The notes below the pieces were generated by a model. The model worked only from the letters and a program-made list of their open reading frames with translations, was not told the origin of the DNA and searched no databases. From NCBI GenBank assembly GCA_028865545.1, contig JAGWJY010000009.1, positions 1-64,000 on the forward strand: a stretch of 64,000 nucleotides of DNA, read 5' to 3'. Below, piece after piece: positions 1 to 64,000 of this stretch. The position numbers and the translations under genes were made by a program. This stretch comes from Alphaproteobacteria bacterium. GTDB lineage: Bacteria > Pseudomonadota > Alphaproteobacteria > Micropepsales > Micropepsaceae. Position 1 is the stretch's first letter. Every line of letters begins with the position of its first letter.

Positions 1-30
1 GCCGAAGCCGCGCAAGACGAAGGGCGCATG

Positions 31-393
31 TCAGTCGTGGCGGTCGCCATTGTGCTGGTAGTCCTGCCGGTAGTCCTGCTGGTAGCCCTGCCGGTAGTCC
101 TGCCGGTCGTTGCTGCGGTAATCGCCGCGGCCGCCATAGCTCTGCGTGTAGTAGCCGGAGTTGTCATATCCGTTGCCGTAGCGGCCTTGGACATAATACC
201 CGTCGTGACGGTCGTTGTGCTGCGAGGCGATGATCGCCAGCGCCGCGAGACCGAAGCCGGCCGCGACGAAGGCGCCCGTGTTGTCCTGATGGTGATAGCT
301 GCGCCCGCCGTCCTGGCCGTGCCAGCCGTCGGCCATCGCGGCCGTGCTGGACAGAAGCGTGAGCGCGAGTGCGGCGGAAATAAGACGTTTCAT
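31..393 (-). CDS. Small exported Tyr/Asp/Gln-rich protein of unknown function
   Basis: The 120-residue product starts with a clear signal peptide (MKRLISAALALTLLSSTAAMA, cleavage near residue 22). A short Gly/Ala hydrophobic stretch around residues 42-58 could be a membrane or glycine-zipper-like segment. The C-terminal half is low complexity, with repeated DYRQ units and many Tyr, Asp, Arg and Gln. The start at 393 is chosen because AAGG lies just upstream and the signal peptide begins there; the frame is open further upstream but that part has no signal. It is probably periplasmic or surface-associated. No family is recognised. Nothing further is seen between 394 and 657. Confidence 0.6.
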   Translation of the reverse strand: MKRLISAALALTLLSSTAAMADGWHGQDGGRSYHHQDNTGAFVAAGFGLAALAIIASQHNDRHDGYYVQGRYGNGYDNSGYYTQSYGGRGDYRSNDRQDYRQGYQQDYRQDYQHNGDRHD

Positions 394-657
394 GGCACCT
401 TGCCTTTTCTGTGCGCGCCCGTTCCGAACGCGGCTCGGCGCGCGATGCGCCGTTGCATGCACCTTCGCGCCTGGCACATGAACGGCAGCTGACAATTGGC
501 GCTGCCAAGATTGTGTATTCCCAATGTGGCGCGGCGGAACCTGTCGCAAACCGTATCAATCCGTATGCGGATCACATGGCTCGTTGCGTTCCGCCTCGAG
601 GACCGCATGGATTTTCCGCCCCCGCGAAGCGGGACGAAGGGCGCGGCGCCGTCCGCT

Positions 658-1074
658 TCAGGCCGTGCCCGTCACCGCCATCGTCTCGATCATCTCTTCG
701 CAGCGGCGCTCTTCCTCCTCCGCCTCGCGGCGTTCCTGTTCCTCGATAAAGGCAAGCCGCTCATCGAGCCTCGCCTCCAATGCGGCCCGCGCGTCGTCGA
801 CATTCTCCGTCCGCATCGCGCGCGCCTGCTCGCGTTCCTTCTCCAGCCGCAGCAGGCGTTCGAGCATCTGTTCCATGGCAACGAGCGCGCGCGCCATGGC
901 GGCGGGAGACTTCGCCGCCCCGGCTCTGCTTTCGATATTCTTGAATCGGGAAAGCTGGCGCTTCAGCGCGTGGACGAGTTCGTGCACGACATTGTCGATC
1001 CAGGCCATGTCGATGGTTTGGGAAGAGCGGGCATGATGACGCGCGTCCGCGCGCCGTGCGAGGGCGTGTGGCAT
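658..1074 (-). CDS. Hypothetical coiled-coil protein
   Basis: 138 residues, no signal peptide and no recognised domain. The middle and C-terminal parts (about residues 60-130) are strongly helical and charged, with runs of Glu, Arg and Ala typical of a coiled coil. An AGGAG at 1082-1086 sits 7 bases before the ATG. A promoter-like element (-35 TTGAAC, 17-bp spacer, CATATC) lies 27 bases further upstream on the same strand, so expression is plausible although the function is unknown. The antisense frames over this region look like shadows. Confidence 0.5.
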   Translation of the reverse strand: MPHALARRADARHHARSSQTIDMAWIDNVVHELVHALKRQLSRFKNIESRAGAAKSPAAMARALVAMEQMLERLLRLEKEREQARAMRTENVDDARAALEARLDERLAFIEEQERREAEEEERRCEEMIETMAVTGTA

Positions 1075-1100
1075 GGGAATGCTCCTGTGGGGACATAAGA

Positions 1101-1136
1101 GATATGGTAATTCGAGCGTGTCGGTTCAAGAGGCGC
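1101..1136 (-). promoter_or_regulatory. Promoter-like element, copy 1 of a 32-bp perfect repeat
   Basis: Read on the minus strand it gives -35 TTGAAC (1124-1129), a 17-bp spacer and CATATC (1101-1106), followed by the RBS and start of the coiled-coil gene. Bases 1105-1136 are identical to 47110-47141 in the same orientation. An AT-rich tract upstream (1140-1147) is roughly conserved at the second site. The sequence match is directly seen; promoter function is inferred. Confidence 0.45.
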
Positions 1137-1275
1137 GCGAAAATTTTCCGGCGGCCGAGTCGAACGTCAAACGGCGAATGAAATCAGAATCTAAGCGCGC
1201 GGCGGATGGGCGAGTTTGGAAATCGTTTCACTATCATTTGCAACTCGTGTCGTGATTCTGAAGTTCGCACCACCA

Positions 1276-1320
1276 CAATTCCACCATGGCCGGGCTTGTC
1301 CCGGCCATGGTGAAGAATTG
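1276..1320. repeat. Dispersed palindromic element (hairpin)
   Basis: A 13-bp perfect stem (1282-1294 with 1300-1312) and 5-base loop CTTGT is extended by a further 6-bp pairing, CAATTC with GAATTG (1276-1281 with 1315-1320). The core GGCCGGG-CTTGT-CCCGGCC resembles 58626-58644, which has GGCCGGA-CTTGA-TCCGGCC. This is the style of intergenic palindromic repeats common in alphaproteobacteria. There is no T-run, so it is not a classical terminator. Confidence 0.6.
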
Positions 1321-1370
1321 AAACCGCGAACGTCTTGTTCAGGACACTGGAGGCCGACAAACCCTCGCTG

Positions 1371-1488
1371 TCATGGCCCGCGAATATGGGCCACCCAGGT
1401 GACGACATGCTTGGCATTGTAGAATAAAAATATCTTCACCCTCCCCTTGAGGGAGGGTCGAACGCGCATCGCGCGTTCGGGGAGGGGT
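1371..1488. repeat. Direct repeat copy 1 (84 bp) with hairpin extension
   Basis: Bases 1371-1454 match 1833-1916 in the same orientation with 7 mismatches in 84. The repeat starts with an imperfect palindrome around GGCCCGCGAATATGGGCC and ends in CCTCCCCTTGAGGGAGG. Only this copy continues past 1454 into a second inverted repeat (AACGCGC with GCGCGTT, then GGGGAGGGG). It lies just upstream of the XRE gene; the other copy lies just downstream. Confidence 0.7.
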
Positions 1489-1525
1489 CTCGATACCACC
1501 GGCAACCCGGATACCGAAGCGCACG

Positions 1526-1819
1526 ATGATCCGCCGTCTGGACGATGACTCCGACCGTGCGGCATTGCGGCGTTCGCTGTCGGGCGCCGGCGACAGCGAG
1601 GCGCTCCCTGCCACGCTCTACCGCCGCATTCGCAAGGGTGAGAGCGCTGTGCGCGTCTGGCGCGAGCATCGCGGCTTGGGCCTCAACGCCTTGGCGCGTG
1701 CGGCGGGTGTGTCGGCGCCTTATCTTTCCGAGATCGAGAACGGCGCGAAACCCGGCAGCGCCACGGCGCTGAAGAAACTGGCCCGCGCGTTGGAGGTCGA
1801 GATGGATGAGTTGGTGTGA
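1526..1819 (+). CDS. XRE-family helix-turn-helix regulator (orphan antitoxin-like)
   Basis: 97 residues. The C-terminal half (about 38-97) is a classic HTH_XRE domain with the core ALARAAGVSAPYLSEIENG followed by the final helices. The preceding stretch, with GESAVRVWREHRGL, is typical of antitoxin-like XRE proteins that pair with a RelE/ParE-type toxin. No toxin gene is visible on either side; both flanks are the 84-bp direct repeats. Relatives usually have a longer N-terminal segment, so this may be an N-terminally shortened survivor of a toxin-antitoxin pair. The start is uncertain because no good RBS is visible. Confidence 0.65.
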   Translation: MIRRLDDDSDRAALRRSLSGAGDSEALPATLYRRIRKGESAVRVWREHRGLGLNALARAAGVSAPYLSEIENGAKPGSATALKKLARALEVEMDELV

Positions 1820-1832
1820 ACTGCCAAACCAG

Positions 1833-1916
1833 TCATGGCTCGCGAATGCGGACCACCCAGGTGCCGACATGCTTGGCATAGTAGAATAGAAATATCTTCA
1901 CCCTCCCCTTGAGGGA
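1833..1916. repeat. Direct repeat copy 2 (84 bp), truncated at the accessory boundary
   Basis: 92% identical to 1371-1454. The similarity stops at 1916, inside the CCTCCCC/GAGGG palindrome, where lower-GC DNA carrying the 2189-3109 gene begins. This suggests the repeat was interrupted when that DNA arrived, or that it forms the edge of the inserted segment. Confidence 0.65.
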
Positions 1917-1937
1917 CAATTTGCTTCTGCAATACCT

Positions 1938-1946
1938 TGTTATAAT
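1938..1946 (+). promoter_or_regulatory. Possible extended -10 promoter (TGtTATAAT)
   Basis: A perfect TATAAT at 1941-1946 is preceded by TG at 1938-1939, an extended -10 arrangement. It lies about 240 bases before the 2189 gene in AT-rich DNA. No good -35 is present at normal spacing; TTGCTT at 1921 is only 14 bases away. Confidence 0.3.
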
Positions 1947-2188
1947 AGCGTTTTTTTTGCGTTCAAATTGCCTGCGTAGGAGTTGTGAAGGATTTTTTGG
2001 CGATTTTGCCAATTTCTGGCTGATTCGGCTGATTGCCACGCGGAATCCTGCCACTACAGCCTTTCGCAAGGAAGAAAAAACGATTTGGCGAGCTATCCAC
2101 TATCGTACCGCTATTATCTAGGGAGCTTCCATAGGAAATACCTACATTAGAAGCGGTACCGACCAATGTTAATTGTCAGGGGGTGAAT

Positions 2189-3109
2189 GTGGGCTACTTC
2201 ATCCGAAAGGGCATTCATCCCTTCCAGGTTTGGAAGATTGACGATCAAACCGCTGTGCGCCTTGGCGTCACGAATCCAGAAAGAGGTGCCGGGACCTATT
2301 ACAAGGCAGAGCCGGGCGAGACAATATGGGACGCCATTAGGCGCTGCACGCCTTGGTTCCAGCCACACGGGGAGAATCCGTTTGTTGCGACCGTTCTTGA
2401 GCCGGGCGAATATTTCCCGCGCATGGCGCGGCCCACCGAACAGACCATTTATAGGTCAGGATTTGGCTGGTACCCCAATGCGAAAGATCACGCTGATTCA
2501 ATCGCTCTTGCACGCGTTCAACTCACGGCCCTTGCCCGTCAGTTGGATCGCATATGCCAAACTGTTCATCCGAGCATTAAGACATTTGATGTTTTCGGCC
2601 ATGACATCCGCAACCTGCTAATCCTCGCCTGCACTGAAGTTGAAAACCACTGGCGTGAGGTATTAGTCGCCAATGGCGTGATAGAAGATCGCTATAATAC
2701 TGGTCATTACGTCAAACTGCGGAAGCCGATGAAGCTGGATGAATATGCTGTCGCTTTTCCAAACTATCCGTGGATTGAGCCTCTAAAACCGTTCGATGGA
2801 TGGGGCGACACTGGGCGGCCAACCCAGGATTTAGGATGGTATGATGCATACAATGCTGTAAAGCACGCACGAGAGACAGAATTTGAACGAGGCACGCTGC
2901 GCCACCTATTCAGTGCGATAAGCGCTTGCGCCGTCATGATCGTAGCGCAATTTGGTTTGCATGCTGAATTGGAAAAGAGCGCAGAGCTGCGATCTTTCTT
3001 TCATTTCTCGGCGACGCCGGCATGGGGATTTTCTGAGATATATGTAAGCCCGTATGACAGCCCCACAGGAGAATGGCGCGTAACGAGCTATGATTTCAGC
3101 CGGTGCTGA
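2189..3109 (+). CDS. Hypothetical protein, accessory, possibly HEPN-like
   Basis: 306 residues, soluble, with no signal peptide. I do not recognise the family. Two features suggest a helical HEPN-type core: a helix around residues 137-155 (FGHDIRNLLILACTEVENHW) and a later helix starting YNAVKHAR. Asn-x-x-Lys-His motifs of this kind recur in HEPN-like accessory and defence proteins, but the canonical R-x4-6-H nuclease motif is not visible. GTG at 2189 is preferred over GTG at 2183 because AGGGGG (2178-2183) then has 5-base spacing. Base composition is clearly lower in GC than the surroundings and codon choice is less biased, consistent with recent acquisition. Confidence 0.6.
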   Translation: MGYFIRKGIHPFQVWKIDDQTAVRLGVTNPERGAGTYYKAEPGETIWDAIRRCTPWFQPHGENPFVATVLEPGEYFPRMARPTEQTIYRSGFGWYPNAKDHADSIALARVQLTALARQLDRICQTVHPSIKTFDVFGHDIRNLLILACTEVENHWREVLVANGVIEDRYNTGHYVKLRKPMKLDEYAVAFPNYPWIEPLKPFDGWGDTGRPTQDLGWYDAYNAVKHARETEFERGTLRHLFSAISACAVMIVAQFGLHAELEKSAELRSFFHFSATPAWGFSEIYVSPYDSPTGEWRVTSYDFSRC

Positions 3110-3741
3110 AATCCTGTTGACGACTCAACCCGTCAGAGTCCCGTAGACTTGTACGAGGGACCACAGCTGATAGGCCGGCAGCGATGGTCGTTTGATTCCG
3201 TGTCATAGAGACAACCCCTGCCGCCCCCATTTCACGAAGTACTGATACCAAGTGATCTTGCCGTCACAAGCCGCGTTGAAGTCGATACGCTGCGCCTCGC
3301 ATATGCCGCTTGGACGATGAGGTTGCGCGAAAAATTCCTGGCTTTGTGTTTCGTTATCGCGCACGGGTGGCGGCTTGTTAAATCGCGGTATCGCAGCCGT
3401 CGCAGATTTTGCGGCGGACTTCCACGAATACGATGCTGCCCTGACGAAAGTGCTTCGCCGCTGGTTGATCTCCTGCATCGTCGCTTTGAATGAAAAGCAG
3501 CGCAGCGCTCTGCGAAGGCGCGCGCAAACCGCGTCCAGAAACTCAGCCGACCGAACCGGATCAACCGCATTCCCGGCAGAAAAACGGCGTCAGAATAAAT
3601 TTAGTTGACGAACGAAACCATTCCACCTCACCAGCACAAAAATAGCTCTTGCCCATCTCTTAGTGCAGCACCCTTCGCCGGCCGCCCTCACCGCCGCCGG
3701 TCGCCGCACTTCCTCTTCAATCTGTCGCTTCGCAGCCCGCG
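3110..3741. other. Gap without a confident gene
   Basis: Two open frames overlap on opposite strands: 3203-3478 on minus (91 residues) and 3375-3608 on plus (77 residues). Both look moderately protein-like, neither has a convincing RBS, and they cannot both be ordinary genes. I leave them uncalled. Nothing resembling a tRNA, terminator or repeat was found. The stretch may contain remnants left by the event that brought in the 2189-3109 gene. Confidence 0.4.
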
Positions 3742-4026
3742 CTACTTCGAGCCGCCGGTGCAGCCTTCCATGCAGGAACCGGTGCAACCTTCCTGGCAAT
3801 TCCCGGTGCAGCCTTCCTGGCAACTGCCCGTGCAGCCCTGCATGCAGGAGCCGGTGCAGCCGCTATAGCAACTGCCTTCGCAGGAACTGTTGCAGTCGGC
3901 GCGCACCGACAGCGGCGCGGTCATCGCCAGCCCCATCACCGCCAGCGCGGGAAGAATCTTTCCGCTGCTCTTCAGAAAATTCCGCCGTCCCATTTTCGGC
4001 GGTTGCGTTCCGTCGGTCTTCTTCAT
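3742..4026 (-). CDS. Tat-signal peptide with cysteine at every fourth residue
   Basis: 94 residues. The N-terminus has a twin-arginine signal (GRRNFLK at residues 13-19, a hydrophobic stretch, cleavage near VRA-DC at about 44). The mature part of about 50 residues contains 12 cysteines, each four residues after the last. Four 8-residue units of the form TGSC-x-x-GC are encoded by four 24-bp tandem repeats (3760-3855). AGGTG sits 4 bases before the ATG. Tat export implies folding or metal loading in the cytoplasm, so metal binding or a modified-peptide precursor are both plausible. No radical SAM maturase, protease or transporter gene is adjacent. Tat-exported, cysteine-rich copper-storage (Csp) proteins offer a loose analogy, but the high Gly/Ser/Thr content argues against their helical bundle. 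Confidence 0.75.
   Translation of the reverse strand: MKKTDGTQPPKMGRRNFLKSSGKILPALAVMGLAMTAPLSVRADCNSSCEGSCYSGCTGSCMQGCTGSCQEGCTGNCQEGCTGSCMEGCTGGSK
3760..3855 (-). repeat. Four 24-bp tandem repeats inside the Cys-rich gene
   Basis: Four consecutive 24-bp units encode the octapeptides TGSCMQGC, TGSCQEGC, TGNCQEGC and TGSCMEGC. The repeat number could vary between strains by slippage or recombination. Confidence 0.75.
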
Positions 4027-4234
4027 GGCACACCTCGAATGCGGGCGTTATGAATTTCCGGCTTGCCATCGCGGCACGGCAAACCATAGCGCAGCCGGCA
4101 TGCGGAAAGAAATCGCAGCGGCGTCATCGCGCGTCGGCGCGCGCGAAATGAAATCAGAATAAATCGCATTCATCCGTGTAAAGATGATAACGAAAATGCC
4201 TATCATTCCTTACATTAAATTGTACGTACGCCTC

Positions 4235-4262
4235 TTGAAACGCGCAGTTGCGTGCATACGTC
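4235..4262 (+). promoter_or_regulatory. Weak promoter-like sequence before the structured segment
   Basis: TTGAAA (4235-4240), a 16-bp spacer and TACGTC (4257-4262). The ten bases 4230-4239 (GCCTCTTGAA) also occur at the -35 of the 32-bp repeat elements, but a 10-base match has a fair chance of being accidental in a window this size. Confidence 0.25.
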
Positions 4263-4756
4263 AGATATGTTGGACCCCAAGAGGGGGCGGCCCGGACCGT
4301 CCGTATCGCGGGGTGCAATCGGCGTCTGAGGAAGTCCGGCGTAACGCACCGGATGGAGTCAGAGGTGCAGCCGTTCGCCGCGTCCGCCCACAAATCCTGA
4401 CGGGGAGAGGGCGACACGCGCGAGACGATTGCTAAGCCGGGGGACGCAAGTCCCGTCTGTGCTCTCGGAGAGAGAACACAGATTGGCCCTTGAGGAGGGG
4501 CGACCGGGGAAAGCGCGGACGGATGTGCACCGAAAATCGCCGGGTGCGGGGCGCCGTGAGGTGGCCCAGTCGTGTCCGTGGCTCACAAGGCGCGGACGAG
4601 AGAAGTACCGTGCGCACGCCCCTCGTGGCGTCCCGCACCGCCCCTCGTTTTGGGAAAAGCGAGGGGAGACGCAAACCTCCGAGCGCTCGCGCGCTGCGGA
4701 GCTTTCGGTGTTGGATGCTAGCAAGAGGAGAAACGAAGAGATGTCGCGACCGCAAA
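4262..4756 (+). ncRNA. Candidate structured RNA of unknown class
   Basis: About 490 bases with no convincing protein; several frames on both strands are open, as expected for non-coding GC-rich DNA. Strong local hairpins occur along its length. These include 4335-4353 (TCCGG/CCGGA, enclosed by CTGA/TCAG), 4441-4454 (5-bp stem with a GCAA tetraloop), 4456-4482, 4527-4547, 4574-4597, 4610-4638 (two stacked 5-bp stems), 4641-4666 (11 paired bases with one bulge) and 4677-4701 (10 paired bases, TCGC loop). It does not show the conserved ends of RNase P RNA, tmRNA or SRP RNA. The orientation is uncertain: the GCAA loop and upstream promoter-like sequence favour plus, while the better terminator at its end favours minus. 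Class and function are unknown. Confidence 0.4.
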
Positions 4757-4789
4757 GAAAAATCCCCTCACCGGACGGATGAGGGGATT
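4754..4789 (-). terminator. Rho-independent terminator after nrdJ
   Basis: A 10-bp stem, AATCCCCTCA/TGAGGGGATT (4761-4770 with 4780-4789) with a 9-base loop, is followed on the minus strand by TTTTTCTTT. It lies 40 bases beyond the nrdJ stop codon. On the plus strand only a weak T-rich tail follows. Confidence 0.8.
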
Positions 4790-4829
4790 TGAACTTATTC
4801 GTGTACGGATGTTTTGCTTCTGCGCTTTC

Positions 4830-8591
<3,762 letters not shown>

Positions 8592-8790
8592 GAAACCCCC
8601 GCAGATGCTGAAAATTTGAGCCCTTAATCACGGCTCGCGGCACCATTTTGGGGACAGTTTTCCTCTCCGCAGGGCGTTGCCTGTACGGCAGCAACCCCAG
8701 CGGCTAGAGGTAGTTCGGTCCGCCAGATTTGGTGTCGCGAGAAGCGACAGGGGCAAAGTATTGACCCCAACCTTAGGGGCACGCAAGCGA
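8592..8790 (-). promoter_or_regulatory. nrdJ upstream region with several hairpins
   Basis: About 200 bases before nrdJ carry small inverted repeats: 8676-8695 (GTTGC/GCAAC), 8733-8749 (TGTCGC/GCGACA, 5-base loop) and a CCCC/GGGG pair around 8764-8779. I looked for a cobalamin-riboswitch B12 box and for an NrdR box and found neither. Whether this is leader RNA or promoter DNA cannot be decided by eye. Confidence 0.3.
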
Positions 8791-9073
8791 TAAGTGGTAA
8801 ACGAAATCTTACCCACCAGATGTAGTGTCTTAACGCGACGCACAAAAGCCGCGAGTCAAGCGGGGTTTCGGAATCGCGCAGAAAATTTTTTCGATTTTAC
8901 GACACACAGGTCGCAGGTGGTTTGTGACTTGATTGTGGATGGAAGTTGGTGCCTGGCCGTTGGACGACGTCGGCAGGTGCGTCTATTCGCGACGTGCGAC
9001 GCGCCATTTGCTTGGCGCTTACGCCGCAGGCCCTCTATATTCCGCCGAATCTCGAAGCCTGAGGGACACGCGC

Positions 9074-9451
9074 ATGGGTCTGTTGCGGATGCTTTTTTTG
9101 TGGTGGCGGGACGCGACGCCCGGAACGCTGCTCACGACGTGGTTCAGCGGCGTGCCTGTCGGGACCGATCAGTTCGGCAACCGCTACTACAACAACAAGG
9201 ACGGAAAGCGCCGCTGGGTGCTCTATAAAGGCACGGTAGAGGCTTCGCGTGTACCAGCGGATTGGCACGGCTGGCTGCATCACACGTTCCAGGATCCCCC
9301 GAATGGGCCGGCAGAAGTGAAAAGCTGGGAAAAAGAGCATCAGCCCAATATGAGCGGCACAAAAGGTGCCTATTATCCACCGGGCAGCCTGGTACGCGGC
9401 GGTGTGCGTGCTCCGGCGACCGGAGACTACGAACCCTGGAGCCCAGTTTAG
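9074..9451 (+). CDS. NADH:ubiquinone oxidoreductase subunit NDUFA12 family
   Basis: 125 residues, matching the bacterial homologues of the complex I accessory subunit NDUFA12 (B17.2). Recognisable parts are GTDQFGNRYYNNK, RRWVLYKG, SRVPADWHGWLHH and a C-terminal YEPWSPV. It is a peripheral accessory subunit or assembly aid of respiratory complex I, a hallmark of alphaproteobacteria. The ATG at 9074 is chosen because GAGGGA lies upstream and the family begins at MGLLRM; the frame is open further upstream. It is followed 3 bases later by mlaD, so the three genes to 10566 form an operon. Confidence 0.93.
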   Translation: MGLLRMLFLWWRDATPGTLLTTWFSGVPVGTDQFGNRYYNNKDGKRRWVLYKGTVEASRVPADWHGWLHHTFQDPPNGPAEVKSWEKEHQPNMSGTKGAYYPPGSLVRGGVRAPATGDYEPWSPV

Positions 9452-9454
9452 ACG

Positions 9455-9940
9455 ATGCACAACGACACGGTTGAAACACTGATCGGTGCCGCGGTCATTG
9501 CGGTGGCCGTGTTTTTTCTGGTTTTCGCCTATCGGAGCACGGGCTCGGCCGACGTCTCGGGCTATGAACTGACGGCCAATCTGTCGCGTGTTGACGGCAT
9601 TGCCGTCGGCACCGATGTGCGGCTCTCTGGAATCAAGGTCGGCGCCGTTTCGGCGTTGACGCTCAACCCGAATTATCTTGTCACTGTGCACATGAACATT
9701 CGCAATGATGTGCAGATCCCTGCGGACTCTTCACTCGTCGTGACGTCTGCCGGCTTGCTCGGCAGTTCGTACCTCTCGATCTCGCCCGGCGGAAGCGACA
9801 AGATGCTGGCGTCCGGCGGTGTGATCCGCAACACACAGGGCTCGCTCGATATGATGGGCCTGCTGTCGCGCTTTGTCGGTGGCGGCACGAGCGGGAGCAG
9901 CAGCAATAGCGGTGGAAGCACCACCGAACCGAAGCCATGA
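9455..9940 (+). CDS. mlaD: MlaD-type MCE domain lipid transport protein
   Basis: 161 residues. One N-terminal membrane helix (about residues 8-27) is followed by a single MCE domain (about 37-115), with the motif GIAVGTDVRLSGIKVGAV and the family-typical GLLGSSYLSISPGG. The C-terminal tail is a Gly/Ser linker. MlaD is the periplasmic, inner-membrane-anchored hexameric ring of the Mla phospholipid transporter, which keeps outer-membrane lipid asymmetry. The ATPase and permease genes are not in this window. The stop codon overlaps the next start by 4 bases. Confidence 0.93.
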   Translation: MHNDTVETLIGAAVIAVAVFFLVFAYRSTGSADVSGYELTANLSRVDGIAVGTDVRLSGIKVGAVSALTLNPNYLVTVHMNIRNDVQIPADSSLVVTSAGLLGSSYLSISPGGSDKMLASGGVIRNTQGSLDMMGLLSRFVGGGTSGSSSNSGGSTTEPKP

Positions 9941-10566
9941 AACGAAGTCTGGCATTGGCAGGAATAGCTGCGTCGGTTTTCACGGTCGTGGCGCTAGGAC
10001 AGACTACGACGACCGGGACAGAGAATACGACAGCCGTTCCGGGCTCAACTGCACCGACGACGTCGTTGCCGGCTCCTGCCGTCCCGAATGCCACGGCGCC
10101 GGTGGCCATAACGCCTGATACCGCGACGCCTGCAACGCCAGCATCGCATCCAGCCAACGGTCACGAGACATTGGTGCTGCGCGCGCTGGACAAAATCACC
10201 GGCAAGGCCGTCGAACTGTTTGCGCCGCTTAATCAGCCAGTGAAGTTCAAGACTCTGACTATTGTCGCGCGTTACTGCTATTCGACGCCCCCGAGCGAGA
10301 CACCGGAAACGTCTGCTTTTCTCCAGATCGAAGACCACCGGCCGGACAAACCGGAAAGGCGGGTTTTCTCCGGCTGGATGTATGCCTCAAGCCCAGGCCT
10401 GAATGGCATGCAGCACCCGCTCTATGACGTTTGGGTGATCAGTTGTAAGACCAGCGCGCCGAGCCAGGAGCCGTCGGTTGTTGCCGTCGCGCCAGTCAAG
10501 CCGGTCTCTCCCAATGCCGGGGCCGACGAGAAGATGCCGACGTTGCCGGAGGACGCCGGCCAGTAA
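9937..10566 (+). CDS. DUF2155 domain exported protein
   Basis: 209 residues. A signal peptide (about 1-22) is followed by a long Thr/Ala/Pro linker (about 23-72). The DUF2155 domain (about 75-175) has [20 protein letters not shown], two cysteines (ARYCYSTPP and WVISC) and [18 protein letters not shown]. It is predicted to be periplasmic; the molecular role of DUF2155 is unknown. It overlaps mlaD by ATGA. Its low-complexity C-terminus (residues 163-209) lies antisense to the 3' end of aat, a 145-bp convergent overlap. Confidence 0.88.
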
Positions 10567-11153
10567 GCTGGCGTGGCGATCGCTTTGCTAAGGATCGCTA
10601 GGTACTTCTTGCGGGATATTTCGATCGCCCCAAAACGTGCCAAATGCTCGGTCAGAAACTGAGCGTCGAGCAGAGTGAAGCCGCCCCGCTTCAACCGGGC
10701 AATAAGATGAGCAAGGGCGACCTTGCTGGCGTCCGTCTCTCGAGAGAACATGCTTTCGCCGAAGAAAGCGCCGCCGAGCCGCACTCCATAAAGCCCCCCC
10801 ACCAGCTTTTTGTCGCGCCAGCATTCAAGCGAATGGGCATGGCCGCCGGCGTGTAGGGCGGTGTAGAGACGCAGAATTTCGTCATTGATCCACGTTTCTT
10901 CGCGTCCCTTTGTCGGTGCCGCGCAGGCGCGCATCACGTCTGCAAAGGCGGCGTCGGCAGTGACGGCGAATTTGTTGCTGCGGATCGTGCGTGCCAGCCG
11001 TCTGGGGACATGAAATGCGTCGAGCGGAAAGATGCCGCGCTTTTCCGGCGAAACCCAATAGAGCGCGGGATCGTCGCGCCGCTCTGCCATCGGAAACAGC
11101 CCCTCGGCGTAAGCGCGGAGGAGAATATCCGGAGTGAGGCGCGGCGCATGCAT
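10422..11153 (-). CDS. aat: Leucyl/phenylalanyl-tRNA-protein transferase
   Basis: 243 residues. It transfers Leu or Phe from aminoacyl-tRNA to N-terminal Arg or Lys of proteins, marking them for ClpS/ClpAP (N-end rule). Family signatures are present: [36 protein letters not shown]-like [27 protein letters not shown] and [14 protein letters not shown]. The recognisable family ends near residue 203. The last 40 residues are an unusual tail lying entirely within the antisense overlap with the DUF2155 gene. It follows accC by 31 bases and is probably the last gene of aroQ-accB-accC-aat. Confidence 0.95.
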
Positions 11154-11184
11154 GGCACAAGGCTAGCGCCGAACAGTGAATTTC

Positions 11185-12534
11185 TTAAGCCCCCTTCTTT
11201 GCCAAAAAATGCTCAAGCCAGTGTATGTTGTAGTCGCCGTTCAGGATGTCGTGCTCGCGAACGAGCATCTGGAACAGAGGAATGGTAGTCTCGACGCCAC
11301 CAACGACTAGCTCGTCCAGCGCGCGGCGCAGGCGCATCAGGCACTCGTTGCGGCTCCGGCCGTGAACGATGAGTTTACCGGCTAGGCTGTCGTAATAGGG
11401 AGGGATGCGGTAGCCCGAATAAATCGCGGAATCGAAACGCACGCCTAAGCCGCCCGGCGTATGGAACTGGGTGATCAGGCCAGGTGACGGCTGGAAGGTG
11501 AACGCATTCTCCGCGTTGATACGGCACTCAATGGAGTGGCCGGAGAAAGTCACGTCCTTTTGCTCGATTTCAAGCGGCGCCCCGCTCGCGATGCGAATCT
11601 GTTCGCGCACAATGTCGATGCCGGTGATGGCCTCGCTGACGGGATGCTCCACTTGCAGACGTGTGTTCATCTCTATGAAATAGAAGTGTCCATCCTCGTA
11701 GAGAAATTCGACGGTGCCGGCTCCCAGATAGCCGAGCTTCTCTAAGGCATGTGTAACAACGCCGCCAATCTCTTCGCGCTGAGCTGCATTCAGCGCGGGG
11801 CTCCCAGCCTCTTCCCATACCTTCTGATGGCGGCGTTGCAGCGAACAATCGCGTTCACCGAGATGGATCACCCGACCAGTCGCGTCGGCCAGAACTTGCA
11901 CCTCGATGTGGCGCGGTTTCTGGAGGTATTTCTCCATGTAGACCGCGTCATTGCCGAATGCTGTCTTGGCTTCCGCTCGTGCCGTCGTGAGGGCTAGCGA
12001 AAGATCTGACGGTTTCTGCGCCACCTTCATGCCACGTCCACCGCCGCCGGCGGTGGCCTTGATCAAGACGGGATAGCCAATACCCTCGGCGATCTGTGCG
12101 GCATCCAGGTCGGATCCGACGGCGCCGTCGGAACCTGGAACTGTCGGGATGCCAACCTCTTTCACAGCTTGTTTTGCGGCGATCTTGTCGCCCATCAGGC
12201 GGATGTGCGCGGGATCCGGCCCAATGAAAGCGATGCTGTGTTCCTTGACGATCTCCGCAAAGCGCGCGTTTTCTGAAAGAAACCCGTAGCCGGGATGGAT
12301 GGCCTGCGCGCCCGTGATCTCGCAGGCGGAAATGATGGCCGGGATGTTCAAATAGGATTGAGCGGCTGGCGGCGGGCCGATACAGACGCTTTCATCCGCC
12401 AACCGGACATGCATCGCGTCGGCATCGGCGGTGGAATGCACCGCGACGGTCGCAATCCCCATTTCTTTGCAGGCACGGTTGATGCGCAGGGCGATCTCGC
12501 CGCGATTTGCGATGAGGATTTTGTCGAACATCAC
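11185..12534 (-). CDS. accC: Acetyl-CoA carboxylase, biotin carboxylase subunit
   Basis: 449 residues, full length. It carboxylates the biotin on AccB using ATP and bicarbonate, the first step of fatty-acid synthesis. An N-terminal pre-ATP-grasp domain ([17 protein letters not shown]) is followed by the ATP-grasp domain with the glycine-rich loop [14 protein letters not shown] and the catalytic block [20 protein letters not shown], then the C-terminal domain. The accB stop overlaps its start by 4 bases, so AccB and AccC are translationally coupled. Confidence 0.97.
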
Positions 12535-13034
12535 GAAATGACAAGCAGGGTTTGGCCGAACTCAACGGGCTCGGCGTCGTGCACGCATATCTCCGTGATC
12601 TTGCCGGCGCGCGGGCTGAGGATCGGGTTCATCGTCTTCATCGCTTCGACGATCATCAACGTGTCGCCTTCTTGCACGGCGTCGCCCACTTTCACGAAGG
12701 GTGGCTTGCCAGGTTCAGGCCCGACATAGACCGTTCCGACCATGGGCGACGTCACGGCGCCGACCTGAGGGCCTTTAGGCGGTGACGGTGGAGGTTCGCT
12801 CGCAGAAGGCATAGTCATGGATGAGGCGGGAAGGGCGGTGGCGGCAACGAATTGACCGCTATGCTGACGGGCTACGCGCAAACGCAGACCGCCTTGTTCT
12901 ATTTCGATTTCCGTCAAGCCTGTTTCCGCCAACAACTCGGCCAACTCACGGATGGCCGCGGCATCAATGCCCGGCTTTGCTTTACCACCCGCGGTGATGC
13001 GGGCACCGATTGACTTTACGTCCTTCATATTCAT
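12531..13034 (-). CDS. accB: Acetyl-CoA carboxylase, biotin carboxyl carrier protein
   Basis: 167 residues. A conserved N-terminal helical part (about 22-60), a Pro/Ala-rich linker (about 75-95) and a C-terminal biotinyl domain (about 90-167) are present. The biotin attachment site is VEAMKTMN, with the Lys as acceptor. It sits between aroQ and accC with 4-base overlaps on both sides, the common alphaproteobacterial arrangement. Confidence 0.97.
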
Positions 13035-13495
13035 CCACCGGAACCTTTGATGAGAGAAGCAAGTGCATCAACTGCCAATACATAGCTCTGTGCGCCGAAG
13101 CCAACGATCACGCCCTTGGCGACAGGGCTGAGGCGCGAATGATGGCGAAATTCTTCCCGCGCGAATGGGTTTGAGAGGTGCACCTCGACCAAGGGGCGAT
13201 CCAGGGAGCGCAGCGCATCGTGCAACGCCAGCGAGGTATGGGAATAGGCCCCACCATTTATGATCATGCCGGCCGATTTGATGCGTGCCTCTTGTATCCA
13301 GTCGATCAGTTCGCCCTCGTGATTGGACTGGCGAAAAACAATGGAAAGACCATGGGTTTTTGCCCGCTCGGCCATCATCTGACCGATTTTGGCCAAAGTG
13401 GTGCGACCATAGATATCCGGTTCCCGCTGTCCCAAGAGGTTGAGGTTCGGGCCGTTGAGGACATATATCGGCAGGACCCTGGATTTCTTGGCCAC
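13031..13495 (-). CDS. aroQ: Type II 3-dehydroquinate dehydratase
   Basis: 154 residues. It dehydrates 3-dehydroquinate to 3-dehydroshikimate in the shikimate pathway as a dodecamer. Signatures are [19 protein letters not shown] with the catalytic Tyr, the loop [27 protein letters not shown] with the catalytic His, and [17 protein letters not shown]. The GTG start at 13495 is supported by GGAG 6 bases upstream; the longer open frame has no family support. First gene of the aroQ-accB-accC-aat operon and divergent from the thiS-thiG fusion gene. Confidence 0.95.
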
Positions 13496-13577
13496 AAAGA
13501 GCTCCGTTAACGACACCGAGTTGGGCTTTATACTGGGCAATGGGGATGAGGCAAACAACCAATCGGGAACAAGCTTT

Positions 13578-14579
13578 ATGGCCGTTACACTGACTATTAA
13601 CGGAGAAACCAGGCACCTCGGCGGGTCCGTCAGCGTTACCGTGCTTTTGACAGGGATGGGGCTCGACCCCGTCAAAATTGCGGTGGAGCGCAACCACGAA
13701 ATCGTGCCGCGCTCGCAATATGACGAAACGGTCGTCAAGGACGGCGATAAACTGGAGATTGTCCAGTTTATTGGGGGTGGCAACGAACTCGAAGGGCCAA
13801 CGCCGCCTGTGGATAAGCCGCTGGTTATTGCCGGTAGGACGTTTCGGTCGCGTCTGATTGTTGGCACCGGCAAATACAAGACCTATGCCCAGAACGCCGC
13901 GGCGCTGGAAGCCAGCGGGGCGGAGATGGTCACGGTTGCCGTACGCCGGGTAAACCTGACTGATCCGAATCAGGAACGATTAGTCGATTTCATTGATCCC
14001 CGGAAATACACCTACCTGCCAAACACCGCCGGCTGCTTTACCGGCGAAGATGCCGTGCGAACGCTTCGACTGGCGCGCGAAGCAGGTGGATGGACGCTGG
14101 TGAAGCTTGAGGTCCTGGGGGACAAGAAGACGCTTTATCCGAATATGATCGAGACCTTGCGAGCCACGGAGCTTCTCCTCAAGGAAGGCTTCGAGGTGAT
14201 GGTCTACTGCAGCGACGATCCCTTGATGGCCAAGCGGCTTGAGGAATTGGGTGCATGCGCAATCATGCCACTTGCTGCGCCAATCGGGTCCGGTCTCGGT
14301 GTGCAGAATCCCGTCGGTATCCGCATGATCGTCGAGGAGGCGAAAGTCCCGGTGATCGTTGATGCTGGTGTTGGAACGGCCTCGGATGCGGCGGTTGCAA
14401 TGGAACTTGGCTGCGACGCCGTTTTGATGAACACGGCCATCGCCGAAGCTAAGGATCCTGTCATGATGGCATGCGCTATGCGTCACGCTGTTGAAGCGGG
14501 CAGGCTTGCCTATCTTGCAGGCCGTATGGCGAAGAAGCGTTATGCCGATCCGTCGAGCCCTTTGGCGGGGCTGATATGA
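13578..14579 (+). CDS. thiG: ThiS-ThiG fusion: sulfur carrier plus thiazole synthase
   Basis: 333 residues in two parts. Residues 1-68 are ThiS (starts [14 protein letters not shown], ends IVQFIGGG). After a short linker ([13 protein letters not shown]), residues about 80-333 are ThiG, the thiazole synthase, with [47 protein letters not shown]-like [10 protein letters not shown], and [29 protein letters not shown]. ThiG makes the thiazole phosphate of thiamine from deoxyxylulose phosphate, dehydroglycine and ThiS-thiocarboxylate. In free ThiS the sulfur is carried on a C-terminal Gly-Gly; here that Gly-Gly is internal. The next gene overlaps by 4 bases. No TPP riboswitch is apparent in the 82-bp gap to aroQ. 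Confidence 0.93.
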
Positions 14580-15712
14580 AAACTCTGGCTACCTCGCTGG
14601 CAGCTCTGGTGTTGGCCGGCTCGGCGGCTACGGCGCAAATCGCCGTATCGGCAAATGACGGCGAAATCGTGCAGGCTGATGGCAGACAGGTTGTTCCGTC
14701 CAACCCGGAGCCCGACACGGCGACGGTTATTGATCTCAATGTGAGCCCGCCGAGGGTAGTTGGCGAGGTGGCGGTGCGTGCAAGCGTAATCGGCCCCCCT
14801 GAGAGTGTCGCCATATCCCGGGACCGGAGCTATGCACTGATTACAGGAGCCACGAAAATCAATCCTGACGATCGCACCAAATACATTCCAGACGACGTGC
14901 TCTCCGTCGTCGATCTAAAGTCGCCGAAGCCTCGTGTGCTTCAGGTACTTCACGCAGGGCTGGGCGCGTCCGGCGTTTCGATCAGTCCAACCGGTGCCTT
15001 GGCTCTTGTATGCAACCGCGCGGCGGACACGGTTTCGATTTTCACGATTGCCGGGATGAAGCTGACGCCCGCAGGGACGCTTAGTTTTCCCGTAAAATCG
15101 AGTCCTGCCGATGTCGTTTTTACGCCTGATGGCACAAAGGCGCTGGTAACACGTGATGGTGATTCCGCAATTTCACTTCTCGCCATTGACGGCACCAAGG
15201 TAACGGATACGGGTGATGATATTTATGCCGGGTTGCGTCCGTACGGCATCGACATGAGTGCCAAGGGCGACATCGCCGTAGCTGCCAATATCGGCCGCGG
15301 CGGGCGCGACAACTCGTCAATCAGCGTCATCGACCTTAAGTCCGATCCTATTCACGTCGTGAACACCGTGTCGGTAGGGCCAACGCCGGAGGGGCTCGCC
15401 TTATCCGTCGACGGGAAATACCTGGCGGTCAGTTCCGACAACGGCACCGACAAGGCAAGCAGCGCACCTGGTTATCACGAACACGGTTATGTGCAGGTGT
15501 TCCTCCGCAAAGGCTTCGGCTTTGCGCCGGTCGCGATGGCGAAGACAGGCCGCTGGTGTGAAGGCGTTGCATGGAGCAAAAACGACCATACGCTGCTGGT
15601 ACAGTGCATGGTCGAGAAACGCATCTTTGTCTACGCATTCGACGGTAAGGCGCTCAAACACACCGGTGCAATCTCCGTCAAGGGAGGACCCGCCGGCATC
15701 CGGACCGAATAA
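14576..15712 (+). CDS. Exported beta-propeller (YVTN/lactonase-like) protein
   Basis: 378 residues with a signal peptide (about 1-20). The rest is made of repeated blade-like segments such as [54 protein letters not shown] and [18 protein letters not shown]. These are characteristic of YVTN or 6-phosphogluconolactonase-like seven-bladed propellers. The location is periplasmic. The substrate is unknown; such proteins may bind partners or have lactonase-type activity. It overlaps the thiS-thiG gene by ATGA, but nothing ties it to thiamine synthesis. Convergent with the next gene, leaving 3 bases between. Confidence 0.82.
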
Positions 15713-15715
15713 GGT

Positions 15716-16453
15716 TCAGCCTTGGATCAATTCCTTTAGCGTTTTGTCGTCCACCATACCGGGATGGACTTTACCGTCGATGATGAATGTCGGCGTGCCG
15801 TCAATGCCGGCCTCCTGACCCAGCCTCAGTGATGCAGCGACTTGCTTGTCGACTGATGGATCCTTCATGTCGGCCATCAGTTTGGGAATGTCGAGGCCGG
15901 CCGTCTGGGCTGCTGCGTAGATCGCCTGTTCGTCAAACTGCTTTGCGCCCATCAGAGCGAAGTGGAATGCCACATATTTGTCGGGCTGCATGCGCGCGGC
16001 GACGGCAACATGCGCTGCCATCGTCGACAGTTCGCCCTTGATTGGGAACTCCACAAACGCGAAGCGGACGTCGTTTTTGTGTGCGTCGTAGTATTTCTCG
16101 ACTGCCGGCAAAGAGGCGCGGCAATAAGGGCAGTCGTAATCGAAGAATTCCACGAACGTCTTTTTGGCATTCTTGGGGCCTGTAACGAAAGCCACCGCCG
16201 GACTGAGGAACTTCGGCAAGCCAAGTTTGTCGACTGCGGCCTGACGTTTAATCTGATCCTTCACCTCTTCTTGCTGTTGCAGTTTGTCCGTCATCTCAAC
16301 GAGCAAGTCGGGATGGGCCACCAGATAAGCGTGGATTCTGGCATCGCCGGTGCCCGGGAGAAAACCTAGGCCGCCAGCCGCAAAGACAATTACAAGCGCC
16401 AACGCCGCGCCGATAAGGCCACCCGCGGCGGCTGTCTTCCATTGCTCATTCAT
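15716..16453 (-). CDS. DsbA-family thiol-disulfide oxidoreductase, membrane-anchored
   Basis: 245 residues. One N-terminal membrane helix (about 8-30) is followed by a thioredoxin-fold domain with the CPYC active site in FFDYDCPYCRASLPAVEKYY, and the cis-Pro loop GIDGTPTFIIDGKVHPG. It resembles the Com1/ScsC-like branch with an N-terminal dimerisation helix region (LQQQEEVKDQIKRQAA). It probably forms or shuffles disulfides in the periplasm. ATG at 16453 is preferred (AGGA 9 bases upstream); a TTG at 16462 would overlap the upstream stop codon. Co-transcribed with the M48 protease gene. Confidence 0.9.
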   Translation of the reverse strand: MNEQWKTAAAGGLIGAALALVIVFAAGGLGFLPGTGDARIHAYLVAHPDLLVEMTDKLQQQEEVKDQIKRQAAVDKLGLPKFLSPAVAFVTGPKNAKKTFVEFFDYDCPYCRASLPAVEKYYDAHKNDVRFAFVEFPIKGELSTMAAHVAVAARMQPDKYVAFHFALMGAKQFDEQAIYAAAQTAGLDIPKLMADMKDPSVDKQVAASLRLGQEAGIDGTPTFIIDGKVHPGMVDDKTLKELIQG

Positions 16454-16458
16454 GATGG

Positions 16459-17871
16459 TCAATCCTGCGCTCTGCCCTGCTGTAACTGCGAGGCTGCCAC
16501 GGAGATAATGTCGTTGGCCCGTTCCCAGTCCGGAGAGCCTTTATCAAGAGATTTCTGCGCTCGTCCAGCGAATACAGCGGCAGGCCGTAGAGCCCCTATC
16601 GAGTAGTAACGTTCCGCAGTTGATAGATTGGCCATCGGTTCGTTTCCCAGGTCACTATAGGCCTGCGCCATCTCGTACCATCCGAATGGTTGGTCGCTGT
16701 CCTGCTGTAGTGCGATCTTGAGATTTTCGACGGCCGCTTTCTCGATGATCTTGTTTTCTGTGGCGACTTGTGCGGCAGCCAAGGAAACACGCAGCTCAGG
16801 TGCGTCGGGCAGGAGATTGACTGACGTTTGATAAGGGGTGATGCCTTTGCCCGGCTGCCCCATCGACACATAAATCTGGCCGAGCACCTCATAAAAGTAA
16901 GGATTCTTCGGCTCGTCCTTGATCAGACTTTTGATTTCCTCGAGCGCCTTGGGAAGATTCGGCTGCCGCATGAATACCATCGCATGGGCGTAGCGTGCCG
17001 CCTCGCTCTTATCGGATAGTGGGTAGTGGTTGAACACCTCTTGAACCGGGAGCAGGTAACCGATCACCTTCGCCTTCACCATCTCGAAAGCATGAATTGA
17101 TTGAGGACTGTCGGGGACATCACGGTACGGGGAGGCGTCCGCCTCTTCCTGCAGCAGTGCCACACGATCGCGGTCTGCGGGGTGGTCGCTGGCGAATTCC
17201 TTCTCGTTGATACCGGCAGCCGCGGCCTCGTCGGCCATGCGCTCGAATACATGCACCATGCCTTCGCCCGACTGGTGCGTCTCCCGGAGGAAGCGTTGTC
17301 CCATCTGATCGGCGGTCGCCTCCTGGACACGGCTGAAACTCAGGAACTCGGCTTGTGCCGCGCTTTGACCCATTCCCATGAGGATCATCCCAGCCTCGCC
17401 GGCACCGGCGATGGCAGCACCTAACCCGACGACCATCGACAGCAGCATAGGAATCTCGGCCTTGGCGATGGCGCCGGAGTCGCGGATCAGATGTCCGCCT
17501 GCCATGTGGCCGGTTTCGTGCGCCAGGACCCCCTTGAGCTCGTTGGGGCTCTTGAGTTGGATGAACAACCCGGCGTTGACAAAGATATTCTGGCCTTCTG
17601 CAACAAAGGCGTTCAAGGATGTGTCGTTGACGATATACATTTTGACGGCGCCGGGATCGATGCCCGCGACCTTTAAGATGGGATCCTCGTAGGACCGAAG
17701 CAGTCGTTCGGTCTCGGTGTCCTGCAGAAGGTCAATGCCCTGGGCTAAGACAGGCTGCGCAAAAATGTAAGCCGCGCCGACGAAGCCCGCCGCAAAGGTC
17801 AAAATACGCACCAGAGCGGGGCGAGGGGTTCTGCGACGAAGGAGTTGCCGCAAAGGGTTGCAAAACGACAA
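16459..17871 (-). CDS. M48-family metalloprotease with TPR domain (BepA-like)
   Basis: About 470 residues from a TTG start at 17871, chosen because AGGAG lies about 10 bases upstream and a good signal peptide follows (PALVRILTFAAGFVGAAYIF, then QPVLAQ). The frame is open to an ATG at 17964, but that would leave only 27 bp between divergent genes. The zinc site HETGHMAGGH is near residue 117, with a downstream Glu in QEATADQMG. The C-terminal half carries TPR-like helices. BepA-type proteases are periplasmic and monitor outer-membrane protein assembly. Operon with the DsbA-like gene fits envelope quality control. Start confidence is moderate. Confidence 0.88.
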   Translation of the reverse strand: MSFCNPLRQLLRRRTPRPALVRILTFAAGFVGAAYIFAQPVLAQGIDLLQDTETERLLRSYEDPILKVAGIDPGAVKMYIVNDTSLNAFVAEGQNIFVNAGLFIQLKSPNELKGVLAHETGHMAGGHLIRDSGAIAKAEIPMLLSMVVGLGAAIAGAGEAGMILMGMGQSAAQAEFLSFSRVQEATADQMGQRFLRETHQSGEGMVHVFERMADEAAAAGINEKEFASDHPADRDRVALLQEEADASPYRDVPDSPQSIHAFEMVKAKVIGYLLPVQEVFNHYPLSDKSEAARYAHAMVFMRQPNLPKALEEIKSLIKDEPKNPYFYEVLGQIYVSMGQPGKGITPYQTSVNLLPDAPELRVSLAAAQVATENKIIEKAAVENLKIALQQDSDQPFGWYEMAQAYSDLGNEPMANLSTAERYYSIGALRPAAVFAGRAQKSLDKGSPDWERANDIISVAASQLQQGRAQD

Positions 17872-17991
17872 GGCTTGAACTCTCCTCTCCCCCGAACCCT
17901 CGTCGGGGACGGTAGGTGCACCACGTGCTTGCGTCAACGGACGCGAAGCCGCTGATTTCGTCATTAACCAGCCAAGGATTACGCAAGGTTC

Positions 17992-19362
17992 ATGTTTCGC
18001 ACACGCATTCTTGCCGGCGCGGCCGGCCTGTTGCTGCTAGCCCCACTTGCCGGCTGCTCGATCGACCTTGGTAATACGCTTGGTCTAGGGGGGGCGGCTA
18101 AGCCGACCGCGATGGTCGTTGGCGACGAACCCTTCGCAGTGAAAGTCGGTGCGGCAACCTTGGCACAGGGGGGTGACGCCGTAGATGCTGCAGCGGCAAT
18201 GTATTTTGCCCTCTCGGTAACCTATCCAGTGGCAGCCGGGCTTGGCGGCGGCGGTATCTGTATCGTCCACGATCCAGCACACAATCGGAGCGAAGAGTTC
18301 GACTTCCTTACACGCGACGCTGCCGGCGGCGGTGCCTACGCTGTTCCTGGCAACGTGCGCGGATTTGCACTGATGCAAAACGCGTATGGCGCGTTGCCGT
18401 GGCAGAAGGTCGTTGCGCCGGCAGAGGGTTATGCGCGCGTGGGCTTTCCGATTTCTCGCGCGCTGGCGGCGCGTCTCAAGGACGCCGAAAACGTCATTCG
18501 TCTCGATGCCGGATTGGCGAGCGAATTCATGGATGAATCGGGACACGTCAAGGAAGCCGGAAGTGTTGTGAAGAATGACGAATTGGCAGGCACTCTAGCG
18601 TCCATACGCGAACAAGGACCGGAAGGTTTCTATTCGGGAAGTGTTGCTGACAAAATTGTCGCTTATTCATCTGCTCAGAGTGGGGCGATCAGTTCTACAG
18701 AGTTGTCCGGGTATCGCGCAGTGCGTGGAACACCAAGGGTCACGCAAATCGGCGATGACTACGTCTTCCTGCCTGCGTCTCGTACCGGGGCTGGGGCGTT
18801 TGCCGGTGCGCTGTTGGACAATCTTGCGCTGGCGCAAGCCACGCCGACGGGTTTGCAGGACGCTGATGCGGCAGTGATCGTCGCGGTGAAGGAGACTTTG
18901 GACGGCTTTGGCGTAAAGAGCCTTCCACAGGATCTTGGCGCGACCGGTTTCGCCGCGACCGACGCCAAAGGACAAGCTGTTGCCTGTGCGGTGACGATGA
19001 ACGGGCCCTTCGGCTCCGGGCACACCGCACTGGGCACCGGTGTGACGCTGGCGCGGTCGCCGTCATCAAGCGGTGTCGGGCTGGCGTCGGCATTCCTTAC
19101 GCCGGTGATTGCAAGTCCTAGTGGTGACGGCGCGGCCGCGTTGGTCGGTGCTGGCGCCGGCGGTCCAAATGGGACAGCAGCAATCGCCTATGCCTTGACG
19201 CGCATCGCTCATGGACAAGCGATCCTTACACGCGGTCAGCTGCGCTCGACTGGAGTTGCACCGTACGACACCGTCAATGCCATCGTCTGCTCTGACGGTG
19301 TCTGTGCCGCGTTGCCTGACCCGGCGGCCCATGGATTGGGCGCGATCGCTCCCAATCCATAG
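17992..19362 (+). CDS. Gamma-glutamyltransferase-like lipoprotein, probably inactive or atypical
   Basis: 456 residues. A lipoprotein signal with lipobox LAGC (Cys 22) anchors it to a membrane. The body is GGT-like: GGDAVDAAAAMYFALSVTYPVAAGLGGGG near the N-terminus, GAYAVPGNVRGF in the middle, and a small-subunit-like part with DAKGQAVACAVTMNGPFGSG. In active GGTs the autocatalytic nucleophile is the first Thr of a TTH-Y/F-S motif just before that segment; here the aligned stretch is GATGFAATD, with Ala at the nucleophile position. It is also shorter than typical GGTs (about 550). It may bind rather than cleave gamma-glutamyl compounds. The 3' end faces rne with a 10-bp gap. Confidence 0.82.
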   Translation: MFRTRILAGAAGLLLLAPLAGCSIDLGNTLGLGGAAKPTAMVVGDEPFAVKVGAATLAQGGDAVDAAAAMYFALSVTYPVAAGLGGGGICIVHDPAHNRSEEFDFLTRDAAGGGAYAVPGNVRGFALMQNAYGALPWQKVVAPAEGYARVGFPISRALAARLKDAENVIRLDAGLASEFMDESGHVKEAGSVVKNDELAGTLASIREQGPEGFYSGSVADKIVAYSSAQSGAISSTELSGYRAVRGTPRVTQIGDDYVFLPASRTGAGAFAGALLDNLALAQATPTGLQDADAAVIVAVKETLDGFGVKSLPQDLGATGFAATDAKGQAVACAVTMNGPFGSGHTALGTGVTLARSPSSSGVGLASAFLTPVIASPSGDGAAALVGAGAGGPNGTAAIAYALTRIAHGQAILTRGQLRSTGVAPYDTVNAIVCSDGVCAALPDPAAHGLGAIAPNP

Positions 19363-19372
19363 GGCTGGCCCG

Positions 19373-22168
19373 TCAATCGAGCCGGAATGCCTTCTGCCAC
19401 CAACCCTTTTTGGTAGGGGCGGTTGACGGCTCGGCCGGCTCGGATGCGGCGGTCGGCGTCGCGGGCTTGTCTTGCTTTGGCACGGAGGCGCCACCGCCCT
19501 CAACCTTGAGAGACCAGACGGGCGTGGAGGCGGCATTCGGAATGGCTTCCGGAACTGGCAGGTGTCCAGTTGAGCTACGCGGTTCCTCGCGCGGTGTGGT
19601 GTCGATTTCGTCGAATTGGCCGAAGCGGTCCTCTAGGGGAGCCCCTGATGGAGCGCCGCCATCGGCGCGCTGCTCGGCGCCGGTATGATCCCGATCGCGG
19701 CCGCCGCGACGGCCACGTCTGCGCCTGCGCTTGCGTTTACGGCCGCCGTCACCGTTCTGCTGCTCGCCCAACTGAACTTCCCCAGACTGCGGAGGTAGAC
19801 CGTCTGGTTGGACTGGCCCAGAAGTCTCGTTCGAGACCGCGGCATATTCGTCGACACTATCTGTGGTCACTGCCGAGGTGGCGGGGTTTTGTGTGCCTTG
19901 CTGAGGATGAAGGTTTTGATCACGCCGTTGATCGTTCTGGATGGGACGATCGCGATCACGTCCTCCGCGCCGACGCCGGCGGCGTCTGCGGCGTCCGCCG
20001 CCGTCTCCCTGCTGCGCATTGGGCTGGGCTTCGACGGCCGCTTCCTTTTCCCTTCGCGGTGAATCCTGTTCGAGTACTTCGTCTTCGGCAATCTCGGGCT
20101 CAGGTTCCGCTTCGATGATCTCCGGAGGTGCTTCGATCGGGGCGAGAGGTCTTGGACGGCTCGCCGGATCACGTTGGCCGATACGCTCGATGTCGAAGTC
20201 GCCGGCCTTCAAATCCTCTTTGGGATCGAAGGTAATGGTGATGTCGTATTCGCTTTCCAGGCGGGCCAATTCGCGGCGCTTCTGGTTAAGCGTGTAGATG
20301 GCAACCTCCCCGGCGACGCGCACGATAAGGCCTTCCGCGCGTTGACGCTGGGCTTCTTCTTCCAGTCCGCGCAACACGCGAAGCGATGTTGATTCCACCG
20401 AACGCACGATGCCTTGGCCGCCGCAATGAGGGCAGGGCACGGTCGAGCCGGCGATGACGCCGGCGCGCAGCCGCTGACGTGACATTTCGAGGAGGCCAAA
20501 CTGGCTGATCTTGCCAATCTGCACTCGCGCGCGGTCGTTCTTTACCGCATTGTGCAGCCGCTTTTCGACAGAGCGATCGTTACGGCTATCTTCCATGTCG
20601 ATAAAGTCGATGACGATAAGGCCGGCTAGGTCGCGCAGCCGCAGCTGCCGTCCGACTTCGTCGGCGGCCTCAAGATTTGTCTTGGTCGCGGTGTCTTCGA
20701 TCGAGTGTTCGCGCGTCGCACGTCCGGAGTTCACGTCGATGGCGACGAGCGCTTCCGTCTGATTGATGACGATGTAACCACCGGACTTCAACGTCACGGT
20801 CGGCGAGAACATCGCATCGAGTTGCGATTCAATTTGATACCGTTGGAATAGCGGCACGATCTCTTTGTACGGCTTTACGTTCTTGGCATGCGAGGGCATC
20901 AGCATTCGCATGAAGTCTTTGGCGTTGCGATAGCCGTCGTCGCCTTCGACGACGACCTCAGAGACATCCTTGTTGTAGAGGTCGCGGATGGCACGCTTGA
21001 TGAGGTCGCCCTCTTCGTAGACGCAAGCAGGCGCATTGGATTTCAGAGTCAGTTCGCGAATCGTATCCCAAAGGCGAAGCAGATATTCATAGTCGCGTTT
21101 GATCTCGACTTTGGTTCGGTTTTCACCGGCAGTCCGGATAATAAGGCCCATGCCTTCGGGTAGCTCGAGCGCTTGAGCCGCCGATTTCAAGCGCTTGCGA
21201 TCGTTAGCGTTGGTGATTTTTCGGCTGATGCCGCCGCCGCGCGGCGTATTGGGCATGAGAACGCAATAACGGCCTGCTAACGACAGATAGGTTGTGAGCG
21301 CTGCACCCTTGTTGCCGCGCTCTTCCTTGACCACCTGCACTAAGATGATCTGGCGGCGCTTGATGACTTCCTGGATTTTGTAGTGGCGACGTCGCACCCA
21401 TCGCTGCGACGGACGCGTGGCCTGTAACGGTTGTGCGTTTTCTTCGTGTTCGTCACGTTGGCCGCTATCCGTCTCCGCTAGGATCTGTTCGCCGATATCG
21501 CTCGGCTCGGAAACCGCCTCGAACGACAGCGGCTGTTCGTCGTCTTCGGAGGTGGTTTCGCCGGACATGTCGCCGCTATCGGCGTCTGCCGCCCTGTCGT
21601 CCTCGCATGCCACTGAGATTTCTGCGTCGCCCTCGACCGCGTCGATCACCGACGGTTGGTTGTCCGACGGCGTGTGGTCGCCGTACCCGCCGTTCTCGGA
21701 AGAATCACTGTCGTTGAACTCTTCGGTTTCGAAGTCGGCGGCTTCTTCTTCATCGGTTTCCGCCCCATCTTCAGAGGGCTCGGGGTCGGTTTCGGCCCCT
21801 TCATTTTCCGCATCGGACTGGGGCTTCGGCCGAGAGCTGATGTCGAATGACTCGAAATCATCTTCCTGACGGCGCCGCGCGTCGGCTTCTTGTTCTGCCA
21901 GGAGCGCTATGCGGTCGGCGACGGGGATCTGATAGTAATCAGGGTGGATTTCCGAAAAGGCGAGGAAACCCTGTCGGTTTCCACCATACTCGACGAAAGC
22001 CGCCTGCAGCGACGGTTCCACACGCGTTACTTTTGCGAGGTAGATGTTGCCTTTAAGCGGCCGTTTGGACGCCGCTTCGAAATCAAATTCTTCGACTTTT
22101 TGTCCGTCGAGAACGACAACCCGGGTCTCTTCGGGGTGGCTTGCATCGATCAGCATACGTTTGGGCAT
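19373..22168 (-). CDS. rne: Ribonuclease E
   Basis: 931 residues. Endoribonuclease that starts mRNA decay, processes rRNA and tRNA and scaffolds the degradosome. The start at 22168 (MPKRMLIDASHPEET) has GGAG 6 bases upstream. The S1 domain begins near residue 37 and is interrupted by a very acidic insertion (about 100-260), typical of alphaproteobacteria. The DNase I-like catalytic part has AIDVNSGRATREHSIEDTA (near 477) and IVIDFIDMEDSRN. The zinc link is CPHCGGQG near 579. The C-terminal tail is disordered and contains two very similar Arg-rich blocks (around residues 730 and 815, each ending GGRDRD) likely to bind RNA, with a Pro/Ala-rich end. Confidence 0.96.
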   Translation of the reverse strand: MPKRMLIDASHPEETRVVVLDGQKVEEFDFEAASKRPLKGNIYLAKVTRVEPSLQAAFVEYGGNRQGFLAFSEIHPDYYQIPVADRIALLAEQEADARRRQEDDFESFDISSRPKPQSDAENEGAETDPEPSEDGAETDEEEAADFETEEFNDSDSSENGGYGDHTPSDNQPSVIDAVEGDAEISVACEDDRAADADSGDMSGETTSEDDEQPLSFEAVSEPSDIGEQILAETDSGQRDEHEENAQPLQATRPSQRWVRRRHYKIQEVIKRRQIILVQVVKEERGNKGAALTTYLSLAGRYCVLMPNTPRGGGISRKITNANDRKRLKSAAQALELPEGMGLIIRTAGENRTKVEIKRDYEYLLRLWDTIRELTLKSNAPACVYEEGDLIKRAIRDLYNKDVSEVVVEGDDGYRNAKDFMRMLMPSHAKNVKPYKEIVPLFQRYQIESQLDAMFSPTVTLKSGGYIVINQTEALVAIDVNSGRATREHSIEDTATKTNLEAADEVGRQLRLRDLAGLIVIDFIDMEDSRNDRSVEKRLHNAVKNDRARVQIGKISQFGLLEMSRQRLRAGVIAGSTVPCPHCGGQGIVRSVESTSLRVLRGLEEEAQRQRAEGLIVRVAGEVAIYTLNQKRRELARLESEYDITITFDPKEDLKAGDFDIERIGQRDPASRPRPLAPIEAPPEIIEAEPEPEIAEDEVLEQDSPRREKEAAVEAQPNAQQGDGGGRRRRRRRRRGGRDRDRPIQNDQRRDQNLHPQQGTQNPATSAVTTDSVDEYAAVSNETSGPVQPDGLPPQSGEVQLGEQQNGDGGRKRKRRRRRGRRGGRDRDHTGAEQRADGGAPSGAPLEDRFGQFDEIDTTPREEPRSSTGHLPVPEAIPNAASTPVWSLKVEGGGASVPKQDKPATPTAASEPAEPSTAPTKKGWWQKAFRLD

Positions 22169-22617
22169 TGAAATCTCCGGGCGGCGCGCACGAGCCCGTC
22201 GAGCGTCTCGACGCACGATCTGAGCTGGGGATGGGCCGCCATGTTGTGGTCATGCGCCACCGTGCGGCCGCCTGCGGCAGTGCCACGGGCCGGTGCAAAA
22301 AGGGGAGCGCTAAGCCGTTCATTTCTTCACATTTTCGGCCAAACGGCATTAGACCGTTTGGCGTGGGAATCTGCTGCTGGCGGGAAACCTGGGCGGCCAA
22401 AACCCAACAACTTGGTTTGGGTAATACCTAGCCTGCATCCGGATCGTTCGCCTTGGAGCGTCAGCTCCAGTTCGACGCAGCGTCAAACAGTTGTAGGTGT
22501 CCCGTCGCATGACGGCAAGAGGAACCCTTGAGCTCAGTCAAATTCATAAGGTGCTAACCAAGCGTAAATGGTTTATGCCCGACCCTCTGTTTCAAGGGCC
22601 AAGGCTACCCGAAATAG
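22169..22617. promoter_or_regulatory. Divergent intergenic region between rne and the amidase gene
   Basis: About 450 bp with no gene. It must hold the promoter and 5' leader of rne (minus) and the promoter of the amidase gene (plus). A small hairpin, TGGAGC-GTCA-GCTCCA, lies near 22455-22470. RNase E autoregulates through its 5' leader in other bacteria; whether this leader does is unknown. No clear sigma-70 consensus stands out. Confidence 0.35.
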
Positions 22618-23991
22618 ATGCAAAAAATACGAAATATCGCTTTTGGATTAGTGGTTTGCCTTATTTTCGGCGCGGCTGCTGCTCAAGATGCGCCTAAGGC
22701 GCCACCCGGTCCTAGGAATGTCGACGACGTCATCGCCAAAATCCTGCGGGAGACGCCCGACACGACAACGCCACCTCGGCCGGTTGTCCTGCCCGGGAAC
22801 TCGGTTAACGCCTCGGTCCCGGTAGCCCGGGAACCCATCGTCATGGGCGCGCGTATCGGCGAGCACCCTGACCGCACCCGGTTCGTCGTGGAGTTGTCCG
22901 ATCCCGTCGACATGCGCACCTTCACGCTGAACAATCCGGATCGCGTCGTCATCGACATGCCGGCCGTACAATGGCACCTGGATGGTCCACCGCGCCCCTC
23001 TGGCAACGGTGCTGTGAAAAGCTACCGCTATGGTCTGTTTCGGCCGGGCAATTCCCGCTTTGTGATTGATCTCAACCAACCTGTCATTGTCAGCGACGCA
23101 CTGGTTTTGCCACCGGAGAACGGCCACGGTTACCGGGTTGTGTTCGATCTTTTCCCCACAACGCAGGCAAAATTCGATAGCACGGCTGGCTGGCCGGCGG
23201 ATTTGAAGGCTAAGGAGAATGCTGCAGAACGTGTGGCTTCCGTGCCGCCTCTGCCGCCTCCGGGCCAGCGTAGTGCTACCAGGAAGATTGTCGTCATCGA
23301 TCCGGGGCATGGAGGTATTGATTCCGGAACAATCGGTGTGAACGGCACGATGGAAAAGGACATCGTGCTTGCCGAGGGATTAAGGTTAAGGCGGGTTTTG
23401 CAGGCCCACGGCTACGACGTGCACATGACCCGCGACACGGACGTTTTCATTCCGTTGGGTGAACGGGTGAAAATCGCTCGTGCGGCGCACGCGGATTTGT
23501 TCATTTCGATTCATGCGGATTCGATCCACGATCCGGACGTTGAGGGACTGTCGATCTACACGTTGTCGGAGAAAGGCTCTGACAGGGAAGCTGCCGCCCT
23601 AGCCAGCAGGGAAAACCAGTCCGATATCATTGCAGGTGTCGACCTATCTGGTGACAATTCAGCGGTGGCGCCAATCCTCATCGATCTGGCGCAGCGCGAT
23701 ACGATGAACAAATCATCACATTTTGCCGAAACCGCCTTGTCAGAACTTTCGCACGCAACTGATATTTTGCCGCGAAAACCGCACCGTTCGGGTGCGTTGG
23801 TGGTCCTGAAGGCACCTGATGTACCAGCCGTGTTGATCGAACTAGGCTACCTTTCAAACGCTCACGATGAGAGCCAAATGAAAACCGTGACTTGGCGCGA
23901 CCGTGTCGCCAGTGCTATCGCAGACGCCGTGGACCGTTACTTTGTGGCACCAGCTGGAGCCGGCCCGGAAACGGCGCAACGGATGCAGTGA
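22618..23991 (+). CDS. N-acetylmuramoyl-L-alanine amidase (AMIN + Amidase_3)
   Basis: 457 residues, AmiC-like. Signal peptide (1-22), a linker, an AMIN domain (about 70-190) that targets peptidoglycan or septal sites, and a zinc amidase domain (about 222-440). The zinc-site segments are VVIDPGHGGIDSG (near 227), the Glu in GTMEKDIVLAEGL, ISIHADSIHD and the late Glu in VLIELGYLSN. It cleaves the bond between muramic acid and the stem peptide during daughter-cell separation. It lies 33 bases upstream of the PBP1A gene on the same strand, the usual alphaproteobacterial order downstream of divergent rne. Confidence 0.94.
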   Translation: MQKIRNIAFGLVVCLIFGAAAAQDAPKAPPGPRNVDDVIAKILRETPDTTTPPRPVVLPGNSVNASVPVAREPIVMGARIGEHPDRTRFVVELSDPVDMRTFTLNNPDRVVIDMPAVQWHLDGPPRPSGNGAVKSYRYGLFRPGNSRFVIDLNQPVIVSDALVLPPENGHGYRVVFDLFPTTQAKFDSTAGWPADLKAKENAAERVASVPPLPPPGQRSATRKIVVIDPGHGGIDSGTIGVNGTMEKDIVLAEGLRLRRVLQAHGYDVHMTRDTDVFIPLGERVKIARAAHADLFISIHADSIHDPDVEGLSIYTLSEKGSDREAAALASRENQSDIIAGVDLSGDNSAVAPILIDLAQRDTMNKSSHFAETALSELSHATDILPRKPHRSGALVVLKAPDVPAVLIELGYLSNAHDESQMKTVTWRDRVASAIADAVDRYFVAPAGAGPETAQRMQ

Positions 23992-24024
23992 CGGAATAGC
24001 CTCTTACGATCATAATCGCAGCCC

Positions 24025-26691
24025 ATGACCGATACCCCAGAAGACCGCCCCCCCCAGGGAGGTCGCCTCCCGGAAGACCCGAGATACCGGCCGGGACAGG
24101 ACCAGACGCCGTGGGCGCTTCCGGCCGCGCCGGAGGGCTTTGCCGGATATTCTTCAGATACGCCGGGGCCTGAAAGCTTCGAGCCGGCCGACGGTCCTGC
24201 GCCGCAGGCACCTCGGGAACCGGGCGGCCCATTTGAGCCGCTGCAGCAGTTTTGGAGCGCTTGGCGCGGTCGAATCATTCTTTATCTCGGCCTGTCCGCC
24301 GTTGTCGTACTCGCCGCCGGAGCACTCGCAGTCGTTGTTTACGTCTGGCTGGTAACCCGAGATCTACCGAGTGTCGAGGCGCTGCAGAATTATACCCCTC
24401 CCGTGACGACGCGGGTCTATGCCGGAGATGGCACGGTTATCGGTGAATATGCTCGTGAGCGGCGCATATTCGTGCCCATAGCATTTGTACCAAAATTGGT
24501 TGTGGAGGCGTTCACCTCGGCGGAGGATCGCAATTTCTTTAATCACCCAGGCATTGATCCCAGCGGCATGTTGCGTGCGGCGATCAAGGATGTCGGTCGG
24601 GTCATCGAGGGGCGCCGTCCGGAAGGTGCCTCCACCATCACGCAACAGGTCGCACGCAACTTCTTGCTGAATTCCGACGTCAAGGTTTCACGCAAAATCC
24701 GCGAAGTGATCCTGGCTTTGCGTATTGATGCGACCTATTCGAAGGAGAAAGTCCTCGAGCTCTATTTGAATGAGATCAATCTCGGTCAGAACTCCTACGG
24801 TGTTGCCGCGGCAGCGCTAAATTATTTCGGCAAATCGCTCGACGAATTAGACATCTCTGAAGTCGCGTTCCTGGCCTCGCTGCCCAAGGCACCGAGCCAT
24901 TATGATCCGCGCTACCATTATAGAGCGGCCATCGACCGGCGAAATTGGGTCATCGGTCAGATGGAAGAGAACGGTTACATTACTGACGAGCAAGCAAAAG
25001 CCGCGATAGCCGAACCTTTGGATGCGGAGACCCGTCCGCTCGGCAGTCAGACGGAAGACGCGAACTATTTCGTGGAAGAAGTCCGCCGCCAGCTTTATGC
25101 AAAATATGGTGAGAAGGCGCTTTACGATGGCGGCTTGCAGGTGCGCTCTTCGCTTGACACTCGGCTACAGAATTACGCGGTGAATGCATTGCGCACGGGT
25201 CTCGTGCGCTACGATCGTCGTCATGGCTGGCGCGGCGCGACGAGTCACATCAACGTCAACGGCGACTGGAAGGAAACTCTCGCTAGCATCGGCAACCATT
25301 CGGGTATCGATTCCTGGCAAATTGCAGTCGTGTTGGGTTACGGGACTGACAAGAGCGTAGATATCGGCCTTGCTAACGGTTCCCGTGCACGCATCCCGTT
25401 CAGCGAGCTTCTTTGGGCGCGGCCGGAATTGAAGGATGCGCTGGTCGGCGCACAGCCGGCCAAGCCCCAGAACGTCGTGAAAATCGGTGACATCATTTAT
25501 GTCGAGCCGGTGGATAACAAAGGTGACTACGGCCTTCGCCAAGTGCCGGAGGTCAACGGTGGCATTGTCGCAATGGATCCGCATACAGGTCGCGTCATGG
25601 CTTTGTCCGGCGGCTTTTCCTACGCGTCCAGCCAATACGACCGGGCGATGCAGGCGTTGCGGCAACCCGGTTCGGCCTTCAAACCCTTCGTCTATGCTGC
25701 TGCGCTGGACAATGGTTTCACCCCAGTCAGCAAGGTCCTGGACGCGCCATTCGTTATGGAGCAGGGCCCCGGTCTTCCACTGTGGCATCCCGAGAATTTT
25801 GAGAAGAAATTCATTGGCTTGGCGACATTGCGTCGCGGTATTGAGCTTTCCAAGAATCTGATGACGGTGCGTCTGGCCCAAGCCGTTGGCATGGACAAGA
25901 TCGTACCCTACGCGGAGCGGTTCGGAGTCTACGACCATCTCGATCCGCTTCTCGCCAACGCGTTGGGCTCCACTGGAACGACTTTGCTGAGGATGACCAC
26001 CGGTTATGCGGAATTTGTCAACGGCGGCAAGAAGATCACACCGTCGCTGATCGACCGAATTCAAGACCGCAACGGCATAACGATCTGGCGTCATGACCAG
26101 CGCCCATGCACCGGTTGCGACGACGCGACTTGGAACGGTCAGGCCGAACCGCTGCTTTCCGATACACGCGAGCAGATCATCGACCCGCGCACCGCTTATC
26201 AGATCGTTTCGATGCTTCAGGGTGTCGTGGAGCGCGGCACAGGCCGCATCGTAGCATCGGTAGGCAAGCCTCTCGCCGGTAAAACTGGTACCTCCAACGA
26301 GTCCAGAGACACGTGGTTCGTCGGGTTCTCACCCGATTTGGCCTGTGGTGTTTATGTGGGCTTCGATGATCCGCGTACACTTGGCAAGCTCGAGCAGGGG
26401 GCGACGGTGGCGGCGCCGATTTTCAGGGACTTCATGAAGGGCGCGCTCGCGGATGTACCCCCCACCCCGTTCCGCGTGCCGCCTGGCATCGAGTTCGTTT
26501 CCGTGAACCGGCTGACGGGTGATCCGGCGCCCCCGGGCTCTCCGGACGCAATCGAGGAAGCCTTCAAGTCCGGCACGGCCCCTGGTGATCCCGGAGCGCC
26601 GCCTCAATTGGTAATCGGTGGCGACACGCCTGCGGGTGTCAATCCGATGTCGCCAAATGGCGTAGGCGAGGGTACAGGCGGCCTCTATTGA
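24025..26691 (+). CDS. mrcA: Penicillin-binding protein 1A, bifunctional peptidoglycan synthase
   Basis: 888 residues. A Pro-rich cytoplasmic N-terminus and a membrane helix (about 85-112) are followed by a family 51 glycosyltransferase domain with the catalytic Glu in EDRNFFNHPGID (near 165) and EGASTITQQVARNFLL. An OB-like domain follows, then the transpeptidase domain with the SxxK serine in PGSAFKPFVYAAA (near 549), SKN in IELSKNLMTVRL and KTGTS near 752. It polymerises and cross-links peptidoglycan in the periplasm. Its Pro/Gly-rich C-terminal tail is probably disordered. Confidence 0.96.
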   Translation: MTDTPEDRPPQGGRLPEDPRYRPGQDQTPWALPAAPEGFAGYSSDTPGPESFEPADGPAPQAPREPGGPFEPLQQFWSAWRGRIILYLGLSAVVVLAAGALAVVVYVWLVTRDLPSVEALQNYTPPVTTRVYAGDGTVIGEYARERRIFVPIAFVPKLVVEAFTSAEDRNFFNHPGIDPSGMLRAAIKDVGRVIEGRRPEGASTITQQVARNFLLNSDVKVSRKIREVILALRIDATYSKEKVLELYLNEINLGQNSYGVAAAALNYFGKSLDELDISEVAFLASLPKAPSHYDPRYHYRAAIDRRNWVIGQMEENGYITDEQAKAAIAEPLDAETRPLGSQTEDANYFVEEVRRQLYAKYGEKALYDGGLQVRSSLDTRLQNYAVNALRTGLVRYDRRHGWRGATSHINVNGDWKETLASIGNHSGIDSWQIAVVLGYGTDKSVDIGLANGSRARIPFSELLWARPELKDALVGAQPAKPQNVVKIGDIIYVEPVDNKGDYGLRQVPEVNGGIVAMDPHTGRVMALSGGFSYASSQYDRAMQALRQPGSAFKPFVYAAALDNGFTPVSKVLDAPFVMEQGPGLPLWHPENFEKKFIGLATLRRGIELSKNLMTVRLAQAVGMDKIVPYAERFGVYDHLDPLLANALGSTGTTLLRMTTGYAEFVNGGKKITPSLIDRIQDRNGITIWRHDQRPCTGCDDATWNGQAEPLLSDTREQIIDPRTAYQIVSMLQGVVERGTGRIVASVGKPLAGKTGTSNESRDTWFVGFSPDLACGVYVGFDDPRTLGKLEQGATVAAPIFRDFMKGALADVPPTPFRVPPGIEFVSVNRLTGDPAPPGSPDAIEEAFKSGTAPGDPGAPPQLVIGGDTPAGVNPMSPNGVGEGTGGLY

Positions 26692-26801
26692 TCGCAAAAT
26701 TGACTAATTCCTAAATGACAAACATGGCTGGTATGGGCCATGGTGGTAAAAGCCGATCTCCGGTCGCGTTGCGTCTGGGGTTGCTCATGGACATGTAAAG
26801 A

Positions 26802-28655
26802 ATGGCTGCTCAGATCGAGAACGATCGGCCGATAGGGTTGCGTGCACGCGGGGCTTTACTGGTCCGTCGGTCGCGGCTCGCACTTGCCGCCATCCAGCGT
26901 GATCTGCGCGCGAGCGAGGTCGGGCAGATTCTGCTCTGCGCGCTGCTTGGCGTTGCCATCGGCGTTTCTGTCGATGTCCTGCGCGAAGGTGTCGTCTTTC
27001 TTCACCGTCAAAGCTTCGCGCTCCCCATGCGGGAATATCTGAGCACCGGCATCGGTGTTTCGGACATCAGGATAATGATCGTGCCGGCCCTGGGTGGTTT
27101 GTTGCTCGCCCTGTTCCGGCACGTCACGAGACGCTTCAGAAAAGCCGATATCGTCGATCCGATCGAGGCAAACGCCTTGTATGGTGGGCGCATGTCATTT
27201 CGGGATTCGATGCGTCTCACGATAACGACCTTGATATCGAACGGTGCCGGCGCGTCGCTCGGCATGGAGGCCGGTTACAGCCAATTTGGCGCGGCAGTTT
27301 ACTCGTTCGTTGGCCAGTACTTCAGGCTTAGGCGCAGTGATTTGCGCGTTTTCACGACTGCCGGGGCCGCGGCGGCCATTGCAGCGGCATTCAATGCGCC
27401 TCTCGCCGGCGCGTTCTACGGGTTTGAGTTGATCCTGGGCAGCTATTTGCCGCGGGCTCTTGCTCCGGTGGTGGTCGCTTCAGTGTGTGCGGCACTGATG
27501 CAAAGGTCCATGACGCATATGCGGGCCTTATTCGAGGTGCCGAGCGGAATGGTCATGGAGCCGCGGAGTTATTTCTTATTCGGACTGATGGGGGTCGTGG
27601 CGGCCGGTATTGCGATTGCTACGATGCGGGCGGTGACGTGGACCGAACAAACGCTGCGTGCGACCGGTGTGCCGGACTGGCTACGGCCGGCTGTAGGTGG
27701 TTTTCTCCTTTCTTGCATTGCACTGTATTTTCCACAGGTCCTCGGCAGCGGCCATGGGGCCATTCAATTTCATTTCGATCACAATTGGCCGTGGTTGCTG
27801 CTGCTGGCGTTGCTGGCGGCCAAACTTATCGCCTCCGCTGTGTCGATCGGCAGTGGCTTTCGCGGCGGCCTGTTCAGTTCGTCACTTTTCCTGGGTGCCT
27901 TGTTCGGCGGCACGTTCGTGGAGATTGCCGCGATGCTGATGCCTGACATCGCTGCGCAGCGTGCTGCGTTCATGCTGGCGGGGATGGGTTCGGTCGCTGC
28001 GGCGATTATTGGCGCGCCGCTTACCATGGTGTTTCTAACTCTCGAATCGACAGGCGATTTCCCCGTCACGCTCGGTGTGTTGGTGGCCGTCACTATTGCA
28101 TCGACGATCGTCCGCTTGACCTTCGGCTATTCGTTTGCGACGTGGCGCTTTCAGTTGAAGGGCCTCGGCATTCGCGGGGCACATGACGTCGGCTGGATTT
28201 CCGACCTCACGGTTGGGCGCTTAATGCGCTCCGATCCAAAGACTGCAACAAACGATGTGACGCTGCGGGCCTTACGGGAGATGTATCCGCCAGGCAGTGC
28301 CAAGCGACTGTTCGTTGTCGATCGACAGGGTTTCTACGTTGGCAGCATCGACGCCATCGATATGCACAATCCCATGTACGACGACGCGTTGCAGGGCCTC
28401 GTGGCCGGCGATCTCGCGGGCCACGCGGATCTCTTTCTGGCGCCCGGCGAAAATGTCCGTACTGCGCTGCTGCGTTTCGAAGATACCCAGAGCGAAGCAC
28501 TGCCCGTGCTGGCCTCGCGCAGTGATCGCAGGCTCATTGGCTACATGACGGAAGCGTACTCCTTGAAACGCTATACCCAGGAACTCGAGCAGTTGCGTAG
28601 TGTCGAGACGGGCGGCAGCGATCTCTTCCCGCTCGGCAAGACCTCACACATGTGA
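26802..28655 (+). CDS. ClC-family chloride channel/transporter with CBS pair
   Basis: 617 residues. About ten membrane segments (residues 40-450) form a ClC core, followed by two CBS domains (about 465-600). The gating-glutamate loop reads GASLGMEAG instead of the usual GREGP, so the Glu is kept but neighbours differ. The G-x-F-x-P motif reads GSGFRGGLFSSS and lacks the Pro. The helix N filter FNAPLAGAFYGFE is typical. Whether it is a channel or a chloride/proton antiporter cannot be told from sequence. It sits between mrcA and prfB. Confidence 0.88.
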   Translation: MAAQIENDRPIGLRARGALLVRRSRLALAAIQRDLRASEVGQILLCALLGVAIGVSVDVLREGVVFLHRQSFALPMREYLSTGIGVSDIRIMIVPALGGLLLALFRHVTRRFRKADIVDPIEANALYGGRMSFRDSMRLTITTLISNGAGASLGMEAGYSQFGAAVYSFVGQYFRLRRSDLRVFTTAGAAAAIAAAFNAPLAGAFYGFELILGSYLPRALAPVVVASVCAALMQRSMTHMRALFEVPSGMVMEPRSYFLFGLMGVVAAGIAIATMRAVTWTEQTLRATGVPDWLRPAVGGFLLSCIALYFPQVLGSGHGAIQFHFDHNWPWLLLLALLAAKLIASAVSIGSGFRGGLFSSSLFLGALFGGTFVEIAAMLMPDIAAQRAAFMLAGMGSVAAAIIGAPLTMVFLTLESTGDFPVTLGVLVAVTIASTIVRLTFGYSFATWRFQLKGLGIRGAHDVGWISDLTVGRLMRSDPKTATNDVTLRALREMYPPGSAKRLFVVDRQGFYVGSIDAIDMHNPMYDDALQGLVAGDLAGHADLFLAPGENVRTALLRFEDTQSEALPVLASRSDRRLIGYMTEAYSLKRYTQELEQLRSVETGGSDLFPLGKTSHM

Positions 28656-28706
28656 GCGGTTTGCACATATCGAGTTGAATCATTATATCCGCGTGCCGGA
28701 AAGACG

Positions 28707-29847
28707 ATGGTTGCTATGCGCCCAGATACTGAACGCAATATCGAGGAAATCCAGCAGGCGGTAGCCCTGCTGAGGAGGCATCTTTGACTGGGATAAATCC
28801 CTCCGCCGGCTCGACGAACTGAACGCCAAGGCAGAAGACGCCGCTATCTGGAACAATCCGCAGGAAGCCCAGAAGCTGATGCGCGAACGCCAGCGGCTGG
28901 ACGAGGCGCTATCTGCGGTTCGCAAACTGGAAGCGGAACTAGCCGACGCGCAAGGCCTGATCGAACTCGCTGAGGCTGACAACGATGCGGCGATGGTGGT
29001 CGACGCCGAAAAGTCTATTGGGGCGCTGAGCAAGCGCGCCGAGGAAATGCGCTTAGAATCAATGCTATCCGGCGAGGCCGACGGCAACGACACCTATCTC
29101 GAAATCCACGCCGGAGCAGGGGGAACCGAGAGCCAGGACTGGGCCGAGATGCTGATGCGCATGTACACGCGTTGGGCCGAGCGCAAGGGTTACAAGCTCG
29201 AGTACCTGGAAGAGAGCGAAGGTGAGGGGGCCGGGATCAAGTCCGTCACCGTCTTGGTCAAGGGGCCGAACGCCTATGGCTGGCTGAAGAGCGAGGCAGG
29301 TGTGCACCGGCTTGTGCGCATCTCACCGTTCGATTCCAACGCCCGGCGGCACACCAGCTTCTCATCTGTCACCGTTTATCCCGTGATCGACCAAACCATT
29401 GAGATCGATATTCCCGAAAAGGATGTGCGCATCGACGTCTATCGCGCCAGCGGCGCCGGCGGTCAGCATGTCAACAAGACGGAAAGCGCCGTGCGTATCA
29501 CGCACTTGCCCACCGGTATTGCGGTGTCATGCCAGACCGAGCGCTCTCAGCACCAGAATCGCGCCAACTGCTGGGACATGCTTCGTTCGCGGCTCTACGA
29601 AATCGAACTGGAGAAGAAGCGCGCGGAAACGGGCGCTTTCGTCGGCGAGAAGAGTGATATCGGCTGGGGGCATCAGATACGGTCCTATGTACTCCAGCCC
29701 TATCAGCTGGTGAAGGACCTGCGCACCGGCATCGAAAGCCGCTCGCCGGACGACGTGTTGGATGGCGATCTGGATCCCTTCATGGCGGCAGCACTTGCTC
29801 AGGCCGTCGGCGGTAAACCGAAAGAGAAAATCGAGGATTTGGATTAG
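28707..29847 (+). CDS. prfB: Peptide chain release factor 2, with programmed +1 frameshift
   Basis: Frame 0 starts at ATG 28707 (GGAAAG just upstream) and runs 26 codons to CTT TGA (28782-28787). Shifting +1 to GAC at 28786 continues to 29847, giving 379 residues. An internal AGGAGG (28773-28778) acts as the stimulatory Shine-Dalgarno-like element. The release domain has the codon-recognition motif SPF in [15 protein letters not shown] and the catalytic GGQ in [16 protein letters not shown] near residue 250. RF2 reads UGA and UAA and autoregulates itself, because RF2 shortage allows the shift at its own UGA. Confidence 0.95.
28773..28788 (+). promoter_or_regulatory. prfB programmed frameshift site
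   Basis: AGGAGG, then CAT, then CTT-TGA-C. This is the classic RF2 arrangement: a Shine-Dalgarno-like hexamer 3 bases before the slippery CUU and an in-frame UGA followed by C, a poor termination context. Confidence 0.93.
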
Positions 29848-29852
29848 CCACC

Positions 29853-29887
29853 AAAAGAAAACCCCGCTTCGATGTCTCGAAACGGGG
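29853..29887. terminator. Bidirectional terminator between prfB and the bactofilin gene
   Basis: Stem CCCCG-C-TTCGA/TCGAA-A-CGGGG (29862-29872 with 29877-29887), 4-base loop and one mismatch. On the minus strand it is followed by TTTTCTTTT, making a strong terminator for the bactofilin gene. On the plus strand the tail (CTTCAAAT) is weaker, but it lies just after prfB. Confidence 0.75.
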
Positions 29888-29916
29888 CTTCAAATATTGA
29901 GGATTAGAGCCGTCGC

Positions 29917-30498
29917 TCAATTGGCTTTCAGCGGCGTGAATGTTGCCGCGGTTGCCCCAGTGGTCATCGGGCGCGACACCATCGAGGAAACGGCGGATGG
30001 AGCCGCGACCGGAGGCGCGGCAGGCGCGCTCGGCGCAGGCGCAGCAGGCGCCGTACGATATTCAGGTTTCTTCGGCGCTTCGTCTGCCAAGGGATTATCG
30101 GCGTGGCGACAGTTGCCCTCGAAGAACGCGCCGGTCTCGACCGCAAACGCTTCGTGCAGGATGTTACCTTCGACATGACAAGTCGAAGCCAGCAGTACCT
30201 TGCGGGCGCGGACGCTTCCCTGCACGCGACCACGGACAGTCACTTCTTCCGCCGTGACGTCGCCGTGGATGAAGGCTTTGTCACCGATCACCAAGCCTGC
30301 GCTGTGCACGTCGCCTTCGACACGCCCGTCAATCTGGATGTCACCGGTCGAGGTCAGCGTGCCAGTCACAGTCAGATCGGCGCTGATAATCGACGGCGCG
30401 GAAGACGAGCGCGGCGTGCGCTTGGCCTGCATGGCCGCCGGGCCGGTCGAGCTTACAGCGATGTCGGAATCCTTGTCCTTACTCTTGCTGGAGAACAT
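29917..30498 (-). CDS. Bactofilin-family polymer-forming protein
   Basis: 193 residues. The central bactofilin domain (about 40-140) has the repeating right-handed beta-helix pattern, for example ISADLTVTGTLTSTGDIQID, GRVEGDVHSAGLVIGDKA and RGRVQGSVRARKVLL. Disordered Ser-rich N- and Ala/Pro-rich C-terminal tails flank it. Bactofilins assemble without nucleotide into cytoskeletal filaments that position cell-wall enzymes. The upstream M23 peptidase overlaps its start by 20 bases, a well-known functional pair. Confidence 0.93.
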   Translation of the reverse strand: MFSSKSKDKDSDIAVSSTGPAAMQAKRTPRSSSAPSIISADLTVTGTLTSTGDIQIDGRVEGDVHSAGLVIGDKAFIHGDVTAEEVTVRGRVQGSVRARKVLLASTCHVEGNILHEAFAVETGAFFEGNCRHADNPLADEAPKKPEYRTAPAAPAPSAPAAPPVAAPSAVSSMVSRPMTTGATAATFTPLKAN

Positions 30499-31930
30499 AG
30501 CGACCTGCCTCGATGAATTTCCTCGGATTTCTCACAACGTCATCGTACCACACTTCGTAATGGACGTGCGGGCCGGTGCTGCGCCCGGTCGACCCAAGGT
30601 CCCCGATCGGTGCACCTTTCGCCACCTTAGCGCCAACGTGCACTAATATCGACGATAGATGACCGTAACGTGTATGAATTCCAAAACCATGGTCAATTTC
30701 TACCATATTTCCATAACTGCCCCTCGCACCGGCCCAAACGACCGTGCCGGGCGCCGTGGCGCGGACGATGCTTCCCCAAGGACCGGCAAAATCCAGGCCT
30801 GGATGGAAGGCTAGGTGTCCCGTAAAGGGATCGACACGCGGCCCGAAGCCGCTGGAAATATCGTACTGGGACCCAGAAACTGGTGTCGTCAGCGGCACAT
30901 GGCGCATGCCTTTGAGAAGCTGGTTCATCTCGTCGAGCACCGCGTAGGCGTTCAGATAGGCCTGCTGGAAGGCACCGTCTGAAATTCCTTCAATATGTAC
31001 GGAATTTAAGGGGATATCCGGGCCGCCGACGCCCTCGCTGGCCTCGATCCGCTGGACGAACTGTGTTGGGTTGATACCCGTACGGCGTAAGACGGCCTGG
31101 ATTTCGCCTACGCCGTCAGCCACCTCGCCCTGGGTGCGCACCATCAAGTTGGTCTCGTTCATGCTGAGACGGCGTACACGGTTGGTCTGAGCTGCCAAAA
31201 GCTTGAGAACGGGATGCCGCGCGTACGTCGCCTCCTGAACGGGGGCTGGCTGGCTGACGCCAAACAGGGCGCCAGCGATGCGCCCGACGGCGCCACCAAG
31301 ATCTAGAAAGCTCGCATGTGTCGGCTTAGCTGTCCGAGGTTGGGGTTTCACCGGCTGGGGACTTACGGTCAAATCCGAAGATCCGCCGTCGTCATCGCTG
31401 TCTGAGCCGCCCATACCGGTCGGCGGCGCCGTAGCGCCCAGACTGTCGCTCGCGGTGCCGCCATCCAGGGATGACGCATCGGCTGTTCCACTTTTCAGGG
31501 TAGGCCCAAAGGTTCCATCGCCGGCAAGCGCTGCATCAACCTGCTGCTTGCGCTCCAGGAAGTGCATGATGGTGCCTTGCTTGGCCTGGAGCTCGTCTGC
31601 CGTAGCCTTGAACTTGTCCTCTGCAGAGACCAACGCGCCATTCACTTCGTCGTATGACAGCTGGAGGTCGGCCACGCGATTTTCGTAGGCCGACTGCATC
31701 TGCTGATAGCGGTGGTCCTTTGCGGCAATGATGCGGTCTTTGAAGATGACGTTTACCGTCGCGAACGCGACCCAACCGAGGAAGATGAGGGACAGGCCTG
31801 CCAGGGTCGCTTGCAGCGTCGGGCCGAACGTGAAGAACTGCACCCGGCCATCGCTGCGAATGTAAATTTGACGTTCAGGAAATGTTTCGTGAAGCCACGC
31901 CCAGACGCGCTCCACGAGCGTCTCCGCCAT
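30479..31930 (-). CDS. M23-family peptidase (LytM-type endopeptidase), membrane-anchored
   Basis: 483 residues from the ATG at 31930 (GGGAAG upstream; the frame is open further but without family support). A membrane helix (about 35-60) is followed by a coiled coil (about 65-135), a Ser/Gly/Pro linker and a C-terminal M23 domain. The zinc ligands are in FHPGLDFAG (near 373) and HVHYEVWYD (near 455), with RYGHLSS between. It resembles LmdC/RmdB-type enzymes that cut peptidoglycan cross-links and act with bactofilin in cell shape. Confidence 0.93.
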   Translation of the reverse strand: MAETLVERVWAWLHETFPERQIYIRSDGRVQFFTFGPTLQATLAGLSLIFLGWVAFATVNVIFKDRIIAAKDHRYQQMQSAYENRVADLQLSYDEVNGALVSAEDKFKATADELQAKQGTIMHFLERKQQVDAALAGDGTFGPTLKSGTADASSLDGGTASDSLGATAPPTGMGGSDSDDDGGSSDLTVSPQPVKPQPRTAKPTHASFLDLGGAVGRIAGALFGVSQPAPVQEATYARHPVLKLLAAQTNRVRRLSMNETNLMVRTQGEVADGVGEIQAVLRRTGINPTQFVQRIEASEGVGGPDIPLNSVHIEGISDGAFQQAYLNAYAVLDEMNQLLKGMRHVPLTTPVSGSQYDISSGFGPRVDPFTGHLAFHPGLDFAGPWGSIVRATAPGTVVWAGARGSYGNMVEIDHGFGIHTRYGHLSSILVHVGAKVAKGAPIGDLGSTGRSTGPHVHYEVWYDDVVRNPRKFIEAGRYVLQQE

Positions 31931-32079
31931 CTCTGGACTTCCCTTTTTGGCGTCAATTCGTGCGCCGACCCCAGTTGGCCGCATTTCACTCAATTGTCGG
32001 CGACTAATCAAGCTCTTAGCCCAGAAAAATGACTTCGAGGTTAACCTCGGACCAAAGCGCTTTGGGTGTTTCGGCGTGA

Positions 32080-32544
32080 TCAAAGCGATTTTGCCGCAGC
32101 TAGAACGGCCTCCGCATGGCCAGGGACTTTCACTTTGCGCCAAACCTGATGGATTCGGCCGCTCGCATTGACGAGAAAGGTCGCGCGCTCCATCCCCATG
32201 TATTTCCGTCCGTACATGCTTTTTTCGACCCACACGCCATAAGCCTGCGCGACTTTTGTATCGGGGTCAGACGCCAGTATCAGTTTCAACTTCTGATTGG
32301 CCTTAAATTTGTCATGCGAAGCCGTGCTATCCTTCGATACACCGATGACAGGAACTCTTAACGATTTGAAGTTATTGCTGAACTTTGTAAAATCGAGAGC
32401 TTCTTTGGTGCAGCCGGAAGTACTGTCTTTCGGATAGAAGTACAAAACAAAGGGTTGCCCCTTCAGTCCGGAAAGCGAAACTTCGCCCGCGCCGTCGGTC
32501 GCGAGCTTGAAAGCAGGGGCCTTATCGCCAGGCTGTAAGTCCAT
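32080..32544 (-). CDS. bcp: Thioredoxin-dependent peroxiredoxin, BCP type
   Basis: 154 residues from ATG 32544 (GGAG 5 bases upstream). It reduces hydrogen peroxide and lipid hydroperoxides. The peroxidatic Cys is in FYPKDSTSGCTKEALDF, with Ser replacing the usual Pro two residues before it (TPGC in most members). The resolving Cys found five residues later in some BCPs is absent, so this is probably a 1-Cys-like or intermolecular type. Monocistronic, facing away from the large AsmA-like gene. Confidence 0.93.
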   Translation of the reverse strand: MDLQPGDKAPAFKLATDGAGEVSLSGLKGQPFVLYFYPKDSTSGCTKEALDFTKFSNNFKSLRVPVIGVSKDSTASHDKFKANQKLKLILASDPDTKVAQAYGVWVEKSMYGRKYMGMERATFLVNASGRIHQVWRKVKVPGHAEAVLAAAKSL

Positions 32545-32671
32545 GTGGGCTCCAGAAAAGTTGCAGTCCAATGTCTGGCCCTATAGGCGATAAAGTGATG
32601 CGCGATTCAGCGCAAGTCCTCGCTTATGTCGTAATTGGTGGCCATGGAGGGGTGGACGAGGTAGGCGGCCC

Positions 32672-35600
32672 TTGAAATTGTCCAACGTTCTGCCCTGGAA
32701 GCTCGGCTTGTTCCTTAAGCGGTACATCAAGGCTCACCACGTCAGCCGTGCCGCGTTAATAGCGGCAGGGACGGCGGCGGCGCTGCTTTTCTTCGTCATC
32801 GGGGCGGGCGTCCGGTTGCTGATTGGCCCTGTGTCGCTGGGCCCGTTCGGGGGCACCCTCGCCGATGCTCTGGCCCAGGCGCTCCCGGGCATCACCGTCA
32901 AATACGACCAGGCGGCCATCGAATGGGCACGCGATGAAGGCCGGGTGAACCTTGTCATCCTGGGCACTCGCGTCTTCGACGCCGACGGTCGCATCATCGC
33001 CCAGGCACCGAAAGCCGACATCGATCTTGCGGCGAAGCCGTTCCTTCAGGGCAAGGTCGTCATCAAGCGCATTGCTTTGATCGGCGTTCAGCTCACGCTC
33101 GTGCGCACCAAGGAAGGCGGCCTGCGCCTGGGTGTGGAACAGGACAAGCAGGAACGCGACATCTTAAGCCGCATCTCGGACGCGCTGTCGGTGACGAACA
33201 GAAACACCGCGTCGCTGGAGAGCTTCGCGGTGCGCAACGCGCGATTGGCATTCTTCGATGAAGCGACGGGGTTGTTTGTCGTTGCGCCGCAGGCGAATTT
33301 CCGCCTGGCTGCCGCCGGACACAACCTCGACGCAAAACTCGACGCCGCGGTTGAGATTTCCGGACATCGAGCCCACATCACCGCCGAGTTCACCTTTCCA
33401 CCCAAGAAAGGCAAGGTCGAAGGCGCAGTCACGGTTACAGGGTTTGATGTCGCCGCGCTCGCTGCCAACAGCAGCACATTTGCCGCGACTAGGAATGCTG
33501 CTCTCAAGGTTGACCTGTCGGCATCTTTTGTCTTCCAGGGCACGCATCTGCTCTCGGCGGACTTCGGTGCCGGCGCGAGAGGATCTTTTGCCATTCCCGG
33601 CAACAGGAATGGTCCCGTGCGCGTGCGCAGTCTGCGCGCCATCGGCCGTTACGACGCGGTCAATAGGCGTCTGCTGCTTGAGGATGCCACCATCGATTCC
33701 GATAAGATCAAAGCGCGTCTGCAAGGCTGGTTCGACCTCGTCATGAGCAAGACGGGTACAATCGACGCCATACGCGCCGATATGCAGATGGACAAGTTGG
33801 TGTTGGCGCTGCCAGGTGTTTTTGCCCAGCCGATTGAATTGCATCTTATCGATCTGCGCGGTGCCTGGCATCCCGGCCAGAATGAACTGACCATCGACCA
33901 TCTTGGCGTGAACGGCGCGCCGCTGTCCCTGATGGCTTCCGGCAGCGTCACGCTCGCACAAAGTCAGTCACCCGCAGTGGATGTCAAAGGCACGATCTCG
34001 CCGATCGGCGTGCGCGATCTCTTGCGCTATTGGCCTCTAGCGGCGGCGGGCGGCGCGCGCGAATGGCTGGTGGCGAACATGCTCGCCGGAAACATCGGGC
34101 CGACGACCTTCGCCGCCAATATTCCGATCGGCGCACTCGACAGCGGCATCCTGCCTACCGGCGCACTCGACGTGAAGTTCACGCTGGCCGGAGGTGAGAT
34201 CAATTACGTCAAGGGCCTTACGCACCTGACGCAAATCCAAGGCAGTGCAAGGGTGACCGACAATTCGCTCGTTGCCGATATCTCTTCCGCCAAAATTGGC
34301 CCGCTGGCGGTGAGTGCGGGCAAGTTTTCGATCCCGGACATGTATGTCACGGGTGAGGCAGGCGATATCACCGCCCATGTGCAGGGCGCGATGTCGGACG
34401 TACTATCACTGATCGATCTGCCTCCACTCGGCTATCCGACACGCTTTGGCATCAGCCCAGCCGATACCAAAGGGACAGCCGCGGTGGACATGGCATTCCA
34501 CGTGCCATTACTCAAAAATTTGAGCGTCGGCGACGTCAAGATAGGGATCAAGGCTGCCGTCAGCGGGTTTGCCATTACGTTGGGGCCGCACACCGAGTTG
34601 ACCGACGGCATGGTCAATTTCACCATCGACAATAACAAACTGCACGCTACTGGCACAACCGGCGTTGGCGGCTCGCCTTCACGCCTTGCTCTCGATTGGG
34701 CCGAGGATTTCAACACAGCAAGTGCCATTACCACCAAGATCTCTGTGAAGGGATCGCTGGACGAGCGGGCCCGCGCGGCTTTGAATCTCCACACGCAGGA
34801 TTATCTCCGTGGGCCTGTCGGTGTAAGCGGCACTTTGACGGGGCATCGCGGTGCGCTGAAACAGGCCAATCTCGTGCTCGATCTGACGCCGTCGACGGTG
34901 TCGGTCGACTTTATCGGCGTCAACAAGCCAGCAGGCTTTCCAACGACGGCGCACCTTAATGTAACCTTCGGTGCTCACAGCGTGCCGTCGATGGAGATAT
35001 TGCACTTCAGCGGACCGGGCACCAACATCTCGGCAACCGCGAATTATGACAGCAGCGGAACCTTGACCCAATTACAGGCGCCGGTCGTGCGCATCGGTCC
35101 ACAGGATGACTTTTCCCTCAACGTCACGCGCGGATCGTCCGGTGTGGATATCGCAATACGGGGACACTCGCTCGACGGGTCGCGCCTCGCCGCGCATGGC
35201 ACCGGTGGGAGCGAAGAGAAATTTGACGAACCTTTCCACATCAACGCCAAGCTGACGCGGCTGGTGTTGCGCGATGGCGTGGTGATTTCGCCATTCGCGC
35301 TCGATGTTTCCGGCATCGCCGACAGGCCCGGGGCCCTGTCGCTGGCCGGTAGCTTGTCAAAGACCGCGACCGTGACAGGGTCGATCACCGCAACGGACAG
35401 CGGCCGCCATCTTGTCTTCGCCACCAACGATATGGCGCTGCTGAGTAGAGGTTTTTTTGGCTTCAACAGCTTGCGCGGCGGCAAGTTCGATTTTGATGCC
35501 ATGCTGCCGGGCAAAGTGACCGACACAGGACCGAAGCCCGATAACGTTCCTGATTTTGAAGGCAAGATGACGTTGAAGGATTTTCGCGTCGTCGACCAGC

Positions 35601-36103
35601 CTTTCCTGGCGCGTCTGTTTACGGTCGGTTCGCTCGGCGGATTGATAAACCTAATGCAGGGGCAGGGTATCGTCGTCGATACGCTCGAGGTTCCGTTCTC
35701 GTCTCGAAACGGTGTCGTCTCCATACACGACGCGCACGCCACCGGCCCTGCCATCGGCATCTCCGGTGACGGCTATATCGACCGGCCAAAGAACGACATC
35801 GCGATAAAAGGCTCGCTAGTCCCGCTGTACAGCATCAACAGCGTGCTGGGTAACATTCCGCTGCTGGGCGACGTATTCACCTCCAAGCAGGGCGAGGGCA
35901 TCATCGGCATGACCTATAGCGTCAGCGGCAACGCCGACGAGCCGAACGTCAGCGTCAATCCGCTCTCCGCGCTGGCACCCGGAATTCTTCGCCGCATTTT
36001 CGAAGGCAGTATGCCGAACGCGGCGCAGGCACCGTCGAACGCACCAAAGGTGGTGTCTCCCGCGCCGGCAGCTACACCGGAGTCCAAGTCCAAAAAGAAT
36101 TAG
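32672..36103 (+). CDS. Large AsmA-like / DUF3971 envelope protein (YhdP-TamB-like)
   Basis: 1143 residues. One N-terminal membrane helix (about 28-52) is followed by a very long, beta-rich periplasmic part with repeated weak motifs (GxxDLxxxP, GxAxVxxG). The C-terminal region (about 1000-1110) matches AsmA-C, with [18 protein letters not shown] and [27 protein letters not shown]. Proteins of this group form long hydrophobic grooves that move phospholipids between the membranes. The start is TTG at 32672, with GTAGG a few bases upstream. The final 4 bases overlap the tyrS stop on the other strand. Confidence 0.88.
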
Positions 36104-37359
36104 ACCGGCTTGATCAGAATGTGCTTCTTCTTGCCGACTGAGAGCTTGATGAAGCCTTTACCGGTGACATCCGCGGCACTCACCGTCGCTTTCACGTCTT
36201 TCACGACCTCGTCGTTTACCCGCAGTCCGCCACCCTCGATGAAGCGGCGCGCTTCGCTGGCAGATGACGTTAGTCCGGCCAGATGTGTCAGTGCAGTGAC
36301 GGCAAGGCCTTCCAGCTTGCCTCTCGCAAGCTCGAACGTCGGTAGACCTTCGTCGATCGCGCCTTCCTCAAAAGTGCGGCGCGCAGTCTCCGCGGCCTGT
36401 TCGGCCGCTGCGCGTCCATGCGCCAGCGTCGTTGCCTCGGTCGCTAGCACCTTCTTGGCGTCGTTGAGCTCCGCGCCTTGCAGCGCTGTGAGCCGGGCGA
36501 TCTCGTCGAGCGGCAGATCGGTGAAGATGCGCAGGAAGCGGCCGACATCGGCATCTTCCGTGTTGCGCCAATATTGCCAGTAGTCGTACGGGCTCAGCAT
36601 GTCCGGGTTGAGCCAGACCGCGCCCGCCGCCGTCTTGCCCATCTTGGCGCCCGAGGCGGTGGTCAGGAGCGGCGTCGTCAGGCCGAACAATTCCGTGTTC
36701 TCGACACGGCGGCCGAGATCGATCCCGCTGACGATATTGCCCCATTGATCGGAGCCGCTCGATTGCAACTTGCATCCGTAACGGCGGTACAGCTCCACGA
36801 AATCGTAGGCTTGCATGATCATGTAATTGAATTCGAGGAAGCTGAAGGGAAGGTCGTTGTCGAGCTTCATCTTCACGCTGTCCATCGTCAACATGCGGTT
36901 GACCGAGAAATGCCGACCGATCTCCCGCAGGAACGGTACGTATTGCAGCTTGTCCAGCCAGTCGGCGTTGTCGACCATGATGGCGTCGGTCGGGCCGTCG
37001 CCGAAGGTGAGGAAGTTCGCAAAGGTGCCGCGGATTGCCGCCTTGTTTGTTTCGATCTGTTCTTCACTGAGCAGCGGGCGAGCCTCGTTGCGGAATGACG
37101 GATCGCCGACCTTGGTCGTGCCGCCGCCGACGAGGACGATGGGGCGATGGCCCGCCTGCTGAAGGCGTCGCAAAGTCATGATCTGCATGGCATGGCCGAC
37201 ATGCAGGCTGGGGGCAGTGCAATCGAAGCCGATATAGGCCGTCACCCGTTCCTGGAGGAACAGGGCGTCGAGCCCCTCGGTGTTAGTTGTCGCGTAGTAC
37301 TGTCCGCGCGCCACGACGGTGCGGAGGAATTCCGAGCGAAAATTTGGCGCGTTGATCAT
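36100..37359 (-). CDS. tyrS: Tyrosyl-tRNA synthetase
   Basis: 419 residues. It attaches tyrosine to tRNA-Tyr. The class I signatures are HVGH ([10 protein letters not shown], near residue 53) and KMGKT ([12 protein letters not shown], near 240; the more common form is KMSKS). The Tyr pocket includes [12 protein letters not shown] and [15 protein letters not shown]-terminal S4 RNA-binding domain (about 355-419) ends in [15 protein letters not shown]. The hydrolase gene lies 25 bases upstream on the same strand and may be co-transcribed. Confidence 0.96.
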
Positions 37360-37384
37360 GCTGTTACCCGAAGCGGCAAAGAGC

Positions 37385-38041
37385 TTACCGCCCTTCGTGC
37401 GGGTTGTTCATCCGGTTCGAGGCGTATTCCTTCACCATCTCCACGACATCGGTTTCGTGCTTGTCGAAGAAATGGTTGGCGCCTTCCACCTTCTCGTAGG
37501 TGATCCTGATGCCCTTCTGCGCCGTCAGCCGGTCGACCAGCTTCTGCACATCGGGTTCAGGCACCACGAGATCCTTGGTACCGTGCAGGATCAGGCCGGA
37601 GGCCGGGCAGGGGGCCAAGAAGGCGAAATCGTACATGCTGGCGGGCGGTGCGATCGAAATGAAGCCGGTGATCTCGGGCCGACGCATCAACAGTTGCATG
37701 CCGATCCAGGCGCCGAAGGAAATGCCGCAGACCCAAACGAAAGACGGATTGGGATAGAGCGTGTTCATCCAGTCGAGAATGGCCGCGGCATCCGAGAGCT
37801 CACCGGCGCCTGAATCGAACGTACCCTGGCTCCGGCCGACGCCACGGAAATTGAAGCGCACCGTGGTGCAGCCGAGCCCGTGAAACATGTGGAACAGGTC
37901 GTAGACCAGCGGATTGTTCATCGTGCCGCCGAACTGCGGATGCGAGTGCAGCACAAGCGCCATCGGCGCGCCGGGCGCCTTCTGTCGCTGGTAGCGCGCT
38001 TCGATGCGCCCTGCCGGTCCGGGGAGAATGATATCGGGCAT
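37385..38041 (-). CDS. Alpha/beta hydrolase of COG2945 type
   Basis: 218 residues. Typical motifs are [24 protein letters not shown], the nucleophile elbow GISFGAWIG (Ser), an acid residue near HGTKDLVVP and the His in GANHFFDKH. This small cytoplasmic family is widespread in proteobacteria; the natural substrate is unknown. GAGGAG lies 11 bases before the ATG. Confidence 0.88.
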
Positions 38042-38184
38042 GAGTGGAACAGCTCCTCAGCGCTTGGCGACGTTGCGCGTTTTTGTTGATCTTGTAGGGC
38101 TTTCCAGCTTGGCGGCGGCCAAAATAAAATTATTCAAAAACAATAGCATAGCACCTTTTCTTGGCGAGGCGTCAGCATGAATTC

Positions 38185-38213
38185 TTGACTAAGGAGCTCA
38201 GGAAATCTATATC
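38185..38213 (+). promoter_or_regulatory. iscR-suf promoter with iron-rhodo box
   Basis: -35 TTGACT (38185-38190), 17-bp spacer, -10 TATATC (38208-38213). TGA-N9-TCA (38186-38200), the iron-rhodo-box consensus proposed for alphaproteobacterial Fe-S gene control, overlaps the -35. An A/T-rich stretch at 38120-38150 could serve as an UP element. The iscR ATG follows about 97 bases downstream. The site is directly visible; binding by IscR or Irr is inferred. Confidence 0.6.
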
Positions 38214-38310
38214 CACTGTGGACGGACGCCCCGCGGTTGACCGCTGTTCTTACACCAAGCGGCCCCCCTGAAAGCAAGGAAAACGCGCGCGGCAGCTTGG
38301 AGTTGAAGCT

Positions 38311-38778
38311 ATGAGGCTCAGTACCAAAGGCCGCTACGCAGTGATGGCGATGGCCGATCTGGCCATGCACGAGGCTGGTTCCCGGCCCGTTTCGCTCGCC
38401 GACATCGCCGAACGGCAAGAAATTTCGCTTTCCTATCTGGAGCAACTGTTCGCCAAGCTGCGACGCAATGGCTTGGTGTCGAGCGTGCGAGGTCCCGGCG
38501 GTGGCTATCGTTTGAGTCGGCCTTCTGAGGAAGTCCGCGTCGCCGACATCATTATGGCCGTGGACGAACCCCTTGCCGCCACACGTTGCAAGACGGGAAC
38601 GGCCAAGGGCTGCATGGTCGAGGGGGCTCGCTGCATCACCCACGATCTTTGGGAAGAGCTCGGTCGGCAGATTCACGTGTTCCTGTCGTCCGTGTCGCTT
38701 GCCGACGTGGTGGAGAAGCGCGTATTGGGCCGGGCTCAGCTCGATCTGCAGAACGGTAACAGCCGGGTCGCCGCCTAA
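38311..38778 (+). CDS. iscR: Rrf2-family Fe-S regulator IscR
   Basis: 155 residues. An Rrf2 winged helix (about 1-80: MRLSTKGRYAVMAMADLA, ISLSYLEQLFAKLRRNGLV, GPGGGYRLSR) is followed by the cluster-binding segment with Cys 93, Cys 101, Cys 108 and His 111. It senses the Fe-S state of the cell and represses the suf operon when clusters are plentiful. As the first gene of the operon, behind the iron-rhodo box, it is likely to be autoregulated. Confidence 0.95.
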   Translation: MRLSTKGRYAVMAMADLAMHEAGSRPVSLADIAERQEISLSYLEQLFAKLRRNGLVSSVRGPGGGYRLSRPSEEVRVADIIMAVDEPLAATRCKTGTAKGCMVEGARCITHDLWEELGRQIHVFLSSVSLADVVEKRVLGRAQLDLQNGNSRVAA

Positions 38779-38796
38779 GATTTGCTCAAGAGTGTG

Positions 38797-39939
38797 ATGG
38801 TTTATCTCGATCATAATGCGAGTTCGCCCTTGCGCGCGGAAGCGCGGGAAGCAGCGATGCGCGCGCCGGGGGCCAATGCTTCTTCGGCGCATGGTGCGGG
38901 GCGGGCCGCACGCGCAGCGATCGAGCAAGCGCGCGAAAGGGTGGCCGCACTCGCCGGCACGAAAGCTGCCGATGTGATCTTCACCAGCGGCGGCACGGAG
39001 GCCAATGCGTCCGGGCTGTGGGGCGCCGTGCACGGCGCCGCGGACGCAGGCGCGCGCATCACGCGCCTGTTTGTATCGGCAATCGAACATGAATCCGTCC
39101 TTGCCAATGCAGCCGCGCTGACGGAACGCATGGCCGGTCTGCGTCTCGAGACAATCCCGGTCACGCGCGACGGCATCGCCGACGTCGACGCCTTGCGGAT
39201 TCTCCTGCGCGAAGGCAAAGGCCGGGCGCTGATCGCGCTGATGGCCGCCAACAACGAGACCGGCGTCGTGCAGCCCGTCGCCGAGGTGGCGCAACTTGCC
39301 CAGGAAGCCGGCGCGCTGCTGTTCGTCGATTGCGTCCAGGCGGCGGGCAAGATGGCGATGCCGTCGGCCGATTATGTTTCGCTCTCCGCTCATAAAATCG
39401 GCGGCCCTCAGGGGGCTGGTGCCTTGATCGTGCGTGAAGGCGCGCCGTTCGCGGCGCTCATTCTTGGCGGCGGGCAGGAGCGTCGGCGTCGCGCCGGCAC
39501 GGAAAATGTTTCCGCCATCGCCGGCTTTGGCGCTGCGGCGGAAATCGCTGCGCTGGAATTGCCGAGCGCGGACCGGATCGCTGCATTGCGCGATCGTTTC
39601 GAAGAGGGGGTGAAGCGCATTGCACCTGAGACGGAAATCTTCGGCGCAAAGGTCATGCGTCTGGCGAACACCACGAACTTTGCGCTGTCGGGTGTCGCAG
39701 CGGAAACTTCGCTGATGGCCTTCGACCTGGACGGCATCCTGATGAGTTCCGGGGCCGCGTGTTCGTCCGGGAAGGTGACACCCTCGCACGTCCTGCGGGC
39801 GATGGGAGTGGGCGACGAACTGTCGCGTTGCGCCATGCGGGCCAGCTTCGGCTGGAATTCCACCGGCGCCGATGTCGATGCGGCGCTTGAATCCATCACC
39901 AAACTGCTTGCGCGCGTCCGTACACGCGCCGCAGCATGA
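38797..39939 (+). CDS. Cysteine desulfurase, NifS/IscS type
   Basis: 380 residues. A PLP enzyme that takes sulfur from cysteine. [12 protein letters not shown] near the start, [15 protein letters not shown], the PLP lysine in [16 protein letters not shown] and the active-site Cys loop [22 protein letters not shown] are typical of the class I (IscS) branch. It is distinct from the SufS gene downstream, so the operon encodes two desulfurases. The ATG at 38797 is preferred (family start MVYLDHNA) over TTG at 38782. Confidence 0.93.
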
Positions 39940-39947
39940 GGCCAGCA

Positions 39948-41398
<1,451 letters not shown>

Positions 41399-41399
<1 letters not shown>

Positions 41400-42148
41400 T
41401 GCTTGAGATCAAGAACCTGCACGTCGCCGTAGGCGGTAAGGAAATCCTCAAAGGCCTGACGCTGAGCATTGGCGAGGGCGAGGTGCATGCCATCATGGGC
41501 CCGAACGGGTCGGGCAAGTCTACGCTTTCCTATGTCTTGGCCGGGCGTGAAGGTTATGAGATCACGCAAGGTAGCATCTCCTATCGCGGCGGAGACTTGG
41601 CCACGATGAAGACGGAAGACCGCGCTGCCAAAGGTGTGTTCCTGGCCATGCAGTATCCGGTGGAGATACCCGGCGTGACCACGCTGACCTTTCTCAAGAC
41701 GGCGCTGAATGCCCAGCGCCGCGCCAGAGGGGACAGCGAGCTCGACGCCATGAGCGTGCTCAAACTGGTGCGCCAGAGGGCGACGGCGCTGCAGGTCACT
41801 GAAGAGATGCTGAAGCGGGCGCTCAATGTCGGGTTCTCCGGTGGCGAAAAGAAGCGGCTCGAAATCCTGCAGATGTCTCTGTTCGAGCCCAAGCTTGCCA
41901 TCCTCGACGAAACTGATTCCGGCCTCGACATCGACGCACTGAAGCTGGTGGCGGAAGGCGTCAATGCACTGCGGGCGCCGGAGCGCGCCATGCTGGTGAT
42001 TACGCATTACCAACGACTGTTGAACTATATCGTACCAGACCGCGTGCACGTGCTGGCCGGGGGGCGCATCGTCGCCGAAGGCGGCAAGGAACTGGCGCAT
42101 GAACTCGAAGCCAAGGGCTACGCGCATATCGTGAAGGAGCCCGCATGA
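41399..42148 (+). CDS. sufC: Fe-S assembly ATPase SufC
   Basis: 249 residues. ABC-type ATPase with Walker A GPNGSGKSTLSYVLAG, signature GFSGGEKKRLEILQM and Walker B LAILDETDSGLDIDAL. SufC drives rearrangement of the SufBC2D scaffold. It overlaps sufB by 1 base and sufD by 4 bases. Confidence 0.97.
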
Positions 42149-43284
42149 ACGCGGCGCTGCCATCGCGAGACGCACGGCGCGCCGAAGCGCTGGAGAGCTT
42201 CCGCGAGCGCGGCATGCCGCATCGCCGCTTTGAGCATTGGCGCTACAGCGATCTGCGCGCCATTCTGGATGCGGGGCAAGTGGCGCAATCCGGCACGGCG
42301 GCATGGCATTTGGAGAAGGCGCCGGAGGGCGTCGAGACGTTTGACCTTGGCAAGCCGGATGCCCCGGACTGGGTGATGCGAAACCTCGGCACCATCGGCG
42401 CCAGGCCGACGATGAAGGAAGCGTCCCTGGCGTTTGCAGATGGCGGGATTGCGCTTCGCGTGCCGCGCGGGCGCAAGATCGCGGAACCTGCGCGGCTGCA
42501 AATTTCGTCCACCGGCAACGTCCGCGTGCTGCTGGTGCTGGAAGAAGAGACGTCACTGACATTGCTGGAAACTCATACCGGGGATGCGGGACTTTTGCGC
42601 AATGTCGGCGTCGAAATAGCGCTGGCCTCACAGGCGAAGCTTTCCCACGTGCGGTTCGCTGCCAGCGCGTTGAAGTCCATTTCCGTCGAACACATCGGCG
42701 TTACGCAAGCACGCGGTGCGCAGTACCGCGCGCATTTCGCCAATTTCGGTTCGCGGCTGTCGCGAACAGAGCTGCATATTCTCCTGCAGGAAGAGGACGC
42801 CGAGGCCCATCTGTCTGGTGTCAATGTTCTTGGCGATGAAGGTCATGCCGATCTGACCTCGCATATCGAGCATGTTGCCGGAAACACGCGCAGCACACAG
42901 CTCTTCAAGAAGGTGGCGGGTGGCCATTCGCGCGCCGTCTACCAGGGTAAGATCACCGTGCGCGAAGGCGCCAACGGCTCGGACAGCCGGCAGACCGCCA
43001 AGGCGCTGCTGCTCGGCGGCCGTGCCGAAGCGGACCTCAAGCCGGAACTGATCATCTTCGCCGACGACGTGAAATGCGCCCACGGTGCCGCGGTCGGCGA
43101 TCTCGATCCGGAGTCGCTGTTCTACCTGCGCTCGCGCGGCGTTCCGGAGGCGGAAGCGCGTCATATGCTGGTCCGCGCCTTCCTCGAGGATGCGGTGGCG
43201 GAGATCGAGAACGAAGAGCTGCGGGCTGCGATCTGGCAGGATGTGGAGCACGCCCTACCGCACGCCATGAGGGCCGCGCGATGA
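42145..43284 (+). CDS. sufD: Fe-S cluster assembly protein SufD
   Basis: 379 residues, a SufB paralogue without cluster-binding cysteines. RFEHWRYSDLRAIL near the N-terminus and the C-terminal block DDVKCAHGAAVGDLDPESLFYLRSRGV are diagnostic. It partners SufB in the scaffold and helps acquire iron. It overlaps sufC and sufS by ATGA on both sides. Confidence 0.96.
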   Translation: MNAALPSRDARRAEALESFRERGMPHRRFEHWRYSDLRAILDAGQVAQSGTAAWHLEKAPEGVETFDLGKPDAPDWVMRNLGTIGARPTMKEASLAFADGGIALRVPRGRKIAEPARLQISSTGNVRVLLVLEEETSLTLLETHTGDAGLLRNVGVEIALASQAKLSHVRFAASALKSISVEHIGVTQARGAQYRAHFANFGSRLSRTELHILLQEEDAEAHLSGVNVLGDEGHADLTSHIEHVAGNTRSTQLFKKVAGGHSRAVYQGKITVREGANGSDSRQTAKALLLGGRAEADLKPELIIFADDVKCAHGAAVGDLDPESLFYLRSRGVPEAEARHMLVRAFLEDAVAEIENEELRAAIWQDVEHALPHAMRAAR

Positions 43285-44525
43285 TGGCGCAAACCAAGTT
43301 GCGGGCCGTCGACAGCTTCGTGCCGCCGCGCGGAGATTTCGAGATCCTGTCGCGCGAGATTTACGGCAAGCCGCTGGTCTATCTCGACAGCGCGGCGTCG
43401 GCGCAGAAGCCCCGGCAGGTGCTGCAGGCGATGACGGCGTTTGCCGAAAGCGAATATGCCAATGTGCATCGTGGCGTCCATTATCTTTCCGCGACGGCGA
43501 CCGAGCGCTACGAAGGCGCGCGCGAGGCCGTGCGGCGTTTCCTCAATGCGGCGCAGACCGACGAGATCGTCTTCACCAAGGGCGGCACGGAGGCGATTAA
43601 TCTGGTGGCCGCGTCGTTCCTCGCACCGCTGATCCAGCCCGGCGACGAGATCGTCCTGACGGTGATGGAGCATCATTCCAACATCGTGCCGTGGCACTTC
43701 CTGCGCGAGCGCCAGGGCGCCGTGCTCAAATGGGTTGATGTGCGCGACGATGGCTCGCTCGACATCGAAGCTTTCGACGCCGCCATCGGACCGAAGACAA
43801 AATTGGTCGCCGTGGCGCACATGTCCAACGTGCTCGGCACGGTGGCGCCGCTGAAAGAGATCGTGACGCGCGCCCATGCCAAGGGCGTTCCCGTGCTGGC
43901 CGACGGCTGTCAGGGCGCGGTGCACGAGACCGCCGACGTACAAGACCTCGACATCGATTTCTATGCCATCACCGGCCACAAACTGTATGGGCCGACCGGC
44001 ATCGGTGCGCTTTACGGCAAGCGAGCCCACCTCAAAACCATGCGGCCATTCAACGGCGGCGGCGAGATGATCCGTGAAGTGACGCAGGATCTCGTCACCT
44101 ATGCCGATCCGCCGGCACGGTTCGAGGCCGGCACGCCGCCGATCATCGAAAGCGTCGGCCTGGCGGCGGCCATCGACTACATGGCTGGGTTCGACAGGGC
44201 CGCGGTGAAGGCGCATGAGGCGTCGCTATTGGCTGCGGCGCGCGAGGCGGTGCGGCCGCTCAACTGGCTGCGCGTCGTCGGCGACGCCCCAGGCAAGGGT
44301 GCTATCCTTTCTTTCGAGACCGAGGGAATGCATGCGCACGACGTCGCCACTATATTGGACCGTGAAGGCGTGGCCGTGCGCGCCGGTCATCACTGCGCAC
44401 AACCGCTGATGGAACGCTTCGGCACGGCCTCGACGACGCGCGCCTCCTTCGCGCTGTACAATACACACGCCGATGTGGAGGCGCTGGTTGCAGCGTTGCA
44501 CAAGGCGCGGAAGATTCTGGGTTGA
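43281..44525 (+). CDS. sufS: Cysteine desulfurase SufS
   Basis: 414 residues, class II desulfurase. Motifs: YLDSAASAQKPRQVLQAM, the PLP lysine in AITGHKLYGPTGIGALYG and the catalytic Cys in VRAGHHCAQPLMERFG. It supplies persulfide to the SUF scaffold, normally through SufU or SufE; SufU is encoded next door. The ATG at 43281 overlaps the sufD stop; the longer open frame upstream lies antisense-free inside sufD and is not real. Confidence 0.96.
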   Translation: MMAQTKLRAVDSFVPPRGDFEILSREIYGKPLVYLDSAASAQKPRQVLQAMTAFAESEYANVHRGVHYLSATATERYEGAREAVRRFLNAAQTDEIVFTKGGTEAINLVAASFLAPLIQPGDEIVLTVMEHHSNIVPWHFLRERQGAVLKWVDVRDDGSLDIEAFDAAIGPKTKLVAVAHMSNVLGTVAPLKEIVTRAHAKGVPVLADGCQGAVHETADVQDLDIDFYAITGHKLYGPTGIGALYGKRAHLKTMRPFNGGGEMIREVTQDLVTYADPPARFEAGTPPIIESVGLAAAIDYMAGFDRAAVKAHEASLLAAAREAVRPLNWLRVVGDAPGKGAILSFETEGMHAHDVATILDREGVAVRAGHHCAQPLMERFGTASTTRASFALYNTHADVEALVAALHKARKILG

Positions 44526-44527
44526 GT

Positions 44528-44986
44528 ATGATGGACGATAGTTTGCGTGAACTTTACCAGGAAGTGATCCTCGATCATTCGCGGCACCCGCGCCATTTCG
44601 GGCCGCTGGAAGCGGCGACGCATGAAGGCGAGGGGCACAATCCGCTGTGCGGCGACCGGGTGAAAATTTATCTCGTTGTCGATGACGCCGGCCGTATCGC
44701 CGACATCAAGTTCGAAGGCAAAGGTTGCGCCATCAGTCAGGCCTCCGCCTCGCTGATGACCGACATGATCGCTGGGCGCACCGTCGCCGAAGCGGAAAAG
44801 CTGATGGACGGCTTCCTGCACATGGTGAAGGGCGAGGACGCCATGGATCTTGTCGGCGACGATCGCGAGCGGCTCGATATCATGGCGGGCGTCTCGGCAT
44901 TCCCGATGCGCGTGAAATGCGCGACGCTTGCCTGGCATACGATGAAATCGGCTCTGGAGCACGGCATGGCCGCGAAAACCACATGA
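44528..44986 (+). CDS. sufU: SufU-type zinc sulfur-transfer protein
   Basis: 152 residues, IscU-like fold. Three conserved cysteines lie in NPLCGDRV, GKGCAISQASASL and RVKCATLAWH. The insertion before the last Cys (DDRERLDIMAGVSAFP) is characteristic of SufU rather than IscU. SufU binds zinc and accepts persulfide from SufS. ATG 44528 is chosen; a TTG at 44522 overlapping the sufS stop is possible. Confidence 0.93.
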   Translation: MMDDSLRELYQEVILDHSRHPRHFGPLEAATHEGEGHNPLCGDRVKIYLVVDDAGRIADIKFEGKGCAISQASASLMTDMIAGRTVAEAEKLMDGFLHMVKGEDAMDLVGDDRERLDIMAGVSAFPMRVKCATLAWHTMKSALEHGMAAKTT

Positions 44987-45351
44987 ACGCCGAACCGCAG
45001 AAAATCGAAGATGCGGCCCCGGTTTCGGCGATCCCGCCGGAAGAGCTGGAGGCGTTCACGGCCAAGCTCGTGGCGGCGCTCAAGACGGTGTACGATCCGG
45101 AAATCCCGGTGGACATTTACGAACTCGGTCTTATCTACAAGGTGGACGTGGCGGACAACAAGGACGTGGCCGTCGACATGACGCTGACCGCGCCGGGCTG
45201 CCCGGTGGCTGGCGAGATGCCCGAGATGGTGAGAACGGCGCTGCAAGGCGTGGAAGGGATCGGAGTGGTGACCGTCAACATGACCTTCGATCCGCCATGG
45301 ACGCCGGAACGGATGAGCGAAGAAGCCCGACTTGAACTGAACATGTTCTGA
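44983..45351 (+). CDS. sufT: DUF59/MIP18-family Fe-S assembly protein (SufT-like)
   Basis: 122 residues. The DUF59 domain has VYDPEIPVDIYELGLIY, the conserved Cys in TLTAPGCPVAGEMP and FDPPWTPERMSEEARLELNM at the end. The family helps mature Fe-S proteins, and SUF-operon members are called SufT. It overlaps sufU by ATGA. The extra N-terminal 30 residues are not conserved. Confidence 0.92.
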   Translation: MNAEPQKIEDAAPVSAIPPEELEAFTAKLVAALKTVYDPEIPVDIYELGLIYKVDVADNKDVAVDMTLTAPGCPVAGEMPEMVRTALQGVEGIGVVTVNMTFDPPWTPERMSEEARLELNMF

Positions 45352-45354
45352 TCC

Positions 45355-45744
45355 ATGAGCACGACAACAACCACCACCAGACCACGCCGCGAGCGCCCCA
45401 AGGCGATGAAGCTCAGCGATGCCGCCGCGGCGCGCATCCGCGAGATCGTCGAGAAGGCGGACGGCAAATACCTTGGCGTTCGCGTGGGCGTGACGAACGG
45501 CGGCTGCGCCGGCATGAGCTACACCATGGATTACGCCGAAAACGCTCAGCCGCTCGAGGAGGTGGTCGAGGATAAGGGCGTCAAGATTTTCATCGACCCG
45601 AAGGCCATCATGTTCCTGATCGGCACCGAGATGGATTTCGTGCGCGAAAAGCTCGGCGCGCGCTTCGTCTTCAACAATCCCAACCAGACGGCCGCCTGCG
45701 GCTGCGGCGAATCGGTTTCCATTACGCCGGCGAAGGTCGACTGA
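45355..45744 (+). CDS. sufA: A-type Fe-S carrier (SufA/HesB-IscA family)
   Basis: 129 residues. The three cluster-binding cysteines are in NGGCAGMSYTMDYAE and CGCGESVSI. A-type carriers pass clusters from the scaffold to target enzymes. The first 20 residues are a Thr/Arg-rich extension. It is the last clear SUF gene in the operon, 3 bases after the DUF59 gene. Confidence 0.94.
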   Translation: MSTTTTTTRPRRERPKAMKLSDAAAARIREIVEKADGKYLGVRVGVTNGGCAGMSYTMDYAENAQPLEEVVEDKGVKIFIDPKAIMFLIGTEMDFVREKLGARFVFNNPNQTAACGCGESVSITPAKVD

Positions 45745-45745
45745 A

Positions 45746-46144
45746 TTGCGCGCCGGGCCGCAGCCGTTTCGCCCGGATCTGTTCGCCTCCTACGGCAATG
45801 TATACGCCAAGCGCATGTTCGGCGGGCACGGCCTGTTCGCCGGCGACGCCATGCTCGGTTTCGTGTCCGACGATCTCATCTACCTCAAAACGAACGAGGA
45901 CACGCGCGCGGCGTTCCTCGCGGAAGGCTGCAAGCCCTTCGTCTACCGCAAACGGAGCACGGGCGAAGAGGTAGCCTTGTCCTATTACCAAATTCCAGAA
46001 CGGCTTTACGATGAACCCGAAGAGTTTGCCGATTGGGTGCGCCGCGCCCAGACCGTGGCGGAGAATTCGCCGTCGGTACAGCGCAAGCGCCGCCTGACGG
46101 CCAAGCACGGTCGGCCGACCGGCAAAAAGCCGCCTCGCCGTTGA
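45746..46144 (+). CDS. TfoX N-terminal domain protein
   Basis: 132 residues, TTG start just after the sufA stop. The TfoX_N domain (about 1-95) has RMFGGHGLFAGDAMLGFV, DLIYLKTNEDTRAAF and SYYQIPERLYDEPEEFADWV. The C-terminal 35 residues are very basic. Stand-alone TfoX_N proteins are common and of unknown role; competence regulation should not be assumed. It is probably read from the suf promoter because of the 1-base gap. Confidence 0.85.
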   Translation: MRAGPQPFRPDLFASYGNVYAKRMFGGHGLFAGDAMLGFVSDDLIYLKTNEDTRAAFLAEGCKPFVYRKRSTGEEVALSYYQIPERLYDEPEEFADWVRRAQTVAENSPSVQRKRRLTAKHGRPTGKKPPRR

Positions 46145-46198
46145 TCCATCGCCGCTCGAAACAGGCTATCCTCCCAGCGCAATCCAGGTCCGGCAGGC

Positions 46199-46960
46199 AT
46201 GCCTCTGACGTCTTTCAGCGATGCCAAGAGCGAACTGCTGACGGCGGCACGCAAAGTCGCCGCCCGCCCGGGCGTGCTCGGCTCGCTGCTGCTGCATGGA
46301 TTGGCAGCGCTCATCATCTTCCTCTTCATCGTCAAAAACGCATCGCAGACGGTGCTGCAGGCACCGCTTCACATCGTGCCGATCGATCTCATCCGGCTTG
46401 GCGAGGAAACCGTGTCGCCCAGCGCCGCGCGCAAGGCGGTGGTGCCCCAGGAACAAGCTGCACACCCGCAGGAAGCCGCCAGTCCGAGGCGTGCAGCTGT
46501 CTCGCCAACCGGCAAGAAGCAGGCGCCGGAGGACGCGCTGGACGCCAAGCTGCGGGCGCTGGCGCGGCTGCGTCAGCCGCCGACCAAGCTGAATCTCCAG
46601 GGAACCGGCGCCTCCAATGTCGAAGCGGCGAGCAGCGGCGCACAAGGCAACCAAGCGACTTACAGCATCCGCGATTATGTCCGCGCCCAGGTGGAGCGCC
46701 GCTGGTACTACAATTTCTCCAAGCTTGGCGGACGCACCGTGATCGTGCCCATCCGCATCGCCATGAAGCGCGACGGCACCATCGTCTCGGCGGAGATCGT
46801 CGAGGAGGAACGCGCCAAGCATGACGTGGCCTATCGCGACGTGGCGCTCAGCGCGCGCAACGCGGCCCTGCTGTCGTCGCCCATCGCGCTGCCGCCCGGA
46901 GATTATCCCAAGACCATGCACATGACTCTGGACATGAATCCGCGCGACGTGCTGCGGTGA
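46199..46960 (+). CDS. TonB/TolA-like envelope protein
   Basis: 253 residues. A membrane helix near the N-terminus (about 27-45, GSLLLHGLAALIIFLFIV) is followed by an Ala/Pro/Lys-rich periplasmic linker and a C-terminal domain (about 155-253) with SIRDYVRAQVERRWYYNFS and VPIRIAMKRDGTIVSAEIVE, typical of TonB/TolA C-terminal domains. No exbB/exbD or tolQ/tolR genes are present in the window, so the energy source is unknown. It lies 54 bases after the TfoX_N gene and may be part of the same transcript. Confidence 0.75.
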   Translation: MPLTSFSDAKSELLTAARKVAARPGVLGSLLLHGLAALIIFLFIVKNASQTVLQAPLHIVPIDLIRLGEETVSPSAARKAVVPQEQAAHPQEAASPRRAAVSPTGKKQAPEDALDAKLRALARLRQPPTKLNLQGTGASNVEAASSGAQGNQATYSIRDYVRAQVERRWYYNFSKLGGRTVIVPIRIAMKRDGTIVSAEIVEEERAKHDVAYRDVALSARNAALLSSPIALPPGDYPKTMHMTLDMNPRDVLR

Positions 46961-47261
46961 TTTTCAGTTTTGCTGCAAAAAACTTTTTTCCCTCCGTTTT
47001 GGACAGACTCCTCTCGCGACTTGAATCGGGTTTTTCAAAAATGGATGCGAAAGTGCGCGGTGTTCATGCCGGCAGCCGACCGTTCGCAAATATGGTGATA
47101 TAGAATATGTGGTAATTCGAGCGTGTCGGTTCAAGAGGCGCACGATATTTTTTGGAAGCTGCGGCAAAAAACGAGAAGCGGCTTTAATATCACGCGCTAA
47201 GCGGCGATGTTGTCGCACGCCGAGCGCAAACTAACTCAGTCTCGTTCGCGAAAACTATTTT
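46961..47261. other. Gap with no gene; holds repeat copy 2
   Basis: About 300 bp without a convincing gene. Bases 47110-47141 repeat 1105-1136 perfectly (see separate entry). An A6-C-T6 tract lies near 46978-46991. A 10-codon frame starting ATG-AAC-ACC occurs on the minus strand after the repeat, but has no visible RBS. A small transcript on the minus strand is conceivable. Confidence 0.4.
47106..47141 (-). promoter_or_regulatory. Promoter-like element, copy 2 of the 32-bp perfect repeat
   Basis: Minus strand: TTGAAC at 47129-47134 and the same 17-base spacer as at 1107-1123. The -10 differs (CACATA at 17-base spacing, CATATT at 19). No gene follows on this strand before the 3' end of the TonB-like gene, so what it might transcribe is open. 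Confidence 0.4.
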
Positions 47262-47708
47262 TTAGCGCGTAAGCGCTGCGATGAAATCCGCTGGTGGTGC
47301 ACTCTCCGGCCAGCTTGGCACGTCGTGCGGAATCACAACCCCGCCCATCTTCCGCTTGGTCCAGATATGGGCAGTGACCGTCAGCTCGTCGCTGCGATCA
47401 AGCGTGCCGGCGCGGACAACGACAAAGCCTGGCCTTGCGCTGTTGGTATTGTAGATGCGGGTAAAGCAGACGGGGCAGGCGCGCTGGCGCGAGATGCGGC
47501 CGCTCTCGGGCGATGCGCGCTCGTAAAGCCGCGGTTCACCTGTTACTTCGAGGCGATTTTCGGGCAGGATGAACTGCAGGCTGAAAGCGCTGCCCGACCA
47601 AGTCTGGCAGTCGCGGCAATGACAGGCGTAGACATTGGGCAAATGGTCCACAGTGACGCGATAGCGGATCCGCCCACAGCGGCAACCTCCTTCGATCGTT
47701 TCGGCCAT
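47262..47708 (-). CDS. GFA / CENP-V family zinc protein
   Basis: 148 residues from ATG 47708 (GGAAGG 5 bases upstream). Zinc-binding cysteine sets: GGCRCGRIRY (near 9-11), YACHCRDCQTWSGSAF and ACPVCFTRIY. The family includes proteins once annotated as glutathione-dependent formaldehyde-activating enzymes; most members have no proven activity. The much longer open frame upstream is a shadow of the neighbouring gene. Confidence 0.9.
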   Translation of the reverse strand: MAETIEGGCRCGRIRYRVTVDHLPNVYACHCRDCQTWSGSAFSLQFILPENRLEVTGEPRLYERASPESGRISRQRACPVCFTRIYNTNSARPGFVVVRAGTLDRSDELTVTAHIWTKRKMGGVVIPHDVPSWPESAPPADFIAALTR

Positions 47709-47752
47709 GGTATCCTTCCCGTGGTGACAACAGTTGATCGGTGCGGTTTCTC

Positions 47753-48655
47753 TTACGGCAGATCGCGCGCGACGCGGAAGCCGGCGAGGCTGGAGTAATC
47801 GAACTCGCCGCCATTCGGTTCGCCGCCGGTGCGCGCCGCCGAGCGGATGAAGATCGGCACGTTGTCCCATGAGCCGCCGCGCAGGACGTGTTTCGTACAG
47901 CCCTTTTCCGTCCAGGCGCGGCCATCGGTGGGCGCGCCGATATAGCCGCGGTGCCAGCAATCGGCCGTCCATTGCCAGACATTGCCCAACATGCCGTAGA
48001 GACCAAACGGGTTGGGCGCGAAGGCGTTTACATCCGACAGCTCGTGATCGTCCCACCTGCTGCCGCAGCCGTTGCAGTTGGCATTGTCGGTGCCGATGGC
48101 GTCGCCCCACCAGCGTGATGTCGTGGTGCCGGCGCGCGCGGCGTACTCCCATTCGGCTTCGGTCGGCAGGCGATAAGGACTGCGTTTCAGATCGGGGCGG
48201 GCCTGCCGCACCGTCTTGTTGAGCCAGGCGATGTAGGCTTGCGCGTCCTTCCAATCGAGGCACGAGGCCGGCCACAGACGCGGCTCCTCGTCATAGGGCG
48301 GATAAGCATGGCCGCCGCCCAGCGAGCGCCATTTCATGTTCAGGATCGTGTTGCAAGGCGCGGGCTGGTAGCCGGTCGCCGCGAGGAAGGCGAGGAACTG
48401 TTCACTGGTCACATCGTATTTGCCGAGCGCGAACGCCTTGATCGAGACAATGTGCTGCGGACCTTCATTGTCGAAACGGCCGGGCTCGCCGGCGGGGCTG
48501 CCCATGACGAATTTGCCGGCGGGAATGCCCACCATCTCGGGGCAGCCGACGCATTCGGTGAACTCGCGGGCCGACTGTTCCTGGGCCGGTGCAGGACAGG
48601 GCAGAACAAGCATGATCGCGAACAGGACGATGTACAGGAGAACACGACGCATCAT
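47753..48655 (-). CDS. Formylglycine-generating-enzyme-fold (SUMF1-like) exported protein
   Basis: 300 residues from the ATG at 48655, with a signal peptide (about 1-26). The FGE-sulfatase fold is clear: CPEMVGIPAGKFVMGS, YRLPTEAEWEYAARAG, NPFGLYGMLGNVWQWTADCW and KHVLRGGSWDN. True formylglycine-generating enzymes bind copper through two Cys in the segment after RGGSW/Y; here it reads DNVPIFIRSAARTG with no Cys. Other Cys residues are present (CVGCPE, NCNGCGSRW). It probably has a structural or binding role rather than sulfatase activation, and no sulfatase gene is nearby. Confidence 0.9.
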   Translation of the reverse strand: MMRRVLLYIVLFAIMLVLPCPAPAQEQSAREFTECVGCPEMVGIPAGKFVMGSPAGEPGRFDNEGPQHIVSIKAFALGKYDVTSEQFLAFLAATGYQPAPCNTILNMKWRSLGGGHAYPPYDEEPRLWPASCLDWKDAQAYIAWLNKTVRQARPDLKRSPYRLPTEAEWEYAARAGTTTSRWWGDAIGTDNANCNGCGSRWDDHELSDVNAFAPNPFGLYGMLGNVWQWTADCWHRGYIGAPTDGRAWTEKGCTKHVLRGGSWDNVPIFIRSAARTGGEPNGGEFDYSSLAGFRVARDLP

Positions 48656-48708
48656 CAGGATCCAAACGGCCGCCAGGTCGCGATAGTCAGCTGGTTGCGC
48701 ACCTTTCG

Positions 48709-49716
48709 CTAGGGCCGTTCGCGCGATTTCGACGTTTCTAGGCATCCGGCCCGGCAGGCGAACCAAGCCCGGCCGGCGGGATAGTTGACGGTCATAACGA
48801 AGCGCGACAACGCGTTGCCGCCCAGCGAGCCCTCCACCTGGCCGGACATCATGCTCGACATGAACTTGTGGAAACTGGCGTCGCTACGTTCGGTGAACCA
48901 GACGGGACCGGTGCGGAAGCCGGCGATCTCAACCGCTGGAACCTCGATCATGTCCGCCTTCGTCCCCACCTGTGCCTTGGTGATGACACGCCAATCGGGA
49001 TGGTGTTTTTTCCAGCTCTCAAAGGTGCTGGCGGCGATCATGCTGGTGGCGCGCAGTGCCGGTCCATTGTCCCCGAGGGCGACCAGCGCTTGCGGCGTGA
49101 GATAGGTTTCCGCACCGGTGTCGAGCAGCATGGGCAAGGCGCGGCCGTCGACATCGATGATGATCCGAGGGAAGCTGGTCTCGCGTGCACCCTTCGCGTC
49201 GGTCTTGAAGCCGAGCGGCACGGATCGCGCATCCAGCGGCGGCCGGAAGCCGGCGATCTCCAGGCGAAGGCGTGCCGCAGGATAATCCCAGGTCCAGATG
49301 TGTCCGGCGAACCAAGCCTGACCGACGAGGCCGTCGCCCTGGTCGGGCCAGCCGGGCATTTCGGCGAAGCGCGGCACGATGGGAAACACCGTCTGCGACG
49401 ACGGCGGGATTGCAGCCTGGGACGCAAAGGCGGGCAGGGCGCTGACCTTCGCGCCGGGCCCCAACTCGGCGCGAAGCTCCGGATCGGTTGCCGGACCGTC
49501 GGCGAGATGCAGCCGCGTCACGGCGGATTGGGTCAGGGCCTGGCCGCCGCCGGAATCCGTGTAGAGCTTCAGCACTTGGCCGTCCGGCGTGCGCGGCAGC
49601 ACATAGACGCGGCCGGCCTCGAAGCGGGCGGGAAGGTCTTGTGCAGCGGCGGATGGGAGGAAGGCCAGCCCCGCTGAACACAGGGCGACGCGGCAGAAGA
49701 CGGGACCCAAATTCAT
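48709..49716 (-). CDS. Exported aspartyl-protease-like protein (retropepsin/pepsin type)
   Basis: 335 residues with a signal peptide (about 1-25). Two Asp-containing signatures are visible: YTDSGGGQAL near residue 54 and MLLDTGAETYLTPQAL near residue 199. The second is a perfect D-T-G-A motif of aspartyl proteases, and the first has DSGG. Two such motifs in one chain suggest a two-lobed pepsin-like arrangement rather than a retropepsin dimer. The location is periplasmic. Substrate and activity are unknown. It lies 53 bases upstream of the FGE-fold gene on the same strand. Confidence 0.75.
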   Translation of the reverse strand: MNLGPVFCRVALCSAGLAFLPSAAAQDLPARFEAGRVYVLPRTPDGQVLKLYTDSGGGQALTQSAVTRLHLADGPATDPELRAELGPGAKVSALPAFASQAAIPPSSQTVFPIVPRFAEMPGWPDQGDGLVGQAWFAGHIWTWDYPAARLRLEIAGFRPPLDARSVPLGFKTDAKGARETSFPRIIIDVDGRALPMLLDTGAETYLTPQALVALGDNGPALRATSMIAASTFESWKKHHPDWRVITKAQVGTKADMIEVPAVEIAGFRTGPVWFTERSDASFHKFMSSMMSGQVEGSLGGNALSRFVMTVNYPAGRAWFACRAGCLETSKSRERP

Positions 49717-49805
49717 GCCGGCACTCTCATCCTGGACTTACGAGACAACCAGTGTACCCGTACCGATGCAAGGCGTCGTAATGACGAATGGGTGAACTAC
49801 ACCGG

Positions 49806-50639
49806 TCAGCATGCCTGCCGGCGTGTCAGCGTCGTGCCGAAGCGGGTCACGACCACGAGCACCGTCAACCATAGCGCCACCGCATAGGCGGCGTACCACA
49901 GAGCTTCCTGGCCGGGGCTCACGGCCAGAGGTCCGAGAGCCACGAGCGAGCCGGTCGAACCGGCATGGATGAGCTGGGACAGGAGCAGGCTCTCGGTGTT
50001 GGCATAGACCCAGGAGATCAGCACACGCAGCGCCGTCATCGCCGCCGCAAAAGCGAGGAAGAAATCCAGCCAATAGCGGCCGTGCGGCGAGGCGGCACCC
50101 AGGTAGTCGATCACGGGCAGATGCCAGCATGACCACAGCAGTCCCAGCACCACCGCGCCCGCGAGCGCGCCGAGCCGGCTGCGCATGACGGGGAAGGCGA
50201 AACCCGACCAGCCGATTTCCTCCACAAGTCCGGCGGCGATGCCGAACGAGAAGCCGAACCAGAGCCGGCCCGGCGCAAACACCGGTGACACGAAGAGCGA
50301 TAGCAGCAGCAGGACGCCCGCAATCAGAACCGGCGGAATGGCGACGGCGACCAGCCAGCGCAGCGCACCGATGCGCAGCATGCGGGCAAAAAGTTTGCCG
50401 ACGCTGCCCGGTCCGTGGATGAGGCGGCTCAGGACGATGCCGGACAGGCATGGCCCCAGCAGCATTGCCGGAAACATCATCAGGCCGACGAACCTCGGAA
50501 GGGCCTCGCCGCGCAGCAAATAGGGCGCTGCCACGGCGAGCGCCCCAAGCCAGGAAATCGTGAAGGTGATAACGAAGTAGCTGACGGCGGGATGACGCCG
50601 GACAACGCTGCCGCCGGTTTTCTGGCCGTTGTTCAGCAT
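49806..50639 (-). CDS. CPBP-family intramembrane protease
   Basis: 277 residues from ATG 50639 (GGAGG 7 bases upstream). About eight membrane helices. The CPBP motif is LVEEIGWSGFAFP near residue 140 (the usual form is EE-x-x-W/F-R-G-F; Ser replaces Arg), followed by WSCWHLP and a late His (LLSQLIHAG). Relatives cleave membrane proteins or prenylated substrates, or protect against bacteriocins. The substrate here is unknown. Confidence 0.88.
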   Translation of the reverse strand: MLNNGQKTGGSVVRRHPAVSYFVITFTISWLGALAVAAPYLLRGEALPRFVGLMMFPAMLLGPCLSGIVLSRLIHGPGSVGKLFARMLRIGALRWLVAVAIPPVLIAGVLLLLSLFVSPVFAPGRLWFGFSFGIAAGLVEEIGWSGFAFPVMRSRLGALAGAVVLGLLWSCWHLPVIDYLGAASPHGRYWLDFFLAFAAAMTALRVLISWVYANTESLLLSQLIHAGSTGSLVALGPLAVSPGQEALWYAAYAVALWLTVLVVVTRFGTTLTRRQAC

Positions 50640-50764
50640 GGCGATGCCTCCGCGGTCATGGCGATTCCCGTCCGGCGAAGTTTTGCCGCATATGCCCGAA
50701 CTGGGCAAACGGGCCCGGCTTGCTGTGGGGCTGGGCATGGCTGCCGTGGACGACCATTCGCACA

Positions 50765-50801
50765 TAGAAAAACGGCGAGCAGGATAGGTCGCTGCTCGCC
50801 G
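50765..50801 (-). terminator. Rho-independent terminator after the M13 peptidase pair
   Basis: A 10-bp perfect stem CGGCGAGCAG/CTGCTCGCCG (50773-50782 with 50792-50801) and 9-base loop. On the minus strand it is followed by TTTTTCTA. It lies 20 bases after the stop codon of the 50821-52878 gene. Confidence 0.85.
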
Positions 50802-50820
50802 CGCTCCGATGGTCTCTAGC

Positions 50821-52878
50821 CTACCAAATATGCACGCGCTGATCCGGCGGGAGGTAGTACTTGTCGCCGGGCTTCACGCCGAACGCCGCGTACCAGCCGT
50901 CCACATTGCGCAGCGGGCCGACCACCCGCCAATGCGGCGGGCTGTGCGGATTGGACAGAACCTGCTGGCGCATCTGGGCATCACGGTACTTGCCGCGCCA
51001 CACCTGTGCGTAGCCGAGGAAAAAGCGCTGGTCGCCGGTAAAGCCGTCAAGCACCGGCGCCGGCTTACCGCCCAGCGAGAGGTGGTAGGCCTTGAGCGAG
51101 ATGGCGACGCCGGACAGATCGCCGATGTTCTCGCCCATGGTGAGCTTGCCGTTGACGTGCAATCCGGGCAGGCCTTCATACGACGAGTATTGCGCGCCGA
51201 GATTGCTGGTGCGTGCGTCGAATGCCTTGCGGTCCTCAGCGGTCCACCAACTCTGCAGGATGCCGTCGCCGGTGTACTTGCTGCCCTGGTCGTCGAAACC
51301 GTGACCAATCTCATGGCCCATGACGACGCCGATGGCGCCGTAATTCACGGCATCGTCGGCGTTGGGATCGAAGAAAGGCGGCTGCAGGATCGCCGCCGGG
51401 AAGAAGATCGAATTGAATAACGGGGTGTAGTAGGCGTTGATGGTTGGCGGCGTCATGCCCCATTCGTTGCGGTCGACTGGCTGGTCGATGCGGTCGAGCC
51501 TATAGCGCCACTCGAATTCGTTGCTGCGTTCGATGTCGCCGACCAGATCATCGCGAGTGATGACCAGCTTGGAATAGTCGCGCCATTTGTCGGGATAACC
51601 GACGTGCGGCGTGAATTTGTGCAGCTTCTCCAGGGCCTTTTCCTTGGTCGCTTCGCTCATCCAGGTGATGGTGCGAATGTCGGCGTCATAGGCCTTCAGC
51701 AGATTGGCGACCAGCGCCTCGACCTTGGCCTTCGACGACGGCGGGAAATACTTGGCGACGTAGAGCTTTCCGAGCGGGTGGCCGAGACGCGTGTCGAGCA
51801 GGTGCACGCCGCGGATGGCGCGAGGCAGCTGTTCCGCCTGGCCGCCGAGGGTCTTGCCGTAGAACTCGAAATCGGCGTCGTCGAAGCGCTTGGGCAGGAA
51901 GGCCGACATGTTGTGGAGGTAGTGCACGGTCAACCAGTCACGCCATACCGGCAAGGGCGTCGCCGAGAAAATCTGCGCCATGGCCGGGAATGCCGTGTTC
52001 TCCCGCACGATGATGATGCGGTCGCCCTTCGGTCCCTTCGCCGAAATGCCCTGGGCGGTAAAGAACGCATCCCAGGGAAAGCCCGGCGCAAAGGCGTCGA
52101 GCTGAGCGATGGTCATCGGATTGTAGGTCTTGTCGGCATTGCGGCGGTCGGCGGCCGGCCAATGCGCCTTGGCGATCTCCGTTTCGAGCTTGAAGATCGC
52201 GTCGGCGCGCGCCTCGGCGTTTTTCGCGCCGGTCAGCGTCAACATGGTCGCCAGGTATTTGCGGTAGGCCGTGCGTGCCGCGGAGAGCGCCGGATCGTCC
52301 TTCAGATAATAGTCGCGGTCGGGCATCCCGAGACCGGACTGGGTGACGGTCGTCACATATTCATTGGAGTTCTTGGCGTTGGCATTGATGAAGTCGCCGA
52401 ACAGGCTTTCCGTCGGCCGTGCATGATCGCCCATGGCGCGGGCAACGTCGGTTAGGGTCCTCAGCGAGGCGAAATAGGCGAGGTCCTTTTTTACCGGCGC
52501 CAGGCCGCGCTTTTCGATCTGTGCGGTATCGGTAAAGGCGTCGTAGAGATCGCGCAGCTTTTTCTCTTCGTCATTGAGCTGGGCGCGCGGCTTTGCCTCA
52601 AGACCGTCGACGATGTCGCGCATGCGCTTCTCGCTCAGAATCTGCAGATCCTGAAACGATCCGGTGGAGGTGCGATCCGGCGGAATAACCGCGCCGGCGA
52701 ACCACTTGCCGTTGGCGTAATCGAAGAAATCGTCGCCCGGCTTGACGCTGGTGTCCATGCCGGAAAGATCGACGCCCCAGGCGCCAAGTTGCGCGTGACC
52801 GGCGCCGGCTTGCGCCAGCGCGGCCACCGCCAGTGTCGTGCAGGCGAGGCCTGCAAGAACGAAGGAGAATTTTCTCAC
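50821..52878 (-). CDS. M13-family (neprilysin-like) metallopeptidase
   Basis: 685 residues. A signal peptide (about 1-25) is followed by the all-helical M13 N-terminal domain and the catalytic domain. Catalytic features: NAYYTPLFNSIFFPAAILQP, the zinc site VMGHEIGHGFDDQGSKY (near 521), the third-ligand segment ENIGDLSG and a C-terminal VHIW. M13 enzymes are periplasmic or exported oligopeptidases. It lies 10 bases downstream of a close paralogue, a tandem duplication. Confidence 0.95.
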   Translation of the reverse strand: MRKFSFVLAGLACTTLAVAALAQAGAGHAQLGAWGVDLSGMDTSVKPGDDFFDYANGKWFAGAVIPPDRTSTGSFQDLQILSEKRMRDIVDGLEAKPRAQLNDEEKKLRDLYDAFTDTAQIEKRGLAPVKKDLAYFASLRTLTDVARAMGDHARPTESLFGDFINANAKNSNEYVTTVTQSGLGMPDRDYYLKDDPALSAARTAYRKYLATMLTLTGAKNAEARADAIFKLETEIAKAHWPAADRRNADKTYNPMTIAQLDAFAPGFPWDAFFTAQGISAKGPKGDRIIIVRENTAFPAMAQIFSATPLPVWRDWLTVHYLHNMSAFLPKRFDDADFEFYGKTLGGQAEQLPRAIRGVHLLDTRLGHPLGKLYVAKYFPPSSKAKVEALVANLLKAYDADIRTITWMSEATKEKALEKLHKFTPHVGYPDKWRDYSKLVITRDDLVGDIERSNEFEWRYRLDRIDQPVDRNEWGMTPPTINAYYTPLFNSIFFPAAILQPPFFDPNADDAVNYGAIGVVMGHEIGHGFDDQGSKYTGDGILQSWWTAEDRKAFDARTSNLGAQYSSYEGLPGLHVNGKLTMGENIGDLSGVAISLKAYHLSLGGKPAPVLDGFTGDQRFFLGYAQVWRGKYRDAQMRQQVLSNPHSPPHWRVVGPLRNVDGWYAAFGVKPGDKYYLPPDQRVHIW

Positions 52879-52888
52879 GTTTTTCCCC

Positions 52889-54958
52889 TCACCACAGATG
52901 TACGCGCTGATCTTCGGGCAGGTAATACTTTTCGCCCGGCGTCACGTCGAAGGCTTTGTACCAGCCGTCAACGTTGCGCGTGGTGCCGATAACGCGGAAG
53001 TCGGCGACGGCGTGTTCGTTCGACAAGGTCTGGGTACGCGTGGCGCTGTCGCGCATCTTCGTCCGCCAGATCTGGCCATAGGACAGGAAGAAGCGTTGAT
53101 CGCCGGTAAAGCCGTCGAGCACCGGCGCCGGCTTGCCGTCGAGGGAGAGGTGATAGGCCTTCTCGGCGATCGTCAGACCCGCGAGGTCGGCGATGGCTTC
53201 ACCCAGCACGTTCTTGCCGATGATGTGCAGGCCCGGCAGCGGCTCATAGGTGTCGTATTGATCGGCTAGTTCGGTGGTGCGCTGGTCGAAGTTCTTGCGG
53301 TCCTCGGCCGTCCACCAGTCCTGCAACACGCCGTCGCCGGTGTATTTCGAGCCCTGGTCGTCGAAGCCGTGGCTGATTTCGTGACCGATCACCGCACCAA
53401 TGCCGCCATAGTTCACCGCGTCGTCGGCGTTGGGATCGAAGAATGGCGGCTGCAGGATAGCGGCCGGGAACACGATCTCATTGAACGATGGATTGTAATA
53501 GGCGTTGATGGTCGGCGGCGTCATGCCCCATTCGGCCTTGTCGACCGGATCGTCGAGGCGCTTCAGTTCGCGGTTCCATTCGAACTCGTTGCCGGCCTGG
53601 ACATCTGCGACCAGTTCGCCCGGCACGACTTTATAGGCGGAATAGTCACGCCATTTGTCGGGATAGCCGATCTTCAGCATGTAGTGATGCAGTTTGTCGA
53701 GCGCCTTGGTCTTGGTCTCCGGCGTCATCCAGGTCAGAGTCTGAATGTCCTCTTCGTAGGCCTTAAGCAGGTTGTGGACGAGGTCCAGCGCCTTAGCCTT
53801 GGCCTCGGGCGGGAAGTACTTGGCGACATAGAGCTTGCCCAACGCCTCGCCCAGCAAGTTGTCGAGCAGATGGACGCCACGCGTCGGCCGATCAAGTTGC
53901 GCCGTGCGGCCGCCAAGCACTGTGCCGTAAAAGGCGAAGTTCGTGTCGTCGAATTTCTTCGGCAGGTAAGGCGCATATTCGTGCAGATAATGCACGGCCA
54001 GATAATCGCGCCACACCGAGACCGGCGTCTTGGCGAAGATGGCTGCGATCTTGGGGAAGGCCGATTTCTCCGCGACGATCACCTGGCGGGCGCCCTTCGG
54101 GCCCTTGGTCGGAATGCCGGCCTCATCGAAGAAGGCATTCCAGGGGAATTGCGGCGCCAGCTTCTTCAGCGTCGGGTAGGGCATTGGATTGTAGATTTTG
54201 GTCTCGTCGCGGCGGTCAGCGCGCGTCCAGGAGACTTTGGCAATCTCTTTCTCGACCGCATAGATCTTGGCGGCGCGTTCTTCGGCGTTCTTGAAACCCG
54301 CCAAGGTCAGCATGTCGGCGAGGTATTTCTTGTAGGCCTCGCGCGTGGCGGCCAGCGCCTTGTCGTCGCGCAGATAGTAATCGCGGTCGGGCATGCCCAA
54401 GCCGGATTGCCCCAGATTGATCGAGTAGGCGTCCGGGTTCTTGTCGTCGATACCGATGCCGACATTGAAGACACTCTCGGTGCCGAGCTTGGTGGACGCC
54501 ATGGCACGCGCCACGTCCGCCTTGGTCTTGAGATGGGCGAAATAGTCGAGATCGGCCTGCACCGGCTTGAGCCCGTTGGCATCGATCTGCTTTTCGTTGA
54601 TGAAGGCGTCGTAGAGGTCGCGCAGCTTGCGTTCTTCCGGCGTCAGTGAGTCGTATGACTTGGCCTCCAATCCGTCGACGATGTCGCGCATCCGCTTCTC
54701 GCTCAGGATCTGGAGATTCTGGAACGAGCCGTTGCTGGAACGATCGGGCGCGATGGTCGCGGTCTTGAGCCAGTTGCCGTTGACGTAGTCGAAGAAGTTG
54801 TCTCCGGGCTTCACGCTCTTGTCCATGCCGCTGAGTTCGACGCCCCAAGTTCCCAGGGTCGCCTTCGGCATGGGCGGCGCCGCGGGCGGCGGTGGCGGGG
54901 TCGGCGCCGTGCAACCGGCGCAGGCGAGAACGGCAAGAGCGAGAAGACTCCGACGCAT
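52889..54958 (-). CDS. M13-family metallopeptidase, lipoprotein
   Basis: 689 residues from ATG 54958 (GGAG 6 bases upstream). The signal ends in the lipobox LACAGC, so the mature protein is lipid-anchored, followed by a Pro-rich linker. The zinc site is VIGHEISHGFDDQGSKY (near 527), with NAYYNPSFNEIVFPAAILQP before it and GEAIADLAG after; the C-terminus is VHLW. It is clearly paralogous to the following gene along its whole length, but membrane-anchored instead of freely exported. Confidence 0.95.
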   Translation of the reverse strand: MRRSLLALAVLACAGCTAPTPPPPPAAPPMPKATLGTWGVELSGMDKSVKPGDNFFDYVNGNWLKTATIAPDRSSNGSFQNLQILSEKRMRDIVDGLEAKSYDSLTPEERKLRDLYDAFINEKQIDANGLKPVQADLDYFAHLKTKADVARAMASTKLGTESVFNVGIGIDDKNPDAYSINLGQSGLGMPDRDYYLRDDKALAATREAYKKYLADMLTLAGFKNAEERAAKIYAVEKEIAKVSWTRADRRDETKIYNPMPYPTLKKLAPQFPWNAFFDEAGIPTKGPKGARQVIVAEKSAFPKIAAIFAKTPVSVWRDYLAVHYLHEYAPYLPKKFDDTNFAFYGTVLGGRTAQLDRPTRGVHLLDNLLGEALGKLYVAKYFPPEAKAKALDLVHNLLKAYEEDIQTLTWMTPETKTKALDKLHHYMLKIGYPDKWRDYSAYKVVPGELVADVQAGNEFEWNRELKRLDDPVDKAEWGMTPPTINAYYNPSFNEIVFPAAILQPPFFDPNADDAVNYGGIGAVIGHEISHGFDDQGSKYTGDGVLQDWWTAEDRKNFDQRTTELADQYDTYEPLPGLHIIGKNVLGEAIADLAGLTIAEKAYHLSLDGKPAPVLDGFTGDQRFFLSYGQIWRTKMRDSATRTQTLSNEHAVADFRVIGTTRNVDGWYKAFDVTPGEKYYLPEDQRVHLW

Positions 54959-55068
54959 AATGTGCTCCATAGCGATGTGAAGATGCGGGCGCACGGCCCG
55001 TCCGGAGAGGGTTTCCGGTAATGTGTCAGGGGAACGGACCCGGTTGCAAGTCACGGTCACGCGAGGGG

Positions 55069-55872
55069 CTACTTCCCCTTGAAGCTGGGAGGCCGCTTCT
55101 GCAGGAAGGCGCCGACGCCTTCGACGAAATCCTCTGTCCCGCCAGCGGCCCGCTGGCTGCGGCGTTCCACCTCAAGCTGCTGTTCGTAGGTGTTGTGCGG
55201 GCTTTCCCAATACATCCGCCGCATGGCCGCCAGCGCCACCGTCGGGCCCTGCGCCAGTTTCGCGGCAAGCTGCAGAGATTCGTCCAGCAGGCTGGCGTCG
55301 TCGAAGACGCGGTTGACCAGCCCCCATTCCAGGGCCTTTTCCGCCGGGAGCTTTTCGGCCAGCAGCGACAATTCCCGTGCGCGCGCCAGCCCGATCAATC
55401 GCGGCAGCAACCAGGTCGACCCGCCGTCGGGCACCAGGCCGATGCGCGCGAAAGCCTGGACGAAATAGGCGGAGCGCCCCGCTACGATCAGATCGCCCAT
55501 AAGTGCGATGCTCATGCCGATTCCGGCGGCAGCGCCGTTGACCGCCATGATGATCGGCAGCGGCACGTCGCGCAGCTTGCGCAGCAGCGGATGATAGAGC
55601 GTATCGAGCCGTTGGCCGATCGCCGTCGGGATGTCTGCGGCGCCTTCGGCCGGCCCTTCGGCGAGATTGGCGCCGGAGCAGAAGGCGCGTCCTTCTCCGG
55701 TGACGACCAGAGCGCGGAAGCCGTTGGCGGGACTGGAGACGAAATCCAGCGCCTCCGACGCTCCGGCGATCATCTTCGCCGACACTGCGTTCATCACTTC
55801 GGGATGATTGAGCGTCAGCAAGGCGACTGTGCCGTGCTTCGTGACAGTGACGCGATCGAAATCGGTTCTCAT
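55069..55872 (-). CDS. Enoyl-CoA hydratase/isomerase family protein
   Basis: 267 residues from ATG 55872. Crotonase fold: LTLNHPEVMNAVSAKM, the oxyanion-hole segment EGRAFCSGANL, AVNGAAAGIGMSIALMGDLIV and the second catalytic segment RIGLVPDGGSTWLLPRLIG. The Asp in VPDGG and the overall pattern resemble PaaG-type isomerases more than the Glu-Glu hydratases. It probably acts in fatty-acid or aromatic acyl-CoA breakdown. The longer frame upstream has no family support. Confidence 0.9.
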   Translation of the reverse strand: MRTDFDRVTVTKHGTVALLTLNHPEVMNAVSAKMIAGASEALDFVSSPANGFRALVVTGEGRAFCSGANLAEGPAEGAADIPTAIGQRLDTLYHPLLRKLRDVPLPIIMAVNGAAAGIGMSIALMGDLIVAGRSAYFVQAFARIGLVPDGGSTWLLPRLIGLARARELSLLAEKLPAEKALEWGLVNRVFDDASLLDESLQLAAKLAQGPTVALAAMRRMYWESPHNTYEQQLEVERRSQRAAGGTEDFVEGVGAFLQKRPPSFKGK

Positions 55873-55930
55873 GCGAACCCCGGTTGGTGTGGGATGAGCA
55901 TGGCCGGGATCGTTTCGCTTTGGAAGGCCG

Positions 55931-56992
55931 TCAGGCCGCGTCGGTTTCTTCCTGCACGGCAAGTTCGGTTTCGCCGACGACACGGTTCCGCCCCGTGTGC
56001 TTGGCGCGGTAGAGGCAGGTATCGGCCCGCCGTACAAGCAACTCCGGCGCGTCGCCGCGGCGCAGTTCGGCGACACCGATCGAAATCGTGATCCGGCCGA
56101 GAATGTCGCCGGTCGATTTCTTGACCAGTTTCTTGCCTTCGACCGTGGAGCGGATCTGGTTGGCGAGATTGATGGCGTCGGCCAGTGCGGTCTGGCGCAG
56201 GATAACGGTGAATTCCTCGCCGCCGTATCGCGCGGCGGTGTCGCGGCCCTTGACGTTCTCCGAAAGGCAGGTGGCGACGAGACGCAGCACCTGGTCGCCG
56301 GTTTGATGACCCCAGGTGTCGTTGAAACTCTTGAAAAAGTCGATGTCGCACATCAGCAGAGACACCGGGACGCCGGTCTCGCGGAAATCGTTGACCGCCG
56401 CCTGCAGCTCGCTGTCGAAGGCCTTGCGATTGGCGATGCCGGTCAGCGCGTCGACACGTGTCTCCTTGCGGACGTCTTCGAGCTGTACTTTCAGTTCGGT
56501 AACCTGCTGCGAGGAGCGCTGCAATTCGTCTTCCAGATTCTTCGCGCGGGTTTCCATGGCGCGGGTGGCGCCGAGCAATCCATCGACCAGCTTGCGCACG
56601 CCGTCCGGCGATTGATCGTCGCCGAGTTCACCGCTGGCGGCGGACAGGGCGCGGCCGTAATCGCCGGCGTGTTTGCCCGCGGCTTCCAACTTGCCGAGCA
56701 CCACGTCCAACGCTTCGCTGATGCCGCTGCCGACTTCTTCCACGGTCTTCGCCGCACGCTCGCTCGTCAGGCAGCGCGCCCGCAGGTCGTTCAGCAACGA
56801 CGTGGAGATCGGACTGCGCTTGCGGACCAACTCACCGAGCGCGTTCGAGATCGCCGCGTTATCACCAGACGCGTAGAGGTAAAAAAGTTCGAAATTGTCC
56901 GGCGTGGGCGGCACGCTGCAGTCGCCCATCAAGGCGATCGCCGTCTTGGCCAGAGCTTGTTCGCGTTCCTGACTAGCCACGCACGTCCCCAC
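55931..56992 (-). CDS. GGDEF-domain diguanylate cyclase
   Basis: 353 residues, GTG start. The N-terminal part (about 1-160) is helical and cytoplasmic with no membrane segment, then a coiled coil leads into a GGDEF domain (about 185-340). The active-site motif GGEEF (near 257) is intact, with DALTGIANRKAF and DIDFFKSFNDTWGHQTGD typical of active enzymes. The product-inhibition site reads KGRD, not RxxD, so feedback control by c-di-GMP may be weak. No EAL domain. Confidence 0.92.
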   Translation of the reverse strand: MGTCVASQEREQALAKTAIALMGDCSVPPTPDNFELFYLYASGDNAAISNALGELVRKRSPISTSLLNDLRARCLTSERAAKTVEEVGSGISEALDVVLGKLEAAGKHAGDYGRALSAASGELGDDQSPDGVRKLVDGLLGATRAMETRAKNLEDELQRSSQQVTELKVQLEDVRKETRVDALTGIANRKAFDSELQAAVNDFRETGVPVSLLMCDIDFFKSFNDTWGHQTGDQVLRLVATCLSENVKGRDTAARYGGEEFTVILRQTALADAINLANQIRSTVEGKKLVKKSTGDILGRITISIGVAELRRGDAPELLVRRADTCLYRAKHTGRNRVVGETELAVQEETDAA

Positions 56993-57138
56993 GCTATTTC
57001 CGCAAGGTCATGCTGCGGAAACCGACATGGCGGGAATTTTGAGCGCCGGATCGTAAGAAAGCGTTAAGCGGCGGATTGAAGGCGCGCCCGCCGACTGCTT
57101 TACTTTGACAAAATATCACCATGCCTCGGGGGCAGGAC

Positions 57139-58587
57139 ATGAGCGCCGCGGAAGCCAGAACCCAGGACCAGGACGGCGCGATGCGCCAGATGCTGGCGCG
57201 TCAACGAAATGCTCACCATGTTGACGGCCCGCCGAGCGCGGAGTTGCGCATCGATCGCATCGACCGGGCCATCGGCCTGCTGGTCGGCTACAAATACCCT
57301 CTGGCGGAGGCGCTGCGCGAGGATTTCGGCCATCGTTCGGTGCATGCCACACTGCTTACCGATATCGCCGGCTCCATCGCCCCGCTGAAATTCGCCAGGG
57401 AAAACCTGCGCGCCTGGATGCGCCCGGAGAAACGCAAGGTGAATCCGGCGATCCTGGGTCTGTTCGGCGCGAGAGCGCGGGTGGAATATCAACCCAAGGG
57501 CGTGGTCGGCATCATCAGCCCGTGGAATTTTCCGGTACAGCTGACCTTCGGGCCGCTGGCGGGAGCCTTCGCGGCCGGCAACCGGCTCATGATCAAGCCG
57601 AGCGAATTCACGCCGCATACCTCCGAACTCTTGGCGAAAATTTTCCGAACCGCTTTCGACGAAAGTGAAGTCGCAGTATTCACCGGCGGACCGGAGGTCG
57701 GCGCGGCATTCTCCAAGCTGCCATTCGACCATCTGCTGTTCACCGGCGCGACGTCGATCGCCTATCACGTGATGCGCGCCGCGGCGGAGAATCTGGTACC
57801 GACGACGCTGGAACTCGGCGGCAAGTCGCCGGTGATCGTCGGCAGAACCGCCAATATCGATCTCGCCGCAAAGCGCGTCATGATGGTCAAGACGTTGAAC
57901 GCGGGGCAGATCTGCCTGGCGCCGGATTATGTGATGGTACCGAAGGACAAGGCCGGCGACTTCGTCGCTGCCGCACAGGGGGCCGTCGCCGCGATGTTTC
58001 CAACGCTCAAGGACAATCCCGACTACACCTCGGTGATCAACCAGCGGCATTATGACCGGTTGATGGGCTATGTGGCCGACGCCCGGGCGAAAGGCGCGGA
58101 GATCGTGGAGATCAATCCGGCACGAGAGGATTTCAACCAGCAGCCGTTCCACAAGATCCCGCCGACACTGATCCTCAATCCTACCGACGACATGGCCGTG
58201 ATGAAGGACGAGATCTTCGGACCGCTGCTGCCGGTGAAGACCTATGAGGCGGCCGACGAAGCGATCGGTTACGTCAACGATCACCCGCGACCGCTGGGGC
58301 TTTATTATTTCGGCACCGATTCGGCAGAGGAGCAGCGGGTGCTGGCGCGGACGACCTCGGGCGGCGTCACCGTCAACGATGTTTTCATGCATATAAGCAT
58401 GGAAGATCTGCCTTTCGGAGGTATCGGGCCATCGGGCATGGGGTCCTATCACGGTCTCGACGGTTTCAAGACCTTCAGCCACGCCAAGGCGGTATTCCAT
58501 CAGACGAAAACTGATGTCACTGGCATGTTGCGCCCGCCTTACGGCGCGAAGTTCCTCAAGATGGTGGAAAGCCAGATCAAGCGTTAG
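57139..58587 (+). CDS. Coniferyl-aldehyde-type aldehyde dehydrogenase
   Basis: 482 residues from ATG 57139 (an ATG at 57121 is also open). NAD(P)-dependent ALDH superfamily. The general base Glu is in TTLELGGKSPVIV and the catalytic Cys in LNAGQICLAPDYV (near 258); SPWNFPVQLTFGPLAGAFAAGNR binds the cofactor. It resembles the coniferyl aldehyde dehydrogenase group, which also includes fatty-aldehyde dehydrogenases, and ends without a C-terminal membrane helix. Divergent from the diguanylate cyclase gene. Confidence 0.92.
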   Translation: MSAAEARTQDQDGAMRQMLARQRNAHHVDGPPSAELRIDRIDRAIGLLVGYKYPLAEALREDFGHRSVHATLLTDIAGSIAPLKFARENLRAWMRPEKRKVNPAILGLFGARARVEYQPKGVVGIISPWNFPVQLTFGPLAGAFAAGNRLMIKPSEFTPHTSELLAKIFRTAFDESEVAVFTGGPEVGAAFSKLPFDHLLFTGATSIAYHVMRAAAENLVPTTLELGGKSPVIVGRTANIDLAAKRVMMVKTLNAGQICLAPDYVMVPKDKAGDFVAAAQGAVAAMFPTLKDNPDYTSVINQRHYDRLMGYVADARAKGAEIVEINPAREDFNQQPFHKIPPTLILNPTDDMAVMKDEIFGPLLPVKTYEAADEAIGYVNDHPRPLGLYYFGTDSAEEQRVLARTTSGGVTVNDVFMHISMEDLPFGGIGPSGMGSYHGLDGFKTFSHAKAVFHQTKTDVTGMLRPPYGAKFLKMVESQIKR

Positions 58588-58625
58588 CGCCTTTTGTGTC
58601 AGGTCGCTCCAATATTGCGCACCAC

Positions 58626-58679
58626 GGCCGGACTTGATCCGGCCATCCGCAAATTGGTTGGGCGGCTCGGCGGCCGCCC
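58626..58679. repeat. Intergenic palindromic repeat
   Basis: Two adjacent hairpins: GGCCGGA-CTTGA-TCCGGCC (58626-58644), related to the element at 1276-1320, and GGGCGGC/GCCGCCC (58660-58666 with 58673-58679). No T-run follows on either strand. They lie between the convergent ALDH and helicase genes and could still slow transcription from both sides. Confidence 0.55.
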
Positions 58680-58721
58680 ATGGTAAAAATCTGATTTAAT
58701 TCCAGCAGAATCCGCGCGAAC

Positions 58722-60452
58722 TCAGCTGTCCGACTTCTCTTTCTTCGCCGGGCGCGCCGGTTTTGCCGGCGGAAGGTTGACCGGTCGCAACAGGAAGGCC
58801 GGAAGCTGCTGCGTATCTGGCTGCCTCGGCTCACGCGGCTGCTGCTGCTTGGATGGCTGTTGCGGCTTAGGCGGACGCGGGGCGTATTGCACCGGTGCGT
58901 GCTGCGCCGGAGCAGGCTGCTTCTGCGGCTGATGCTGTCTAGGTTCCTGCGGGCGCGGCGTGGGATGGTCGGCGCCAGGCTTGGCGGGTTCCATGGAGGC
59001 GACTTGGCCGTGCGGTTTCACCGGATGTTCGCGGTGACGCTCACCGCGTCCGCGACTGCGGTCGCGGCCATGACGGTCTCGGCCGCCCTTGTGGTCGTCG
59101 CGCGGTGGGCGCGCTTCGACCGCATCGGCAAGGCCTTCGAGTGTGCGGTGAGAAAGCGCCGATTTGGTCAGTTTCTCTATGGCTTCGACATATTTCGCAT
59201 CGCGTGAGGTGGCGAGCATATAGGCCGTGCCGCTGCGTCCGGCGCGGCCGGTGCGGCCGATGCGATGGACGTAATCGTCGGGATGGAACGGTACGTCGTA
59301 ATTGAAGATGTGGCTGACGGCTGGAATGTCGAGTCCGCGTGCTGCCACGTCGCTGGCCACCAGGAGCGCCAGTTCGCCGCTGCGGAACGCGTCCAATGTC
59401 CGCGTGCGCACGGACTGATCGAGATCTCCGTGCAGCGGTGCGGCGTTGAAGCCGTGCTTCGACAGCGATTTCGCCACAATGTCGACGTCGCGCTTGCGGT
59501 TGCAGAAGACGATGGCGTTCTTGATCTCGCCTTCTTCCTTCATCAGGCGGCGCAAGGCTTCGCGCTTCGCCCAGTCGTTGCTCGGGACGTCGATGATTTC
59601 CTGCTTGATGTTCTCGGCGGTGGTGGCGGGACGCGCCACTTCCACGCGCACGGGATTGTGCAGGAACTGATCGGTCAGTCGACGGATTTCCGGCGGCATG
59701 GTTGCCGAGTAGAACAGGGTCTGCCGCGTGAAGGGGATCAGCTTGCAGATGCGCTCGACGTCGGGGATGAAGCCCATGTCGAGCATGCGGTCGGCTTCGT
59801 CGATCACCAGTATCTGAACCTGAGACAGCATCAGCTTGCCACGCTCGAAATGGTCGAGCATGCGGCCCGGCGTTGCGATCAGCACGTCGACGCCGCGGTC
59901 GAGCTTGCGATCCTGATCGTCGAACGAAACGCCGCCGATCAGCAGCGCCATCGAGAGCTTGTTGTATTTGCCGTATTTCTCGAAACTTTCGGCAACCTGG
60001 GCGGCGAGTTCGCGCGTCGGTTCGAGGATCAGCGAACGCGGCATGCGCGCCTTGGCGCGTCCGCGCGCCAGCAACTCGATCATGGGCAGCGTGAACGATG
60101 CCGTTTTGCCGGTGCCCGTCTGGGCGATGCCGATGATATCGCGGCGCTTGATGACATGCGGGATGCCCTGCGCCTGGATCGGGGTGGGTGTCTTGTAGCC
60201 CGCTTCAGCGACGGCCTTCTGCAGGTCCTGCGACAGGCCGAGCGAGTCGAAACCGGGTTCGTCGGGCGGTGATTCTGCCGCCACGGTCTGCGTGGGCTCA
60301 GGGGAAGGGGCCTCTGCCGGCTGGGCAACCGTACCGGTTGCCGGCATTTCGGGAGAGGTGGAGGCGGCATCCGCCGCGGGATTAGTGGAAGTATCCGAAG
60401 GATTTACTTCAACTGTGCCGGCTTGCGCGCCGGCGTTCGTCACGTTCGTCAA
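58722..60452 (-). CDS. DEAD-box RNA helicase, RhlE-like
   Basis: 576 residues from the TTG at 60452 (AGGAG 5 bases upstream). A long Ala/Pro/Thr-rich N-terminal extension (about 1-65) precedes the helicase core: Q-motif PTPIQAQGIP, Walker A AQTGTGKT (near 111), PTRELA, DEAD (near 220), SAT and HRIGRTGRAG. The C-terminal 140 residues are disordered, first Arg/Gly/His-rich and then Gln/Pro-rich, likely to bind RNA. Probably helps ribosome assembly or RNA decay. Confidence 0.95.
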   Translation of the reverse strand: MTNVTNAGAQAGTVEVNPSDTSTNPAADAASTSPEMPATGTVAQPAEAPSPEPTQTVAAESPPDEPGFDSLGLSQDLQKAVAEAGYKTPTPIQAQGIPHVIKRRDIIGIAQTGTGKTASFTLPMIELLARGRAKARMPRSLILEPTRELAAQVAESFEKYGKYNKLSMALLIGGVSFDDQDRKLDRGVDVLIATPGRMLDHFERGKLMLSQVQILVIDEADRMLDMGFIPDVERICKLIPFTRQTLFYSATMPPEIRRLTDQFLHNPVRVEVARPATTAENIKQEIIDVPSNDWAKREALRRLMKEEGEIKNAIVFCNRKRDVDIVAKSLSKHGFNAAPLHGDLDQSVRTRTLDAFRSGELALLVASDVAARGLDIPAVSHIFNYDVPFHPDDYVHRIGRTGRAGRSGTAYMLATSRDAKYVEAIEKLTKSALSHRTLEGLADAVEARPPRDDHKGGRDRHGRDRSRGRGERHREHPVKPHGQVASMEPAKPGADHPTPRPQEPRQHQPQKQPAPAQHAPVQYAPRPPKPQQPSKQQQPREPRQPDTQQLPAFLLRPVNLPPAKPARPAKKEKSDS

Positions 60453-60922
60453 ATACGCTCCTTAACAGGGGCGCATTCGAGCGCCCGCGGCCTCCCATAT
60501 CGGCGGCCGACCTGTGTGCACTGCAATATGGGAACAAATCGCGAAAAGTCAAGGTCGGCGGAAATGGTGCTGTCCCGCGCTACGCAGAGAGGCTCGCGAG
60601 TTTGAGTTGGATGTCCGCATTCCAATCATCGTGCGGAACTTCGTATTTCCAGCGTTTGCCAGGCCGAATCCGTTCGTCGCGCAGATCAGCGAATGTTCGA
60701 GGGGAGCCGTCATGCCCAAATTCAACGGCACAGCATGAACAATTGCATTTGCACGCGAAGACGCCGGAGGTCGCGGATAAGGCGTCCGCTCCACGTCTCC
60801 GCGTGAGGTCATCTGGAAAGCCGGGGTGAGCACGGCCGTGACGAATTGGTGAGACACTACCGGCGATAGACAAATGCGGCGAAGCGCGGCACGGTCCGGA
60901 CAGCGCAGAATGCGAGCCCGCC
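60453..60922. other. Gap without a confident gene
   Basis: About 470 bp. It holds the helicase promoter near 60460-60540 and a repeat-like GC palindrome near 60830-60840 (CACGGCCGTG). A minus-strand frame (60580-60942) ends in a stretch that looks protein-like (ERIRPGKRWKYEVPHDDWN) but has no RBS and no recognised family; it may be a gene remnant. Confidence 0.4.
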
Positions 60923-61603
60923 ATGACGCCCCACGGCCCCATCTATTGCGAGACCGGACATCCTTGGCTGTTCATGGCTGAACCGGTCAACACCATCACC
61001 AACGGCTTCATCATCGTGGCGGCGATCCTGGCCTTCCTGCATGTACGCCGGGCGCGGATCGGCTTTCCGCCGGGGATTTCGGCGCTGGTGTTCCTGCTCT
61101 TCGTCACGGGCGTCGGCAGTACGCTGTGGCACGGTTTGCGGACACGCTGGGCGCTGCAGCTCGATTGGATGCCGGGCGTGGCGTTCTTGCTGGTCTTCAC
61201 GGGTTTATGGATGGGGCGGCTGTTTGGGCGGATCGCTGGTGTGCTCGGACCGCTGGCGATGCTGGCGGCCGTGGTCGCAAGTGTCGTCGCCTCGTGGCGC
61301 TATTTCGGCGCCGCGCCGTCGGCGCTCCGTTTCACGCCGGGGTTCGCGACGATCACGGCAATCGGTGTTTTGCTGGTGTACGCCACCAACCGCACATATG
61401 GCGGGGCCGAGGCACGGCTTGGAGCCATCATCCTGTCATGTGGCGTGATCGCGGCGGTGTTCCGCTCGATCGATCTGCTGGTGTGCCCGGTGTTCCCGAT
61501 CGGAACGCATTTTCTCTGGCACATTTTCCTGTCGACGGCCTCGTTCCTCGGCATCGTGCTGCTGGTGCGTATGAAGGTGCGCGGACGGCCGGTGTTCAAC
61601 TAG
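60923..61603 (+). CDS. Ceramidase-family (CREST) integral membrane protein
   Basis: 226 residues with about seven membrane helices. Ceramidase-type motifs are present: IYCETGHPWLFMAEPVNT near the N-terminus, VTGVGSTLWHGL with Ser and His, and a C-terminal FPIGTHFLWHIFLSTASF with two His. In alkaline ceramidases these Ser, Asp and His residues bind the catalytic zinc. It is predicted to act on lipid amides in the membrane. Whether this organism makes sphingolipids is not shown in this window. The last 4 bases overlap the parE stop. Confidence 0.85.
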   Translation: MTPHGPIYCETGHPWLFMAEPVNTITNGFIIVAAILAFLHVRRARIGFPPGISALVFLLFVTGVGSTLWHGLRTRWALQLDWMPGVAFLLVFTGLWMGRLFGRIAGVLGPLAMLAAVVASVVASWRYFGAAPSALRFTPGFATITAIGVLLVYATNRTYGGAEARLGAIILSCGVIAAVFRSIDLLVCPVFPIGTHFLWHIFLSTASFLGIVLLVRMKVRGRPVFN

Positions 61604-63567
61604 ACGTCCACGTCCTTCGCAAACTGCGCGTTCTCCTGGATGAACTGGAAGCGCAGCTCCGGTTTCTTGCCCATCAAGCGTTCCACCAGGTTTTCGGTAT
61701 CCTTGCGCGCCTCGTCGGAAATCTCGACGCGCACTAGCGTGCGGCTGCCCGGCTTCATTGTGGTGTCCTTGAGCTGCGCCGGCATCATCTCGCCGAGGCC
61801 CTTGAAGCGCGAGACTTCCACTTTCGCATTTGCCTTGAAAGCCGATTTGAGAAGCTGCTCGCGGTGTTTGTCGTCGCGCGCATAGATTGTGGTCGCACCG
61901 TGGTTGAGGCGAAAGAGCGGCGGCATGGCGAGGCATAGATGCCCGTTCGCGATCAGCTTCGGCATCTCGCGATAGAAGAAGGTGAGCAGCAGCGAGGCGA
62001 TATGCGCGCCGTCGACGTCAGCGTCGGTCATGATGATGACGCGCTCGTAGCGCAAATCCTCGTCGCGGTATTTGACACCGGTGCCGCAGCCCAGCGCCTG
62101 CACTAGATCCGATAATTCCTGATTTTGTGCCAGCTTGCCGGCGGCAGCGCTGGCGACGTTGAGAATCTTGCCCCGTAACGGCAACACCGCCTGGGTGTTG
62201 CGGTCGCGCGCCTGCTTGGCCGAGCCGCCGGCGGAGTCACCTTCCACCAGGAAGATCTCGGTGCCCTGCGCCGCATCGCGGGTGCAGTCCGCCAGCTTTC
62301 CGGGCAGGCGCAGCTTGCGCGTCGCGGCCTTGCGCGAGACTTCCTTCTCCTGCTTGCGCTTGAGGCGGTCCTCGGCCTGGTCGATGACGAAATCGAGCAG
62401 CCTGTCGGCCTCCTGAGGGCTTTCCGCCAGCCAGTGATCGAAGTGGTCGCGCACCACGTTCTCGACCAGGCGCTGCGCGTCCGGCGACGACAGCTTGTCC
62501 TTGGTCTGGCCCTGGAATTCCGGCTCGCGGATGAACACCGAGAGAATGGCGCAGGCCGAGGCCATCAGATCGTCTGGCGTCACCAATGTCGTCTTGCGAT
62601 TGTTGGTGCGTTCGCCGTGGTTGCGCAGTGCCTTTGTCAGCGCATTGCGCAGACCCTGCTCGTGCGTGCCGCCCTGCAGCGTCGGGATGGTGTTGCAATA
62701 GGTGTAAAGGAAGGGGTCGATTTCCGGCGCCCAGGCCACGGCCCATTCGACGGCGCCTTTGCCGTCGCGGTTCTCGGTGCGGCCGAAGAACATGCGCGGC
62801 GTGACCGTCCGTTTGCCTTCGATCTCGCCGGTGAGGAAATCGGTGAGGCCGCCGGGAAACCTCAGCGTGTCTTCGGCGGGCGTCGCGTCTTTGATGAGAT
62901 CGGCGGCGCATTTCCAACGGATTTCGACGCCGCGGAACAGATAGGCCTTCGACTTCGCCATGCGGTGGAGGCGGTCCGGCGAGAAATGCGTGTCGGCACC
63001 GAAGATCTGCCGGTCCGGGCGGAAGGAGACGATGGTACCGCGTCGGTTTACAGCGCCGACATCCTTCAGCTTGCCGATGGGTTTGCCGCGCTCGAAGCGC
63101 ATCTTGTGGCCGTGCTTGTCGCGTGCGACGTCCACTTCCATCCATTCCGACAGCGCATTGACCACCGAGGCGCCGACGCCGTGCAACCCGCCGGACGTAT
63201 CGTAGACCTTGCCGCCGAACTTCCCGCCGGCGTGCAGCGTGGTCATGATGACCTCCAGGGCCGACTTGTTCTTGTATTTGGGATGGGCGTCGACCGGGAT
63301 GCCGCGCCCGTTGTCGCGCACCGTCAACACGTCATCCTCGTCGAGTTCAAGCTCAATCCGGCTGGCATGGCCGGCGACGGCCTCGTCCATAGCGTTGTCG
63401 AGGATTTCGGCCGCCAGATGGTGCAGGGCGGTGACGTCCGTGCCGCCAATATACATGCCGGGGCGGCGGCGCACCGGCTCCAAGCCCTCAAGGACCTCGA
63501 TATCCTTCGCCGTATAGCCTTTGGAGGGGGACGGGGCCGCGTCAAACAGGTCTTGGGATTTGCTCAT
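61600..63567 (-). CDS. parE: DNA topoisomerase IV subunit B
   Basis: 655 residues. GHKL ATPase domain ([47 protein letters not shown]), transducer domain, and Toprim domain ([18 protein letters not shown] near 441, [11 protein letters not shown]). The C-terminus ends soon after the Toprim region, as in ParE and GyrB without the gamma-proteobacterial insertion. ParE with ParC unlinks daughter chromosomes. ParE rather than GyrB is chosen from [21 protein letters not shown]-type starts and overall length of about 650. Confidence 0.9.
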   Translation of the reverse strand: [655 protein letters not shown]

Positions 63568-63751
63568 GCTCTACTGGGTCATTTCCTGGGAAAAACGGCG
63601 ATTCGCCGCTCTAGAATAGTTTAACGAATGATTTGCCATACAGCACGAATAGGGCTTTTTGGGAATGCTCCTTTAACGCGAACCAGCGCAATCTTGTCGC
63701 CGAGCGCGTGCCACGCGTCCATTTTGGCGGCGATATTTGTTCGGGCGATTG

Positions 63752-64000
63752 ATGACTGAGGCAGGCGATACGACTGGCGGCATAGATATGAGCCGCGACA
63801 ACCGTATGCTGGCGGCGCGGTTCAAGCTGGTCGTCGACAGCCTCACGGCCACGACATTCTTCAATCCCGTTGGTGCCGCACTCGAATGCCTTATGTTATT
63901 CGCGGGGTGGGACGTATTCGGCCGTGTGCCTATCGCGAACATGGCCGCGGCGGTCAGCCTGATGACCGCAGTATCCATTGCCGCCTGGTTTGTACAGCGC
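63752..64000 (+). CDS. N-terminus of a membrane protein, cut by the window edge
   Basis: 83 residues are visible, open to the right edge. After about 25 polar residues (possible alternative ATG at 63788), two membrane helices follow: around FNPVGAALECLMLFAGW and ANMAAAVSLMTAVSIAAWF. This pattern fits the N-terminal membrane region of a sensor kinase or a GGDEF/EAL protein, but no signalling domain is visible and the call is a guess from layout only. Confidence 0.55.
   Translation, partial: MTEAGDTTGGIDMSRDNRMLAARFKLVVDSLTATTFFNPVGAALECLMLFAGWDVFGRVPIANMAAAVSLMTAVSIAAWFVQR

Follow-up and report, generated by a model that had tools for sequence, protein, structure and literature searches.

A remote Tat-leader cysteine-ladder gene as a probable precursor of a CXXX-repeat radical-SAM system encoded on another contig

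A short gene on the reverse strand of the window, the whole stretch of 64,000 nucleotides analysed here, encodes a protein in which a twin-arginine leader precedes a ladder of evenly spaced cysteines (Table 1). The translation reads MKKTDGTQPPKMGRRNFLKSSGKILPALAVMGLAMTAPLSVRAD and continues with 12 CXXX units. Read from the sequence, the leader, GRRNFLKSSGKILPALAVMGLAMTAPLSVRA, has the features of a Tat substrate, namely a twin-arginine motif (GRRNFLK) with a hydrophobic stretch and a cleavage site after it; the generic Tat-signal model of Pfam matches the protein weakly (12.3 bits, cut-off 22.7). All 12 cysteines lie in the C-terminal half, and the Cys-Cys distance is 4 in 11 of 11 cases, confirming the strict period and the twin-arginine leader described in a first-pass annotation of this DNA. 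If 12 Cys were placed at random in 94 positions, such a ladder would arise with a probability of ~1e-13, a figure that ignores duplication of the repeat unit.

Table 1. Features of the precursor gene, in window coordinates.
Feature	Position	Strand	Basis
Precursor gene, CXXX-repeat radical SAM target (TIGR04117), 94 aa	3742..4026	(-)	Profile score and translation
Leader / predicted Tat signal, residues 1-43, predicted cleavage VRA-D	3898..4026	(-)	Read from sequence
Twin Arg, leader residues 14-15	3982-3987	(-)	Read from sequence
Cys ladder, 12 Cys, residues 45-89, strict period 4	3760..3894	(-)	Cys spacing count
24-bp tandem array, codes CTGSCxEG units	3754..3861	(-)	Tandem Repeats Finder, 4.5 copies, 76% matches
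Shine-Dalgarno-like GAGGTG, just upstream of ATG	4031..4036	(-)	Read from sequence

Next to the gene lies a dispersed, GC-rich and strongly structured element of ~450 bp (window 4258-4707, approximate ends; RNA fold z-score -6). It has five further matches in the same genome at 97-99% identity, several of them truncated where a contig stops; related copies occur in congeners, for example G043 (91%). The element has no obvious ORF and no Rfam match in scans of the window and of 3900-4830; it is possibly a non-autonomous mobile element or a structured RNA. A reading of 4260-4700 as RNase P RNA is unsupported, as these Rfam scans were empty.

The 24-bp tandem repeats seen by the first-pass annotation were recovered by Tandem Repeats Finder (Table 1) and underlie part of the ladder. 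The existence of this array is what speaks for a reading in which 24-bp tandem duplication within a frame lacking any function produced the ladder incidentally, to which we give almost no credence. The ladder extends beyond the array, its first units (CNSS CEGS CYSG) are not copies of later units, and homologues from several phyla share the period of 4 despite differing codons and triplets; family conservation and joint occurrence with a maturase, described below, also contradict such an origin. Between the window gene and its orthologue in a congener (G042), in-frame dN (0.21) is below dS (0.55), and the differences are distributed 12/17/26 over the three codon positions, mostly on the third. 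Together with the Shine-Dalgarno-like site, these patterns make the frame look translated, contrary to the untranslated frame that the first-pass annotation had named as a point against itself.

Among NCBIfam families the protein matches TIGR04117, 'Cys-Xaa-Xaa-Xaa repeat radical SAM target protein', at 54.5 bits (curated cut-off 50); a Pfam scan returned sub-threshold matches only. By its profile score, the window gene adds a new, remote member to an NCBIfam family that is catalogued yet apparently uncharacterised; a literature search of limited coverage under the names of the families returned no experimental work on the CXXX-repeat system.

The first-pass annotation was correct that no maturation enzyme adjoins the gene, and of the two options it gave for the partner, elsewhere in the genome or absent, the former applies. 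In the same genome (G000; 3.4 Mb, 101 contigs, with the window on C29), a genome search located three paralogues of the window precursor side by side on contig C41. Directly downstream of them is a full-length radical SAM protein of the cognate maturase family TIGR04115 (606 bits, cut-off 350), and on their other side are members of TIGR04116 (88.2 bits, cut-off 50) and TIGR04119 (213.7 bits, cut-off 150), giving the order TIGR04119, TIGR04116, three precursors, TIGR04115. With its Cxxx repeats and three partners above cut-off in the same genome, the window precursor corresponds to the CXXX-repeat system (TIGR04117/TIGR04114 targets, TIGR04115, TIGR04116, TIGR04119), differing in that its enzymes lie on another contig. 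The TIGR04117 match and the full system with three precursors on C41 argue that the window gene is the fourth precursor of this genome, set apart from its cluster, so that an apparently orphan Tat-exported Cys ladder gains partner enzymes. Because the gene does not adjoin the cluster, we infer that modification occurs in trans; we put the probability that the window gene is a CXXX-repeat radical-SAM precursor served from a distance by the C41 cluster at roughly 0.7.

The distribution of the system among relatives is in line with this pairing. In a set of 100 genomes, made up of the window's own, 59 from its genus and 40 from its class, TIGR04115 and TIGR04117 are both present in G000, G042 and G058, and neither is found in any of the 97 others (Fisher p 6e-6); all three carriers belong to one genus, so the independent co-occurrence events are few. 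In a 398-genome sample of the phylum, the maturase was found in the window's own genome only. In G042, three precursors are clustered and four are remote; the orthologue of the window peptide is one of the remote copies, on contig C39. This orthologue keeps the CYxGCTGSCMxGCTGSC pattern and is shorter by one 8-residue (24-bp) unit, with 10 Cys. The two loci share no synteny apart from the gene itself, and their surroundings differ. The four remote copies in G042, one of them orthologous to the window gene, indicate that remote precursors are a recurring pattern and no accident of the window assembly; adjacency to the maturase is usual for TIGR04117 precursors, not defining.

The same orthologue bears on a rival view, in which a cluster precursor was duplicated to a remote site and the duplicate, the window gene, is decaying or has fallen out of use, with neither expression nor modification any more. 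Its position apart from the cluster, outside any operon and beside a dispersed repeat would suit such a copy; however, ORF and leader are intact, the periodicity is perfect, and purifying selection is apparent relative to an orthologue that is itself remote and in another context, all of which makes decay improbable. The preferred reading, modification in trans, suggests that one maturase cluster could serve precursors elsewhere in the genome, in which case searches made only beside the enzyme undercount its substrates.

To see the ladder across the family, we consider the best 80 of 161 maturase loci from a scan of named genome contigs with two peptide patterns, the use of which is a source of bias. 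These 80 loci are mainly from Bacteroidales MAGs; other hosts are Alphaproteobacteria, Acidobacteria, Fibrobacteres, Ignavibacteria, Clostridia and others. Ladder ORFs are present at 78 of the 80 loci and number 120 in total, a few of them truncated or spurious. A leader of the form RRx(F/V/L/I)(F/L/M/I) is found in 109 of the 120, and the gap is exactly 4 in 90% of ~2,490 Cys-Cys gaps. The homologues called for in the first-pass annotation thus share the Cys period, the irregular cysteines that would have told against it did not appear, and radical-SAM genes recur among the neighbours. Across the 120 ORFs from these 80 loci, the number of Cys ranges from 4 to 74 (median 17), and a simple pattern detects a lipobox-like site in 27. 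The residues between ladder Cys are small and polar (Gly at x2 in 39%, Ser/Gly/Thr at x3 in 70%), with no invariant acceptor residue among them. Past the Tat motif (RRxFF), the family leader conserves Lys at +9 (72%), Leu at +12 (74%) and Pro at +13 (82%), which we infer to be a putative maturase recognition element.

In the best 80 of 161 loci, the recurrent neighbours of the maturase are radical-SAM and Tat genes, and no metal-handling gene family recurs. Nor was DUF692/MbnB, the partner that would mark a methanobactin-like product, noted among them. This bears on the two fates that the first-pass annotation had offered for the ladder, metal storage or a cyclised or modified natural product. 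The second gains from the radical-SAM cluster, which favours modification before export; metal storage fares worse. Proteins exported by Tat are typically folded or carry a cofactor, and a ladder that binds metal or iron-sulfur clusters, is loaded in the cytoplasm and has its site tuned by radical-SAM/SPASM modification would account for the very high Cys density, for a variable repeat number as suits a storage polymer and, through cytoplasmic loading of thiolate ligands, for Tat export. Csp copper-storage proteins are four-helix bundles, and Csp1 is a Tat-exported, Cys-rich bacterial protein. The window protein resembles Csp1 in its Cys content and Tat leader, but it matches no Csp family, and scans against Pfam and NCBIfam (E up to 10, with the caveat that very weak matches can be lost to HMMER filters) returned no metal-storage, copper-storage or four-helix copper-binding family for it. 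Since, in addition, the ladder has as its obligate partner a radical SAM enzyme akin to thioether formers and the maturase loci lack a recurrent metal-handling family, we consider a metal-binding ladder unlikely.

The catalytic enzyme, TIGR04115, carries CxxxCxxC in all 73 sequences examined. Among characterised families PapB is the closest, matched by the C41 maturase at 199 bits, far below the cut-off of 340; next come the CcpM, nif11-type, QhpD (124 bits) and SCIFF maturases. By sequence, the closest solved structure is 5WGG, that of the SCIFF maturase CteB, which carries an N-terminal RRE domain (PMC8326336); in TIGR04115 a median of 26 residues ahead of the CxxxCxxC motif leaves no space for such a domain.

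CteB is also the fold match of TIGR04119. An AlphaFold model of TIGR04119 (pLDDT 85.6) matches CteB over 275 residues with a Z of 20.7 at 3.1 Å, and CxxxCxxC is present in 0 of 35 sequences, which conserve one N-terminal Cys and SPASM-like cysteines; in a profile comparison with TIGR04115, only the C-terminal part aligns. The CteB-like predicted fold and the missing CxxxCxxC lead us to predict that TIGR04119 (L010:10612-11739 and 35 homologues) is a pseudo-radical-SAM/SPASM partner, with leader binding or electron supply as candidate tasks. This assignment provides a concrete structural prediction for a family so far known by a functional label ('CXXX repeat peptide maturase'). For TIGR04116 the model predicts a mainly helical protein (pLDDT 86.5), and a PDB fold search with it gave no significant match. 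In a Thermoguttaceae MAG, one ORF (L095:2467-4686) matches both the catalytic radical SAM and TIGR04119-like profiles. It is apparently a natural fusion, and would fit a radical SAM protein and TIGR04119 acting as one complex.

Tat genes are linked to the system in another part of its range. Clustering of neighbours at the best 80 of 161 loci recovered, besides the precursors and the three system proteins, TatC at 43 loci and TatA at 25. At L046:10412-11423 and 42 other loci, mostly from Bacteroidota, tatA/tatC close the CXXX-repeat operon; Pfam and NCBIfam confirm one tested example (TatC 207.8 bits, TatA 50.5 bits). Among Bacteroidota-labelled loci of this set with at least 3.5 kb downstream, tatC follows in 33 of 47. 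It usually lies 150-330 bp past the TIGR04116 gene, with tatA between them where detected. This linkage lends independent support to Tat export of ladder proteins, which the first-pass annotation had proposed and to which the RR motif in 109 of 120 ladder ORFs also points. TatC is encoded in 35 of 35 carrier genomes tested; the one TatC of the window's genome sits apart, on contig C54.

We also considered whether Bacteroidales keep Tat solely for the CXXX system. This idea was rejected: in the order of G492, a Bacteroidales MAG, TatC occurs in 244 of 295 genomes, and what is enriched in carriers is a second TatC (4 of 7 carriers versus 12 of the 288 others; p 2e-4).

Taken together, these observations are compatible with the following sequence of events. 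In the cytoplasm, recognition of the leader would probably fall to TIGR04116, to the pseudo-radical-SAM protein TIGR04119 or to both, as is proposed because the catalytic TIGR04115 has no room for an N-terminal RRE. TIGR04115, a SPASM enzyme nearest the thioether-forming PapB/SCIFF/QhpD group, would then move along the repeats and staple Cys to nearby residues, the kinship of the enzyme being what points to thioether stapling. The stiffened ladder domain would exit via the Tat translocase after folding and, after signal cleavage, the product would stay periplasmic or, in some relatives, become a lipoprotein. As length and Cys number vary so much, we favour an exported, cross-linked, thioether-stapled protein over a fixed-size antibiotic. 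A literature search on Tat and RiPPs, of limited coverage, described no natively Tat-exported RiPP among the matches listed.

Comparison with characterised maturases places limits on the chemistry. The PapA/PapB ranthipeptide system (freyrasin) is similar in that PapB is the nearest characterised family and its Cys-rich substrate receives several cross-links, linking Cys to Asp/Glu at i+4 in CX3D motifs (PMC9413430). The window ladder, in contrast, has no CX3D/E motifs, and position i+4 is Cys throughout; if thioethers form, the acceptor rule must therefore differ from that of PapB. The CXXX system further differs from PapA/PapB in an enzyme below the PapB cut-off and without RRE, and in a precursor with a Tat leader. 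QhpD, the maturase of quinohemoprotein amine dehydrogenase, makes Cys-Asp/Glu thioethers in a protein subunit (PMC8326336); it is a related radical SAM/SPASM enzyme, but its substrate is a defined enzyme subunit, whereas the CXXX substrate is a ladder of variable length.

In its most complete form our reading is that the CXXX system makes multiply thioether-stapled proteins of variable length, which would be stiffened in the cytoplasm by cross-linking and leave it via Tat, in Bacteroidota via a dedicated translocase. A radical-SAM machine of two proteins would carry out the modification; one of them, TIGR04119, having the fold without the SAM-cleaving cluster, would act in leader recognition or electron transfer, and scattered precursors would be modified in trans. 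We hold this full account tentatively, as a conjecture somewhat short of even odds. Because Bacteroidota operons include tatAC genes, a sequence of modification, stiffening and export in the folded state can be tested directly. Both this tatAC linkage and the assignment of TIGR04119 as a pseudo-enzyme may already have been noted elsewhere, and we do not claim priority for them.

Two loci, in a deltaproteobacterial MAG and a Chlorobiaceae MAG, encode short precursors with five to six Cys and without RRxFF beside a similar maturase (L061:7651-7848 and L062:1595-1795). They possibly represent a divergent subfamily with another fate.
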